The notes beneath the pieces are model-generated. The model was not told where the DNA came from and did no database searches. It saw only the letters and a list, made by a program, of their open reading frames with translations. From contig NC_089459.1 of assembly GCF_026210795.1 (NCBI RefSeq), positions 930,001 to 994,000 of the forward strand: a stretch of DNA of 64,000 bases, written 5' to 3'. Below are positions 1 through 64,000 of this stretch, in pieces; positions within the stretch are counted from its first letter, which is position 1, and the number at the start of each line of letters is the position of its first letter. The position numbers and the translations under genes are program-made. The DNA comes from Rhizophagus irregularis (taxonomy: Eukaryota; Glomeromycota; Glomeromycetes; Glomerales; Glomeraceae).

Positions 1-4
1 TTAC

Positions 5-839
5 CTTCATTATTTCAAGTTGCTGTTCTCGAGTTTGAGAACGAGACCAACTTTTTGTGTTTTCTGGAGAATCTGGAGATGAGTCAGAAGTTTCTTGAAC
101 CTTAGTTTGATTTTCTAATCGGCGTTCATGTTGTGAAGTATTCATAATTCTTCCCTTCAACTTAGTATTACTACTATCGGTTTGAGTATTACTACTAACG
201 ATTTGAGTATTACTACTGTCGGTTTGAAGACTTGAAATCGAACGTTGTGAATTAAGATTTCGTTGTGAGTTAAAATTTCGTTGCGAATTAGGATTTCGTT
301 GTGAATTAAGATTTCGTTGTGAGTTTAATGACGCTGGTCGTGAATCGTCTGAAGGTAGTGGAGCAACATTCGGTGTTGATACATCACGAACGGATTCTTC
401 AGAGTTTTTTGATTTTTTATTAAAATCATTTTGATATCTCAATTCTTTTGAAGATTTACTACTACTATCGGTGATATAAAGATCACAGGATCTCTTGTTC
501 CCAGTAATGGACTGCTGTGATAATGAATTATCTTGTGAACTGAGTTTCTTCTTTTGGGGTGTATATGATGTTTGAGGTGTATATGACTTTTTTTGAAAGT
601 TTAAGTTATTTTCTGATTTCTTGAAAATATTTATTTTTGGTATTGTATAATACTTTTGTGCTAAATTTTTATAGAAAAATATACATAATATACTTATATT
701 AATGATTTTGATTAAAATATATATATATATAAAAAAAAGAGATAAAATAATAAACATTATGAATACCATGAAATTTATTATTAAAATCAATTCTATCTTT
801 TTCTTGATTATTAATCATCGCATTGCTTGGATAATTCAT
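5..839 (-). CDS. Unrecognised low-complexity protein, N-terminal part (runs off left edge)
   Basis: Two exons can be read: exon 1 at 839..767 (ATG, 73 nt) and exon 2 at 660..5. They are joined by an intron with GT at 766 and AG at 661, and exon 2 ends on a GT donor at positions 4-3, so the gene continues outside the window. The 243 codons are open. The protein is polar, rich in Ser, Asn, Gln and Lys. It has about five tandem copies of a hexapeptide of the type N-S-Q-R-N-(L/P/F) (roughly 239-330) followed by S-S-N-T-Q-(T/I)-(D/V) repeats. No catalytic motif or membrane segment is visible. I do not recognise the family; an intrinsically disordered regulatory protein is the most that can be said. 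Confidence 0.6.
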
Positions 840-1668
840 TATTTATAATAATTAAGAAAAAAAAATTTAAAAAATTTTGTAAAAATGTATATTTTTTCTA
901 TTAGAAGGAAAAAAAAATAAAAAAAAGAATAATTTTCAGAGAGAGTACTTCCTGGAAAAAAAAATTTTTTTGTATCAAATTCAATTTATATAAACAAAAT
1001 AACAATGATCACGTTACGCCGGCTCATATGACAACAATAGTTTTTCTAAATTTGTATAAACTAAAACAGCGCGTTGGTTTAGTTTTTACCTGTGCCACAA
1101 ACGTCCGTCCGTTAATAATACAGACGGATAACGGTATTGTTTTGATTTCTAAACAGGGAGTACAAATAAATTTAACAACGAAGATAATGAAAAAAAAATT
1201 TAAATATACAAAGAAAAATCTCCCTTAAAATTTTCTCATATGAGAAAATCATAAGCTTATGACGGTTGAGTATGATAAACACCACCTCAAAGCCTTATTT
1301 TGATAAATAATTTAAATAGAATGATATATGTACCCGCTTGCCTCGCCACTTGTCCTGCTGTGCCATATCGCTTATGTAATTTACCGTTCATTCCGTTCAT
1401 TCCAATGATACAAACAAAACACTAGCCCTAGGTTGGAGATTGATCGATCAAACTAAAAAACACATATCATAATGAGCTATTTCAGAGTCGATACGTCACT
1501 AAAGTTCTTTAATGAATTATTTCGTAAAATATGATAAACATGGAATGAGAAGAGTGAGACATGTAGAGTGTATCATAAATATTTTGACAAATTTATTATT
1601 TATATAAGATGTGTAAAATCTAGATAACCTCTTTTTTTCGCGTAAAATTTTTCTTGTTTGGTAACAAA
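840..1668. other. Intergenic region between divergent genes
   Basis: This lies between the start of the minus-strand gene at 839 and the plus-strand gene starting at 1669, so it must hold both promoters. It is AT-rich. A 66-codon ORF at 1028-1228 has no recognisable content. A perfect 18-bp palindrome sits at 1231-1248. No defined promoter motif was identified. Confidence 0.5.
1231..1248. repeat. Perfect 18-bp palindrome
   Basis: TTTTCTCATATGAGAAAA is its own reverse complement. It lies in the shared upstream region of two divergent genes, so a dimeric-factor site is conceivable, but chance in AT-rich DNA is not excluded. Confidence 0.4.
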
Positions 1669-3254
1669 ATGAAATTTAAACAATATAGTCTTCAAATTCT
1701 TGTGAATGGCTTTCCTTTGGAAGAATGTTGGGAACTTTTGAATGATGATAATCATGAATATCATGAATCCTCAAGCTATGTTCGTGATGAAATAACTCAA
1801 CTAAAATATGAAAGGTAACTTACTATTTATTCTTTTTTTTTTTACTTTTTTAATAAAAAAATATAAGATTATTTAATACTTTATTTTGAAATTACATATA
1901 TAGTGGAACGATTCATTACGCAGCGGTTAATGTAAACCATGGAACTCGTTTTTCTGTACGTTTTTCAGCTGAAGACGCGACAAAAGATCAACCAATAAAA
2001 GCTTACCTCTCAGTTGATGGAAATTGGGATTTTACATATTATCAACTTACTGATGAAAAATTTCGTAAAGAAAATGGATTTTGGAACAAAGATAGGAACA
2101 AAAAATATTATTTTAAATTTATTCCAACAACACAGTCAGCTTCATCTCCTGATTCTAAACTCATTAATAACACCACCAATATTGACAATAAAGAACTTAA
2201 TGATAATAAATTTTCTTTAAAAAAATCTGGTGGTCTCGGATGCGTTTCAGTGTATTTTTATCGTGCTAAATGGGTAAATCATTGTTGTAAAGTTCCAAAT
2301 TTTAATATTAATCAAACATTGACTAATAAAGATGTAGGCTTACTTGTTGGATTTGATGAAGAATTTCATGAACAAAATTATGATATACAAACTGGTATTG
2401 TTAACTTGAAAAGAATTTCTAAAAAACCCATTGCCGAATTACATTTACACTATAGAGATATTTCTTGTCTCATAGATCGAGGATTTGATTTTCCTAATTT
2501 GTCTACTCCAAAGAATGATATTGTTCGTGATGATTACTTTGAAGATATTTTTATTAAAGAAAGGACTGAATTAATTGAATCAGTACAGTCAAATATGATC
2601 TCTTCTAACTACTACTGTCAAACTGATCTAATTGATAAGGATGAAAGCAACTTAATTGAGGAAGGAAAATTAGATAAAATGTTTTCGAATGTAGAAAAAT
2701 CAAATAAGCGATCTTTTCACCTTGATGAAAAATGTCCATCCAAGAAAAGAGCAAAAGATAATTTCTACATTTTAAATACAACAGTACAAAGTGATAATAT
2801 CTTGGACGACAATTTCAAGGTTGGCACCTCACAATCTGTTGTATCGCAATTTAATAATGACGTTACTGAAGCCAAGTTAACAAAGAATGCAAATACTGAA
2901 GAAAAAAATTTGGAATCGAGGATTTCAAGCATGAATACATTACAACAAATGAACAGCTTTTCCAATGTAATTATTATTGAAGACTCTGATGATAATAATA
3001 TTCCATTATATATTGAGAACAATCCATTAATTGTATTGAGCGATAATGATTCTTTCAGTGAAGAGGTTAAAAGTTCCAAACCATTGCAGCAGGATCAGAT
3101 GATTTATCTTAGTGAAGAAGAATTGGTTAGAAAACCACATTTACGTAAGGTTAAAAAACGAAAAAATAAAAATTTGGCGCATCATAATTTTTCTAATAGT
3201 AGCAAGTTCAAAGTGACTAAGCCTGTTTATGATGTCATTATTTTGTCTGATTAA
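1669..3254 (+). CDS. DUF7918-like protein with C-terminal SUMO-interaction-like motifs
   Basis: Exons 1669..1814 and 1904..3254 give 498 residues. The intron has a GTAACT donor and a TATATAG acceptor and restores the frame (AG+T). The N-terminal ~250 residues fit the fungal DUF7918 pattern: an early 'VNGFPLEE' strand, a 'YLSVDG' strand, a 'GCVSVYFYRAKW' strand and a late 'LHYRDISCLIDRG' segment. This is recognition from memory, not a search. The C-terminal half is disordered and acidic, with basic nuclear-localisation-like clusters near residues 325-333 and 463-471. It has three hydrophobic cores followed by acidic/Ser residues: VIIIEDSD (~404), LIVLSDND (~424) and VIILSD as the last residues. 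These are classic SUMO-interacting motif shapes. A nuclear role linked to SUMOylated partners is inferred. Confidence 0.75.
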
Positions 3255-4629
3255 TCAAGGACAATATTTCTTCCATTTATTTTATTTTTTATTTTGTGGC
3301 TTAAAGTGGCTTTAGGAAGAGTATTGTAAGCTTTACATTTCATTTTTTGGATAAAGTCAACCACAAATAAATATGTATAAGTATATATGTATTTATTATG
3401 TACTTTTACTTTTTACTTTGACTATTTGCATAGGTATTTCAGATAATAAAAAATATTTTTAGCACAATTTACACAGCCTGTTAAGATTTGTTTTTCACTT
3501 TCTCCTTTATAGGAGATTTTTGTCAGATTATACAAAAATGATTTAAATATGGCCTATTTTAAATAAAAATACTATGCTTTGCCACAAAATCCAGGCAACG
3601 GTTCTTGATTTCTTGTGCCAAAAAGCTTAGACTTGATCGAAGGCTTATTTTTTCTCGTATTATAATTGGTTCATGGTTAATGGCAAATTAAATAAGTGAA
3701 TAATATAAACTATCTTCTTTTTATATATTTTTCTATAAATTTGTTATTTATTTTCATAATAATTATTTTCATAGACTTAATAAATGGATTACATTATTCC
3801 ATTTTGATAAATTAACTAACTGAAAAACGTTACACCCATATCTATTATATGAGTTATTAAATTTTATACATTATTAAATTATGATTAACAAAGTAAAATT
3901 CTCTAGATGATTAAGTATTACTAAAAATATTGGAAAAGTATGGACAGCTTCATCAAATACCAGTAATCAGTTTGTTCCTTAATACTTTACAAGATTTAAT
4001 GCATCAATATAAGATATACATGCAAATTGTAACTGTGAATATTGAGATATACTTTCAAATTTACAAATTCACTTTTTTCCACAAGCAAGCATTCTCACTA
4101 TAATAGTTAATAATTCTTTTAAAATTTAAACAATGATACAATTTTCTACTCCAAATCACCTATACAGCATCTACTTTCATTTCGGTATACTTAATTTCAA
4201 GGCATTAATAAACTAACTCTTGGATCAAAAACAGCCAGAATTTTCCTATCAGGAAGATTTTATTTCCCAATCTTAGCACGAGAATTTGATTGGTTTACAT
4301 GCGAAGAATTTTTTAAATCTAAAAGAGATTTGATGCTAAATGCAAAGTACCAAAAAGTAAATATAAAATTATTATATTCATGGCCAGTTTTTAAAGAAAG
4401 AACTAAAAAAAGATAACAGATTTAAATCTTCTAGAATTATCAGGATAACTTTTTCAGCTATAATAATAAGAGAAAAGTATGTGAAACACCTTAATAAGAT
4501 TTCATTTTTAATTTAGATACAAAATAATACTTATAAATAAGTAGAAGAAACTAAATGAAGCTTATTGAGAAAAAAAAATTATAAAGCTTATATTAGTATT
4601 TTTACGAAATATAATATCAGTTTGAGATA

Positions 4630-4860
4630 TTATAAAAACAAGTTTTTCTAACCTGCTTAAACTCCTGACTTAAACCCGATTGAACATTTATGGGATAATG
4701 GATTGAAATACAACTCAAAAAAAAAGAGGTGGGTCACAAAAAAGAAGTTGGGATTATATTATAATAATAACAGAAAATTAAATATTTGGGAAAATGTCCT
4801 GTTGGGATATGGTCCGTAAGCAAGTTCTACAATTGGCTTAAATATGTAAAAACAAAAAAA
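4630..4860 (+). pseudogene. Tc1/mariner-type transposase remnant (C-terminal end)
   Basis: A plus-strand reading contains the hallmark TPDLNPIEHLWD of Tc1-family DDE transposases (around 4663-4698), followed by a degenerate stretch ending in 'WENVLLGYG', which resembles the usual C-terminal helix of these enzymes. Stops and frameshifts surround it and no terminal repeats were found. It is an old, inactive fragment. Confidence 0.65.
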
Positions 4861-5267
4861 AATTTGAAATGTTTTATGTGAACTCTCAAATACGTATAGA
4901 ATTTCTATAATAGATCTCAAGATACAACATTGATATCAATATGTAACAATTTATTGTCTTTTAAAAAAAATTCTTAACATTCATAGAATAAAAGGCGCGA
5001 AATCGTTTTTAACAAATTAAAAGGACGAACGATTGGATGATCAAAAAGAGATTTTAAGCCTTCTAAGTGATAATAAATTATTGACTATTATTTTATTAAC
5101 AAATAATAATGAGAAAATATACTAATATGTCAGTTGAAGGAATATTAAACCTATGCTTTTATCTGCTACTATCAATATTTAACAATCACGTATATGGTAT
5201 GATTGAAGCAAAAGATCTTAGGAGCATTTTAATAAAATTAGAAAGTTTGTTTCTTAGAAGAAGACTC

Positions 5268-5421
5268 AGGTCTGGGATTATTTTGAAATATGTGGAGAAA
5301 AAAAGAATGGACATATGGATGTATACGCAAAGCATGTAATTGGAAGAGAGTCGTAGGAAAAACTTATGAAATGGTAGATCACCTGGCACTTTCATGTCCT
5401 AAAGTATTTATTTTCTAAAAC
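5268..5421 (+). pseudogene. BED-type zinc-finger fragment of a hAT-like element
   Basis: One plus-strand frame reads with an aromatic K-E-W-T-Y, two Cys (C-x4-C), W-K-R, and then H-L-A-L-S-C-P. This is the C..C..W-K-R..H-L-A..C layout of BED fingers common in fungal hAT transposases. The C-x4-C spacing is longer than the normal C-x2-C, and the frame stops soon after. The rest of a transposase is not visible, so it is a fragment. Confidence 0.4.
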
Positions 5422-5631
5422 AGGAACAGAGACATATTAAAAAATTAAATAGAAACAAACGGAGGATTATGGAGCTTCTTCTAATTCATAAAACTGTTGT
5501 ACTTTTTTTTTTAACAAGTAAAAATTTTCAAATCTATAAAATTACCAGTAAAAAGAGAAAAAAGAAAACAAAAAGGGGAAGGTAATAAAGCAACATAATA
5601 TTAATGATGAGGAAAATAGTAAAGAAAATAA

Positions 5632-5707
5632 TGAAGAGAATTTTAATGAAGATTTTAATGAAGATTTTAATAAAGATTTTAATGAAAATTTCAATGAAGA
5701 GGATTAA
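5632..5707 (+). repeat. 12-bp tandem repeat encoding an Asn-Glu-Asp-Phe-like motif
   Basis: A 12-bp unit of the form GATTTTAATGAA is repeated about five times. Read on the plus strand it gives N-E-D-F type tetrapeptides and ends in a stop codon. It may be the tail of a lost acidic protein. No start or partner exon could be assigned. Confidence 0.4.
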
Positions 5708-8246
5708 TATTAATTTATTCTTTGAAAAAAATGAGGTATTATGCAAAACAATTAAGGAGCTAAAATAGAAATTTAGAAAATTAGAAATGCAATTCTTTCA
5801 TGTAATAAAATAACCTGGAATATCCAATTGAATTATACTTATGTATATTACAATTTGCATAGTAAAAAAAATTGTGAATATTATTATATATTTGGGCGTA
5901 TGGACTCAAGAAAACTAAATAAATTTAAGAAGAGCGTTAGACGTTGGAGGATTTGCGAATAATGATAGAAAGGGAAGAGGAGGAGACAAAGTATAATGGT
6001 AGCCACGGATATATTTTGCAATTGCAAAGAAAATTGTAATAGTATAAATGTAATTGCAAAAAATAGGAATGGTAGGAATGGGCATGTAACTACCCAAACA
6101 TTCAGACATCTCAATCAATCAACAAACATTCTGGTAAATGATGGCCTTCCTACTGGTGTTCCCACCTAATTTGGCCACTTCTATATCTTTGATTTATAAA
6201 CAAAAAAAATCTCTGTCAAATTGGAAATAGCGAAGAAGGTAGTAGCAAACAAATCGATGTATTTTTCAATGCAACCAGCGGATTTAATAATATAATTTGT
6301 TAAATTAATAAGCATATAATCACATTTTTTGTTTTTTTTGAATTAAATTTATATGGTTAATGGCAATTAAATAGTAGCCATAGTACCATTTCAGATAGAA
6401 ACAGCGATCTTGCAATTATGCCTAACCACGGAATAATAATAAAGTTATATTATAATATATTAATAGGATAATTATACGAAGAGCTGAAGTGTCTGTTTTT
6501 CGGAGTCGGAATCCACGTTCTGTTTTATAGCAACTCATTCATAAATTATTCGGTCTCGTAAAAGAGGCCGAAAAATTGGTCCAAGAGAGTTTACTGATTA
6601 CCGGTGCGGTTTATAAGATTATTCTACCATATAATCAGAAATCGATAACTCTCAATTATAATTTTTTCATTCATGACCTTGATATTTAATCATATGATTA
6701 GATAGAAAAACCAGATGGCAAATATTGTGCTATAGGAGAACAGGGTATATATACGATTTTAAAAAAATTTATCGCATATAAATCATACCCAGATATCGTG
6801 TTAGTAGAAAATTTCCTCCTTGAACATGTAGAAAAATCACGGGGTATCAGTATTTAGCAATTTAAAAAAACACAGTAAAATATAGCTTACTTGATAACTT
6901 AAAAATCAAAGAGCATGCCGGGTTATAAATAACCTAACCTCGCTTAAAAAAATACAGACAATTATAATCTAATTTTGGGACAATTATAGTCTTCTCAGAC
7001 GTTTAGTCTATAACGAAATATGAAAAGATAGGCCCGAGAGGACTACTTATGCGCTCACTAGTTCTTAGGGTATCTGATCAGATATTTATCTTTGACATTT
7101 AATAAATTTGTTAACGCAAAGCTATTTATTGACTTATCGCAAAAAATTTCATATCGATCATATTGATTATTTCCACATGAGAAGTAATTTCGACTTTAGG
7201 CTGTGATCACGTTCAGATTTGTAGTCTGTGAATATGTAAGTTTATGTGCGATCCATACTTCCATAAGGTACCATCCTTGTGTCGGTAATAATTTGAACAC
7301 CTTAAACTCGTGTATCATCATATAAAATTATAATTTAACACGCTACAGGAATATGTAGTAATTTTCGCGTATCTTATTAATAACATTAGTTCATGTAATA
7401 GCTATATACTCTATATACTGTAAATAATAGGAATTTAAGATACTACCATATTGAATGAAATATCATCTTGTGTATTTCTTATCTAAAACAAATTAAAAGT
7501 TTAACAGTATTAGGCGATACAAAATAAATAATATCCTGGTTAACGAAATAATTTTAGATTGACCAATAAAAATATTCTACATTTAACATCACATGACTGA
7601 TATAAAAATTGAAGTAGCAGCACTATATTGATTCAAGTAACCAATTGATCCTACTAAAACGATCAGGTATGATGATTTTTTCCAAAAGTTTTCGTTAATG
7701 ATTCATGGACTTTCACATCTCAAATTGTAATACCATATTATTATTCAGCTGTGCAAAAAATCTAAATTTTATTTTGAATTTGTCAATTTTATTTATGTGG
7801 TTTAATAAAATATATATGATGAATTTTAGTACAAAAAAAATTTGTCCAATAAAAATACGTAAAGTTTTTTTTTTTAAAAAAAAAGTCATATAATCTAATC
7901 TCAGATATGAAACCCAATTTTTTTTTTATTTTGTATCGCTTTATTCGGATTTAAACGAATATTTCATCGTATGTATTTATGATAACTCGAACTTCTAATG
8001 ATTTGAAGGTTTATAAAGAAATTAGTTCTTATTGAATAAAATAAATGATTGTATTTTCATTTATTTAAATATTAACCGGTAGAACTCTTCATAATAGATT
8101 TATAGATTTTTTTTGAAGTTTATTACATTTTTTTAATAAATAAATAAATATATTATATTGATAGATAGAATAGATAAATAACAAATGAATAATATACAAA
8201 AAAAATACATGATACATAATTCAAATGTATTACGTATACTAATAGT

Positions 8247-11200
8247 TTATTCAGTACTATTACTCGTAAATTTTGGTAATTTCGACGCGATAAGATAAAC
8301 TTTATCAGAGATTTTAACAATTGTATCCCAATCTGGATTTACGTAAATATAGTTATGTGGACCACTTCTGTGTGTTACGCAACGATAAAGCCCCAACGGA
8401 ACAGCTTGATGTTCTTTAATTAAATAACTGTATAAGTCATTATATGTATTGCCTAAAATGAAAAAAAAATTTGTTTATATGTAAGAATCATGTCATGTTT
8501 GATAAATAAATAAATAAATAAAAAAGACTCAGATTTATCTAAAAATTACCAATATAATGTGATGGCACATCAACACAGAATAGATGACCTGAATCAACTC
8601 TTAAATCTTCCCACTCATGATTTAGTTGCCGTTCAATTTTTGGTGATATCATCTTATCATCTATATCATGACTGAAAACAAGACATTTCATTATAAGAGG
8701 GATGTGCCGATTGTAAAAACTATGATAAAAGTTTAAATAATCGATGTCTAGTTAAAAAAATGTGAAAATTAAATTGATTCGACAAAAAAAATATTTTTTT
8801 ACCATTGACAGAGCATTGTATCTAAATTACTTGGCGTGAATACATTTCCAGCCATAAATGAAGGTCTCATAAGTGCTTGAACTAAATTTTATAATTAATT
8901 AGATTATTCTCTAAATTTATAAGTGTGTATAAAAGTCTGAAATTACTTACTATAGTCTTCTTCGTTATTCTTAACGGAATCACTTTCACCGATCATTTTA
9001 AAGGTCTCACGATATATACATTCGACAAGAACATAACAATCATTAGTTAAAGATTCAATGTTTAGTGCAACCATGAGTGATGCGGCATCCGCATTTGTGT
9101 ATAACCTTCAAATATTTTAGATCAAAAAATAAATAATTAATAAATAATTCATAATGTTTTTTTTGTATCGGTTTGAGTTATAATAAAATCTTTTTTAACC
9201 TACTTTTCACTATTCGATGAATCACTTAAGACGACACATTTTTTCGCATAGTTAACCCTAACTCGAACTAGATCTCTTCTGCGAAGTGGTGATCCTTTGA
9301 TAATATATACTTGCCCAAATTCTTTTAAAACACGTTTTTGTGTGTCACTTGGTTTGCCATTACTTAAAATAATCACCGGCATATCACGACATGTTGAATT
9401 TTTTTCTCGTAATACAGAAATAAAAATATCTAAATTCTCTGGAAAATCCTTGCTTTGATCACAAATAATAATATGATCTGTAATATCTTTAATTTCATGA
9501 TCTTCTGATTCAATAATATTTGCGGCTGCTTTTTTTAAATTTTTACGTAAAATTTCTTCGTCTGACTTTACATTACATAACGGAATAAGTGGGATATCAG
9601 GATCTTCCAAATCACTTAAATCATCCTCATCATCAGCATCGATCTTAACTTGTGTGAAGGGACGTAAAGGTGCAGTACTTTTTAACTTTGATGATTTGGA
9701 GTTACGATTGCCTCTATTAAATAAGTTATGCGCAGATTTTGCTATGTAAGTTACATCGTACCAACGTCTCGAGTTTTCATTAAAAGTTGCCATTTTAGCT
9801 GTTACTTCGGCATTATCACAAATCACGAATCCAATTTCATTCCCCTTAATCTTATAATTCCGTGGATTCAAAAATATTTGAAATGGTGATGTATCACTTC
9901 CAAGTTGAGAATTTGGAAAACAACCTTTTGTGAATCTATAAATCCCAATAGAAAATAATACGGCTCCCAAACGCGAATAAATGAGTTCAGAACATTCCAA
10001 AAATGTTTTTCCAATAAAAGCATCAGAAAAGGTGACAGCATAAATTTCATGTTTTATACCGCGGACATATTCTATTGCCCAATTTAATTCTTCAAAAAAA
10101 TTACATTTAAAAAATAATTAATAACTTTTCATTTTATAAATAATTAAAACCTCGCGTTAAAAAAAAAAAAGGCATATGATACCAGGTTTCTTCTTTGCAC
10201 TTCTAATCAAATTACGAACAGTATCGTCAGTAACTGATGTCGTAAGTAATACAACCAATGATGCAAATCCCGGTATGACCAAACTTTGAGCCATTAAACC
10301 CATTGTAATTTCGTCGATACAAATAACATCCTTCGCTATTTATTTATTATAAAAAAAAAAATAGAGTTTAGAATATGTATAATAAATATAACAAGTTTAA
10401 TATGAGAAATATTTCAAAAGTAGTCACCCAAGAAATCAAAATGTGGAACATTTTCGGGCAAATTAACTTGAGAGTATATGTGCAGCTTTCGATTGTATTT
10501 TTTAATAGCCTGATTTTTTTTTTAAATAAAATTATTTAAGAGACAAAAAATTCAAACATCGAAAATAATATTCACATACCAAGGCTCTCATTATTTGATT
10601 AGCATCATCTTCGTCACCGTTTTTAGAAAACTTTTTAGTTAAAAGAAAAGCTGCACTTGCAGTATCTGCTCGAATTTTTTCAAGACTACGGCGCCAAGTA
10701 GGCGTTCTTAATATATGTGTAAAAAACTATTTTAAATATATTATAGAAGAGGGACGCATAGAACATTTGTAAATTTAAAATTTTATTTACCCTTTAATAT
10801 ATTGTACTCTAGTTACAAATGCCGGGTCTTCAAGAAACTCTACGATCTCTTCGTCAGGCTTTTTTTTTTAAAAAAAAAATACATAAATATAAAAGATGGT
10901 TTAATATTTTTCATATTTCAAAAATATAAAAAACAAACCTCGTCCGGGTGCATTATCACCACATATGTATTCATAGTTGCCAAACCATGGTCTAGACAAA
11001 AGAATTCTCGCAAGAATTCAAACAAACTTGTTGAATCAAAATCTCCAGTAACAATAATATGTTCTTTATATATTTCGCCTTTATATGAATGATTATACTT
11101 AGATCTTTCTTGTATCAAAGTTAGAAGTTCAGATAATGCTGTTGGGATGTATAAAGCTCCTGCAAGCATAACATATAAAATAACGGCACGAGTGAAAGCA

Positions 11201-12477
11201 CTATCCGGGATCAAATCTGTTGACATTCCATTTGTACTAAGTTTGTAAAAAAAAAAAATTATAAAACATTATAAATTATTAAATTATATAATAAAGGTAA
11301 ATATAGCTCACCTGCTTACTGTTAAGAGGAGAAGAATAATTAAACAAAATTTATCAATAATAGTAATAATAGTAATAATAAATTTAACATGTAATTTCAT
11401 AATATATACATACAAACAGTAAAAAAAAATGCGTCGCTAAAAGAAATATTCTCATCAACTTTATTTTCCGATTGTTTGAAAGTAACCAAGTGAATGAAAG
11501 CAGTAACCGTGAGAAAAGTAAATAAAATCGCTGTAACTATTAAGATTTTCGAAAATAAATTAGCTTTGAAACAAGCTTAACGAAAATTATTAAAAAAAGT
11601 TCATAATAAAATTTTACCAAGTCTTATTCCTTTCCTCATAACCTTTGATAATTTAAAAAGAGAACTCTTTACAGGTGCGAAGACAATTTGTACCGCCCAA
11701 TGAAGTCTTGCGAACCGAATGGGATATATATAAACCTTGAATAATTAAAAGGTTGGACATGTTCCTTGTTGGTGACGAAAGAAGCTTTAATAAAATATTT
11801 AATATTTATATACCAAAATTCCAGCACCCATATAAGTGTTATCCATAACATCATCAAAAATAGTTAGGATATATGCTGCTATGACCGGAAACACCGAAAT
11901 CCATGTTAAAATTGAAAAAATGTTAAACGTATATTGAAAAGGCTCTTTATCCAACCATATGTGCGGTATATATTGAATTAAAATAAAAGTAGCAAGAATA
12001 AAGTCTGCCGTCTGAAGGATGAATGGAAATGCTTCTTCGCTGCTATCAAGCTTGACATATCTCGTATTCTAAATTTTTTTTTTTTAGAAAAAAGTCAAAA
12101 TTCATCTTTACTGCGCCACAAACTTATCGAAATCTGGAAACACTAACCCAGATATATAAAAAAACAAACATTGCGGATAGAATTGCATCAAAAAGTTCCC
12201 AAATTCTTCCGATTCTTGAAGTATCACATTGAAACGCCAATCTTTTTCTAATGCTAGCTCTTTTACCAGACTTATATATGAATTCTCTTTGGTTTTTCAC
12301 CCAAGCTTCATCTCTTTCATTGGCAATTACAGAACTAGAAGGTGATTGATAAGATCGTTGGCTATCAACAAATAGATAATCCTTCGATTTCATATTTGAT
12401 CCTTCGCTATCATTTGAGGAACTTTTCGCACTTGAGCCGGTTTGCTCATTTTGTAGTAATGGAGTGTTCTCACTCAT
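8247..12477 (-). CDS. Slo/BK-type Ca2+-activated potassium channel alpha subunit-like protein
   Basis: Fifteen exons join without a stop into 1015 residues: 12477..12148, 12068..11814, 11735..11618, 11575..11414, 11318..11312 (7-nt microexon), 11236..10939, 10858..10791, 10706..10580, 10509..10428, 10335..10183, 10089..9204, 9105..8951, 8881..8803, 8671..8550, 8452..8247. The N-terminus is soluble. Hydrophobic segments for a six-helix channel follow (~95-290), with a modestly basic S4-like stretch (~196-235). Two cytosolic RCK gating domains come next (KEHIIVTGDF ~348; TDHIIICDQ ~737), with an acidic linker (~683-697). Length and order match Slo1 channels of the plasma membrane. Odd point: the filter reads S-T-N-G-M-S-T-D where S-T-V-G-Y-G-D is expected, with one extra residue. 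The microexon is needed to keep the RCK frame. The fold is clear; ion selectivity is uncertain. Confidence 0.85.
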
Positions 12478-13789
12478 ATTTTCTTTCGATTTATATTACA
12501 ATTCGAAATTTCGTTTAAAGATTTAACAAAAATGATGGATAAAAAAATTATTCGGTTTTTATTTAATTTTTTTTTTACGAAATTGTCATACGTTTGACGA
12601 TCCATCAATCCCAAAGAACAAATGATTTGGTCGGCTGGGTTAATTTGTGTTCTTGATTGGTAGATCTATTAGTCTTTTAAAATCTTTGATATTATTTTGT
12701 AACCAAAGTTCCCGAAAAAGAAGGAATCTATTAAAAATTATATATAAGGTAAATCATAATAAGATTAGCATCATTTTCTACGTAGAACTTCTTATACTAA
12801 AACAAACGAATTTTTAACAATCGCTGATGCAACAGAAAATGACGCAATCATGCAGTAAATCTGAAAATCCCCTGGGAAGATTCTTCAATTGAAGTCATAT
12901 GATCGACAGTTTCACCACAAATAGGAAAATTTTTATTAATAAAAATAATATTTACGATATAAAATGACAATTTTACTAATATTAGAATATGGCGGCTACA
13001 TTGTAGATATGAACTAATTTCCGCCCAAATAAATAAAGTTGAAAATGAAATTATATATTGTCCCTATTTAAAAGTATTTATATTTAAAATGTTTAAAAAT
13101 ATGCTTTAATTTAAAACTTAAATATATTTAAAATTATATTACATTTTTTTAAAATGTTTAATACTTAAATATACTTAAAATTATATTACATTTCTTTAAT
13201 TGTTTTGTTCGTATGCTACAAGTTTCTTCCAAATGAGAAAGCAATTAACTTTTACAAAGCGAATTTTGAACCGGCCACATTGCGTGAATTGATCTAATAA
13301 ATTTATTAACATGAAAATTAGGTGTATTTTCTTTTAGATATAGACTATATATTTAGCTTTTTCCGAAAAAATTTATTAATTATTTCCAATTTGAAAATAC
13401 TTTTATTGGCAAATAATCCCAGACCATTTTTTGGGGAAGGGGTCAGAAATTGTGTTTAGGATTATCGATCAGTCTATAAATAGTAATTGCATACTAGATC
13501 ACAAGGGAGACAAACGCCAAATTTCATGGCGAGTCAGTGAGCACCTGTAAATTATCTTAACCTGCCATTTTATGTTATAGCGTAATACAAAGTATCAATG
13601 ATAAATCATCTGATTATAAAAAAAAAGAAAAAAAATAAATTGGGCCGAATAGTTAAAATTTTGGTAATTAGGTAATTTAGTGATTATGATCAATATATGA
13701 ATATAATAACTAAACATATTTTCCATTGAAAACATAATTTATTTAATGAGCAATTCAACTCGATAAACAACAACTTATTACAAATAAAA
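12478..13789. other. Intergenic, AT-rich
   Basis: This is the upstream region of the channel gene (minus) and the downstream region of K1 (minus). Around 13060-13200 there is an imperfect direct repeat of about 55 bp made of A/T blocks ending in 'ATTATATTACATTT'. No gene or defined element was recognised. Confidence 0.5.
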
Positions 13790-16047
13790 TTATTGTAATT
13801 TACAACCATCTACTGGAACTACTGGAACGGTCCCCCGGTTTATAATGTCTGTATTACGCGCATTGTAATCATCATCATAATTCTTGTTTAAACCTGTCAT
13901 GTAATAAAGAAAATGTCAATGCGCCATTGATAATTATGATATTGGTTTATAATTTATATATCACTTACTATCCAACGAAAATTTATAAGTTTGAGTAATA
14001 TATCTAGGATCTAAGGTCAAAAATGATATATTTAAATATATAACTTTTTTTTAAAAAAATAAATATATTAAAATATACTGTATACTGTACCTTCATTTTC
14101 TTTAAATTTTCTACATTCAACCACTTTAATGTAAAATATTTTTTAGAAATTATTACATATTATTAAGAGCTGTTACAATGTAAATAAACTTACGTGCTTT
14201 AAAATATAATATAAGAAATATATTTCAAAGTAAGTATTATTAACAAATGATATAGTTATTAAATAGTTTATAGTGTAAAATAAACTTACGTCGTCGTGCT
14301 ATAAATTATAATATAAAAATAGATTCCATGGTTAGTTAATTATTAGTAAATAAATATAGTTATTAAACAATTAAGTTGCTTACGTGGTCGTTCTTTAAAA
14401 TATAATTTAGGGAAGTTTTGATGTTAATAGATGAGATAATTATTAAATAATTAAGGTATAATGTAAATAAACTTACTTCTTTCAAACTTACTATTACGCG
14501 GTTCGAATTTTTCAGTGCTACAGCCTAATAAATTAAAAATAGTTAACCATTAGTAATAATTGTTATAATATACAATTTGTATACTAACGACAATATTCTT
14601 CTCGTTCTTCTCGTAGAGTATAATCATATGCCACGGTCATATATTCTAAAAAAAAAAAAAAATTCAATAGATATTAGACATTTAAATGTCTATACTTAAT
14701 AATATATACCTTGAGTACTTCCACTTATTACAGAATTAGAGTTAGAGTGATGAGGTGAAACCAGGTTATAATCTAATAAAAATCAAGTATTATTAGCATA
14801 TTAAATATATTAACGGTTTGTATATGGTTTAACTTGATGAACCTTTATTATTATCAACTATTTTACATGATTCCATCATTTCTTCAAATAATTTTGGTAA
14901 AAGAGAAGCATCAGGCCTTCCTGATGGTTCGGGATTCCAACATCGTTCCATAATATTAACATAAAAATCTGGCGTTCCTTTAACAATATCAGGTCTTAGC
15001 CCATCAAGAACTGAAAGCGCAAGTTCTGCATTATGATGATAATTTGAAAATGGGGGTTTCTTGGATGTCAATTCCCACATTATCATACTTATACTATACA
15101 CTTCTGATTGTTTTGTATATGGTTTACATCTTAGAACTTCAGGAGCTATGTAGGGCAAAACTCCTTGAATTTTATCTGAAACTTTTAATAGTAAAAATTA
15201 AAAATTTTAATATGAAAACACTATATTTTATTAAATTACATTATTTTTTATTGTACCTGTTTCTGAGTCAATGGGCTGACAAAGTCCAAAATCACTTATA
15301 AAAACTTTATCATCTTTATCTACCAAGATATTTTTACAATGGAAATCCTTGTGAACTAAATTTTTTTGATGAATTGAATTTAAAGCTTTTGAAATTTCAA
15401 TTAGAATCTTTGCTCTATTGGTCCAAGTTAATTTTGAAAAAAATTTACGAATATAATTTCGTAAATCTCCATGTTCCGCATGTTTTACTACCATAGCATA
15501 ATCATTTCCTTCTGGTGATTTTGTTATTCCATAAAATGGTATGACTCTTGGATTACGACATTTATGATGAATTTTAAACTAAATAATTTAAAAAAATTAA
15601 AAAATTAATTTCGAAAATTTAGCTGTTAGTATGAATTTTTTTTGTTACCTCATTTAGAATAAGATCATTGACACTATTAGAGTCTCTAATTGCTTTTAAA
15701 GCAATATTACTAGACGAAGCCAAAGCAATATTACGAGGTGAAACCGAAGCAATATTACTAGATGAAGTCAAAGACATGTTTAATGATAAATTCCATGTTC
15801 CAAAAAATACTTTTGAATTTCCTCCATCTGCTAAATATTTTATGTTTTCTAGAATTGAACGTGGTATCCATTCAATAAAATCATCACAATATTTTGATTT
15901 CTTTTGTGTTTCTTTAATAAATTTATCCAATTTATTATTTCCACTTGATTGTGAAGTAGAAAGAAATTGATTCCTACAAAATTGACCCGAATAATTTATT
16001 ATTTTCCGGTTACATTGCGTACAAGTAATATAATTTGAGGTTCCCAT
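13790..16047 (-). CDS. TKL-like protein kinase K1 with microexon-encoded C-terminal tail
   Basis: Twelve exons give 478 residues: 16047..15649, 15578..15257, 15181..14834, 14772..14710, 14645..14589, 14524..14477, 14392..14384 (9 nt), 14298..14290 (9 nt), 14196..14194 (3 nt), 14123..14091, 14010..13969, 13893..13790. The N-terminus has a C-x2-C-x11-C cluster (residues 9-24), perhaps metal-binding. Kinase motifs: GGNSK loop (75-79), Lys118, Glu133, HKDFHCKN (209-216, Arg of HRD replaced by Lys), DFG (229-231) and APE (253-255). The tail contains a Tyr/Glu-rich exon and the DPRY..QTY cassette. All 3' introns are phase 1, so the 9-, 9- and 3-nt exons insert whole codons. It probably acts as a cytosolic Ser/Thr or Tyr kinase; its substrate is unknown. 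Confidence 0.8.
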
Positions 16048-18626
16048 TTTTTGATAAAGATACAGGTAGTATTTAGTATTCGTTTGACTTACTTATATAC
16101 AGATCTCATAATTTAATTTAACGATGTAATTAGGATTTTGTTCAATCGAAATATATCCCATTTTTGCTAAATTTGATTAAATGATAATAATAAAATTTCT
16201 CTTATAACATTTTAAGGTAATTGATTACCTAGAAGATACTTTATAATTGTATGTGAAACAATTAAAACGGAAGTTAGTGAGAAATATTTATGATTTAAAT
16301 TAGGTGAAGCAGAAAAGTTTAGTACAGTATAATTAGATTATTATGAATGACAATTAAAAATAATCGAACATACGAATTTATTTGTTTATGAATCTATAAA
16401 GGAAATAATTTACCGAATAATTAAAACGCAGCATGCTGATCATTTTGAAGCTAACGTAAATTGATGTTTTATATCCATAAGGCGGCTGATTTTACATATA
16501 ATAATAATCAAAAAGTAGAATTTATGGGAAAAAATGGGCATAAAAAATTTTGGAAATAAAAACCTATTTACAAATGAGGTTTAACATACCACAAACTTTT
16601 TAAGAATGTTTCTTTCTTTTACGCTTGGTTATGGTAATTTTAGATGAACAACGTTAGACATTTTATTAATATATCCGAAAACTTACACTATTATTTTTCT
16701 TTTTTTTTGTATGATATTACGTATACTATTTATTATTGGATATTGAAAACCCCCTCTTGCATCGGAATAATAAAATCCTATTGTATAATTCTCGTATAAA
16801 ATTTTGATAAAAGCATAAAGGTCTGACAAAAGTAATTGTTTCCTTTTTTTCTCTCTTACATTATTTTATCAACGTAAATATCATAAAAATGAAAATGACC
16901 AAGACGACCAAAATCAGCCCATCTTGAGACACAATACTCCCAGATGTTATGGGTCGATTATTACTTTCTATAATGTCGATGATATATCATGATAGCTCAT
17001 AACCTGATATCCCATCATTTGACCTGTGATAGTCAGCTTCGTGATGAGCATGTCTATTTGCAAGGTCGAATGAGCGAAGTATCTGGATCAAATATAAAGG
17101 AGAACCAGTAGAAATCCATTTTCAAGGAGGAAACGTTAATACATTAAAGACAAATATTAAATGCCAACCTACCAAATAAATTAGCAACTTGTCATCAATA
17201 ATACATTATGAGCACATGGAAAAAAAGAAAGTTTATGTGTGGATAACATAATTGATGAAAAATTTGTAACGAGATATGACAAACCTCTTTATGTCGAGGT
17301 CGTTGATATTGGTAAGCTTTAAGTCATAATAACTAAACGTGATGCCCGCACTTTTTATACCACTGTTACGTTGGGATTTTATGTCTACCAGATGATGTGT
17401 CTTTTCTAGGAAACAAATGATTATAGAAAAAATAAGCAATTTAACTGTAAATTAATCGAGGAGAACGAGGATTTCCTAATTCGTAAATGTTATGGAGAAC
17501 TCATAAGATAGATTGATCAATGCTTATGAGCTTTACCATGATTTTCTTCAAATCAATTTAGTGAGCCAAATGCTTCTGAACTTTGAGGTAACCTCTTTGC
17601 AAAAGAATGGTGCGTTTAGAATTCATGAAAAAGGAGTGACATCAACAAAAATAGTGGATAAAAAATAGATAATCTATATTACAGTTGTTTGATACGCTAA
17701 ATGATGTACAGACAAATTCTTATATAATATACCTCAATCAAGAATATTTTGAAACAACCGATTCTTACTCTTTGGATTTATTTCAAGTTGCTGTATCAAA
17801 GATACACGATGATAATAGATTTCACTCGCGAGACCAATCCAGATAACCTGGAAGGTTCAAGAAGAATTGTAATTAAAGATTTGTGGTGGCGTTCCTCAAC
17901 TGTATGTTAATTTGTTTTGTACATTAATAACAATCTGCATTTACTAATTAGTATAAAGGTAAGACAAAAAAAGCATAAATAGTATATATTTTATTAGTTA
18001 TTTTTTAATGTGATGCTAACTTGCAGTTTTGTAGGTGGTTTGGAATCAAAAATTACGTGTGGAACGGTGATATCAAACTATATTTTGTGGTTCCCATCTG
18101 ACAAATTTGATGATTATCCTTGGCAAAGTTATAGGAGTCCCAACGCACGAGATTTTTTTATGATTCCACTAGTAGTGTCACTTATTTCAGGCGAAACCCA
18201 CAAAAGGAAATTATAGCTGGGTGCAGTAAAGTCTCATTCTGGACAAGTGTGGCAGGGAAATCAATAGTAATTTCGGAACTACCTACACTGCAGTGCAGTG
18301 TAAGGAGAAGTTCCAAAATTAGTGAGAGAAAAAAAAGTAAGAAAATTACAGAATAATATGATTTAATTATTCTTTAGGAATATAACAAATAATCTAAAGC
18401 AATATGTACTAAATATCAATTTCTACAAATAGAATGTAATGTGAAATAAGAGAATTATTATGTATTATGGCAAATCTGCTTTTGCGTGGTTTGGAGAGAT
18501 ATCAAATAATGAACAAAGTTGCTTACGTTAAAATTGTATCTACTATTAATAAAGTTTAACTTTATTTTTTAACTTGTGTATGTGGTGTACTGTTGGGATG
18601 TGTAACTGTGCATTGGAAATATTATT
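16048..18626. other. Long intergenic stretch without recognisable genes
   Basis: About 2.6 kb upstream of K1. Short ORFs (for example 18010-18216 plus, 17233-17439 minus) are not supported by any motif. A strong inverted repeat lies at 18275-18314. Some stretches (17700-18240) have better codon texture than the surroundings and could be remains of a gene, but I could not identify it. Confidence 0.4.
18275..18314. repeat. 40-bp inverted repeat (stem-loop)
   Basis: GGAACT at the left pairs with AGTTCC at the right. The centre is a perfect 19-bp odd palindrome, TACACTGCA-G-TGCAGTGTA (18284-18302). It could be a hairpin in RNA or the relic of a foldback element. No function is evident. Confidence 0.45.
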
Positions 18627-18750
18627 ATGAGCGCTAGCGAAATGTACACTATTGGTGCCGATCCAAATTTTTTATCGGATAACAAAGTTTTTATCCCTCC
18701 CTATTTGAATAACTACATTTCGGCAAAATTTCTTGGCACACTCATCCTCG
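18627..18750 (+). CDS. Possible first exon of an unrecognised gene
   Basis: An ATG opens 41 codons that end exactly on a good donor (CTCG|GTACGT). The composition is protein-like (mixed Pro, Tyr, Asn, Phe, Leu) and unlike the AT-driven ORFs around it. No second exon could be fixed downstream, where 18780-19450 is very AT-rich. It may be a gene fragment or chance. Confidence 0.25.
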
Positions 18751-19456
18751 GTACGTAAATCACAGATCTTGCCATTTCTTTATTAGATAAATACAAATTA
18801 TCATACATTACAACTTACAAGAAATACTTCTATATTCGCCGTATTCACCGTAAATTCGTATGCTCTATTAGTTTCAATTAAAATATAATTATTAAATAAT
18901 ATAATTATATTTACCATATTTACCATAAATTTTAATTACATCATGTTAAATTATTAATTTAAGGGAGATAGCAGCAGAAATTAGAGATAGGTTTATATAA
19001 CAATACATTCCAAAATTGTTTTCATTATAGAATAATGACAAAATACAAAAATTTTAAATAAAAAATTTCTTTTTAATAAATTTATCATGAGTCTACTGTT
19101 TGGTCCTATTAAGAATGGTGTAACGACGAAGATATCATAAAATTCCCAAAGTCGGGAAGGATTCATTTTGTGCAGAAGTGACAAAGAAGATTAATTGAAA
19201 TTATCATTCGAATTTCACCGATGAGGAGTGCAACAAAAAATTTCTAAACCTAACTCGTGCATACTATGTAAGTAGAAGATCGATTATTTGTCCGCCTATG
19301 TACTCACACCTCTACCATATAATATAGTGGGACTATTTTTCAGGTGATTAAAAATATTAAAAAAAGAAAAATTTGCAGAAACTCGTGACTTCTTTCTATA
19401 AATAACCCTGATAGACCAGCTTTAAGAATGCTTTTAAAATAAAGTGGAAAAAAATA

Positions 19457-19850
19457 AAGAATTATTTACCTGTTTCTAAGTCAACAGCATTTATTTGTGT
19501 TTTTTAATTTTTTTGCAATATCTCATTTAGAAATGATTATTAATATTATCAGAATCTCTAATTGCTATTCAAGCAGTATTAATAGATGACGCCAAATACA
19601 TGTTTAATTGCAAATTTCATGTTCCAAAAAAAAAACTTTTGGGTTTCCTCCATCTTCTAAATATTTTGTTTTCTAGATTTGACATCACAATATTTTGAAT
19701 TTAATTGTGTTTCTTTAATAAATTCATTCAATTTAAAATTTCCACTTGATTGTGAAGGAGAAAGAAATTGATTTCTACAAAATTGAGTCGAATAATTTAT
19801 TATTTTCAGATCACATTGCGTACAAGTAATATAATTTATCTTCTAATATA
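19457..19850 (-). pseudogene. Fragment of a K-family kinase gene
   Basis: Read on the minus strand, 19850-19500 matches the first exon of K1: a 'TCTQCDLKIINYS' Cys motif, 'QFCRNQFLSPSQSSG' and 'FIKETQLNSKYCD'. It then breaks by deletion and frameshift, with remnants of the ATP-binding part and the 'LNE' exon end. A piece like the end of exon 2 ('VDLETG' before a GT) is directly joined near 19470. The catalytic core is missing, so this is a decayed duplicate. Confidence 0.65.
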
Positions 19851-20316
19851 TTTAATATATTCATTTAATATATTCATTTTTATTTACTTTCTAATAAAAT
19901 GCAAAATATAATTCTTTAGCATTATTATATTCATTATTATTAAGATTAAAATAGAAAAAAGACGATTGTATTGTAGTGCAATTTATTAAAATTTAACAAT
20001 GTGATTAGGAAATTAACAATAGATTAAATTTGATATCTTTGCTTGTGTTTATAAAACAGGTTAAAATATTTAATGTTCATATTTAATACTTCTAGCAAAT
20101 TAACATTTTTAAAATACGGTGCTGAAAATTATGGTATTTTCTTATATAAAGTACTGCGGGAAAAAATACAATACGTAATATATATATTATACAAGACAAA
20201 ATAGTTTTTGAAAGATAAAATATTAATTTATTTAAATGAGAGACATGATAATTTTCAAATAATATTAATAAATTAAATAGAAAAATTATTAAAATGAAAA
20301 TTATTGTTTAAGCGAA

Positions 20317-21184
20317 TTATGGCGCTGAAGAAGATATATCGATATTTTGTTCTACATCTACTAAAAGTATTAGTTATAAAATCAATATCAATGTTTTTTA
20401 AAAATTACAATGATATAAATTTACCTTTTTCCTTTACGTCATCTTGCTTATTGTTATCATTATTATTATTTGGCTTATTATTTTCACCTTTGAAACAAAC
20501 AAAACCGTTAAATTTGGTGATTATTATGTATTACAGAAGAATAAGTTACGCGAATTTACCTTGGGAGCGTACGATGGATTTTTTCTGATATCGAGAAAGT
20601 AGAGTATCAAATAGTTGCGATCTACCCGTTACACTTCGTTTCAAGGTCAACGAATGACTCTTGCAAGTTAATGAACGTGTGCAAGGTTTATTATTATGTG
20701 AATTAATTACCCCACATTGTTTATCCAAATCAATTTCTAAATTGAAAAAAAAATATTAGGTTAAAATTTTCAAATTAAAATTTAAAAAAGATAATATTTT
20801 ATTTCCCACAACTTTTATTACGGCTTTTAACTTTCTTCTTTTCTTTTCCCTTTTTAACCTTTTGTTTTTTCTCAGGGGGTGTTTCAGCCGCTGTTGGAGA
20901 ATTAGGTCTTTTTTCTAAAATATTTCGAAAAAGAATAAAAAAATATACGTGTATAATTAATTTCACGCAATTAGAAAATTTAATTTGAATGTTAATAAAC
21001 TTACGAGTTTTCTCTCCCTCGTTCTCGACTGTAAATAGAAATCAATTTAAAAAAAAAAAAGAAATAGAAATTTTTAAAGATCCATAAAATATTTAATCAC
21101 TATACTTTGTAATCTCGAATCAGCTTCGGATAACTTTTCTTGGGATTTAGAGGAATCAATAGAAGTTGACTTTGTCTCATCCAT
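20317..21184 (-). CDS. SCA7-domain protein, Sgf73/ataxin-7-like SAGA subunit
   Basis: Six exons, all introns phase 1: 21184..21106, 21028..21005, 20914..20813, 20736..20560, 20487..20425, 20360..20317, giving 162 residues. Exon 4 encodes the SCA7 domain (residues ~69-127): DKQCGVI, then KPCTRSLTCKSHS with the zinc ligands Cys/Cys/Cys/His, then KRSVTGRSQLFDTLL. In the family this domain binds nucleosomes and tethers the deubiquitinase module to SAGA in the nucleus. A Lys-rich segment (KKQKVKKGKEKKK) precedes it and could be a nuclear signal. The C-terminus is Asn/Asp-rich. At 162 residues the protein is far shorter than yeast Sgf73 or ataxin-7 and lacks an obvious N-terminal deubiquitinase-contact region. 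The start choice rests on the first in-frame ATG before a consistent phase-1 donor. Confidence 0.8.
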
Positions 21185-22039
21185 TTTATTCTATATAAAT
21201 ATATTATATATTTGATTTATTGTATTTGTATTAACGAAATTGATAAAAAAATTTGTTAAAAATTCTTGCTTTTTACTGATGATTTTATATGTTCTATCGG
21301 AATTATTAATTCACCTGATAAAGAAGATAATAGTAAAATTTAAAAATAAATGAACAAAAAATTTCCTAAAAAGATACGGAAAATATTTTATTTGTCAATA
21401 CAAATATGAGACTTCAATATGATTAGTGTACAAATGAATTTCATTTCATTATATTACCATTTTCAGAAATTACCGGATGTCAAATTGAAACAATGAATTA
21501 ATTTTTTTTGAAACATTTAAAATTAAAATCTAGAATTCAATATATTTACATTATACTAATTTAGTATTTATTAATGAAGAAAAAAGGTATCACAATGTAT
21601 GAATTTTTATTTTCAATGAAAATGTTATAAATCGTATAAATCGTGAAATATGCAACACGTGATCAAACTATACGCAGTATTTCAGAGTTCGTCATTGGTC
21701 CATTTTTGTAAAAACTGATCATAATTTATAAGCAATAATAAGTAACAATCTCCGCGTGATATCCGTTTCCACCCGTAAAGTCTACGGTCAAACTCCGATA
21801 TAACGATTATCGGAATCTATGAATATTGACCGACACGTCAATTTCGTGTACACGTAATACGTAATATAGATAATATAGACTCATAGTTAATTCAATAAAA
21901 GACTTTTTTTTTCCTCCTCTTCCTCTCTCGCTTCTCTTCCTCCCTCCTCCTTCTCTCCCCTCATCAAACTCATATATTTATTATACTCTTTTTTCTCTTT
22001 ACGTTTAACTGCTTACACGATATATTAAGGTAAATTTTT
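21185..22039. other. Intergenic with a pyrimidine-rich tract
   Basis: This separates the SCA7 gene (minus) from the tandem repeat to the right. Most of it is plain AT-rich sequence. The last 150 bp are a long C/T tract, annotated separately. Confidence 0.5.
21902..21964 (+). promoter_or_regulatory. C/T-rich tract, possible core promoter of the repeat transcript
   Basis: About 60 bases are almost pure pyrimidine (CTCCTC, TTCCTCCC and similar blocks), followed by AT-rich DNA and then the GC-richer tandem repeat at 22040. Long CT blocks just upstream of transcription starts are common in fungal promoters. The assignment is an inference from position only. Confidence 0.3.
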
Positions 22040-23125
22040 GGGTATTTTTGCTGGAGCAGCATGGTGTTATGCGAGGGTGGGAGCATAGCGTGCTTACTTT
22101 GTAAGCCTGTGAGTACCAGATTTCTGCAGTCTCACAGTAGAGCTGGTTGGGAGTTTTTGGAACGGTATAGTACTATGCGAGGGTTGGAGCATAGTCGCTT
22201 ACTTTTGGTAAGCTCGTGGGTACCAGCTTCTGCTGTAGTCCTGCGATAGGACCGAAGGTGAGTATAATTTCCTTGTTATTTTTTGGTTATTTTTTATTTT
22301 TATCATGATTTTTTTTATTTCTTTATTATTTTTAGCTTTGGGTATTTTATTGGAGCAGCATGATGTTATGCGTGGGTGGGAGCATAGCGTGCTTACTTTG
22401 TAAGCCTGTGAGTACCAGATTTTCTGCAGTCTCACAGTAGGGCTGGTTGGGAGTCTTTTGGAACGGTATAGTACTATGCGAGGGTTGGAGCATAGTCGCT
22501 TACTTTTTGGTAAGCTCGTGGGTACCAGCTTCTGCTGCAGTCCTGCGATAGGACCGAAGGTGAGTGTACTTTCCTTGTTATTTTTTAGTAAATTTTATCA
22601 TGATTTTTTTTATTTCTTTATTATTTTTAGCTTTGGGTATTTTATTGGAGCAGCATGATGTTATGCGAGGGTGGGAGCATAGCGTGCTTACTTTGTAAGC
22701 CTGTGAGTACCAGATTTTCTGCAGTCTCACAGTAGGGCTGGTTGGGAGTCTTTTGGAACGGTATAGTACTATGCGAGGGTTGGAGCATAGTCGCTTACTT
22801 TTTGGTAAGCTCGTGGGTACCAGCTTCTGCTGCAGTCCTGCGATAGGACCGAAGGTGAGTGTACTTTTTTTTTGTTTTTTTTTTAGTTATTTGTATTTTT
22901 TATTATGATTTTTTTTATTTCTTTATTATTTTTAGCTTTGGGTATTTTTGTTGGAGCAGCATGATGTTATGCATGGGCGGGAGCATAGCGTGCTTACTTT
23001 GTAAGCCTGTGAGTACCAGCTTTTGTTGTAGTCTCACAGTAGGGCTGGTTGGTTGTGGTACGGCATGGTGCTATGCGTAATTTTCATGGGAGGAGCATAG
23101 TGCGCTTCTTAGGAAGTCCCTTGTT
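22040..23125 (+). repeat. ~300-bp tandem repeat with exon/intron-like alternation and conserved hairpins
   Basis: There are three full copies and a partial fourth, with units starting near 22053, 22352, 22647 and 22953 (period about 295-306 bp). Each unit has a GC-richer block of about 220 bp and an AT-rich block of about 75 bp. The AT block begins with a canonical donor (CCGAAG|GTGAGT) and ends with a canonical acceptor (TATTTTTAG|CTTTGG). The GC block is an internal duplication of two related halves of about 150 bp. It contains hairpins such as CTTAC-TTT-GTAAG and CTGTGAG...CTCACAG. No frame stays open in all copies, so the block is probably noncoding. It could be a spliced structured RNA or a satellite built from a captured exon-intron unit. 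Confidence 0.7.
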
Positions 23126-23218
23126 GGCAGGGCCGTAATACTTAAACAAATATAAAATCAAAAAAAGTTACGTAAGTAATATTTGAACATATGGATAATT
23201 TGAGTTAGAAGTTATTAT

Positions 23219-23606
23219 TAGGAATTTTGTTGTGAATCTTGAGTTCTTGAATAGATACGAGCAGTCAAAAATATTATTCTTTAAATATTGTGTATGATTA
23301 TAATTACTTAATTTTTGTAAGACCAATTCATCAATTTCTATTAAAAGATCTAATACTTTTATATCGTCATTTAAATTATTAACTAAACCAGTATAAAAAT
23401 TTTTTAAAAATTGAAGAAATATTTTTCATCCATTCTTTTGTTAATGCAGTTTTAAAAATATTAATGAATGTGCGAAGAATTCTTTCATAATTTGACCTTC
23501 TCCTACTTGAATAATTAAATCATAATCATTTCCAGTAGTAAGAAGTTGACCGATATTTTGTGATAAGTCTAATAATAAGTTTTCCTCCACCGTTTTGGCG
23601 TTATAA
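23219..23606 (-). pseudogene. BTB-domain-like gene remnant
   Basis: The minus strand reads 'LLLDLSQNIGQLL', 'YDLIIQVGEGQ', 'KEFFAHSLIFLKLH' and, after stops, 'FYTGLVNNLNDD' and 'LLIEIDELVLQKL'. This is the order expected for a BTB/POZ domain as found in many Rhizophagus BTB-Kelch/TLDc proteins, but the centre is deleted and interrupted by stops. It has no intact start or downstream domain. The family call is from memory. Confidence 0.5.
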
Positions 23607-23779
23607 AAAGAGAAACTATAATAAGTATGGTCGTGTGATTACGTTTAATTTTTTTATAATATATATATAACGTACATTGTATGGTGATCATGGTTTAATA
23701 CGTTTGTAGTTAGTTGAAATATTTGATCATCAAAACATCGGATGGTAAAGGATAAATTATTTTTTTTTTAACTAGAATT

Positions 23780-24160
23780 TGAGGTTGTTCACATTGTAAT
23801 CGTAAAATAACAACTTATTCAGGTCAATTCAATTATGTAGAAGACAAATTCTTTCTTCTCATTTCTCGGATATCGTAACATACAAACTAACCAAATTAAT
23901 GAAAATAAATTAATTGATACAAGTGGAAATTCTGAATTAGATGAATTTATTAAAGAAACTCAAAATGATTCAAAATATTGCGACTTTATTGAATGGATAC
24001 CAAATAATTACTTAGAAAATGTAAAATATTTAACAAAAGGAGGAAATTCAAATATTTTTTTGTGGAACTTGGAATTTAACCATACCTTTGGCTATAAAAG
24101 CTATTAAGGATTCTGATGAACAAATTCTAAATAAGGTAAAAGAAAAAAGTTTCAAACTAA

Positions 24161-24205
<45 letters not shown>

Positions 24206-25440
24206 TATTTTCATCTTTCAACTATTAGTTGAAAATGCATCATAATGTCGTAATCCAAATGTTATACCATTTTATGGAATAACAAAAGTACCTAATAGAA
24301 ATGAATATACTATGGGCTATGGTAATAAGACGCGCAAAATATGGTGATTTACGAAAATATATTAGATTTTTTCCAAAATTAACTTTGGGCCGATAGAGTC
24401 GAGATTCTTATAAATATTTCGAAAGCCTTCACGAAATGAAATATTTTTGGTAAATGAAGATAGAAGAATTTTAATAAGTGATTTTGGATTTTGTAAACCT
24501 ATTGACTCAACAATAGGTAAGTGAAGCAGACCAATATTTTAATTCCTCAATATTTATTAATCAATAATAATTTTATATATTTTAAAAGTTCAGGAAGACA
24601 TCTAAGGGGTTTTGCCTTATATTGCTCCTGAATAAGCCATATACAAAGCAATCTGAAGTTTATAGCTTAAGTATGATAATGTGGGAATTAACTTCCATTT
24701 TTAGGTGATTCTCATGATAAGGATCTTGCACTTCAAATTATTGGTGGTAGAAGACCTGATATTATTAAAGGAACACCCATTAAAAGGAAAAGTATAAAAG
24801 TCTTCAATACAGTATGGTTTCGCCAAATTTTTCATTAAATGTATATAAGATTTAAAAATTGATTTTATAAAGTTACATTTATTTAATATTTGTTCTTTTT
24901 CTTTTTTAGAATGCAAAACTGAACTGAAATCAAAATCGAAATCGAACCATTTGAATATACTACTAGTATAGCTCCAATTGATTTTTCTAAAAATGACGAA
25001 GAACATCCGTAACAAATGATGATTTTGTTGATGTGAAACCATTACCTCAATATGATTCCCCAACAGATTCAAAAGAAAAAAGCACTGAGCCAGGTATATA
25101 AAAATGTAAAGAAGTGTATTAATAATAATTTTAAGTTACATATTTATTATATTTTTTATAGAATATGAATATGAAACCAAAACATTTGAATATACTACTA
25201 GTATAGATCCGATTGATTTTTCTAAAAATGATGAAGAAGGAGCATCCGTAACGTAAAATCATCACCTCAGTCTAATCTCCCAATAGATTCAAAAGAAAAA
25301 ACAGATAAAGTAAGTGAAAATTCTGAAACTCAAACACTTGAATATACTACTGATACGTCTCTAATTTATTTCTTTCTGAATAAAAAAGCAAAGCCGCAAA
25401 TGATGATTAATTTCCTGATGATTACTTTTACCTTAGGGTC
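23780..25440 (+). pseudogene. Broken K-family protein kinase gene
   Basis: A plus-strand copy of the K1-K4 gene plan. The Cys-motif region is degraded (23790-23880). 'FIKETQNDSKYCDFIEWIP' and 'LTKGGNSN' follow, then a frameshift at a T-run (24054-24062), the VAIK-like 'LAIKAIKDSDE', a second exon with several stops, 'DFGFCKPIDSTIG' (24481 onward), and a third exon truncated after 'IIKGTP' (24780). Behind it are duplicated exons of the type EYEYETKTFEYTTSID-P (about 24940-25400), the Tyr/Glu tail seen in K2-K4. Multiple independent lesions make it a pseudogene. Confidence 0.7.
24161..24203. repeat. (ATA)n microsatellite
   Basis: About 14 uninterrupted ATA triplets lie inside the first intron region of the kinase pseudogene. 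It is a simple-sequence repeat, likely polymorphic between strains. Confidence 0.85.
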
Positions 25441-25446
25441 GGTTTA

Positions 25447-28400
25447 ATGTCTCATGTTTATGTATTGGGTGTTAAACGCATTTCTACTTTCTTTAGATTT
25501 AGTAATACTATTTTAAAAACTATTGTCACTTCACAAAAAAGTGAAAGTGATAATGATGTTCCTTATCAACTTTGGAGACATGAAAATGGTTATCTTATTA
25601 ATAAACAAACCAACTTATATTTAGATGTTGATAGTGATGTTAGGGTATTTGAATTTAGTATTATAAGTATATTACACTTATATTTTCTAGTAAATTTAAT
25701 ACAAATCATGTGAATTTTAATGTTCTATCATATTAATATTATCGTAATATTATACTATAGGAAAACTTGGTAAACATATTGTCCTTTGTCACCAAAAACC
25801 TGATACTAATGGTGCTAATCAACAATGGACTTTGACAAAGGAAGGATATATTGTTCTAAAAAGTCATCCTAAATATGTTATCAATGTGAAAGGAACAAAG
25901 ATGGTTCACACGTTGTGCTTTCTGATAGTAATTCAGTATCTTTTGCAAGGTGTAATTTTGCCAAGTGGAAAATAATTTCTTTAAACAAGGTCAGATTGTA
26001 AATAATAGAAGCTAAAGATCTTAAAAAGGTTGATTCATTCTTTACAGGCGGTAATGTTTCTATTTCTTTAATAGATCATTAATTCATTGTACTGTGAATA
26101 TTATTTATAAATTTTATTATTTGGTTTTAAAGGAAAGTCTGATCCTTATGTTTAAGTTTCACTATGATAGTCAAGACATTATGACTCAAACTAAATTTAT
26201 TGAAAATACTTTGGATCCTATTTGGAGCGAAGTTCATTATTTACCAGTAAAAAATATTGGGGATAAATTCATTTTGGATGTAATAGATTTTAATTCGTTT
26301 ACTAAGGACAAGCCACTCGGTTATGTTATTTTTGAAGTTACTAAGGAACGGTTTCACCTAATGTGTATGTATGAAGGAACACTGAATGGCATTGATAGTA
26401 AGTATAATCATTAAAATTATTAGGTTTTTTTATTAATTGAAAGCTAACATACAGTTTAATATTTAGATGGGCCAACCTTTCAGGTCAAGGAAAACTTCAT
26501 TACAAAGCAAAATTTTACCCTTTAACTTTAGATGCCTTACCAAAACCAACAGAAAATTTCCTTGTTAATCTTAAAGAAAAACCCTTTGATAAATCAACAC
26601 TTTATATCCTTATTACATTGCAGACACCAAATAGTAGCTTCCCCCCTTCTAACACATTAGCAAACTTGTTTGGTTATTCCGATACAGAAGAACTGTTAAT
26701 TTGTATAAAAATTATAATCATGATGAGAGAGTCATAAATAATACCAATAAGACAATCTGGACCACTTGTATGGTAAGTTTTAATACTATGTAATTTATGT
26801 ATAAAAAAGTTATATTATTATTTTTTTTAAAAATCACATTATTTTTATTGTAATTTTATTTTATAGGTATTATGGTTTTTGAGATTTTTATTGAAAGAAC
26901 ACAGAAGTGAATGGGCCGGTATTTATGAACGTTCAGAAAAATATATCACTAAAGAATTAGGTGGTGATTTAGAAGTTGAAGAAATTGCAATCGCAGGTGG
27001 AAGAAAAGCCGTACGTGAAAGATTTGAAATCAAAGATGGTAAATAATTTAATTCACATTTACTTATTATATTAGAGGTTTATATGTATTTATCAATTATT
27101 TTGTTTAATTTCAAAATTATTTATTAATTAATTAAGATTTAATAGTTCATTCAAAGACAATTGTCATTGCTCGTCGTACCGTTTCCGTCCGTCTAGTACG
27201 TCTTCTCTTGAGCTATCAAAAAGAATCGGGTTGTTTTGAACTTGATAATCACTTGGCTGAAACTCTTGATTTCAGTTCGGTTCGGCCGAAGAAGCAAAGA
27301 AAAGTTTGGAAACTCATTTCTCATCTTATTCAAAAATTTCAAAACTTGATGTAAACTTACATAGCTCGGCTATAATGATTTGGTTTGTAAGATATGTATT
27401 GGCCGATTTCAGAATTGATAAATATCAAATCACATCAAAATGGATTACTGAACAGGTAAAGGGATAAACAAATCCAAGAAACTTTGTCAGAAAGAGATTC
27501 GATGTTGATGATGAGGTATTAAAAGTAGATGAAACTTTCAAATCTACTTTGGCTCTTAATATTCCTCTAAATATAAAAAAGGAAATCGAAGATGAAATAA
27601 AAAGTGAAAATGGTGCTATTGTAACTCAAGTCATTATTGGACTTCTCAAAATTAAAATTAAAAATGCCAGAAATCTTCCAAAGTCAAGTTTATTGTTTAC
27701 TTATTCAAAACCAGATCCTTATGTTAGAATTCTTGATGCTTCTGGTCAGGAAATTGTTCGAACTCGTACTATTTCTGAAACGACTGAGCCAAAATGGGAA
27801 GAAGTTCATTATGTTTCAATTCATGGCACGGGAGAAAACATTACCTTTGAGATTATGGATAAGAATTTATCTGTAGCTGATAAACCTTCTTGGTACTTAT
27901 GTTTTTGAAACCGCCAAAATTGTAAGAAATCTGAAGACGGTTCCTATGTTACTAGTGAACCTATAAGAGAATTGTTCTCTCTTGTTATTGGAAGAAAACC
28001 TAGTGGTGGAGAATTAGATTTGGAAGTCCAATTCGTTTCTGCTCAATATAACTGGAAAGAAAGTTTCGTCTTTAAAAAAAAAACTCTCACTATTGAACAC
28101 ATTTATATTATTCTTAGTTGGAGAAATACTAGAAGTTACTTCGAATTCTCCGATGATATAGCTCATTTCTTTAATTATAAATCTCAGGAAGAATTAAAAA
28201 GTGATTTCTTGAAACTTACCACTGAATTCACTGAATTGCAAATTTAGGCGAATCTTCTATTAGTACTTATTAGTAATCATATATTTAAAAATTTCATGTT
28301 GGAAATTTTGTAAAGCGTGGAAGAATATTTCAGCAGATAGTGAAGAGTGGTTAGGTTCGGAAATTGATAATATTGATAAATTATATGAAATTTGTGAAAA

Positions 28401-29051
28401 TTTCATTATCAAGAGATTTAATATTAAAGATTTAGATGAAGAACAAAAAAACATTTTGATATCGGGTAAAATTATTTCTCATTCTATTTTTATGTTATTT
28501 TTCATTTGATCATTTTTTAGGTTAATGCTTCAAATTTCAAAATTTCATTAGTTAAAAAACGAGTTATCATTACACGTAAATTGGTTACTATTCGTGTCAT
28601 TCGTCGTATTCATGTCTATCAAACTCAAGATGGGGCCATTCCTCTTGACAAGACCGCTGAATTACTTGGATTCGAAAATACTGAAGACCTTAAAAAAGAA
28701 CTTCAAACTTACTTTAAGAGTGGAAAGCGTTAAGAAAGTTGAACATTTATGGGCTTGTGCTTGCATAATTTTGTACCTACGTAATAGATTATCGCATTGA
28801 ATGGATTGATATCTTTAACAAAGCTTCTGAATATTTAATTATTCAATTTAATGATTTAGGCTTGGAAAGTGATGTTTTAGAATGTGCTAAAATTTATAAT
28901 TGATCGATATCAAGTCGATAAAGAAACTTTTGAGGAAGATAATAAATTTGATTTTGACATTCAAAACAAGAACAAAAGCATGTCACATGAAGAGGTCGAA
29001 CGTAGTAAAATTATTAAGGAACCAAATACTTGGGACATTAAGATGAAGTAG
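25447..29051 (+). pseudogene. Broken multidomain gene: ricin-B lectin, two C2 domains and VWA5/PARP4-like tails
   Basis: Exon pieces in order: a beta-trefoil lectin part ('NGYLINKQTNLYLDVD', 'NQQWTL' as QxW motif); a C2 domain ('KSDPYV', 'NTLDPIWSEVHYL', 26130-26340); a conserved block ('TLYILITLQTPNSSFPPS'); a segment like the C-terminus of VWA5/PARP4 proteins ('RLLLSYQKESGCFELD'); a second C2 domain ('KPDPYVRI', 'TTEPKWEEVHYV', 27640-27890); and a second tail block (28500-28900). Frameshifts are seen near 26150, 26350, 26700, 27290, 27465, 27890, 28250 and 28730, so no continuous protein is possible. C2 domains normally bind membranes with Ca2+. Whether it was once joined to the kinase upstream cannot be told. 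Confidence 0.6.
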
Positions 29052-29126
29052 AAGGTATACATATTATAACTTGGTTTGAATAACATGAATATATATATAT
29101 TAATTAAATCTATATCTATATTTTAG

Positions 29127-29400
29127 ATTCTAAATATATTACTCAAACGTATAATTTTTCTTTGAACGGTAAGTTATTTATAAGTACTTATTTAATTAAT
29201 ATAATTAATATTGGGTTACTAGGTTAATAATGAGCTTTAGAAATTTTAAGATTAACTCTGAAATGACAACAAAAAATTTTAATTGTTTGACTTTAAAGTA
29301 CTTTTAAAAATTAGTATGAAAATAACTATGTAAATAACTAATTTTTCCATTTTTTACCTTAGATTTGAAAGAGGCTTTTGATAACAATGGTAATGAATGA
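29127..29400 (+). other. Two-exon 3' cassette (DPRY/QTY + terminal exon) in pseudogene context
   Basis: Exon 29127..29168 (42 nt, phase 1) encodes D/G-S-K-Y-I-T-Q-T-Y-N-F-S-L-N, and exon 29363..29400 ends with a TGA. Their size, phase and sequence match the last two exons of kinases K1-K4 and of the partial gene at 63.3 kb. Here they follow the lectin/C2 pseudogene rather than a kinase. They may belong to it or to the kinase pseudogene upstream. Confidence 0.6.
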
Positions 29401-29660
29401 ATTACGTTAAGTTCATTATCCACATATATTTATGTATTTTTATGTCACATTATTTTATACTAAAAATGAAACTATAAATGTCTGTATTTTAATAGTGAAA
29501 TTATAATAAATAAATAAAGCAAATTTCAAATTTATTTTCAAGGATAGTTGAAAAATAAGATAATTAATTTGCGATAACTAATCATCCTCAAAATAAATAA
29601 TAAATTAAGCAAGAAATTTTCAACTATTGAAAATTCAGTCCAAATTAGTATAAAATTTAT

Positions 29661-29760
29661 GTTCGGAGCGGACAAAAAAAAATCGATCACGTGAATTTCT
29701 CTGTCCTCCACGTGATCGTAACCCAATGAAATCGCAAATTTTAGTTTTTTCGCTCCGAAC
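29661..29760. repeat. 100-bp foldback element with nested inverted repeats
   Basis: The outer arms are GTTCGGAGCG (29661-29670) and CGCTCCGAAC (29751-29760). The inner arms are GATCACGTG (29685-29693) and CACGTGATC (29709-29717). Both pairs are perfect. It lies in the region duplicated between K2 and K3 but is seen only on the K2 side, which suggests a small inserted foldback/MITE-like element. No clear target duplication was found. Confidence 0.5.
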
Positions 29761-30048
29761 TCCCGTTTCCTAGTAGATAAATATTCATGTTTTACAATAT
29801 ATTATTGCCATAACGATCTTGTTTTTTATTGGTTAATGTTAGAATAATATTATATGGTCGAGTCTATATCCTAGAAGTCCTAAAGAATACTGTATTTAGT
29901 GTCTGGAATTTTAAATTTAAACCGAAAAAATAACAGGAGAATCACACTTTGTAATGTACCTGTCAATATTGTAATTGTATTATTTTCAAATCTAGATAAA
30001 AAACTAAAATTTAGTAATTTAAATAAACATGTAAAATAGAAAATATGT

Positions 30049-32395
30049 TTATGAAAAATCCGATAATCTTGAACGATTATTGATTAATTCAGTGTAAGCC
30101 TTGTTTAAATCTGCAATAATATAAAGAAGAAAATTCAACAACAAGATTTTTTTATTTTCATTACTGATGAATTATAAATAAAATTACTTACGGTCCAAAG
30201 AAAATGCATATGTTTGAGTATTATATCTAGGATCTAAAAAAAAAAGGATAATTGTAAATAAATATTGCACACCACTTTCATTATAAATTATATCAATTAA
30301 TATAACCTTCTTCTGTTTCATTAATATCGACATCTTCCATTTTATATCGATATCCTATAATTTTATGATATTATTAATATATTATTAAACATATATGAGT
30401 AATAAAAGTAGTACAAGTTTATATACTAACCTCCTTCTATTTCATTAATATCGGCATCTTCCATTTGATATCGATAACCTATAATTTATATGATATTATT
30501 AATATATTATTAGTAGTAAAAGTTGTACAAGTGTATACATAAATAAAGCATAAATTTTAATATTGCTAATTAATTTTAATCTAATAAAATGAATTTTTTT
30601 TTTAAAAAAAAAGGTTGTTAAGTCTCACCTGATTTTGGAAATTGAGATGCTTCGGGAAGTCGAGATCTTCGGAGAGGGGGAGGTGGCGCTGGTAGAGACG
30701 ACTGGAAAGGTGGAAATGGAGGTGGTGGTGGTGGCGCTGGTAGAGACGATTGGAAAGGTGAAGGTGGATGTTGAGATGCTGAAAGGAGAGGAGAAGGTGG
30801 AAGCTCTTGGGGAACTTGAGGTATATTAAGAGAATATTCATATGCTTTTGTCTCATAATCTAAAAAAATCAAATAAAAAATGTAAATATTTAAATAATAG
30901 TATATACATTTAATTTTTACATATTATATGCCTGGTTCAATGTCTATATCTACAAAACTGTTTTCATTCGACATAAATAATTTTTCTTCACTCTCAGAGT
31001 GATAAGCTGGAAGCATGTTATCAAAACCAAATGATTTAGTTTCACGTTCTAAAAAAAAATTTAAATATTTTTAATATAAATATTCGTTTAAAATTAATAT
31101 ATGTTTATAGTTTGTATACCTGATTCAATTTGTGGCGGTAATGAATAAAAAGCAACTTTTGACGAAACAGTTTTATCATCAGCCATTTTACATAATTCTA
31201 TCATTTCTTCAAATATTTTTGGTAAAAGAGATGCATCAGGCCTTTTTAATGGATCAGAATCCCAACATTGTTTCATAATATTAGTATAAAAATCTGGTGT
31301 TCCTTCAACAGTATTAGGTCTCAATCCATCAAGTATTGAAAGTGCAAGTTCTACGTCATGATGTTTATTTGAAAATGGAGGTTTATTTGATGTTAATTCC
31401 CACATTATCATACTAATACTATATACTTCTGATTGTTTTGTATACGGCTTATTTCTTAGGACTTCAGGAGCAATATAAGGCAAAACTCCTTGAATGCTAC
31501 TTGAAACTTTAGTAGAGAATATATAATTTTATTAATAATATTCATAAAGCGAAAAGAATATATATATATATATTTTATATTTTTGATTATTTACCCATTT
31601 CCGAATCAATTGGTTGACAAAGCCCAAAATCACTTAAAAAAATTCTATCAGCTTCATCTACTAAAATATTTTTACAATGAAAATCCATATGGAGTAAATT
31701 CATTTGGTGTAGAGAATTTAAAGCTTTTGACAGTTCAATAAGAATTTTTATTCTATCAGTCCAAGTTAATTTTGGAAAAAATTTACGTATATAATTTCGT
31801 AAATCTCCATGCTCTGCATGTTTTATTATCATGGCATATTCATCTCCTTCAGGTGATTTTGTTATTCCATAAAATGGTATGATGTTTTGACTACGACATT
31901 TATGGTGAATTTTAAGCTAAATTATTAAATTAAAAAAAAAATTAATTTAAGAAAGAAAAAAATAAAGTAATTATTATTAATTTTTTTTTTTACCTCGTTT
32001 AAAATATTGTCATTGATATTATTAGAATCTTTAGTAACTTTTAAAGCGATATTAGTTGACAACTGGTTTAATTTCCAAGTTCCAGAATAAATTTTTGAAT
32101 TTCCTCCAAATGTTAAGTATTTTATATTTTCTAAATTTGAACATGATACCCATTCAATAAAATCATCACAACATTTCGAATTTAATTGGGTTTCTTTAAT
32201 AAATTCATCTATAATAAGATTTCCACTTTCAATTTTGTTTTCTTGATTAATTTGTACGCTACGAATTTTACTGCATTCATTTATCCGCGAAGGAGAAAGA
32301 AATTGTTTTCTACAAAGTTGATTTGAATAATTTATTATTCTTTGATTACATTGCATACAAATGCTAGTATTTTTTGAATCATCCAATATATCCAT
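30049..32395 (-). CDS. TKL-like protein kinase K2 with proline-rich tail
   Basis: Nine exons give 552 residues: 32395..31994, 31916..31595, 31506..31120, 31048..30932, 30859..30629, 30478..30431, 30354..30307, 30233..30192, 30110..30049. The start at 32395 (MDIL) is preferred over 32431 by comparison with K3 and K4. Kinase motifs: GGNSK loop, ALK lysine, HMDFHCKN (210-217, Arg of HRD replaced by Met), DFG (230-232), APE and CWDSDPLKRPD. The tail holds an EYxTKAYEYSL motif, a 77-codon Pro-rich exon with runs of up to six Pro (SH3/WW or profilin ligands possible), two 48-nt exons that are copies of each other, and the DPRY cassette. The intron after exon 4 appears to use a GC donor. It is paralogous to K3 by tandem duplication. 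Confidence 0.8.
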
Positions 32396-33958
32396 GTTAT
32401 TTTTTTCTAATAATAAAAGTACTAAAATCAAATTCCTTTATATATTTAAAATCTTAAATTAGTAATCATGTAAACATTATTCTGTGCAAGATGAAATGCC
32501 GAAGGCTGAGGATTTATTTGCAACATCTATACCCGTTATAATAGTTTTTGTCTAACCGAATAGTACAACAAGGGATCGGCACTCAAGCTATATACATCTC
32601 TTCAGGGCCAGAATTTTCATATCCCGCCTGGCATTATCAAGAAGGGAAGGATCTACATGCTATTTTTATGTAATGTACGGCAATTAGGTTTGGGTAGTTT
32701 ACTATGTTAGATAGGCCAGTAGTTCTTTTTAGTTTGTAATTTTCTGTATCAATGGTTTATACTGTTTACTTTATTACTTTAATAAATGAGCCACTCTATT
32801 TGAAAATTAGCCGAAATCAAATACTGTACTTTAATATTATTTATACGAATTCATTAATTTTTATTTTAAATATATTTCGATTATGATTGGTAGATTCCCA
32901 CAGTTGATCATCTACTATATCATACATAAACGATTTCTTTAATAATCATCGATCAAGGACTGGTGAATTTGATTGAGTTAATCATGCTCGATTATTGATC
33001 AGGTTCAAGTCAATGTCCGATCTATATTGTATATAATGATACAAATAATTTTTTTTTTCGTAATGATGCTACGATCATTACGTATATAAGGGTAAGGGAA
33101 ACTAAATCAGGGTTTTAATAACACTAACAAAAAAAAATTACACTTTTTAGAGTGAATTTTATAAAGAGGGGAATGAGTTTTTTAGGATTTATGTTGTAAT
33201 ACTTTTTTCTTTATTTATTAATAATTGTTTGTTACGTGAGATTACGTAAATCCTATAAAAAATTTATTCCGTATTTTTTTATTCCATGTTATTTCCGTAA
33301 ATATATCATATTCACGGAGTTTTTACAGAAATTACGGATAAAAATTTTTTACAGGAAAATCTTTTTCCCATTTATCGATTCGAAATTAAAAAAGACATTT
33401 TTATTATCTAATAGTGAAATTATAATAAATAAATAAAACAAGCTCAAAATTATTTTTAAAAAATAAAAAAAAAAATTAATTTGTGATCTCTAATTATCTA
33501 GAATAAATAGCCTAAATTAATTTGGTATTGCCGTTATTTGTTAGTTAATGTTAGAGTAATATTATATGGCCGAGTAAAATACTAAAGGATATTTAGTGTC
33601 TGAGAATTATATAAATATATATAATTTAAACTTGAACAAATAATAGAATTACAACATTGAATCACACTTTGTAATGTACTGTTTTCAATAGTGTAATTGT
33701 AATTTCATTATAATTATTATCAAATCTAAGATAAAAATTAGTGATTTAAATAGATATGTAAAATAGATACCCAAACTCATAAACTGAGGTCCTTTTCTAT
33801 TCAAAAAAAAAAGACTTGAACATTACTTAACAAATTCACGTAAGAATTTAAATTATATCACGATCACGTGACGTTGTTAAAGGTGTACTAATTATGGAGC
33901 TCTTAAAAATGAATATTTTTTCCTACTCTATGTAAAATAGAAAATATGTTATGAATCA
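32396..33958. other. Intergenic region between K2 and K3 (duplicated flanks)
   Basis: The left portion (about 32580-33240) resembles 37690-39070 upstream of K3, for example a shared 'AAGAAGGGAAGGATCTACAT' and the 'TCAAGTCAAT.CTCGATCTAT'-type stretch. The right portion (from about 33405) resembles 29490-30048 downstream of K2. This is what a tandem segmental duplication leaves. No further gene was recognised. Confidence 0.6.
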
Positions 33959-36900
33959 TCAGATAATCGAACGATTATTAATTAATTCATTGTAAGCCTT
34001 GTTTAAATCTACAATAATATAAAGAAGGGCTTAAATAAGATTTTTATTTTCATCACTGATGAATTATGATAATTAAATAAATAAAATTGCTTACGGTCCA
34101 AAGAAAATGCATATGTTTGAGTATTATATCTAGGATCTAAAAAAGATATTTGTAAATAAATATGCACATCATCTTCACTGTAAATTATATCAATTAATAT
34201 ACTGACCCTCTGTTCGATTATTATCGACATTTTCCATTTGATATCGATATCCTATAATTTAATTGATATTATTAAACATATATGAATAGTATAAATTTGT
34301 ATGCTAATTAATTTAGTGAATTATTTGAAAAAAGAGATTGTTGAGTCTTACTTGATGATTTAGTAAGTTGAGATGTTTCGGGAAGTCGAGATCTTTGGAA
34401 AGGAAGAGGTAGAGGCGATGGGTATGCATTTGTTGAAGATGACTATTTCAAAATAAAGAAATATTTTAATTAACATTCTAAAAAAAAAAGAATGAATGAA
34501 TGAATGAATTTAATGTTAGTTACCACTGGAAGATATTGAGAAGAAACAGGTGATTGTATTCGATTAGAATCAAAGAATTGTGGTGGTCGAGAAAGTGTTG
34601 AATTAGGAGGATAAAAATTTGAAGAAGAACTAGGATGAGGAGGATAAACATTTGAAAATTTAGAAGAATAATTATTTGAATAATTAGGAGGGGGATAAAC
34701 ATTTGAATTCGCTTGAAGATGTTGAGGCATTCGGAAAAGTGGTGGGTATGCATTTGTTGATAACTATTTCAAAAGTAAAGAAGTATTTAAATTAACAACC
34801 CATTTTTTAAAAAAAATAAATAAATTTTAACATTAGTTACCACTGGAGGATATTGAGAAGATTGTTTTCGATTAGGATTAGAGAATTGTTGAAATTGACA
34901 ACCATATGAAGGAGTTGTAGAAGGGGGATAAACATTTGAAGGAGGATAAGCAGGTGGATATAAAGGTCCTTGTGCCGGTGGTTGGAGAGGTAAAGAACTA
35001 CTATAAATAGATTGATTTTCTACAAATTTCTGAGGATATTGATAAGATTGGTTTCGATCAGGACCAGAAAATTGTTGTTGTTGTTGTTGAAATTGTTGAA
35101 ATTGATAACCATCATTTGAAGGAGTTGTAGAAGGGGGATAAACATTTGAAGGAGGATAAGCAGGTGGAACAGACGAAAATCCTTGTGCCGGTGGTTGAAG
35201 AGGTAAAGAACTACTATAAATAGATTGATTTTCTACAAATTTCTGAGGATATTGAGAAGATTGGTTTCGATCAGGACCAGAAAATTGTTGTTGTTGTTGT
35301 TGAAATTGTTGAAATTGATAACCATCATTTGAAGGAGTTGTAGAAGGGGGATAAACATTTGAAGGAGGATAAGCAGGTGGAGCAGACGAAAATCCTTGTG
35401 CCGGTGGTTGAAGAGGTAAAGAACTACTATAAATAGATTGATTTTCTACAAATTTCTGAGGATATTGAGAAGATTGGTTTCGATCAGGACCAGAAAATTG
35501 TTGTTGTTGTTGTTGAAATTGTTGAAATTGATAACCATCATTTGAAGGAGTTGTAGAAGGGGGATAAACATTTGAAGGAGGATAAGCAGGTGGAGCAGAC
35601 GAAAATCCTTGTGCCGGTGGTTGAAGAGGTAAAGAACTACTATAAATAGATTGATTTTCTACAAATTTCTGAGGATATTGAGAAGATTGTGTTCGATTAG
35701 GTTGTTGTTGTTGTGGAAATTGATAACCATTATTTGAAGGAGTTGTAGAAGTAAGATAAACATTTGAAGGAGGATAAGCAGGTGGAGCAGACATAGGTAA
35801 AGAATTATTATGCGTAGGTTGTACAACTTTCTGAGGTGGAGGAGGTGGTGGTTGTGTCGCTTGAAAATATTGAGAATGTTGATTAGATGCTTGTAAAGGG
35901 AGAGGTGGAGGTGGAGGCCCTTGAAGAGTATGAGGTAACTCAAGAGAATATTCATATGCTTCTGTCCTATATTCTAGAGGATATTCATGTGCCTTTGTCT
36001 CAGAATATTCATGTACTTTTGCCTCATATTCTAAAGAATATTCATATGCTTTTGTTTCATATTCTAGAAAAAAATCAAACAAAAATGTAAATATTTAAAT
36101 AATTAATAATGTATATAATACATTCAAATTTTTATATTTTATGTGCCTTGTTTAGTAACTACAAAACTGTCTTCATTCGGCATCATTTTTTTTTCAGAAT
36201 TGAATGTTTTAGTTCCATGTTCTAAAAAAAATTTAAATAATTTTAGTATAAATATTTGATTAAATTAATATGTATATTGATTTGTATACCTGAATCAATA
36301 TATGATGATAATGAATTAAAAGCAACTATTGTTGATACTGTATTATCATCAGTCATTTTGCATAGTTCTATCATTTCTTCAAATATTTTTGGTAAAAGAG
36401 ATGCATCAGGCCTTTTTAATGGATCAGAATCCCAACATTGTTTCATAATATTAGTATAAAAATCTGGTGTCCCTTCAACAATATTAGGTCTCAATCCATC
36501 AAGAACTGAAAGTGCGAGTCCTACGTCATGGTGTTTATTTGAAAATGGAGGTTTATTTGATGTTAATTCCCACATAATCATACTAATACTATATACTTCC
36601 GATTGTTTTGTATACGGCTTATTTCTTAGAACTTCAGGAGCAATATAAGGTAAAACTCCCTGAATGCTATTTGAAACTTTAGTAGAGAAGATAATAACTT
36701 TATTAATCATATTCACGAAGTAAAAAGATTATATATACCGGTATATATTTGATTATTTACCCTTTTCCGAATCAATTGGTTGACAAAGCCCAAAATCACT
36801 TAAAAAAATTCTATCATCTTCATCTACTAAAATATTTTTACAATGAAAATCCTTATGAAGTATATTCATTTGATGTAGAGAATTTAAAGCTTTTGACAGT

Positions 36901-37551
36901 TCAATAAGAATTTTTACTTTATTAGTCCAAGTTAGTTTTGGAAAAAATTTACGTATATAATTTCGTAAATCTCCATGTTTTGCATGTCTTATTATCATGG
37001 CATATTCATCTCCTTCGGGCGACTTTGTTATTCCATAAAATGGTATGATGTTTTGACCACGACATTTATGGTGAATTTTAAGCTAAATTATTAAATTAAA
37101 AGAAAAAGAGTGAATTTTAAGAAAGAAAAAAATGAAGTTAATAATATTTTTTTTTTACCTCATTTAAAATATTGTCACTGATATTATCAGAATCTCCAGT
37201 AACTTTTAAAGCGATATTAGTTGACAACCGGTTTAATTTCCAAGTTCCAGAATAAATTTTTGAATTTCCTCCAAATGTTAAATATTTTATATTTTCTAAA
37301 TTTGAACGTGATATCCATTCAATAAAATCATCACAACATTTTGAATTTAATTGAGTTTCTTTAATAAATTCATCTATAATAAGATTTCCACTTTCAATTT
37401 TGTTTTCTTGATTAACATGTACGTTACGAATTTTACTGTATTTATTTATACGTAGAAATTGTTTTCTACAAAGTTGATTTGGATAATTTATTATTCTTTG
37501 ATTACATTGCATGCAAATGCTAATACATTTTGGATCTTTCAACACGTTCAT
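33959..37551 (-). CDS. TKL-like protein kinase K3 with long Pro/Gln-rich repetitive tail
   Basis: Ten exons give 955 residues: 37551..37159, 37082..36761, 36676..36290, 36221..36147, 36063..34841, 34763..34524, 34442..34352, 34251..34207, 34136..34095, 34008..33959. The kinase core is near-identical to K2: HKDFHCKN (207-214), DFG (227-229), APE. Exon 5 (1223 nt) starts with repeated EYxTKxxEYSLE segments. It then encodes Pro/Gln/Tyr-rich repeats of 71 residues (213 bp), three of them almost identical, with PPAYPPSNVYPPSTTPS and poly-Gln blocks. Such regions are flexible, prone to phase separation or SH3/WW binding (inference). Exons 6 and 7 continue in the same style. The last exon ends earlier than in K2 and K4 because of a small frame change. 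Confidence 0.8.
34846..35810 (-). repeat. 213-bp coding minisatellite inside K3
   Basis: The repeats are in exon 5 of K3, period 213 bp (for example 35056, 35269 and 35482 mark the same GATCA site). Three copies are nearly identical and shorter, diverged units lie on both sides. The unit length is a multiple of three, so copy-number changes preserve the reading frame. High similarity between units points to recent expansion or gene conversion. Confidence 0.85.
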
Positions 37552-39804
37552 CTTTGTTTCTAACAAAATTCAAAAAATGTATTATAGAAAATTCCTTTAT
37601 ATGTTTAAACCTTTAATCATGTACATTTTTCGTGCAAAGATGAAATGCTGATTGATTTGCACATCTAATGCTCATTGTAATAATTTTTGTCTAACACAAC
37701 TTGGATCAGCATATATTCCGCATGGGTATTACTGTATCAAGAAGGGAAGGATCTACATGCTATTTTTTGTGTTGCAGATACAACACGTTGTAACGCATGT
37801 TGCAACTAATACACAGGTTAATTTTTTCTATATTACTATTATTATAGAGGTTAAGACGGTTAACTGGTTAAGACATTGGTTAACCGGTTAAAACTATTTT
37901 GACCATAAATCCATAATTCTAGTCAGATTTAGAGATTGCCCTGTAAAAAAAGTCAATCCGTTTTTTTTATTTTATCTTTTTTCCGTAAAAGGCTCATATT
38001 TTCCTAGTCAGATTTACTTAATGCGGCCCAGAGGCTTGGTAATTTCAGTCATGTGTTCCCAAACTCGAAGTTTTAATACCTATTTATTAATAATGGTATT
38101 GATGAAAAATAATCTTCAATGTGTTAGTAAAATCAAAAATCAGTACAAAAAAAAATTTTTGATATTTTTCATATTAACCGATTAATTAACCGGTTAAGGT
38201 TTTTTTTGGACGGTTCCAACCTCTAATTATTTATTGTAGTACGACAATACAACGTTGTAACATATGTTGCGACATTGCGCAAATTTCAAAAATACAACCC
38301 CAACTCTAGTAGTTACCTTTTAATATGATTCTCGGGATCCTATTACAAGCCAAGCTATTTCTGTTAATTATTATTCATTCTATTTTGCGTTAATATCATT
38401 GTCATGAAATGATACATACTACAAATAAATTTTTTTTAAATGTTTTAAATGATACAATTCTTGAGTCATTCTATTTGAAAATTGGCCGAAATCAAAATAC
38501 TTTAATATTATACTGACAAAGGCGACAATATATAAAATTTTATTTATGATGTAAATAAATTTATAAATTGAAACAAGGCGAAATAATAGGATGAGAAAAT
38601 TATGGAGATTTCTGCAAGACAAAATAATATTCTGTAACTACTACATGGATATTAATTAATTGGATGCTGAAGACTCCTAATAATATATATAATGGGCTAA
38701 TGCATTTACAGTAATAATAAATAAAATTAGACCATCGACAAAGGACTAGTGAATTTGATTTTGCTCGATTATTAATCGGTTCAAGTCAATACTCGATCTA
38801 TATTATACAGTATAATCATTACGTGAACTTTGAAAATTTCTATTTCGTAAAATTTCTTTAAAATTTTAAATTCGAGTTCAAATTTGATTCGGATTATAGA
38901 CCGATAATAAGTTGCATATTAGATAATCACGAAAATTTTAGCTAATTTAGTTTTTGACAAGTGTAATTAACACTTAATTAACACTAAAAAAATTCCACTT
39001 TTTAATATAGGTTTTATGTTCTGTGCCTTTCCTTATTTGTTAAATAATTGTTTTTTACGTGGGGTTACGTAAAAAATCTTTTCCCTATTTTTAGATTCGA
39101 TATTAAAAAAAATTTGAATATTTTGTTTAAAAAAGGAGTAAAGCGATAGTCTGATCGATAAGTTAAAAATTTATCAATTAAGATGATATGTACGGTATAT
39201 TAAAGTTAATGCTCGTAACAAATTCAAATTATACGAGATGACATATCATAACAAAATCACCTAAGAAAAATTAACGTTATTAATTTAATCGTCTCCTATT
39301 TAGAATCTCATTCAAATTTACAATAAAAAAAGAACATCTATTATAATTAGGATTTAATGTTTGGCGATTATAATAATCATTGTTTTAAATAAACTTTATA
39401 GTGTTTAATTTAAAATAATTTCAAGGAAAAGAACACTGAGATTTCAGTTAGTAGCTTAATTAAATTATGCCTAGCTGTTAAGTGAAAATGGACTGCATTT
39501 ATATTGGGTTAATAGCACTATAGGCAGAATGCTTATTCCATTAAACTCAGTGACATGACCTAATATATCTTTAAATTTAGAACGTAAACTTATCTAAGTA
39601 AATGTAATAATTGGGATAATGTTAAAATTAAATCTTTATAGAGGATTTTCAATAAACAAACCAATGGTAAAGATATAAAAAATAGGAGATTGGTGACTAC
39701 ATTCTTATATGTTAAGTGTTAATACATTCACTTAGTAAATTATTTATTTTCAAATTAATGTAATACACCTTTAGTTAGTCATATAATATATATATATATA
39801 TATA
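37552..39804. other. Intergenic upstream of K3
   Basis: Contains the K3 promoter region, a probable MITE at 37846-38224 and stretches paralogous to the region upstream of K2 (see 32396-33958). From about 39150 to the transposon at 39805 I see only unannotatable AT-rich sequence, ending in a (TA)n run. Confidence 0.5.
37846..38224. mobile_element. Non-autonomous hAT-like MITE
   Basis: The ends are related inverted repeats: left AGAGGTTAAGACGGTTAAC, right (reverse complement) AGAGGTTGGAACCGTCC, each followed inward by AACCGGTTAA-type palindromic blocks. Such ends resemble hAT-type MITEs. The flanking 8 bp are similar but not identical, so the target duplication is not proven. It is absent from the paralogous K2 upstream region, which supports an insertion. 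No ORF is present. Confidence 0.5.
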
Positions 39805-40065
39805 CAGTGTGGGACAAAAATAGTTGGACTCACCTTTAAAATGCAATATTTTGGTAAGCATTGCTTTATTTTTCACAAAATTTTTACCAAATATTCGTCT
39901 TAATCTGGTGGATTTTACAAATTATTTGTTGTAAAACTACTGTTACTAGTTATCAAAATATTATAAAAAATAGAAAACAGAGACCCTCCATATTTATTAC
40001 AATATTTCAATTAGCATTGCTCCATTTTTCATAAAAATACTATCAAAATAATCTTCATAGTGGGA

Positions 40066-40083
40066 GGATTCTAACAAGCTCTT
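40066..40083. repeat. 18-bp target-site duplication, left copy
   Basis: GGATTCTAACAAGCTCTT is found here and again, unchanged, at 53710-53727. The two copies bracket the poly(A)-tailed element. The length and the adjoining poly(T) are typical of target-primed reverse transcription by a LINE. Confidence 0.85.
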
Positions 40084-40106
40084 TTTTTTTTTTTTTTTTT
40101 TTTTTT

Positions 40107-40418
40107 GTGGAGCTAATGACGTCACAAGGACGATTTTTATTAATTTTGTAGATAATAGGCCGTGAGTCCAGAAGACTCGGGGGCAACGAATCATACAAAA
40201 AATCTAAGTATACAACTAAACACGTAGAAGTATACCTACGATGCTACACGTTTACGAACAAATTACAAAAAAAGACTAAACTCCCACTCGCAAAGCAGAA
40301 AATCCACCCAATAAGCTAGAATAACTCCCACCTACCAAATGAATTACTGCCTAACAAGCTAGAAACGGCAAGAAAAAAAAAAATAAATGTAAAATAAATT
40401 CTAAAACCTAAATTAATA
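40107..40418 (-). other. 3' untranslated part of the half-LINE
   Basis: About 310 bases between the stop of the second frame (40419) and the poly(A) tail, without an ORF. Nothing else was recognised in it. Confidence 0.5.
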
Positions 40419-40973
40419 TTAAACTAATTTACGCAGCAAATCTAAAATTTCTGCTAAAACTTTATTTTTTGATTTACTACGGGACTTGTCCTTCTTTTTC
40501 TTTTGCTCTTCAGACTTCTTGGACGTCGTCTCTTCTGGTTTCTTCTTGGAATTCTTTGAATTCTGTTGAGTTTTCTCAGTCTTCTGACTTCTTGAAGTTC
40601 GATTTCGGTTCTTATTGGCTTTATCGCTGTGTGACCTTGTTGGTTGCGTCGGAGGAGCGTGCCGATTCCATGATAGATTATAATTTTCCCAAATTACCTG
40701 ATTATCTAATGCTGCGCGCATATCAACCCACCTTTCGAAAAAACCAAGTAACTTACGTTCCCCTCTCGCTGTTTGTACAATTTTAAAACTTTTCAATCCT
40801 TTTATCGCAGAAAGGAAAGAATGTGGGCGACGGTCGGTCCATAAGGCTGCTAGAGTCATTGAATCTAGTATCTTATGAATCGTAGCTTGGAACTTCTCAC
40901 ATTGTTTCCTTTCTTTGAGAGTCCACCTTGCTGGAAACCATCGTACTGGTATCCCCCTAAATCCGTAGTTCAT
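40419..40973 (-). CDS. Half-LINE ORF1, second frame: RRM-like domain and basic tail
   Basis: 184 codons. The N-terminal half (GIPVRWFPARWTLKERKQ, LWTDRRPHSFL, KSFKIVQTARGERKLLGFF) has the beta-alpha texture of an RRM-like domain seen in glomeromycete LINE ORF1 proteins (recognition from memory). The C-terminal half is a very basic Lys/Ser/Glu-rich tail suited to RNA binding. Its ATG overlaps the TGA of the upstream frame as ATGA. Either a one-base frameshift has split a single ORF1, or the downstream frame is reached by termination-reinitiation. Confidence 0.6.
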   Translation of the reverse strand: MNYGFRGIPVRWFPARWTLKERKQCEKFQATIHKILDSMTLAALWTDRRPHSFLSAIKGLKSFKIVQTARGERKLLGFFERWVDMRAALDNQVIWENYNLSWNRHAPPTQPTRSHSDKANKNRNRTSRSQKTEKTQQNSKNSKKKPEETTSKKSEEQKKKKDKSRSKSKNKVLAEILDLLRKLV

Positions 40974-42034
40974 ACCGGATCTTCGTTAACTTCGAATTGG
41001 GCTAACCGAAAGGTACTTAATTCTATCTTCAAACGGAGCGTTTGATATTTTCTTTGTGGCTTCATTTGTAAAGAAATAGTTTTCCCCCATAAAGTTAGTT
41101 CCTTCAGAATATCTTCAGGAGTCCAGGATACCGGAATGTCATACACCAAAATGTCTCTGACTCGCGATGTATCATCATCGGTAGGTATATGTCCAGTTAT
41201 TACATTTTTAACCAAATTTTTATTCGACTTCTTTTTTTGCTTCGAAGACTTTGTCAAATCCACATCCATATTTTCTTGTTGTATTACATGTTGCGGCTGT
41301 GTAATATCAACTATTAAGGGCATGGCTGTGTTCAGATTGTGATCCAAAAGTGATTGATTGACATTAGGTTGTGTACCAGATGATTCCGCGATCATCCGAT
41401 CTTGAACATCAGAAGACTTATCGATCGGCTGATTTATATTCAAATCTCGATCATCATCCATTAGATCATCATCATCAGCTTCTAAATTCGGTTGAAAAGG
41501 TATTGCGTCATAATCTAACTCTTCTGAGTCAGAATTATTCGAGGAATCGAGTTGGGTTTTTGAAATCTTTTTTTTTGATTTTTTTGATTTCTTTGATTTT
41601 TTGGACTTTTTGTAACTTCTAGGTAAAAATTCCAGTTGTTTTTCCAGTTCCTCCCGATTTTTAATTTGTTGTTGTAATAGTATAGACAAACTTTCGTCAT
41701 TTTCCATCTTCTTAGCTTGTACTGCGGCGAAGCCTTCTGAAGCGGAATACATAGCAACATGCAGGAAAAATGTAAAACTTTCTGGAGTCATTTGATAACG
41801 TAAAGCCCTTCCCTCCCAACTATTAATATCTTCATCGTTTAGGCCAAAATTATTCCGTATTATATTACGTTGAACTTCTATATTTCGTCCTTTAAAAAAT
41901 GAAGAATAAAGACTTTCACAATATTGTATATAATTTTGATATGTGTGTAATAAAAATGGTTTTTGTTCATGTTCTTTAGTCAAAAAATTATTTTCGGCTA
42001 TTTTAATAGTAGTTCTAACGCTGAGATCCCCCAA
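40970..42034 (-). CDS. Half-LINE ORF1, first frame (5' end cut by Gypsy LTR)
   Basis: 354 codons as it stands. The first four come from the end of the Gypsy LTR, because that element inserted right after the original start. The original ATG and first codons lie at 53624-53614 on the other side. Content: a helical N-terminal region; a Lys-Ser-rich block (KKSKKSKKSKKSKKK) that may be a nuclear signal; an acidic segment; and an RRM-like start near residue 285 (RDILVYDIPVSWTPEDILKEL). The product would be an RNA-binding chaperone of a LINE ribonucleoprotein. The frame ends in TGA overlapping the next ATG. Confidence 0.6.
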   Translation of the reverse strand: MGDLSVRTTIKIAENNFLTKEHEQKPFLLHTYQNYIQYCESLYSSFFKGRNIEVQRNIIRNNFGLNDEDINSWEGRALRYQMTPESFTFFLHVAMYSASEGFAAVQAKKMENDESLSILLQQQIKNREELEKQLEFLPRSYKKSKKSKKSKKSKKKISKTQLDSSNNSDSEELDYDAIPFQPNLEADDDDLMDDDRDLNINQPIDKSSDVQDRMIAESSGTQPNVNQSLLDHNLNTAMPLIVDITQPQHVIQQENMDVDLTKSSKQKKKSNKNLVKNVITGHIPTDDDTSRVRDILVYDIPVSWTPEDILKELTLWGKTISLQMKPQRKYQTLRLKIELSTFRLAQFEVNEDPV

Positions 42035-43249
42035 TTCCCTCTGTCATCAATTTACAGAGTTGCCACATCGAACGGGCATTCCCATGGTCGAACGAACGAA
42101 TGAACGAACGAACGAACAATTGAACAAACGAACAAATTATCAACAACATAATTAACAATAACATATAATAACAACATTCTTGGTTCACGACATAAATAGC
42201 GTTAGTAATATAAAACATCAAACGATATAAAATAAAATTTAACTTCTCCAAATTTTTCCCAAATTATATCCACTTTTACCTTTAATTTCAAACTTCGATA
42301 GCTCTCGCTACGAATTATTACTTTTCAACGGTGTATATTTAATTCTTCTTAAATTTCCATTTTATCCAATTAAAATTAATTAAGCGATCAATAATTAAAG
42401 TTTAGGGCGAACCTATTACCTTTAATTAATATTGTACTTCATTAACAAATAATTAAATGAAACTTATATTTTTATTGAGTTCTGTGGATGTGAACTATGG
42501 AATTACCTTGAATTCCGTTCTCTATATATACAATTTTTATGCTACTTTCTATTCTATCTATATACTATCTTTTACATTCTTTACATATTATCTTTGAACT
42601 ATCTTTCTAATATACTATCTATATTTTAAATACGCTATCTTTTAATATGCTATCTTATATATTATTTTATATGTTATCTTTTCTATTATTCAAATATTAC
42701 ATCGTAAAGAAATAATTTATAACCCATCTTTTATGGCTGTGCTATCTTTTCTTTAAAATAATCTTTCAAATATTATGTCGTAAAGATATAATTCATCTTT
42801 TGTGGCTGTGTTATCTTTTTATATATGTTCTTTTTAATATGTTATCTTTTATATTCCATCTTTTTACTATCCTTTCATATTATCTTTTATATTATTTTGT
42901 GTTCTTTAATCTTTCTGACATTATTTTATATGTTTTTTTAATCCACTTTATGTGTTTTGCTTATAATCTATCTTTTGTGGCTTATAATTATTCTTTCTTA
43001 TCGTTCTTATTGTTAAAGATCGCTAAGCCGCAAATGATCAACTCTATTTATCCTATTGGTTCTCTGTCAATCATTCAATAAATATTACATCATGTAGATC
43101 ATTACTCTTCCTAAATGTTTATCCTTTTCGGCTAATTATTTATCCATCCACGCCAATCCATGATTAATTTGTTCGTTCTTAATACTTGATAATTACATTT
43201 GGCGGTTGAATTTTATCATCTTTTCATGCTTGATATTCGGCCATTTACA
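42022..43249 (-). repeat. 3' LTR of the Gypsy element
   Basis: 1228 bp, beginning TGTAAA and ending ATCTCA on the element strand (TG...CA). Near-identical to 52386-53613. Contains many TATCTTT-type short motifs. Its outer end supplies an ATG in frame with the interrupted half-LINE ORF1. Confidence 0.95.
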
Positions 43250-43266
43250 TTATCCCCCTCTTCGCT
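43250..43266 (-). promoter_or_regulatory. Polypurine tract
   Basis: AGCGAAGAGGGGGATAA on the minus strand directly abuts the 3' LTR. This is the place and composition expected for the plus-strand primer of reverse transcription. Confidence 0.8.
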
Positions 43267-43325
43267 ATTTGTGACCTCACAAATAACTTTAATAGAATCG
43301 AACTCGTGTCTTATCCACAATAATT

Positions 43326-44552
43326 TTAATCGAATCGGACTCGGGTCTTATCGAATACCTCTTTTCCTTTAATTACTATTTTTGGTGTAAATCTCCCTCG
43401 ATCATAAAATTTCTTTAACCATTCTCCATTTTGTGGAGTCTTTAGTATTCTTCCATCCAATTCTTTGAGTTTATATGCCCCATTTCCAAATTCTTCGTGA
43501 ATTAAATATGGTCCTTTCCATTTGTTCTGTAATTTTCCAGACCATTGTTTTTCTCTCCACGCTTCGTATAATAATACTTTTTCTCCTACTTCAAATTTAG
43601 GTTTCCTAATTCCTCTTTTGTCATGTTGTTGTTTTTGTTTTTCTTGAGCTTCTTCCACGTTCTCTTTTATTTTTCTTCTTATTACTGGTAGCTCCTCAAT
43701 TAGTATTTTTACTCTATCAGCTAATGTTATCTTGTTTTCATCTTTGTCTAATGGTAATTTCGCTCTCCTTCCGTATGTTGCATAAAAAGGTTTAATTCTT
43801 GTTGACGATTGCTTCTTTGTTCTGTATGCAAATAATACGGATGGTATATGTTTATCCCAGTTTTCTTCTCCTAATTTGGCTAATCCTTCGCATAAAGTTT
43901 TATTGAATCTTTCGACCAAACCATTTGTTTGTGGCCTATATGGTGTACTTAATCTATGATTTATCCCACATCTTTCTACTAATTCCTCCATCATTTTATT
44001 GTTAAAGTGAGTCCCTCTATCGCTAATTATTTTCTTTGGACATCCATGTCTACAAATTATGTCTCTCCAAATAAATTCTACCACTTCTTTCGCTGTAGCT
44101 TCTTTTAGTGGTGCGGCCTCGGGCCATTTCGTAAAATAATCCATTGCTACTACAATATACTTATTTCCCTTTTCCGTCTCTTTTAATGGTCCAACTATAT
44201 CTATCCCAATCATTTCGAATGGTTCATTTATCCTTATTGGTATTAATTCGTTCTTTCCTCTTGGTTTTCCTCTCATTTGACAATTCCAACACGTTCTTAC
44301 ATATTCTTCTACATCTTCTTTCATATTTTTCCACCAATAATTTTCTTTTATTCTATCTAATGTCGCTTCTATCCCAAAATGTCCTGATAATTCGTTATCG
44401 TGCATCATGTACATTAATCCCTCGTATTCATAATCCCTGATTACTCTAAATTTGTTTTGTCCTTTTACTCTATATAAAATTCCCTCTTTCAATTCATACT
44501 TATTTTCTTTTTCGATATTGTCAATTATTCTTTTGTAATTATTTTCTTCCAT
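43326..44552 (-). CDS. Gypsy integrase
   Basis: 408 codons. An H2C2 zinc-binding domain (H-x..-H near residues 50-58, CWNCQ) precedes the DDE catalytic core: Asp in GIDIVGP, Asp in ISDRGTHFNN, Glu in NGLVERFNKTL. A GPY/F-like region (KWKGPYLIHEE) and a short tail follow. It inserts the cDNA into the genome. The ATG at 44552 lies inside a different short frame (from ATG 44620) that encodes a plausible N-terminal continuation, so the native protein may be made by frameshifting, or an indel has split it. Confidence 0.9.
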   Translation of the reverse strand: MEENNYKRIIDNIEKENKYELKEGILYRVKGQNKFRVIRDYEYEGLMYMMHDNELSGHFGIEATLDRIKENYWWKNMKEDVEEYVRTCWNCQMRGKPRGKNELIPIRINEPFEMIGIDIVGPLKETEKGNKYIVVAMDYFTKWPEAAPLKEATAKEVVEFIWRDIICRHGCPKKIISDRGTHFNNKMMEELVERCGINHRLSTPYRPQTNGLVERFNKTLCEGLAKLGEENWDKHIPSVLFAYRTKKQSSTRIKPFYATYGRRAKLPLDKDENKITLADRVKILIEELPVIRRKIKENVEEAQEKQKQQHDKRGIRKPKFEVGEKVLLYEAWREKQWSGKLQNKWKGPYLIHEEFGNGAYKLKELDGRILKTPQNGEWLKKFYDRGRFTPKIVIKGKEVFDKTRVRFD

Positions 44553-44646
44553 AATATTTCTTTAATTGATTCTACTTCTAAATTTGTTATTTTTGTTATG
44601 TGTTCTATGTTTTTCTCCATTTCTCCACCTCTTTAAATACTTTTCT

Positions 44647-46680
44647 CTAACTACTATCGTCATTTTTAACTTTTATTCGGCTATATCTCTTGGTATCTTT
44701 GTATACACTCTGATTTTCTTCAAACATTTTAACCATATCCAAATATTCATCTTTCTTTAATGTCGGGTATGATGATTTTTCCGTTTTCTTTGTTTCTCTT
44801 CCAATGTAATTTTTCCAACATACGTCGCCATCTTTTTCTAAAAATATCACTATTGATTTATCTATTGTTTCTTTCAATCTGAATATTTCTTTTTCCATCT
44901 CATGATTTCCATGTGGAGTAATTAATCCTCTGTCAAAACTTTTCGTCTTTTGATAATAATATTCACAATATGGTGATTTATCTAAAATTATTATATCTGT
45001 ATCTTCATCATATTCTAACATTCTTCTGTTTATTTGTTCTACTACTTCTTTTCTAAATTTCCATTCCGTCTCCATCTTTGATTCGTAAAATTCATCTTTG
45101 TCTTTTCTTCTTCTTTTATAAGTATTGAATCTTACTTTTAATCCTTGTTTTTCCCATTCTTTAATTAAATTTTGTACTATACTTGTTTTTCCTAATCCGT
45201 CTACTCCATCAATTATTACTATTTCTGGTTGGTCCTCTACTATCTTTAATAACCTACTTAATGCGTCAGCATTCGTATTTTCTTTTCCTGATCTATGTAT
45301 TACTTCAAAATTATATTGTTGTAATTCCATTACCCATCTTGCTCTTTTTCCTTTCGGTATCTTTGCATTCATTAATCCTTTTAATGCACTGTGATCTGTT
45401 ATTACTTTAAATTTTCTATCGATCAAATATTTATGAAAATGTTGAATTCCCCAAACTATTCCTAAACATTCCAATTCTGTTATCGGATAATTTTCTTCTG
45501 CTGGTAATAAGCTTCTACTTGCATATGCTATTACTACTTCTTTTCCTTTTTCATCCTTTTGACTTAATACTGCACCTAATCCTTTTCCTGATGCATCTGT
45601 TATCAATAGAAATTCTTTCTTCCAATCTGGATGTCGCAATATTGGATATTGTATTAACTTTTCTTTCAACTTTTCAAACGCTTCTTGTTGTTCTCTTCCC
45701 CAAATGAAAGGTATTCCCTTCTTTCTCAAATCACTTATTGGTCTCGCTATCTTTGAAAAATTCTTCACAAATTTTCTGTAATATGAACAAAGTCCTAAAA
45801 ATGATCTTACTTCTTTCACTGTTGTTGGTGCCTTCATTTCTTTTATCTTTTCTATCTTTTTATCGTCTGGCCTTAATCCATCATTCCCTACTATATGTCC
45901 TAAAAATTCTATGTTTCTTTCCAAAAATCTACATTTCTTTAATTTTATTATTAAATTATTCTCCTGTAACTTCTTTAATACTTTTTCCACATGTTCCATA
46001 TGGTCTTTTAAATTTTCTGAATATATCATAATATCGTCAATATATACTACTACAAAATCGTTTATGTATTCTTCTAATATTTCATCCATTAATCTTTGAA
46101 ATGTTGCTGGTGCATTCGTTAAACCGAACGGCATTACATTATACTCAAATAATCCTTTCGAACATACAAATGCTGTCTTTTCTTTGTCTTCTTCTTTCAT
46201 TTCTACTTGATTAAATCCTGCCGCTAGATCTATACTTGAAAACCATTTTGCTTTTCTATATTTGTCCAATAATTCATCCATTCTTGGTAAAGGAAAACTA
46301 TCCATTATAGTTATCTTATTTAACTTCCTGTAATCAATGCAAAATCTATATTTTCCTGTTTTCTTTCCTGCTAATGTAACAGGTGAACTCCATGGACTTT
46401 TTGATTTCCTTATCCTTCCCTGTCTTAACAATTTATCTACTTCTTCGCTTATAAATTTTGCCTTTTCATCTGTTTCTTTATATCTTCTTTGCTTTATTGG
46501 TTCTACCCCATCTTTTATTTTTATCTCATGCTGCGCTGCTTTTGTTCTTCCTTCTATTTCCTCATCGTATTCCAAAATATCTTGGTATTCTAATAGTAAT
46601 TTTACTATATTTTCCCAAATTGGTTCTTCTACCTCCCCTATACTTAGTTTTTGCATAAATTTTTCACTTGGTTCGAGCAT
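44647..46680 (-). CDS. Gypsy reverse transcriptase-RNase H fused to a thymidylate-kinase-like domain
   Basis: 677 codons. Reverse transcriptase: YRFCIDYRKLN (~111-121), SSIDLAAGF, catalytic YIDD (213-216). RNase H: TDASGKGLGA (361), ELE (~402), TDHSAL (428), ADALSR (471). Directly behind it, with no stop, residues ~485-677 carry a P-loop nucleotide kinase: IDGVDGLGKTS (490-500), a LDKSPY motif like the DR(S/Y) of dTMP/deoxynucleoside kinases (566-571), then FLEKDGD...YIGRETKK as a possible lid. Such an enzyme would phosphorylate dTMP or a deoxynucleoside and could raise dNTP supply for reverse transcription (inference). A kinase domain here is not part of any Gypsy Pol I know. The frame is -1 relative to the protease. 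Confidence 0.9.
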   Translation of the reverse strand: MLEPSEKFMQKLSIGEVEEPIWENIVKLLLEYQDILEYDEEIEGRTKAAQHEIKIKDGVEPIKQRRYKETDEKAKFISEEVDKLLRQGRIRKSKSPWSSPVTLAGKKTGKYRFCIDYRKLNKITIMDSFPLPRMDELLDKYRKAKWFSSIDLAAGFNQVEMKEEDKEKTAFVCSKGLFEYNVMPFGLTNAPATFQRLMDEILEEYINDFVVVYIDDIMIYSENLKDHMEHVEKVLKKLQENNLIIKLKKCRFLERNIEFLGHIVGNDGLRPDDKKIEKIKEMKAPTTVKEVRSFLGLCSYYRKFVKNFSKIARPISDLRKKGIPFIWGREQQEAFEKLKEKLIQYPILRHPDWKKEFLLITDASGKGLGAVLSQKDEKGKEVVIAYASRSLLPAEENYPITELECLGIVWGIQHFHKYLIDRKFKVITDHSALKGLMNAKIPKGKRARWVMELQQYNFEVIHRSGKENTNADALSRLLKIVEDQPEIVIIDGVDGLGKTSIVQNLIKEWEKQGLKVRFNTYKRRRKDKDEFYESKMETEWKFRKEVVEQINRRMLEYDEDTDIIILDKSPYCEYYYQKTKSFDRGLITPHGNHEMEKEIFRLKETIDKSIVIFLEKDGDVCWKNYIGRETKKTEKSSYPTLKKDEYLDMVKMFEENQSVYKDTKRYSRIKVKNDDSS

Positions 46681-46715
46681 CTTTTCCGTCTCTCTCTCTT
46701 CAGAGCCAAGACTCT

Positions 46716-47210
46716 CTATTTAAAATTCTGGTGCATTTTGAATACCTCTCCTTCATCATTGCTTTCATATTCTTCATCGTCCTCACTCTCCTCACTTTCA
46801 TATGCTACTTCTCTTTCATATCCTACTGGAATCGTTATTATTTCTCCCCGTTCTTCTATTCTTAAGGTATGATCTTCAAAATTTATTTTTGCATTATACA
46901 ACTTCCATATGTCATTTCCCAAAATTAGATCCTCTTCTTCTGAATCGATTACTTCAACTTCTTTTAATATCTCTAATTCATCTTTGTATCTTAAAGTTAT
47001 ATTTGCCTTTCCTAACGCTGCTATCTTTTGCCCATTTGCTATTGTACATCTAAATTTACTTTTTCCAAATATAGGTATATTCAATCTTCTTCTTAATTTA
47101 TCTGTTATCACGCTTACCGCTGCTCCGGTATCTATTATTACATTCACTAATTGATCTTCAACTTCTAATTCTGTTCTCATTGCTGTAGTTCTTTTTTCTT
47201 CATCTTTCAT
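46716..47210 (-). CDS. Gypsy aspartic protease
   Basis: A retropepsin-type domain with the catalytic NVIIDTGAAVSVI segment (Asp-Thr-Gly) and the later ILGNDIWKL, in 164 codons from the first in-frame ATG (47210). It processes Gag and Pol. It sits in the same frame as gag, separated by one TGA (47231-47229), so translational readthrough would give a Gag-protease fusion. It ends in TAG at 46716, exactly where the -1 frame of the RT opens. The acidic C-terminal tail is not conserved in the family. Confidence 0.88.
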   Translation of the reverse strand: MKDEEKRTTAMRTELEVEDQLVNVIIDTGAAVSVITDKLRRRLNIPIFGKSKFRCTIANGQKIAALGKANITLRYKDELEILKEVEVIDSEEEDLILGNDIWKLYNAKINFEDHTLRIEERGEIITIPVGYEREVAYESEESEDDEEYESNDEGEVFKMHQNFK

Positions 47211-47228
47211 AGTTCCCACCGAGTGTAG

Positions 47229-50200
47229 TCAATTTTTCTCGTTTATACTTCTTGGTCTATATGTTCCTTCTCTTAATTGTTTATGATACTTAGCATTTCC
47301 ATTTATTAATTGTCCATATGTTATATTCGCTCTACAATTTTTCACGTCTTCCACAATATCATAAGGTGGTATTCCGTCAGTTAATCTTGGTCCATACTCT
47401 CTGGGTTTTGTTGGTCCTCCTGCTTCTCTCCATTTTCTTAGTCCTTCTGTTGGGTCGTAATAAGCTTGTCTTTTATTACTCCATCTCATTCCTTTTGGTC
47501 CTATTGGTCTACCCCCGTTTTGTTCTGTTCGTTCAGGTATATAATTTGGTGCCGTTGTACCACTTGGTATTTCTCTATCATCCATTCTATTTCCTGCTTC
47601 CCTTAATTCTTCTTGTAAATTTCCCTCTTCATTATTATTTTTATATCCCACTATTGGACTCGTTCTTCTTGATTGTCTTCTTCCTTTTACTGCATCATCT
47701 TTTGCGTATAATTCATTATGATAATTTAATTCTCCATCTTCATAATCATCGTAATAGCCTTGTGTGTAATATATTCCGTTATATTGTGGTTCCTCGTATC
47801 CATATTCATCATAATAATATTCTTCTTGATCATCATATTCGTCTATCATATTTACTCTTGCATTCCTTCCTTCGGGACAATTATTCTTGTAATGCCCCAC
47901 TCTATTACATCCGAAACACGTTGGTACCCTATTCTGATTTGGTTGATAACTATTCCTATTACCATTATTTAATCTCCTTCCCATATTTGGTCGATACCTA
48001 TTCCTATTATCGTCATTTAATCTTCTCTCCATATTTGCTACCATTCTTTCTAATTTACTAATTTTCGCCTTTTCTTTAAATATTTCAGCTAATTCGTCCT
48101 CATAATTTTCGTTCAATGGTTTTGCGAACATATTTTGTCTATTATCATCTTTTCCGGTGTCTATCCTTGTACTAATTGGTTGTCCTATTGCTTTCCTAAT
48201 AAATTCGTCCTTTGCACCTTCTTCTCTTACTGCTATTTCTATTGCCCCATTTAAGTTTCCTGGATTCTGTCTTCTAACTTGATACCCTATTGTTGGTTCT
48301 AATCCTTCGATATAAAAATCTACTTGATATTCATCTGCTAAGGCATGTCCTCTAGTTGCTATTCTTAATATTTGTCTAAATCTTCTTGTGTATTCTTCAA
48401 CGCTTTCATCTACCTCTTGTCGAGTTTTTCTTAATTCTAGCATTTTCTTTCTTCTAACATCCTCTCTGGTAAATCTCCTTTTTATTCTATGCTTTAAATC
48501 ATTATCATTATCTGCATCTGCCCAATTCACTAAGTGACCCACATTTACTTCTTTCATTTCATTATACCATTGTGCTGCTGCCCCTCTTAGATGTGCTGCT
48601 GCGTATACCGCTTGTCTTACGCCATTAGCTCCCGCTGCTTTTCCGACTGCTGCAAATGCTACCTCGAATTGTCTAACCCAATCGGTAACATCTTCATCTT
48701 CTCTTCCATAAAAGAGTGGTATACTAATTGTTCCTCCTGCTTCATTCCCTGCATTTTCGATCCTTTCTATCAAACTTCCTCCTGCTCCTACTGCTACGTT
48801 CAAAGTATTAGCTGGATAACCTAAAGCATTCTCTATCACTCTTTTTATTTGGTCCTCAGTTGCCATATTTAATATATTCTCTTGGAACAAATCTCGTAAA
48901 TTATAATCAGATAATTCACTTTCGTTGTCAGAATTTTTAATATTTAATGAACTATTCGTATCTGAGTTTTGACTTAAGTCGATATCTCCTCTATTTATAA
49001 CATTTTCAATTTCATCTTCAAATTCTTCTTCATTAAAATTTTCAATATCTTCATCCCATATTTCATCCGGACTTAATATTTCTCCAGTCTTTTCTGAACC
49101 ATCTGTATTATCTTCTTCTGATTCTTCATTATCACTTCTTTCACCACTTTCTTCACTATCTATTATTCCCGCTTGTTCTTTCAACAACTTATCCAACTTT
49201 TTCTTCAATTCTTTTTCCGACTCGTTTTTATTTTCTTGGAAGATTTCAATGAATTCTTTATCTAAAATTTCCCCATCTGTATATCCCATGCTAGTTAATC
49301 TCAACAATTCTTCTTCAGTCATTATTGTTCCAATATCTTCAAAAATCTTCTGTAATCTTTTTACCCGATCATCAATTTCATCGATATCTTCTTCTTCACA
49401 ATCTTTGCATACCGTTCCTCCTAATCTAAACATGTCATTCATCCATCTTATTTCGCATCTTTCACACCAAGTTGTATTCTCATTTAACCACTTATGAATC
49501 TCCTTTCTTAATTCTCTATCTTCTAATTCTATTATTCCCATATATTCTTCCACAAATTCTTTAGTTATTATTATCCGATTATTTACCCCAAAACTCTTCA
49601 TTCTTTGAATTTCCGACACATCTATTTCATATCCCAACTTTTCTAAATCATCTTTTAATTCTGCTAACTCATCTTGTTCATTTTTCTGCATTTCTTTAAT
49701 ACATTCCCCGCATTCACTATCCACTTCGTCCATTTCGAACCTTCTACTGCCGCATCTTTCACATATTATTGTTTCTTTTTCTAACCATTCTTTTATCCTC
49801 AATTCTTTTTCCCTTTCATCCATTTCCTCTACCTCTTGAACTTTATCTATAAATATTTTCGTTACCAATATATCCATTTCTATCATCAACTTTATTCCTA
49901 TCTTCCAAATGTATTTCAATTGATCTTCGTCTATCGAGCTTGTCCTTCTTTTTAATTCACTAAATTTCCATGATTTATCTCCTATTATTATCTCTAATTC
50001 TTCCTCAGAACTATTTTCCAGTTCGTAACTTGCTGGACTATCTTCACTTTCCGAATCTTCTGGTTCTTTTGTAAAACCCCTAGTATCTATAAATATCCTT
50101 ATTATCTTTTGTATCATATTCTTATGATGTTCTTGAACATTATCTATTCTTACATTTTCGTATATTATTCTTCTCCTTAATTCCTTCACTTCTTCTTCAC

Positions 50201-50795
50201 TTTCCGCTATCTTTTCTTCTTCATATAGTAATTCTTTGAACTTCTCTATTGCTCCTACTTCTGCTTTTACAGCTCTAACTTCTCCTAATGCGACTCTATA
50301 CCATTGCCAAAATTTCTCAAATCTTCTTTCGACATCCCAATCCTCCAAAATATATTTGTGTTCTATTAATTCGGGATTCCCAATTAATCTATCAAATACT
50401 TCATTCTCCAGATTTCTTTCAATACAATCTCTTACAATCACTAATATAATTGTTCGTAATCCCTTTTCTTTCATTTTCGGTTGTATTCTATATCTTATTG
50501 ATTCCGTTATTCTATCCATTATGTCCCTACATTTCCCTTTATGTATTGTATCTTCTCTTTCTGAATTATTCATACTTAATAAATCTAATACTCCCTTAAT
50601 TGTTACATCATTATATATTATTATTGCATCTTCAAATTTAAATAATGCGTCCCAAAATTTCTTGAATACTATTGGTTCATCTACTATTGGATAACATAAT
50701 TCACAATTTAAACATTCGTCCAATTCTTCCGTTCCTAATTCGTGTTCCTCTTTATGTGTTCTATATTCGCTTTCCCATTGATGGTACCATTCCAT
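47229..50795 (-). CDS. Gypsy Gag polyprotein with extended zinc-ribbon N-terminus
   Basis: 1188 codons, about twice or more the usual Gypsy Gag. A retrotransposon-Gag capsid-like region lies at ~690-870 (IPLFYGREDEDVTDWVRQF, AAQWYNEM, ESVEEYTRRFRQI). A CCHC zinc knuckle, CFGCNRVGHYKNNC, is near ~957-971. Before the capsid part are about 650 residues rich in Glu, Asp and Lys, with Cys pairs that look like two zinc ribbons: CERCGSRR...CGEC near ~343-363 and CERCEIRW...CKDC near ~443-462. There is also an early CLNCELC. The role of this extension is unknown. It is one intact frame, so it is under recent selection or recently inserted. The stop is UGA followed by CUA. Confidence 0.88.
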   Translation of the reverse strand: MEWYHQWESEYRTHKEEHELGTEELDECLNCELCYPIVDEPIVFKKFWDALFKFEDAIIIYNDVTIKGVLDLLSMNNSEREDTIHKGKCRDIMDRITESIRYRIQPKMKEKGLRTIILVIVRDCIERNLENEVFDRLIGNPELIEHKYILEDWDVERRFEKFWQWYRVALGEVRAVKAEVGAIEKFKELLYEEEKIAESEEEVKELRRRIIYENVRIDNVQEHHKNMIQKIIRIFIDTRGFTKEPEDSESEDSPASYELENSSEEELEIIIGDKSWKFSELKRRTSSIDEDQLKYIWKIGIKLMIEMDILVTKIFIDKVQEVEEMDEREKELRIKEWLEKETIICERCGSRRFEMDEVDSECGECIKEMQKNEQDELAELKDDLEKLGYEIDVSEIQRMKSFGVNNRIIITKEFVEEYMGIIELEDRELRKEIHKWLNENTTWCERCEIRWMNDMFRLGGTVCKDCEEEDIDEIDDRVKRLQKIFEDIGTIMTEEELLRLTSMGYTDGEILDKEFIEIFQENKNESEKELKKKLDKLLKEQAGIIDSEESGERSDNEESEEDNTDGSEKTGEILSPDEIWDEDIENFNEEEFEDEIENVINRGDIDLSQNSDTNSSLNIKNSDNESELSDYNLRDLFQENILNMATEDQIKRVIENALGYPANTLNVAVGAGGSLIERIENAGNEAGGTISIPLFYGREDEDVTDWVRQFEVAFAAVGKAAGANGVRQAVYAAAHLRGAAAQWYNEMKEVNVGHLVNWADADNDNDLKHRIKRRFTREDVRRKKMLELRKTRQEVDESVEEYTRRFRQILRIATRGHALADEYQVDFYIEGLEPTIGYQVRRQNPGNLNGAIEIAVREEGAKDEFIRKAIGQPISTRIDTGKDDNRQNMFAKPLNENYEDELAEIFKEKAKISKLERMVANMERRLNDDNRNRYRPNMGRRLNNGNRNSYQPNQNRVPTCFGCNRVGHYKNNCPEGRNARVNMIDEYDDQEEYYYDEYGYEEPQYNGIYYTQGYYDDYEDGELNYHNELYAKDDAVKGRRQSRRTSPIVGYKNNNEEGNLQEELREAGNRMDDREIPSGTTAPNYIPERTEQNGGRPIGPKGMRWSNKRQAYYDPTEGLRKWREAGGPTKPREYGPRLTDGIPPYDIVEDVKNCRANITYGQLINGNAKYHKQLREGTYRPRSINEKN

Positions 50796-52365
50796 TATAC
50801 GCTTTAGTTAAATTGTTATGAATATCCATCCAGAATCTCAATCGGACTTCTCTCTCTATATATATATATATTTTACTCTTATCACTTCTATTTTTAATCT
50901 TCTAAACATTCTTTCGTCTTTAAATAGATTACTTCTTTCAATCTTTAGATTCCATCTTTCGGTTCTATATATTTACTACGTCATATTTTACTATTAATTT
51001 TTTTACTGCGCCTCAAAATTTCAAAAATTTCTCTAAGTCCACAATCTCCTCAGACTGCAGAGGTTTTTACTACGCCATAAAATTTATCTTTTATCACCGA
51101 TTTCCATAATTTCACATGTCACATCTTTTCGTCACCGTGATTCATAGTTTCACTTATCACCTCTTTTTGTCACATCTTTTTTGTCACCAAGATCCATAAT
51201 TTCACATATCACAAACTCCAAAATTTTCATAACTTTTAAAGTTTGCGAATTTTCAATCTTTCTTATTGTCCACATAAATCCTTCTTACTATATATTCTAT
51301 ATTATATAAATTAATCTATGATACACAAAATGTCGTTCTTTTCAAATAAATGTCCTTCTTTTCAAATAAATGTTCTTTTCCAAATAAATATTCTTTTTCA
51401 AATAAATGTCCTTCTTTTCGGATTTTACTGTATTATTAAATACTGCACGTAATATTCATTATACGGCTCGTTAATGTGTAAATATCCTTCTATTTTATCT
51501 TCTTTTAATGGAACATTGTAATGAGAACGTGAACTAGGACACTACACCAGGAACCTTCATCTGAAATGTAGCCTAGGACCTGTAACAATACAACGCATCC
51601 ATTTTTCCTCCTTCGTTGGCCGACTTGTCTCTTAACGGGTGAATCTAACCTTCCAAAATCCAGTTTCAAAAGTCATCAGCTATCCATAAAACTCATCTAA
51701 ACCAACTTATCTTTCCTCAAATTGGTGGACCTATACTGGGCTTATCTCTATCTTTTTCCCATTGGGTAAAAGCATGATAGTTTACAGGTTTGTCCTATTT
51801 TATTCTTTCAATGTTTCTTGATAGTAGGTGTCTTTACAATCTTCATTTCCCGTCCCCAAAGCAATTTGCGCATTATTGAGCTGGGTATCCAGATTTGACG
51901 TAACCCATACGTTATAATCTTTAATATCGAAGAATAAAAATTTTCCAATTTCGAGCATTTATCCAAAATTCAAACTCAGAGGTAACCCATACCACACAGA
52001 TGAACCCCGGATAATACATTGGTGTTCTCCCATTATTAATCTTTATTCCAAAACTCATCTTTCACTTCCACATCTCCTTATGAAATTTCTCAGGTACTTT
52101 ATTCCCGAAAGAAATATTCTTGTGCTTTCTATCAATTAGGTGATTACTTGCACAACAACAAACTTCAATCTTTCACCTTTTCAAGTTTTTAACTCAATTA
52201 AATCCTTATTGATTTATTGGTTCCTTTTAAACTCGTTAAAACCTGAAATCTAAAAATAAATTCTAAAATAAAATATTGATTAATAATACCTATCAGTGAC
52301 TTACTAACGAAATTAAATTTTCATATTCATTATAATAATAATCATGTGATGATGATCATTTCCTT
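50796..52365 (-). other. Untranslated leader of the Gypsy element
   Basis: About 1.57 kb between the primer-binding site and the gag ATG, with no long ORF. It includes short repeats of a CAAATAAATGTCCTTCTTTT-like unit near 51340-51420. Packaging and dimerisation signals would be expected here but cannot be recognised by eye. Confidence 0.5.
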
Positions 52366-52383
52366 TCTCGCGAGCATGCACCA
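52366..52383 (-). promoter_or_regulatory. Primer-binding site
   Basis: TGGTGCATGCTCGCGAGA on the minus strand starts two bases after the 5' LTR. It begins with TGG, complementary to a tRNA CCA end. The primer tRNA was not identified. Confidence 0.7.
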
Positions 52384-52385
52384 TA

Positions 52386-53613
52386 TGAGATCCCCCAATT
52401 CCCTCTGTCATCAATTTACAGAGTTGCCACATCGAACGGGCATTCCCATGGTCGAACGAACGAATGAACGAACGAACGAACAATTGAACAAACGAACAAA
52501 TTATCAACAACATAATTAACAATAACATATAATAACAACATTCTTGGTTCACGACATAAATAGCGTTAGTAATATAAAACATCAAACGATATAAAATAAA
52601 ATTTAACTTCTCCAAATTTTTCCCAAATTATATCCACTTTTACCTTTAATTTCAAACTTTGATAGCTCTCGCTACGAATTATTACTTTTCAACGGTGTAT
52701 ATTTAATTCTTCTTAAATTTCCATTTTATCCAATTAAAATTAATTAAGCGATCAATAATTAAAGTTTAGGGCGAACCTATTACCTTTAATTAATATTGTA
52801 CTTCATTAACAAATAATTAAATGAAACTTATATTTTTATTGAGTTCTGTGGATGTGAACTATGGAATTACCTTGAATTCCGTTCTCTATATATACAATTT
52901 TTATGCTACTTTCTATTCTATCTATATACTATCTTTTACATTCTTTACATATTATCTTTGAACTATCTTTCTAATATACTATCTATATTTTAAATACGCT
53001 ATCTTTTAATATGCTATCTTATATATTATTTTATATGTTATCTTTTCTATTATTCAAATATTACATCGTAAAGAAATAATTTATAACCCATCTTTTATGG
53101 CTGTGCTATCTTTTCTTTAAAATAATCTTTCAAATATTATGTCGTAAAGATATAATTCATCTTTTGTGGCTGTGTTATCTTTTTATATATGTTCTTTTTA
53201 ATATGTTATCTTTTATATTCCATCTTTTTACTATCCTTTCATATTATCTTTTATATTATTTTGTGTTCTTTAATCTTTCCGACATTATTTTATATGTTCT
53301 TTTAATCCACTTTATGTGTTTTGCTTATAATCTATCTTTTGTGGCTTATAATTATTCTTTCTTATCGTTCTTATTGTTAAAGATCGCTAAGCCGCAAATG
53401 ATCGACTCTATTTATCCTATTGGTTCTCTGTCAATCATTCAATAAATATTACATCATGTAGATCATTACTCTTCCTAAATGTTTATCCTTTTCGGCTAAT
53501 TATTTATCCATCCACGCCAATCCATGATTAATTTGTTCGTTCTTAATACTTGATAATTACATTTGGCGGTTGAATTTTATCATCTTTTCATGCTTGATAT
53601 TCGGCCGTTTACA
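52386..53613 (-). repeat. 5' LTR of the Gypsy element
   Basis: 1228 bp, same boundaries and nearly same sequence as 42022-43249. It holds the element promoter. The downstream flank (53614-53617) carries the ACGC target duplication. Confidence 0.95.
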
Positions 53614-53709
53614 ACGCTTTCCATAATAAAAAAACAAAAGTAAAAAATTTTCCGTTTTTACTGCGGAATTGTTATGTTTTAATTATTTCGGGGAAAGAGT
53701 TTTTATACC

Positions 53710-53727
53710 GGATTCTAACAAGCTCTT
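53710..53727. repeat. 18-bp target-site duplication, right copy
   Basis: Second copy of GGATTCTAACAAGCTCTT, marking the 5' boundary of the half-LINE. Confidence 0.85.
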
Positions 53728-54573
53728 GATCATTAAATTCCAATCATCGATTAACGAAATATTAAATTAAGTAAAATTGCAGATCATTTTGTAGATCATT
53801 TGCAGATCATTTACAAATCAAAATCACATTATTACACATGATTTAATCACATTTTTATCTATTATACTATTATATAATGGAAATAAAATATTTTGAAATT
53901 CTTGAATTTTCTTACAGGTCATAGATCAAGGTATACAGATCAATTATTTAAGGAATTTTTTAAAAAATTATTGGTTGTAAATTAAGTATTAAGAAATAGT
54001 TAAAACTTGAGTTATTATTAAATTTTTTTTTTTTAATCTTAAATATAACTTTAATAAATTAAATATCAAAATAAAAAATCATTAAATTATATAAATTTGA
54101 GGTAAAAAAGAAGGAAATTTATTGTCTTTTTAATTGAACTTATTAAAAAAATTAAAATTTTAATAATTTAATATTGAAATGTAAAAAAAAAAAAATTACT
54201 AATAATGTTTATATTACTAAAATTTATATTGATAAAACCCTTGGTTTTAAGCTTTCAACCCAGCTATTTTATATTAAATTTGATGCATTATTAGTAAAGC
54301 AATAAGGCAAATTCAGAGTTTAATTATTTTTGTCTCACACTGTATATGTGATAAGATGATAAATGCTTGTATTAATCTAATAATATTGTTATCAAAACGA
54401 TATTAATAAGCTGTTATAATAGACCTAATCCACTGTTTATTATTCTTATGCTAAAAAATAACATTTTTAGAATTTTTAGCATTAAAATTTAACATAATAT
54501 ATATTTAATAGAATAGCCTTACCTTTAATATATAGGAGTAAAAGTACTATCTTAAATATTGCTAAACTATTGC

Positions 54574-57500
54574 TTAAATTCGAAATTTCGCAAAATAATT
54601 ATATGATGAAATATCCAATAGTCTTGAACGATTATTAATCAAATCATTATAAACCTCATTCAAAGCTGTGATAAAGAAAAATAGATCAATGATTTAAATA
54701 ATTTTGATAATTAATTTATAAATCACTTACTGTCCAAAGAAAATTTATATGTTTGTGTAATATATCTAGGATCTAATGATAAAAATGATGTTACTTGATT
54801 ATTATTCAATTATTCACAGCTTTTTAAGAAAATTTATTATATTAAAACATATACCTTCTTTTTCATTATATCTATTATTGTTGTCATTACCTCCTTTATG
54901 AAAAATAAAACATTATGCCATTAATAAATACTTTTTTCCATAAAATAATATTTGGTCATCATATCAAATAATTTTAAATATTAAAATACAAACCAGTTTT
55001 CTGCTTCTTATCTAACAATTTAAAATAAATTAAAAAAAATTATGTAAACTTTAATTATTAAATAATTAAGATATAATATAAATGAACCTACTATTATCAT
55101 CGTCTATTTCAAATTTAAAATAATAAATAATAATTAGTTACAATTTAATAACTTGTTTTTATATATTAATTATTAAGTCTAACTTGCCAAAATCTAGAAA
55201 ATTATTAGCAAATTAAATTAAGAATTAGTTTTAATCATTAATTAAGTTATAATAAATATAATCTCACCGTTAATATCATCACCTATTTAAATTGTATAGT
55301 ATATATTTCAAAAATTAATAAAGTTTTGATATTTCGTGAAATTAATTATAAAAATCTAACTTACTCAATCTTTTTTCTAATAAATTAAAAATAATTATTC
55401 AATAACAATTAGTAGATAACTTTAATTATTCAACAACTAAATTATAATGTAAATAAACTTACGCCCTTTGAATGTAGTATAAAAGAAGTTTTTTATTAAA
55501 TATAAGTTAAAAGTTTTGATTTTTTATTATACTAATAGATATTTTATTAAATTATAATTTACTTACTTGAAGGTTCTATCAACCAAAATTTAGGATATAA
55601 TTAGCAAATTAATTAACTATTAATTATAATGTATTAAATAAACTTACCAACTATACAATATAAAATAAAAAATTATATTTCAAAAGTGTAAAGTTTTTGA
55701 TATTTAGTAAGTATTTAATAAATACTATTAGCAGATAAATCTAATAATTAAATAATGTAAATAGACTTACATTCTTTTAAATATAGTATACAAATGTTAA
55801 TTAGTAGTTATGTTAACAAATAATATAATTTAATAAGTTATAATTAAATTAACTTACGTGCTTAAAATATAGTACAAAAAAGCCCAAATAGTAGATATGT
55901 TAGCAAATAATTTAATTATGAAAATTTCTAAGTTTACACGGGGTGTTTGTACACGGGTCATATAAATATAATTTTTAATAGACTAATTTTTTGTTTTTTA
56001 ATTTGAAATTGAATGCTACCAACATTATACTCTTTTACTTTTTATTCTTATTATATTACAGATAAATATATGTATTTTCACCTGCTCTGCAAGTTTACTT
56101 AAGGCATTAAAGGAGGTTTTGAATGCCGTTTTTAATCTACTAATATGACCCGTGTTTAAACACCCCGTGTACAAATAGAAATTGCCTTTAATTATTAAAC
56201 GATAAATTATAATGTAATTTAATTTATTAAATAATAAGTTATGATGTAAATAAACTTACGCCCTATAAATATAATATAAAAAGGTTAAGATATTGATGTT
56301 AGTAGGTATGTAAGCAAAATAATTTAATTATTAAACAATAAGTTATAATGTAAATAAACTTACTAGCTATAAAATGTAATGTAAAAAGGTTAAAATATTG
56401 AAATTAATTATTAAACAATAAGTTATAACGTAACAAACTTACCACCTATAAAATAAAAAAAGTTAAAACATTGAAATTAATAGTTATATCAGCAAAATAA
56501 TTTAATTATTAAACAATGTTTCATAATGTAAATAAACTTACGAGCTATAAAATGTAATAAAATGTTAAAAATATCGATATTAGCATTTATATTAGCTAAT
56601 TTAATTATTAAACAATAAAAGCATGACATGAATTAACTTACAAACTACAAAATGTAAAAGATAAAAGTTAAAATATTGATTGCGTAGTTATATTAGCAAA
56701 TAATTTAATTATTAAACAATAAGTTATAATGTAAATAAACTTACAAACTATAAATGTAATATAAAAAGATTAAAATATTGAAATTAATTATTAAACAATA
56801 AGTTATATGTAACAAACTTACCACCTATAAAATAAAAAAAGTCAAACCATTGAAATTAATAGTTATATCAGCAAAATAATTTAATTATTAAACAATAAGT
56901 TATAATGTAAATAAACTTACGAGCTATAAAATGTAATATAAAAAGATTAAAATATTAAAATTAGTAGTTATATCAGCAAATAATTTAATTATTAAACAAT
57001 AAGCTATAATGTAAATGAACTTACGAGCTATAAAATGAATGAAAAAGGTTAAAATATTGATATTAGCATTTATATTAGCTAATTTAATTATTAAACAATA
57101 GCATGGTATAAATTAACTTACAAACTACAAACGTAGTATAAAAAAGCTTTTAAAATATCAATGCGTAGTTATATTAGCAAATAATTTAATTATTAACAAT
57201 AAGTTATAATGTAAATAAACTTACAAACTATAAAATGTAATATAAAAAAGACAAAATATTGAAATTAATTATTAAACAATAAGTTATAATGTATCAAACT
57301 TACCACCTATAAAATAAAAAACAAACTATCAAATTAATAGTTATATCAGCAAAATAATTTAATTATTAAACAATAAGTTATAGCAAAATAAACTTACGAG
57401 CTATAAATGTAATATAAAAAGATTAAAATATTAAAATTAGTATTATATCAGCAAAATAATTTAATTATTAAAAACAATAAGCTATAATGTAAACAACTTA

Positions 57501-60500
57501 CGAGCCTATAAAACAAATGTAAAAAGCGTTAAAATATTGATATTAGCATTTATATTAGCTAATTTAATTATTAAACAATAAGTTATGATATAAATTAACT
57601 TACAAACTACAAAACGAAGTATAAAAAAGTTAAAATATTGATGTTAGTAGTTATATTAGCAAATAATTTAATTATTAAACAATAAGTTATAATGTAAATA
57701 AACTTACAAACTATAAAATGTAATATAAAAAGATTAAAATATTGAAATTAATTATTAAACAATAAGTTATAATGTAACAAACTTACCACCTATAAAATAA
57801 AAAAAGTCAAACCATTGAAATTAATAGTTATATCAGCAAAATAATTTAATTATTAAACAATAAGTTATAAATGCAAATAAACTTACGAGCTATAAAATGT
57901 AATATAAAAAATATTAAAATATTAAAATTAGTAGTTATATCAGCAAAATAATTTAATTATTAAACAATAAGCTATAATAAATGAACTTACGAGCTATAAA
58001 ATGTAACGTAAAAAGGTTAAAATATTGATATTAGCATTTATATTAGCTAATTTAATTATTAAACAATAAGTTATGATATAAATTAACTTACAAACTACAA
58101 AATGTAGTATAAAAAAGTTAAAATATTGATGTTAGTAGTTATATTAGCAAATAATTTAATTATTAAACAATAAGTTATAATGTAAATAAACTTACAAACT
58201 ATAAAATATAATATAGAAAGGTTAAGATATTAATGTTAGTAGGTATGTTACAAATAATTTAATTATTAAACAATAAGTTATAATGTAAATAAACTTACCA
58301 GCTATAAAATATAGTATAAAAAAAGCCCAAATAGTAGGTATGTTAGCAAATAATTTAATTATTAAATAATCAGTTATAATGTAATAAACTTACATTCTAT
58401 AAAATGTAATATAATAAAGGTTAAAATATTGAAATTAGTAGTTATATTAGCAACTAATTTAATTATTAAACAATAAGTTATAATGTAAATAAACTTACGA
58501 GCTATAAAATGTAATATAATCAAGGTTAAGATATTGATGTTAGTAGATATGTTAGCAAATAATTTAATTATTAAACAATAAGTTATAATGTAAATAAACT
58601 TACAATCTATAAAATGTAATATAAAAAAGTTAAAATATTGAAATCAGTAATTATATTTGCAAATAATTTAAATTATTAACAATAAGTTATAATGTAAATA
58701 AACTTACTATCTATAAAATGTAATGTAAATAATATTGATGTTAGTAGGTTTGTTATCAAGTAATTTAATTATTAAGTTAGCAAATTATTAGACAATAAGT
58801 TATAATGTAAAATAAACTTACGTTCTAAATAAAAAAAGACAAAGTTTTTTATTAGCAGATTATTAAATAATAGGATTAAATATAAGCGAGGTAAAAGTTT
58901 CGATTTTTGATTATATTAATATTAAATTATGATATACTTACTTGTAGGAACTATAAACCAGATGGTTTAAAGTAATTATAATTAGCAAATAATTTTAAAT
59001 AATAAACTATAATATAAATAAACTTACATTCTTTAAAATGTATTACAAACAAAAAAGTTAGTAATTATGATTAGCAATGATTTAATTATTAAATAATAAG
59101 TTATAATGTAAATAAACTTACGTTCTATTAAGGGAGGGTTAGTATAATAATATTAATAATTATATCAGCAAATGATGTAATAATTAAATAATTAAATCAT
59201 AATATAAATAAAACTTACGTTCTAGTATAAAAATGTTAAAATATTGATGTTAGTAGTTATGTTAACCAATTAATGTTATTATTAAATAATAAGTTATAAT
59301 AAAAATAACTTACGCTCTTTTAAAATATAGTACAAGAATGTTAGTAGTTATATTAGTAAATGATTTAATTATCAAACAATAAGTTATAATATAATTTAAA
59401 CTTACGAACTATAAAATATCGTATGAAAAAAAGTTTTTTTATTAAACAGATCATTAGGTTATAATGTATTAATGTATTAAACAATTAAATTATAATATAC
59501 TTACCTGAAGGAACTATAAACCAGAAGTTTAGTTGCAAAATGATATAATTATTAAATGGTATGCTTTTTTATTTTCATATTTTAAAATTCTTGTATACTT
59601 ACCTTTAAGAGTATATTCATATGCTTTGGTCTCATAATCTAAAATTGCAAAATAAAATTAGTATTACATACGTTAAAGTGTCTATACTCAATAAGCACAG
59701 TATATATACATACTTGGTTGAAATCTGTTCTCATATGAATTTGTTGCAGACTGAGGTGATAATTCCATATCATCTACAGAATTGTTCATATTTATCATAA
59801 TTGCTTTTCCTTTATTAGAGTAACTGGTTGGTCCCATATTAAGACTTAAATCAAATGCTCTAGTATCATATCCTAAAAGAATACTAAAAATTAATAAAAA
59901 TATTTGCTTTAAATTATAATGCATTCAAATCTTTAATTTATACCTGGTTTATCACTATTATTGGTTACAAAACTAGATTGCACTTTTGATAAAATTGCAT
60001 TATTATCAGCCATTTTACATAGTTCCAACATTTCTTCAAATAATTTTGGTAAAAGGGAGGCATCAGGTCTTTCTAATGGATTAGAATTCCAACATTGTCT
60101 CATAAAATCAGCGTAAAAATCTGGTGTCCCTTCAACAATTTCAGGTCTCAGTCCATCAAGAATTGCAAGTGCAAGTCCTATATCATGATTATAACTATTT
60201 GAAAATGGAGGCTTCTTTGAAGCTAACTCCCACATTATCATGCTTAAACTATATACTTCCGATTGTTTTGTATATGGTTTACATGTTAGAACTTCAGGAG
60301 CGATATAAGGTAAAACTCCTTGAATGTTATCCGAAGCTTTTAGAAAAGCAAAATATAATTTTATTAATTATTTTATGAAACAAAAAATTGTTTTTCTTTA
60401 ATTTTTACCTATTTCAGAGTCAATTGGTTGACAAAGTCCAAAATCGCTTATAAAAATTCTATCACCTTCGTCTACTAAAATATTTTTACAATGGAAATCC

Positions 60501-61221
60501 TTATGAAGTAAATTCATTTGATGAATAGAATTTAAAGCTTTTGAAAGCTCAATAAGAATCTTTACTCTATCGGTCCAAGTTAATTTTGGAAAAAAATCAC
60601 AAATATAATTTCGTAGATCTCCATGTTTTGCATGTCTTATTACCATGGCGTATTCATTTCCTTTAGGTGCTTTTGTTATTCCATAGAATGGCACAACTCT
60701 TGGATTACGGCATTGATGGTGAATTTTAAGCTAAATAAATAACAATAATTAATTTCAGGAGAAAATATATTTCTATTGATTTTATTTTTTCTTACCTCGT
60801 TGAGGATATGATCATTAATGTTATCGGAATCATTAATGGCTTTTAAAGCAACTTTAAAAGATAATTGATTTGAAACTATTGAAGCCAAAGACATGTTTAA
60901 CATTAAATTCCAATTTCCAAAATAAACTTTGGAATTTCCTCCATTTGTTAAATATTTTACATTTTCTAAATTTGAATGTGGAATCCATTCGATAAAATCA
61001 TCACAATATTTTGAATTTAATTGAGTTTCATTAATAAATTCATCCAATTTAAAATTTCCACTTGTTTTGTCATTAAATTGTACGCTACGAATTTCACTAT
61101 ATTCATTTATTCGCGAAGAAGAAAGAAATTGTCTCCTACAAAGTTGATTTGGATAATTTATCACTTTTTGATTACATTGCATACAAATATTATTATATTC
61201 TAAACCTTCCAATAAATTCAT
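54574..61221 (-). CDS. TKL-like protein kinase K4 with a tail encoded by an array of single-codon exons
   Basis: Kinase exons: 61221..60796, 60730..60409, 60336..59944; tail exons 59872..59714 and 59603..59638. Then come 44 exons of 3-18 nt between 59513 and 55004, and the last three exons 54893..54855, 54772..54731 and 54665..54574. Motifs: C-x2-C N-terminus, GGNSK, Lys127, HKDFHCKN (218-225), DFG (238-240), APE. Every intron from exon 2 on is phase 1, and the joined reading stays open to TAA, giving about 568 residues if the one 4-nt exon (57505-57502) is read as 3 nt or skipped. The tail reads V-P-S-V-Q-Q-Q-Q..., then (V-F-S-P-R) repeats, then an acidic stretch and the DPRY cassette. Introns are ~95-110 nt with GTAAGT and TATAG ends, one GC-AG. 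Kinase function is clear; real splicing of the array is unproven. Confidence 0.7.
55004..59513 (-). repeat. Tandem intron-microexon array of K4
   Basis: Forty-four exon candidates lie between GTAAGT-type donors and TATAG/AAAG acceptors: 35 of 3 nt, one of 4 nt, three of 9 nt, and one each of 6, 15 and 18 nt plus two of 12 nt. Examples on the minus strand: TTC 59406-59408, AAC 59122-59124, CTC 58499-58501, TTT 58196-58198, GTG 57787-57789, CTA 56364-56366, GGC 56260-56262, CAC 55858-55860. Units are ~95-115 bp. Between 58198 and 56443 five units form a higher-order repeat of ~482 bp (TTT, TTT, CTC, CTC, GTG). Putative branch points (CTAAT/CTGAT) recur in each intron. Confidence 0.75.
55920..56186. 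mobile_element. 267-bp MITE with 9-bp target duplication in a K4 intron
   Basis: The ends are inverted repeats of about 38 bp (AATTTCTA..., ACACGGGGTGTTT, ACACGGGTCATAT). TTTAATTAT is duplicated at 55911-55919 and 56187-56195, inside a repeat unit whose uninterrupted copies have it once. A 9-bp duplication suggests a Mutator-like origin. There is no ORF. It lies within the intron between the GGC and CAC microexons. Confidence 0.8.
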
Positions 61222-62835
61222 GTTACTTATTTTATAGTCAAGAATATATCACTTTTTAGTGAGAAAAATAATTTATTTATTTATATATTTTATAGACTCG
61301 AACATTTAAGGAAAGAACTACATATGTATCAATAAATGAAATTGGTTATAAGTTAGCCACAAATGCATAATGTATACACGAACATGCATATTGTGTAACA
61401 GTCTATTTTTGGTTTAGCCATTAAGAAATTGGTTTGGTCGGAATTTTTCGGGACTCCGTTATATTATTGGATAGATAAACAAAATTTGAAATAACATTCT
61501 AACAAAATATGGCAGGTAAATTCCTGAAAAAAAGAAAGTTCAAAAATAAGTAATACATGCATGCATTTGTATAAATAGACTTCTTTAATCAAAAAGATTC
61601 ATTTGCTATTGAATGAAACTTTATATTATTAAAAAATAATTGCCATAATTTATAAAGAAAACATTTGTGTTTAAGATCTTTAATTCTATGCATGGAATTT
61701 AATATAAAATTTACGATATTTTTTTTTAAAAAAAAAAATTTCATTGATAATCCAAAAATAATATTATGCATATAATAGGACCGAATATGTCACGAAGTCG
61801 CAGTGACCGGTTAATCATTTCATATTAATGGATTATTAATAGCTAGTGACTCGATTTTTATTAATTTTATATAGATTTATTTTTTTTTATTATATTACTG
61901 TATATTATGTTATATTATATTATTAGATAGTTTTTTTTATTGTATTATTTTAGTTAGAATTTAGATTTTATTTTACAATTATTGTTAGCCGTTGGATGAT
62001 CATGATTAGGTAAGTTAATTGACGCAGGACCTGGCAAGTTGTCACCAGGACAATTTGTCCGGTGTACAAATTATTCCATGGTTTAATCCATTAGAATTTT
62101 ACGTTATAAATATTCCTCAAGATTGAGACAAGTTTTGCAATTTTTACAAATTTTTTAAATTTTTACTGTAACCTGTTTTTTCTTTCGAAAAATAGTTGGT
62201 TTTAAAGTTTTTGATACAGAATTTTATAGGAAGTGTTTGATAATATTAAATTTACTACAGAGACAGTAGTAAAAATTTTATTATCAACGCACCGCTTATC
62301 ATTTTAGATTTCTTAACGTGACACATAAATAAACTGTTATACTTTTGATCGTATTTTTATTTTCTGTTATCACTGAATTTGGTTAATAAATTGATAAATT
62401 TATTAGAGATGGTTAGCTTTGATCGTAATTGAATAAACATAGATTTAATAGATTTTTTAACATATACGTAAAAAGGTCAGGTACGAGTTTGCGTACAACT
62501 AGTCAAAAAAAAACATGAAAATCTTTCCTTTTCGTGGAAATCTAGTGTCTTTTTTGGACACTGACCGAAATTATTATAATTCTGGCCCTGAAAAAAATGC
62601 GTATAGCCAACAGTATAATTTTTTTGGCTGTCATTGACCTTTTTATATATATATTTCGGGTTTCATATAATATAAGGTATTAGGTATACTTATTTGTGTT
62701 AACATAAATTAGTAATCAATTTAAAAATATGATGCAAATTAAATTTTAAATAACTAAATTAATTATAAAAATGAATGATTTTTCGAGAGAATTATTATTT
62801 TCTTTAGTAAAAACTATAAATTATAATATAAATAA
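61222..62835. other. Intergenic upstream of K4
   Basis: No gene recognised. It contains an imperfect hairpin at 62038-62070 (TTGTCACCAGGACAA / TTGTCCGGTGTACAA) and a possible small MITE at about 62465-62656, whose ends share a TAAAAAGGTCA motif in inverted orientation. The K4 promoter must be near the left end. Confidence 0.45.
62465..62656. mobile_element. Possible small MITE
   Basis: The left end TACGTAAAAAGGTCAGGTA and the right end (reverse complement TATATAAAAAGGTCAATGA) are similar over about 15 bases and both adjoin TA-rich DNA. There is no ORF and the target duplication is not clear. Confidence 0.35.
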
Positions 62836-62841
62836 ACTTAC

Positions 62842-62985
62842 CAACTATAAATTATAATCCGAAGGTATCCAAAAAAATTAAAAGCTTTAGTAATTATAAT
62901 ATGACAAATAATTCAATTATAATAAAACTTACTACCATATACACGCAATTGTCCATCTTTTTTATTAAGCTGTTTCTTTATATGC
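62842..62985 (-). pseudogene. Two exon-like pieces of a K-family-type 3' region
   Basis: A 3-nt exon candidate TTG (62842-62844) lies between TATAG and GTAAGT exactly as in the K4 array. Upstream on the minus strand, an exon candidate ending at GTAAGT near 62934 reads K-Q-L-N-K-K-D-G-Q-L-R-V-Y-G. No connection to flanking exons could be made; probably a leftover of a duplicated tail. Confidence 0.3.
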
Positions 62986-62994
62986 ACACATCTT

Positions 62995-63139
62995 GTGCAA
63001 CAGTCTCAATATAATACTGATCCTCAGTTTTTTCGAAGACAGGGTAAATATCCTTTTTTAATTCATCCTAATATTTCTAATGCTAATACACCAAATATCG
63101 CTATTGATAATTTATCTGAATTAATGAGTAATATATTTA
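62995..63139 (+). CDS. Possible single exon of an unrecognised plus-strand gene
   Basis: Forty-eight codons of balanced composition (QQSQYNTDPQFFRRQGKYPF and on) run into a good donor (AAG|G-GTATGT) near 63140. There is no partner exon within the window side seen. It is inserted between minus-strand tail exons, so it may be a moved fragment. Confidence 0.25.
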
Positions 63140-63293
63140 AGGGTATGTTCTTTACATTAATAATATTATATTTTTTACACAAAAGTCACGTTACCGAAAA
63201 CTTTTTGGTGGTAGTTAGAAGTGTATGCAAATTGTGATTTATCAATCCTTTTTTGTAAATCTAATGATATAAATTCGTTAACAGTTAAAACAA

Positions 63294-64000
63294 TTATGAG
63301 ATATCCAATGATCTTGAACGATAAGCCTCTTTCAAATCTATAATAAAGAAAAGATCAATAATTTAAATAATTTATGCTATTAATTTATAAACAATTTACC
63401 ATCCAAAGAAAAATTGTAAGTTTGTGTCATATATCTAGAATCTAACAATAAAAATGATATTAATTATTTAATTATTTTTTTTTAAAGCAAATTGTTACAT
63501 TAAAACACCTACCTTCTTCTTCATTAAATGTATCATCTCTGTCATTATTATCTTTATAAAAATGTTACAAACATTAACGTTAAAATTTTGATGTTTAGTA
63601 ACTCAGTAAATCAGTAGTTATAGTTAGATCGATGATTGAAAATGTTCAATTTTTAAATATACTAATAAAAAAAATACTAATATAATATTACAAACAATAT
63701 CCACCTGATTGTCCATCAAAAATTTAGTGGCCCTTTTAGCTCGATTTAAGACATCATCTTTATTTCCATGAGTAACATTATTATCAAATAATCTATTAAC
63801 TTCGTCTTCGGTATACTTGAGTGCCAAATCAGTAGCTTTAGATACATATTCTAAGGTCTTATTTTGGGCTCTTTCAAGTTCAACTTTACATTTTGCCCTG
63901 GCAGCTGCTCCTGCTACAATCAATTCGGAGTTAAGATAATGATCTTTTTATGTTACAGCACGACCATCAGATCCATAAATAACAGATTGAGAAGGTTTAT
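63294..64000 (-). CDS. 3' part of an unrecognised gene sharing the kinase tail cassette (runs off right edge)
   Basis: Exons read from the right edge: 64000..63692, 63551..63513, 63441..63400 and 63337..63294, all later introns phase 1. The last two are the cassette found in K1-K4 (D-S-R-Y-M-T-Q-T-Y-N-F-S-L-D, then D-L-K-E-A-Y...). The first exon is not a kinase. It is helical, with 'AGAAARAKCKVELERAQNK', 'VSKATDLALKYTEDEVNRLF' and 'LNRAKRATKFLMDNQ'; I do not recognise it. A TAA in frame at 63950-63948, where similar reading continues on both sides, is either a nonsense mutation, an error or an intron I could not place. Confidence 0.45.

Follow-up and report, generated by a model that had tools for sequence, protein, structure and literature searches.

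The window analysed here is a 64,000-nt stretch of DNA from Rhizophagus irregularis, a root-dwelling, plant-symbiotic soil fungus (contig NC_089459.1, 930,001-994,000), and its positions are used as coordinates throughout (Table 1). The minus strand of the window harbors a kinase gene whose kinase exons closely resemble those of a sister gene, K4, in which a Pfam scan identified PF07714 and PF00069. K4 also contains a counterpart of exon 5, the last conventional exon before a long run of tiny exons. In that run, donors from 59504 to 55462 (minus) read GTAAGT roughly every 100 nt, and AG precedes them at 3 nt in 35 cases, at 4 nt in one and at 9 nt in three. An earlier sequence-only reading had described an array of 3-nt exons (35) with a single 4-nt exon, which is confirmed at 59513-55463, minus strand.

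Table 1. Features of the window and of related kinase genes (window positions unless a contig is named).
Feature	Position	Strand	Remarks
Array-bearing kinase gene	54574..61221	-	ATG 61221, stop 54576-54574; 52 exons in model
Exon 1	60796..61221	-	
Exon 2, kinase domain	60409..60730	-	start phase 0
Exon 3, kinase domain	59944..60336	-	start phase 1
Exon 4	59714..59872	-	start phase 1
Exon 5 (..YETKAYEYTLK+G)	59603..59638	-	final conventional exon before array; ends phase 1
Array	55463..59513	-	35 x 3-nt, 1 x 4-nt, 3 x 9-nt exons; introns mostly 72-120 nt
9-nt exon TTCCTTCAG	59505..59513	-	first of array
9-nt exon TTCCTACAA	58942..58950	-	
4-nt exon GCTC	57502..57505	-	sole non-3n exon of array; inclusion shifts frame
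9-nt exon AACCTTCAA	55567..55575	-	
Post-array exons of 12, 15, 6, 12, 18 nt	54994..55376	-	all 3n; limits fitted to frame by eye
39-nt 3' exon (..GGNDNNNRYNEKE)	54855..54893	-	resembles DDNDDNNNIFNEVE exon of K4
42-nt 3' exon (DPRYITQTYKFSLD)	54731..54772	-	conserved in sister genes
Last exon (LNEVYNDLINNRSRLLDIS..stop)	54574..54665	-	conserved in sister genes
Higher-order tandem repeat	56404..58729	.	period 483 bp, ~4.8 copies; blocks of ~five intron + codon units
MITE-like insertion within array intron	55923..56183	.	261 bp; 46-nt terminal inverted repeats, 85% complementary
K1 (sister kinase)	13800..16092	-	outer limits approximate; read by eye
K1 9-nt, 9-nt, 3-nt exons	14392-14384, 14298-14290, 14196-14194	-	read by eye
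K4 (sister gene)	C31:1013034-1007999		~17 kb from window gene

Structure of the window array

All junctions of the window gene are in phase 1 from exon 3 up to the 4-nt exon. When the 4-nt exon is left out, the gene is open to ...YNYFAKFRI* at 54574; its inclusion causes a frameshift that brings in stops. This exon, to which little weight had been given, is a real problem for this one gene; it may be skipped, reflect an assembly error or inactivate the gene.

The window array is a tandem repeat with a unit of ~104 bp and a higher-order period of 483 bp. Within the units the three exon bases are variable (heterozygosity 0.55-0.74), whereas the flanking AG and GTAAGT are almost fixed (0-0.13), a contrast that is partly built in because the chain finder demands AG and a donor-like site. 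Neither the tandem, 483-bp periodicity nor the 261-bp inverted-repeat insertion had been mentioned in the earlier reading.

Recurrence in sister genes and across the genome

The predicted array architecture recurs across many kinase genes of the R. irregularis genome. The family of the window gene forms a tandem cluster on contig C31, with the array segment in the C-terminal tail. K1 has the same design, as had been proposed, with 9-, 9- and 3-nt exons seen by eye. K4 is open from ATG to stop via 23 three-nt exons, and its array introns are all in phase 1. Between its YETKAFDYTLE and DPRYNTQTY exons K4 has one 9-nt, 23 three-nt and three 6-nt exons and the 42-nt exon, which would come to 138 nt if all were included and to 42 nt if the array were skipped. 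In a larger sister set the array lies just N-terminal (5') of the kinase domain and closes in a 1-nt exon; one such gene, C1b, stays open across 28 three-nt exons and this 1-nt exon and on into its kinase domain. The array genes encode protein kinases, and the 3' exons of the window gene are kept in frame in its sister genes. The intron families of the C31 cluster and of the other loci, compared with each other, have a mean score of 33.5, only slightly above that of shuffles (29.3, sd 6.2), so that the 3' and 5' arrays may share an origin or have arisen separately.

These genes bear on the possibility that the first array intron is retained, so that the kinase mRNA is truncated and the array, at least in the window gene, is decaying 3' sequence. 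The K4 gene model P0076 (OCT59_022319) does read into the first array intron, ending ..YTLEGQYTEF, and the 4-nt exon of the window gene breaks the frame. However, K4 is open across its entire array, conservation of the 3' exons in frame is at odds with decay, and the 5' arrays would be left unexplained, the kinase domain being downstream. Truncation is considered improbable.

Genome-wide, successive introns exactly 3 nt apart occur at 2260 places, compared to 5 for a reversed-pattern control, which bears out the earlier claim that the window array is not a one-off. A first exon of 0-2 nt was found at 12 places versus 12 in the control, and one of 4-24 nt at 69 versus 76. Chance spacing was rejected on the basis of the reversed-pattern controls and these other exon sizes. 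By rough extrapolation, the genome would contain ~5,500 three-nt exons. Arrays selected by motif match were fetched as 21 chains comprising 409 exons, of which 380 are 3 nt and 406 are multiples of three under a chain model that scores 3-nt exons best and favours 3n lengths. Introns between the 3-nt exons of these arrays are 55-148 nt. GTAAGT is the donor in 312 of 354 cases, and a branch-point-like CTRAC or CTRAT motif is present in 244, a weaker motif in 100 and none in 10, a match partly built in because AG plus a donor-like site are required by the finder, which also scores branch points favourably. The arrays contain the AG acceptor, GT donor and branch-point-like motif of coding micro-exons, with the same built-in component, and the many consecutive tiny, mostly 3n exons of micro-exon genes.

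A predicted one-nucleotide exon at the array end was found at 95 places genome-wide and at none in the control, and at 11 of 11 fetched array ends. It shifts a phase-1 array into a phase-2 kinase exon. At least 85 of the 95 sites sit just 5' of a kinase exon among the 150 kinase exons listed; 65 of these 150 are without the exact 1-nt pattern upstream. At least 23 of 33 array clusters (our own hand-typed grouping of 67 places) adjoin kinase exons of one family, again among the 150 listed. Introner elements are related introns inserted across many unrelated genes. Spread of the array by gene duplication would be a simpler explanation than spread by introner elements.

Coding signal and alternative explanations

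In phase 1, a T-ending exon followed by an exon starting with AA or GA creates TAA or TGA. Genome-wide, 1 such stop was seen at adjacent joins versus 51 expected, the sole leftover being at C4:4281150; the next exon starts with AA or GA in 1 of 641 T-ending pairs versus 179 of 1619 others (Fisher p 3e-26, with the shared ancestry of units uncorrected), and the reversed control gave 2. This test covered TAA and TGA. In the fetched arrays adjacent joins hold 1 stop in 430, compared to 22.6 expected. The depletion is specific to stops (TAA 1 seen/10.3 expected, TAG 0/9.5, TGA 0/2.8); judged among those T-starting codons expected more than a few times, TAT (28/31.1), TGG (29/15.5) and TCT (16/13.2) are undepleted.

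The depletion is also specific to immediate neighbours. Joins that skip exons in the fetched arrays hold 15 stops in 388 (20.3 expected), 17 in 347 (18.2) and 20 in 307 (16.1). Adjacent joins differ from i+2 joins over all pairs (1/430 vs 15/388, p 1e-4) and from skips of 2-5 over distinct pairs per locus (1/352 vs 65/1116, p 2e-7), although the tandem units are non-independent and the p-values are thus nominal. When the genome-wide test is repeated with one exon skipped, stops return: 27 of 102 start from a T-ending exon, versus 28.9 expected. These values speak to the idea that 3-nt exons are alternatively included, giving each gene a large combinatorial peptide diversity. No choice of 3-nt exons would disturb the frame, each being frame-neutral, and one 3-nt exon elsewhere is alternative (PMC7392893). 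Yet common skipping should have purged stops from skip-joins as well, and neither count above has clear stop avoidance. Widespread alternative inclusion is unlikely, while low-level skipping of 3-nt exons may occur.

In phase 1, the codon usage of the true exon order outscores all 500 shuffles, and all 1000 of a further set with stops omitted. The phase 2 reading was rejected (56 stops in 344 pairs vs 48.6 in 359 pairs for shuffles). The shuffle test is blind to phase 0, because stops in that phase would fall inside single exons; phase 0 was rejected by the flanking frames and is disfavoured by codon usage (-4.15 vs -3.90). The array exons thus show coding constraint in one particular phase. 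When each of the 21 fetched chains is read through as a whole, 4 hold a stop: C21 at GTT|AAA, C1d and C1c at exons called 5 and 12 nt by the chain model, and the window gene downstream of its 4-nt exon.

Codon signal also bears on whether the sites are recursive-splicing ratchet points for a long intron, with the 3 nt not retained in the mRNA. A GTAAGT-like donor directly follows each 3-nt exon, and serial removal is likely anyway. However, discarded 3-nt pieces would hold no codon signal, and the zero-length AG|GT exons of recursive splice sites do not exceed the control, the 0-2 nt class being equal in both. A ratchet function is very improbable.

Alternatively, the array could be a minisatellite inside one large intron, with the outer exons joined directly and the inner sites unused. 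Consistent with this, the array is a tandem repeat, a whole-array skip preserves the frame of the window gene because the exons on either side are in phase 1, and gene models P0040, P0084 and P0115 (the last an R. clarus record) run directly, or through a linker of 2-5 residues, from one side of a 5' array to the other. Protein searches with spliced array peptides returned 75, 8 and 77 records. The records examined start after the array, stop at it, skip it or are array-less relatives, and the array peptide was not seen by eye in the 82 protein records opened. The gene models examined are without arrays, though the assembly annotation drew on long-read RNA. Public RNA data sets of this species are PRJNA885267, PRJNA722386 and GSE172187, named in a paper whose data include Nanopore RNA reads (PMC10234402). 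Nevertheless, unused sites would show no stop avoidance specific to adjacent 3-nt pairs, and bypassing a 5' array would cause a frameshift, since the upstream exon (read by eye in C2b and C1b) is in phase 1 and the kinase exon in phase 2. A single large intron is very improbable.

The array, its phase and frame, the adjacent-only stop avoidance and the gene family can be read in the DNA itself. Among the exons, ratchets and one large intron put forward by the sequence-only reading, coding exons are favoured because of the adjacent-only stop avoidance, the phase match on both sides and the recurring 1-nt exon. It is very probable that the array consists of one-codon coding exons whose ~95-nt introns are removed serially, each 3-nt exon being joined to its immediate neighbour. 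We conclude from these sequence features that the array exons are likely spliced one after another and translated, and infer that splicing occurs, sequentially and mostly to completion. Each intron and 3-nt unit would lengthen a variable segment next to the protein kinase domain by one amino acid, and in 5' arrays the one-nucleotide exon would adjust phase 1 of the array to phase 2 of the kinase exon. The arrays presumably grow and shrink via unequal exchange between near-identical introns, which would add or remove whole codons with the frame unbroken. Since each unit couples an intron with exon sequence as long as one codon, such exchange could insert, delete and shuffle amino acids or blocks frame-safely. 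More tentatively, and with somewhat less than even confidence, the recognition segments of many R. irregularis kinases may be written strictly one codon per exon, in some 5,500 constitutive, in-order exons, with unequal exchange as the engine of diversification.

Comparison with known tiny exons

Annotating tiny exons is difficult, and most of those known are single cases. Searches of the open-licence PMC literature turned up no paper describing arrays of this kind in Rhizophagus. If true, a genome that has to join dozens of 3-nt exons in a row, and one of 1 nt, without error would naturally probe the spliceosome's minimum exon size and whether sequential removal under intron definition suffices. 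The kinase models of R. irregularis would in many cases be truncated right where the proteins differ most, and the array would be a frame-safe route for codon-by-codon change of protein segments.

The coding region of Schistosoma micro-exon genes (MEG) is largely split into many tiny exons, mostly 3n and mostly 15 bp, with the range given as both 3-81 and 6-81 bp; a gene has 10-20 of them, its introns span 0.1-5 kb and its products are secreted (PMC10526429). The R. irregularis arrays likewise consist of many tiny, mostly 3n exons. Unlike MEGs, they comprise runs of tens of exons of exactly 3 nt (380 of 409 exons in the fetched chains), not 15, separated by short introns and located beside a kinase domain. 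Drosophila homothorax is described as having a single alternative 3-nt micro-exon in one gene (PMC7392893); it shares the length of one codon with the arrays, but not their long consecutive runs. Recursive splicing, discussed for tiny exons (PMC4674806), is stepwise removal that recreates a donor, whereas each predicted step in R. irregularis keeps 3 nt. A 1-nt exon is required for frame in Arabidopsis APC11 (PMC4674806) and in Fusarium CYP621A, the latter reported as only the second such case and the first from a fungus (PMC12940212), and a placozoan mitochondrial single-nucleotide exon has been published (PMC5436844). Like those of APC11 and CYP621A, the predicted 1-nt exon of R. irregularis preserves the frame; unlike them, it stands at the end of an array of 3-nt exons, in a pattern that recurs at 95 places.

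Arrays of probable one-codon exons in kinase genes

One kinase gene of the window, here called the window gene, has five conventional exons, then an array, then exons of 12, 15, 6, 12, 18, 39 and 42 nt and a last exon. The array of single-codon exons proposed in the sequence-only reading is borne out by the exon model, with 35 three-nt, one 4-nt and three 9-nt exons; the spacing between its introns starts 9, 3, 3, 3 nt. The array is a tandem repeat with a unit of ~104 bp and a higher-order period of 483 bp. The 4-nt exon is the sole one among the array and tail exons that is not a multiple of three. The uninterrupted reading that had also been claimed stands only if this exon is omitted, in which case the frame is open to the stop at 54574; if it is included, the frame is not open. 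Because the limits of the tail exons were set by eye to suit the frame, the openness of the tail carries less weight than the openness of the array. A MITE-like element lies within one array intron, and an insertion of similar look, found by eye, lies in another array intron at ~C2:708255-708440.

Features of the window and of the adjoining kinase cluster on contig C31 (window positions unless marked C31)
Feature	Position	Strand	Description
Kinase gene with array	61221-54574 (~61.2-54.6 kb)	minus	52-exon model
4-nt exon of this gene	57505-57502	minus	
MITE-like element	55923-56183		46-nt inverted repeats
Sister kinase	~16.1-13.8 kb (K1)	minus	
Sister kinase	~32.4-30.6 kb	minus	
Sister kinase	~37.6-33.7 kb	minus	
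Sister kinase	C31:1000046 downwards	minus	
Sister kinase K4	C31:1013034 downwards (to 1007999)	minus	35 exons
Proline-rich coding repeat	34884-35792		213 bp; in sister kinase tail
Identical tandem-repeat rows	42089-42895 and 52453-53259		two sets, 10,364 bp apart
Integrase-like open frame (by eye)	44000-43329		between the two sets
Tandem repeat	22037-23052		295 bp, 3.4 copies

As had been claimed, the design is not a one-off. In the 146,748,485 bases (32 contigs) searched, successive intron pairs exactly 3 nt apart occur at 1081 forward and 1179 reverse places, compared to 5 for the reversed pattern, a control for chance matches. Within these contigs the window is C31:930001-994000. A spliced protein piece from a different array gene matched a record of R. 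irregularis DAOM 197198 with 100% identity across 67% of its length. The R. irregularis assembly is described as 32 chromosome-scale scaffolds of 146,773,001 bp (Manley et al. 2023, PMC10234402). Pairs whose first exon measures 0-2 nt were found genome-wide at 12 places (control 12), and those with 4-24 nt at 69 (control 76). The fetched regions contain 155 pattern matches versus 344 adjacent pairs and 380 three-nt exons in the chain model, a simple exon-chain caller that favours 3-nt exons; scaling up from this sample, which was chosen for arrays, gives a rough genome total of ~5,500 three-nt exons. Other tandem short-intron sets, whose first exon is not 3 nt, are located at C6:3550471-3551606, C14:3876315-3876709, C29:494335-494744 and C21:1359784. 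Their intron sequences differ from array introns, and they are possibly further micro-exon genes, or chance.

The exons flanking arrays encode protein kinases, as judged by eye, and K4 matches Pfam PF07714 and PF00069. When the genome was queried with the first kinase exon from one of the array genes, 150 matches were listed, which were all those scored among 3531 candidates. One subset pattern matched 67 places on 18 contigs, forming 33 array clusters. For 23 of these, a kinase exon among the matches listed lies downstream, at most 10 kb away and in the same orientation. The window gene, with its array on the 3' side of the kinase domain, is one of the remaining ten. Two array placements thus emerge: many genes have the array 5' of the kinase domain, the C31 cluster 3' of it.

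The C31 cluster contains at least six sister kinases, all on one strand. The number of 3-nt exons varies widely among the sisters inspected (one in K1, 35 in the window gene and 23 in K4). K4 lies ~17 kb upstream of the window gene. Its five conventional exons are followed by an array (one 9-nt exon, 23 three-nt exons and three 6-nt exons) and by three 3' exons that resemble their window-gene counterparts; the frame is open over the full length from ATG to stop, with all array introns in phase 1. The proline-rich repeat of another sister comes after a YETKAYEY stretch, the site of the micro-exons in the window gene and K4. The two identical repeat sets and the integrase-like frame are probably an LTR retrotransposon inside the cluster.

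Reading frame across the arrays

A codon at a phase-1 join takes its first base from the end of one 3-nt exon and its second and third from the start of the exon that follows. The genome-wide stop test covered TAA and TGA, that is, a T-ending exon followed by one starting with AA or GA. Such a start follows a T-ending exon in 1 of 641 pairs (reversed control 2) and exons ending otherwise in 179 of 1619, giving one TAA/TGA join where 51 were expected (Fisher p 3e-26, nominal because array units share descent). With one exon skipped, a T-ending exon precedes 27 of 102 AA/GA pairs (28.9 expected); adjacent and skipped joins differ at a likewise nominal p of 2e-12.

In the fetched arrays (32 chains, 477 three-nt exons), stops occur at 1 of 430 adjacent joins, with 22.6 expected. 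The corresponding skip joins gave 15/388 at i+2 (20.3 expected), 17/347 at i+3 (18.2), 20/307 at i+4 (16.1), 17/270 at i+5 (14.3), 16/235 at i+6 (12.6), 10/201 at i+7 (10.9) and 9/169 at i+8 (9.4). When only distinct pairs per locus are counted, the values are 1/352 for adjacent joins versus 65/1116 for skips of 2-5. It is possible to imagine a splicing preference at the junction as the cause, yet this would hardly single out the three stops: adjacent joins yielded TAA 1 (10.3 expected), TAG 0 (9.5) and TGA 0 (2.8), and the non-stops TAT 28 (31.1), TCT 16 (13.2), TGG 29 (15.5) and TTT 46 (31.4). One further codon among the non-stops printed, GGG, was rare too (6, with 16.6 expected). Phase-1 codon usage beats shuffled order, also with stops omitted.

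In the 5' arrays, the upstream exon ends in phase 1 at loci C2b and C1b, the two inspected by eye, and the kinase exon requires phase 2 according to its conserved protein sequence. A 1-nt exon A (AG/A/GTAAG) between array and kinase exon brings phase 1 to phase 2. A TTG exon followed by the 1-nt exon is found at 95 places genome-wide (control 0), 85 of which sit 59-386 bp upstream of a kinase exon among the matches listed; the exact 1-nt pattern is absent from 65 of the 150 kinase exons listed. All 11 array ends picked from array-adjoining kinase exons have the 1-nt exon, including three outside the 95. It is preceded by TTG in ten and by TTATTG, as the model cut it, in the other, and the second exon before it is CTT in eight. 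With the G of the upstream exon supplied, an open frame in C1b crosses 28 three-nt exons plus the 1-nt exon and enters the kinase domain: VSDWFDQKKNHLENHRYHLDRWFEINPFEFGKSGN...

Some evidence opposes the coding reading. A stop is present in 4 of 21 chains read end to end: after the 4-nt exon in the window gene, at GTT/AAA in locus C21, and in loci C1d and C1c at exons that the simple chain model may have delimited wrongly. The one adjacent pair genome-wide that reads as a phase-1 stop is at C4:4281150-4281252, in a gene that could be dead or differently spliced. In addition, the arrays are absent from the public gene models examined. The K4 model (P0076) runs on into the first array intron, and others start at a Met downstream of the array or are marked partial. 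P0040, P0084 and P0115 join the array's two sides with no linker or a short one; in P0115, from Rhizophagus clarus, KESK is joined to KFGKSEN via five residues, perhaps a short or ancestral version of the 5' array. The annotation paper describes expression mapping of Nanopore RNA reads with an intron limit of 3000 (PMC10234402). This limit alone would not conceal 95-nt introns. Standard aligners are not known to place exons as short as 3 nt.

Proposed splicing and array evolution, and known micro-exons

Array introns in the fetched arrays have a mean length of 94.8 nt (sd 11.6). On division by three, their lengths fall into all three remainder classes (106, 127 and 121), indicating that indels are tolerated. 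Only 3 of 409 array exons are non-multiples of three. The donor is GTAAGT, the full intronic match to U1, in 312 of 354 array introns, and may compensate for the absence of fixed exon bases. The neighbouring introns of a 3-nt exon could hardly be recognised simultaneously, and would likely be removed one by one. Sequential removal was argued likewise for a 1-nt exon (Guo and Liu, PMC4674806). Arrays presumably grow and shrink through exchange between near-identical introns, which fits the repeated blocks of the window array and the differing exon numbers in sister genes. A docking or recognition role for the variable segment beside the kinase domain is a guess.

In the titles and abstract openings of open-licence PMC papers, no report was found of uninterrupted runs of single-codon exons that number in the tens, recur across many genes per genome and have a 1-nt closing exon. 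The same kind of sources document single 3-nt exons (PMC7392893), a few 1-nt exons (PMC4674806, PMC12940212, PMC5436844) and the micro-exon genes of schistosomes (PMC10526429) as already known.
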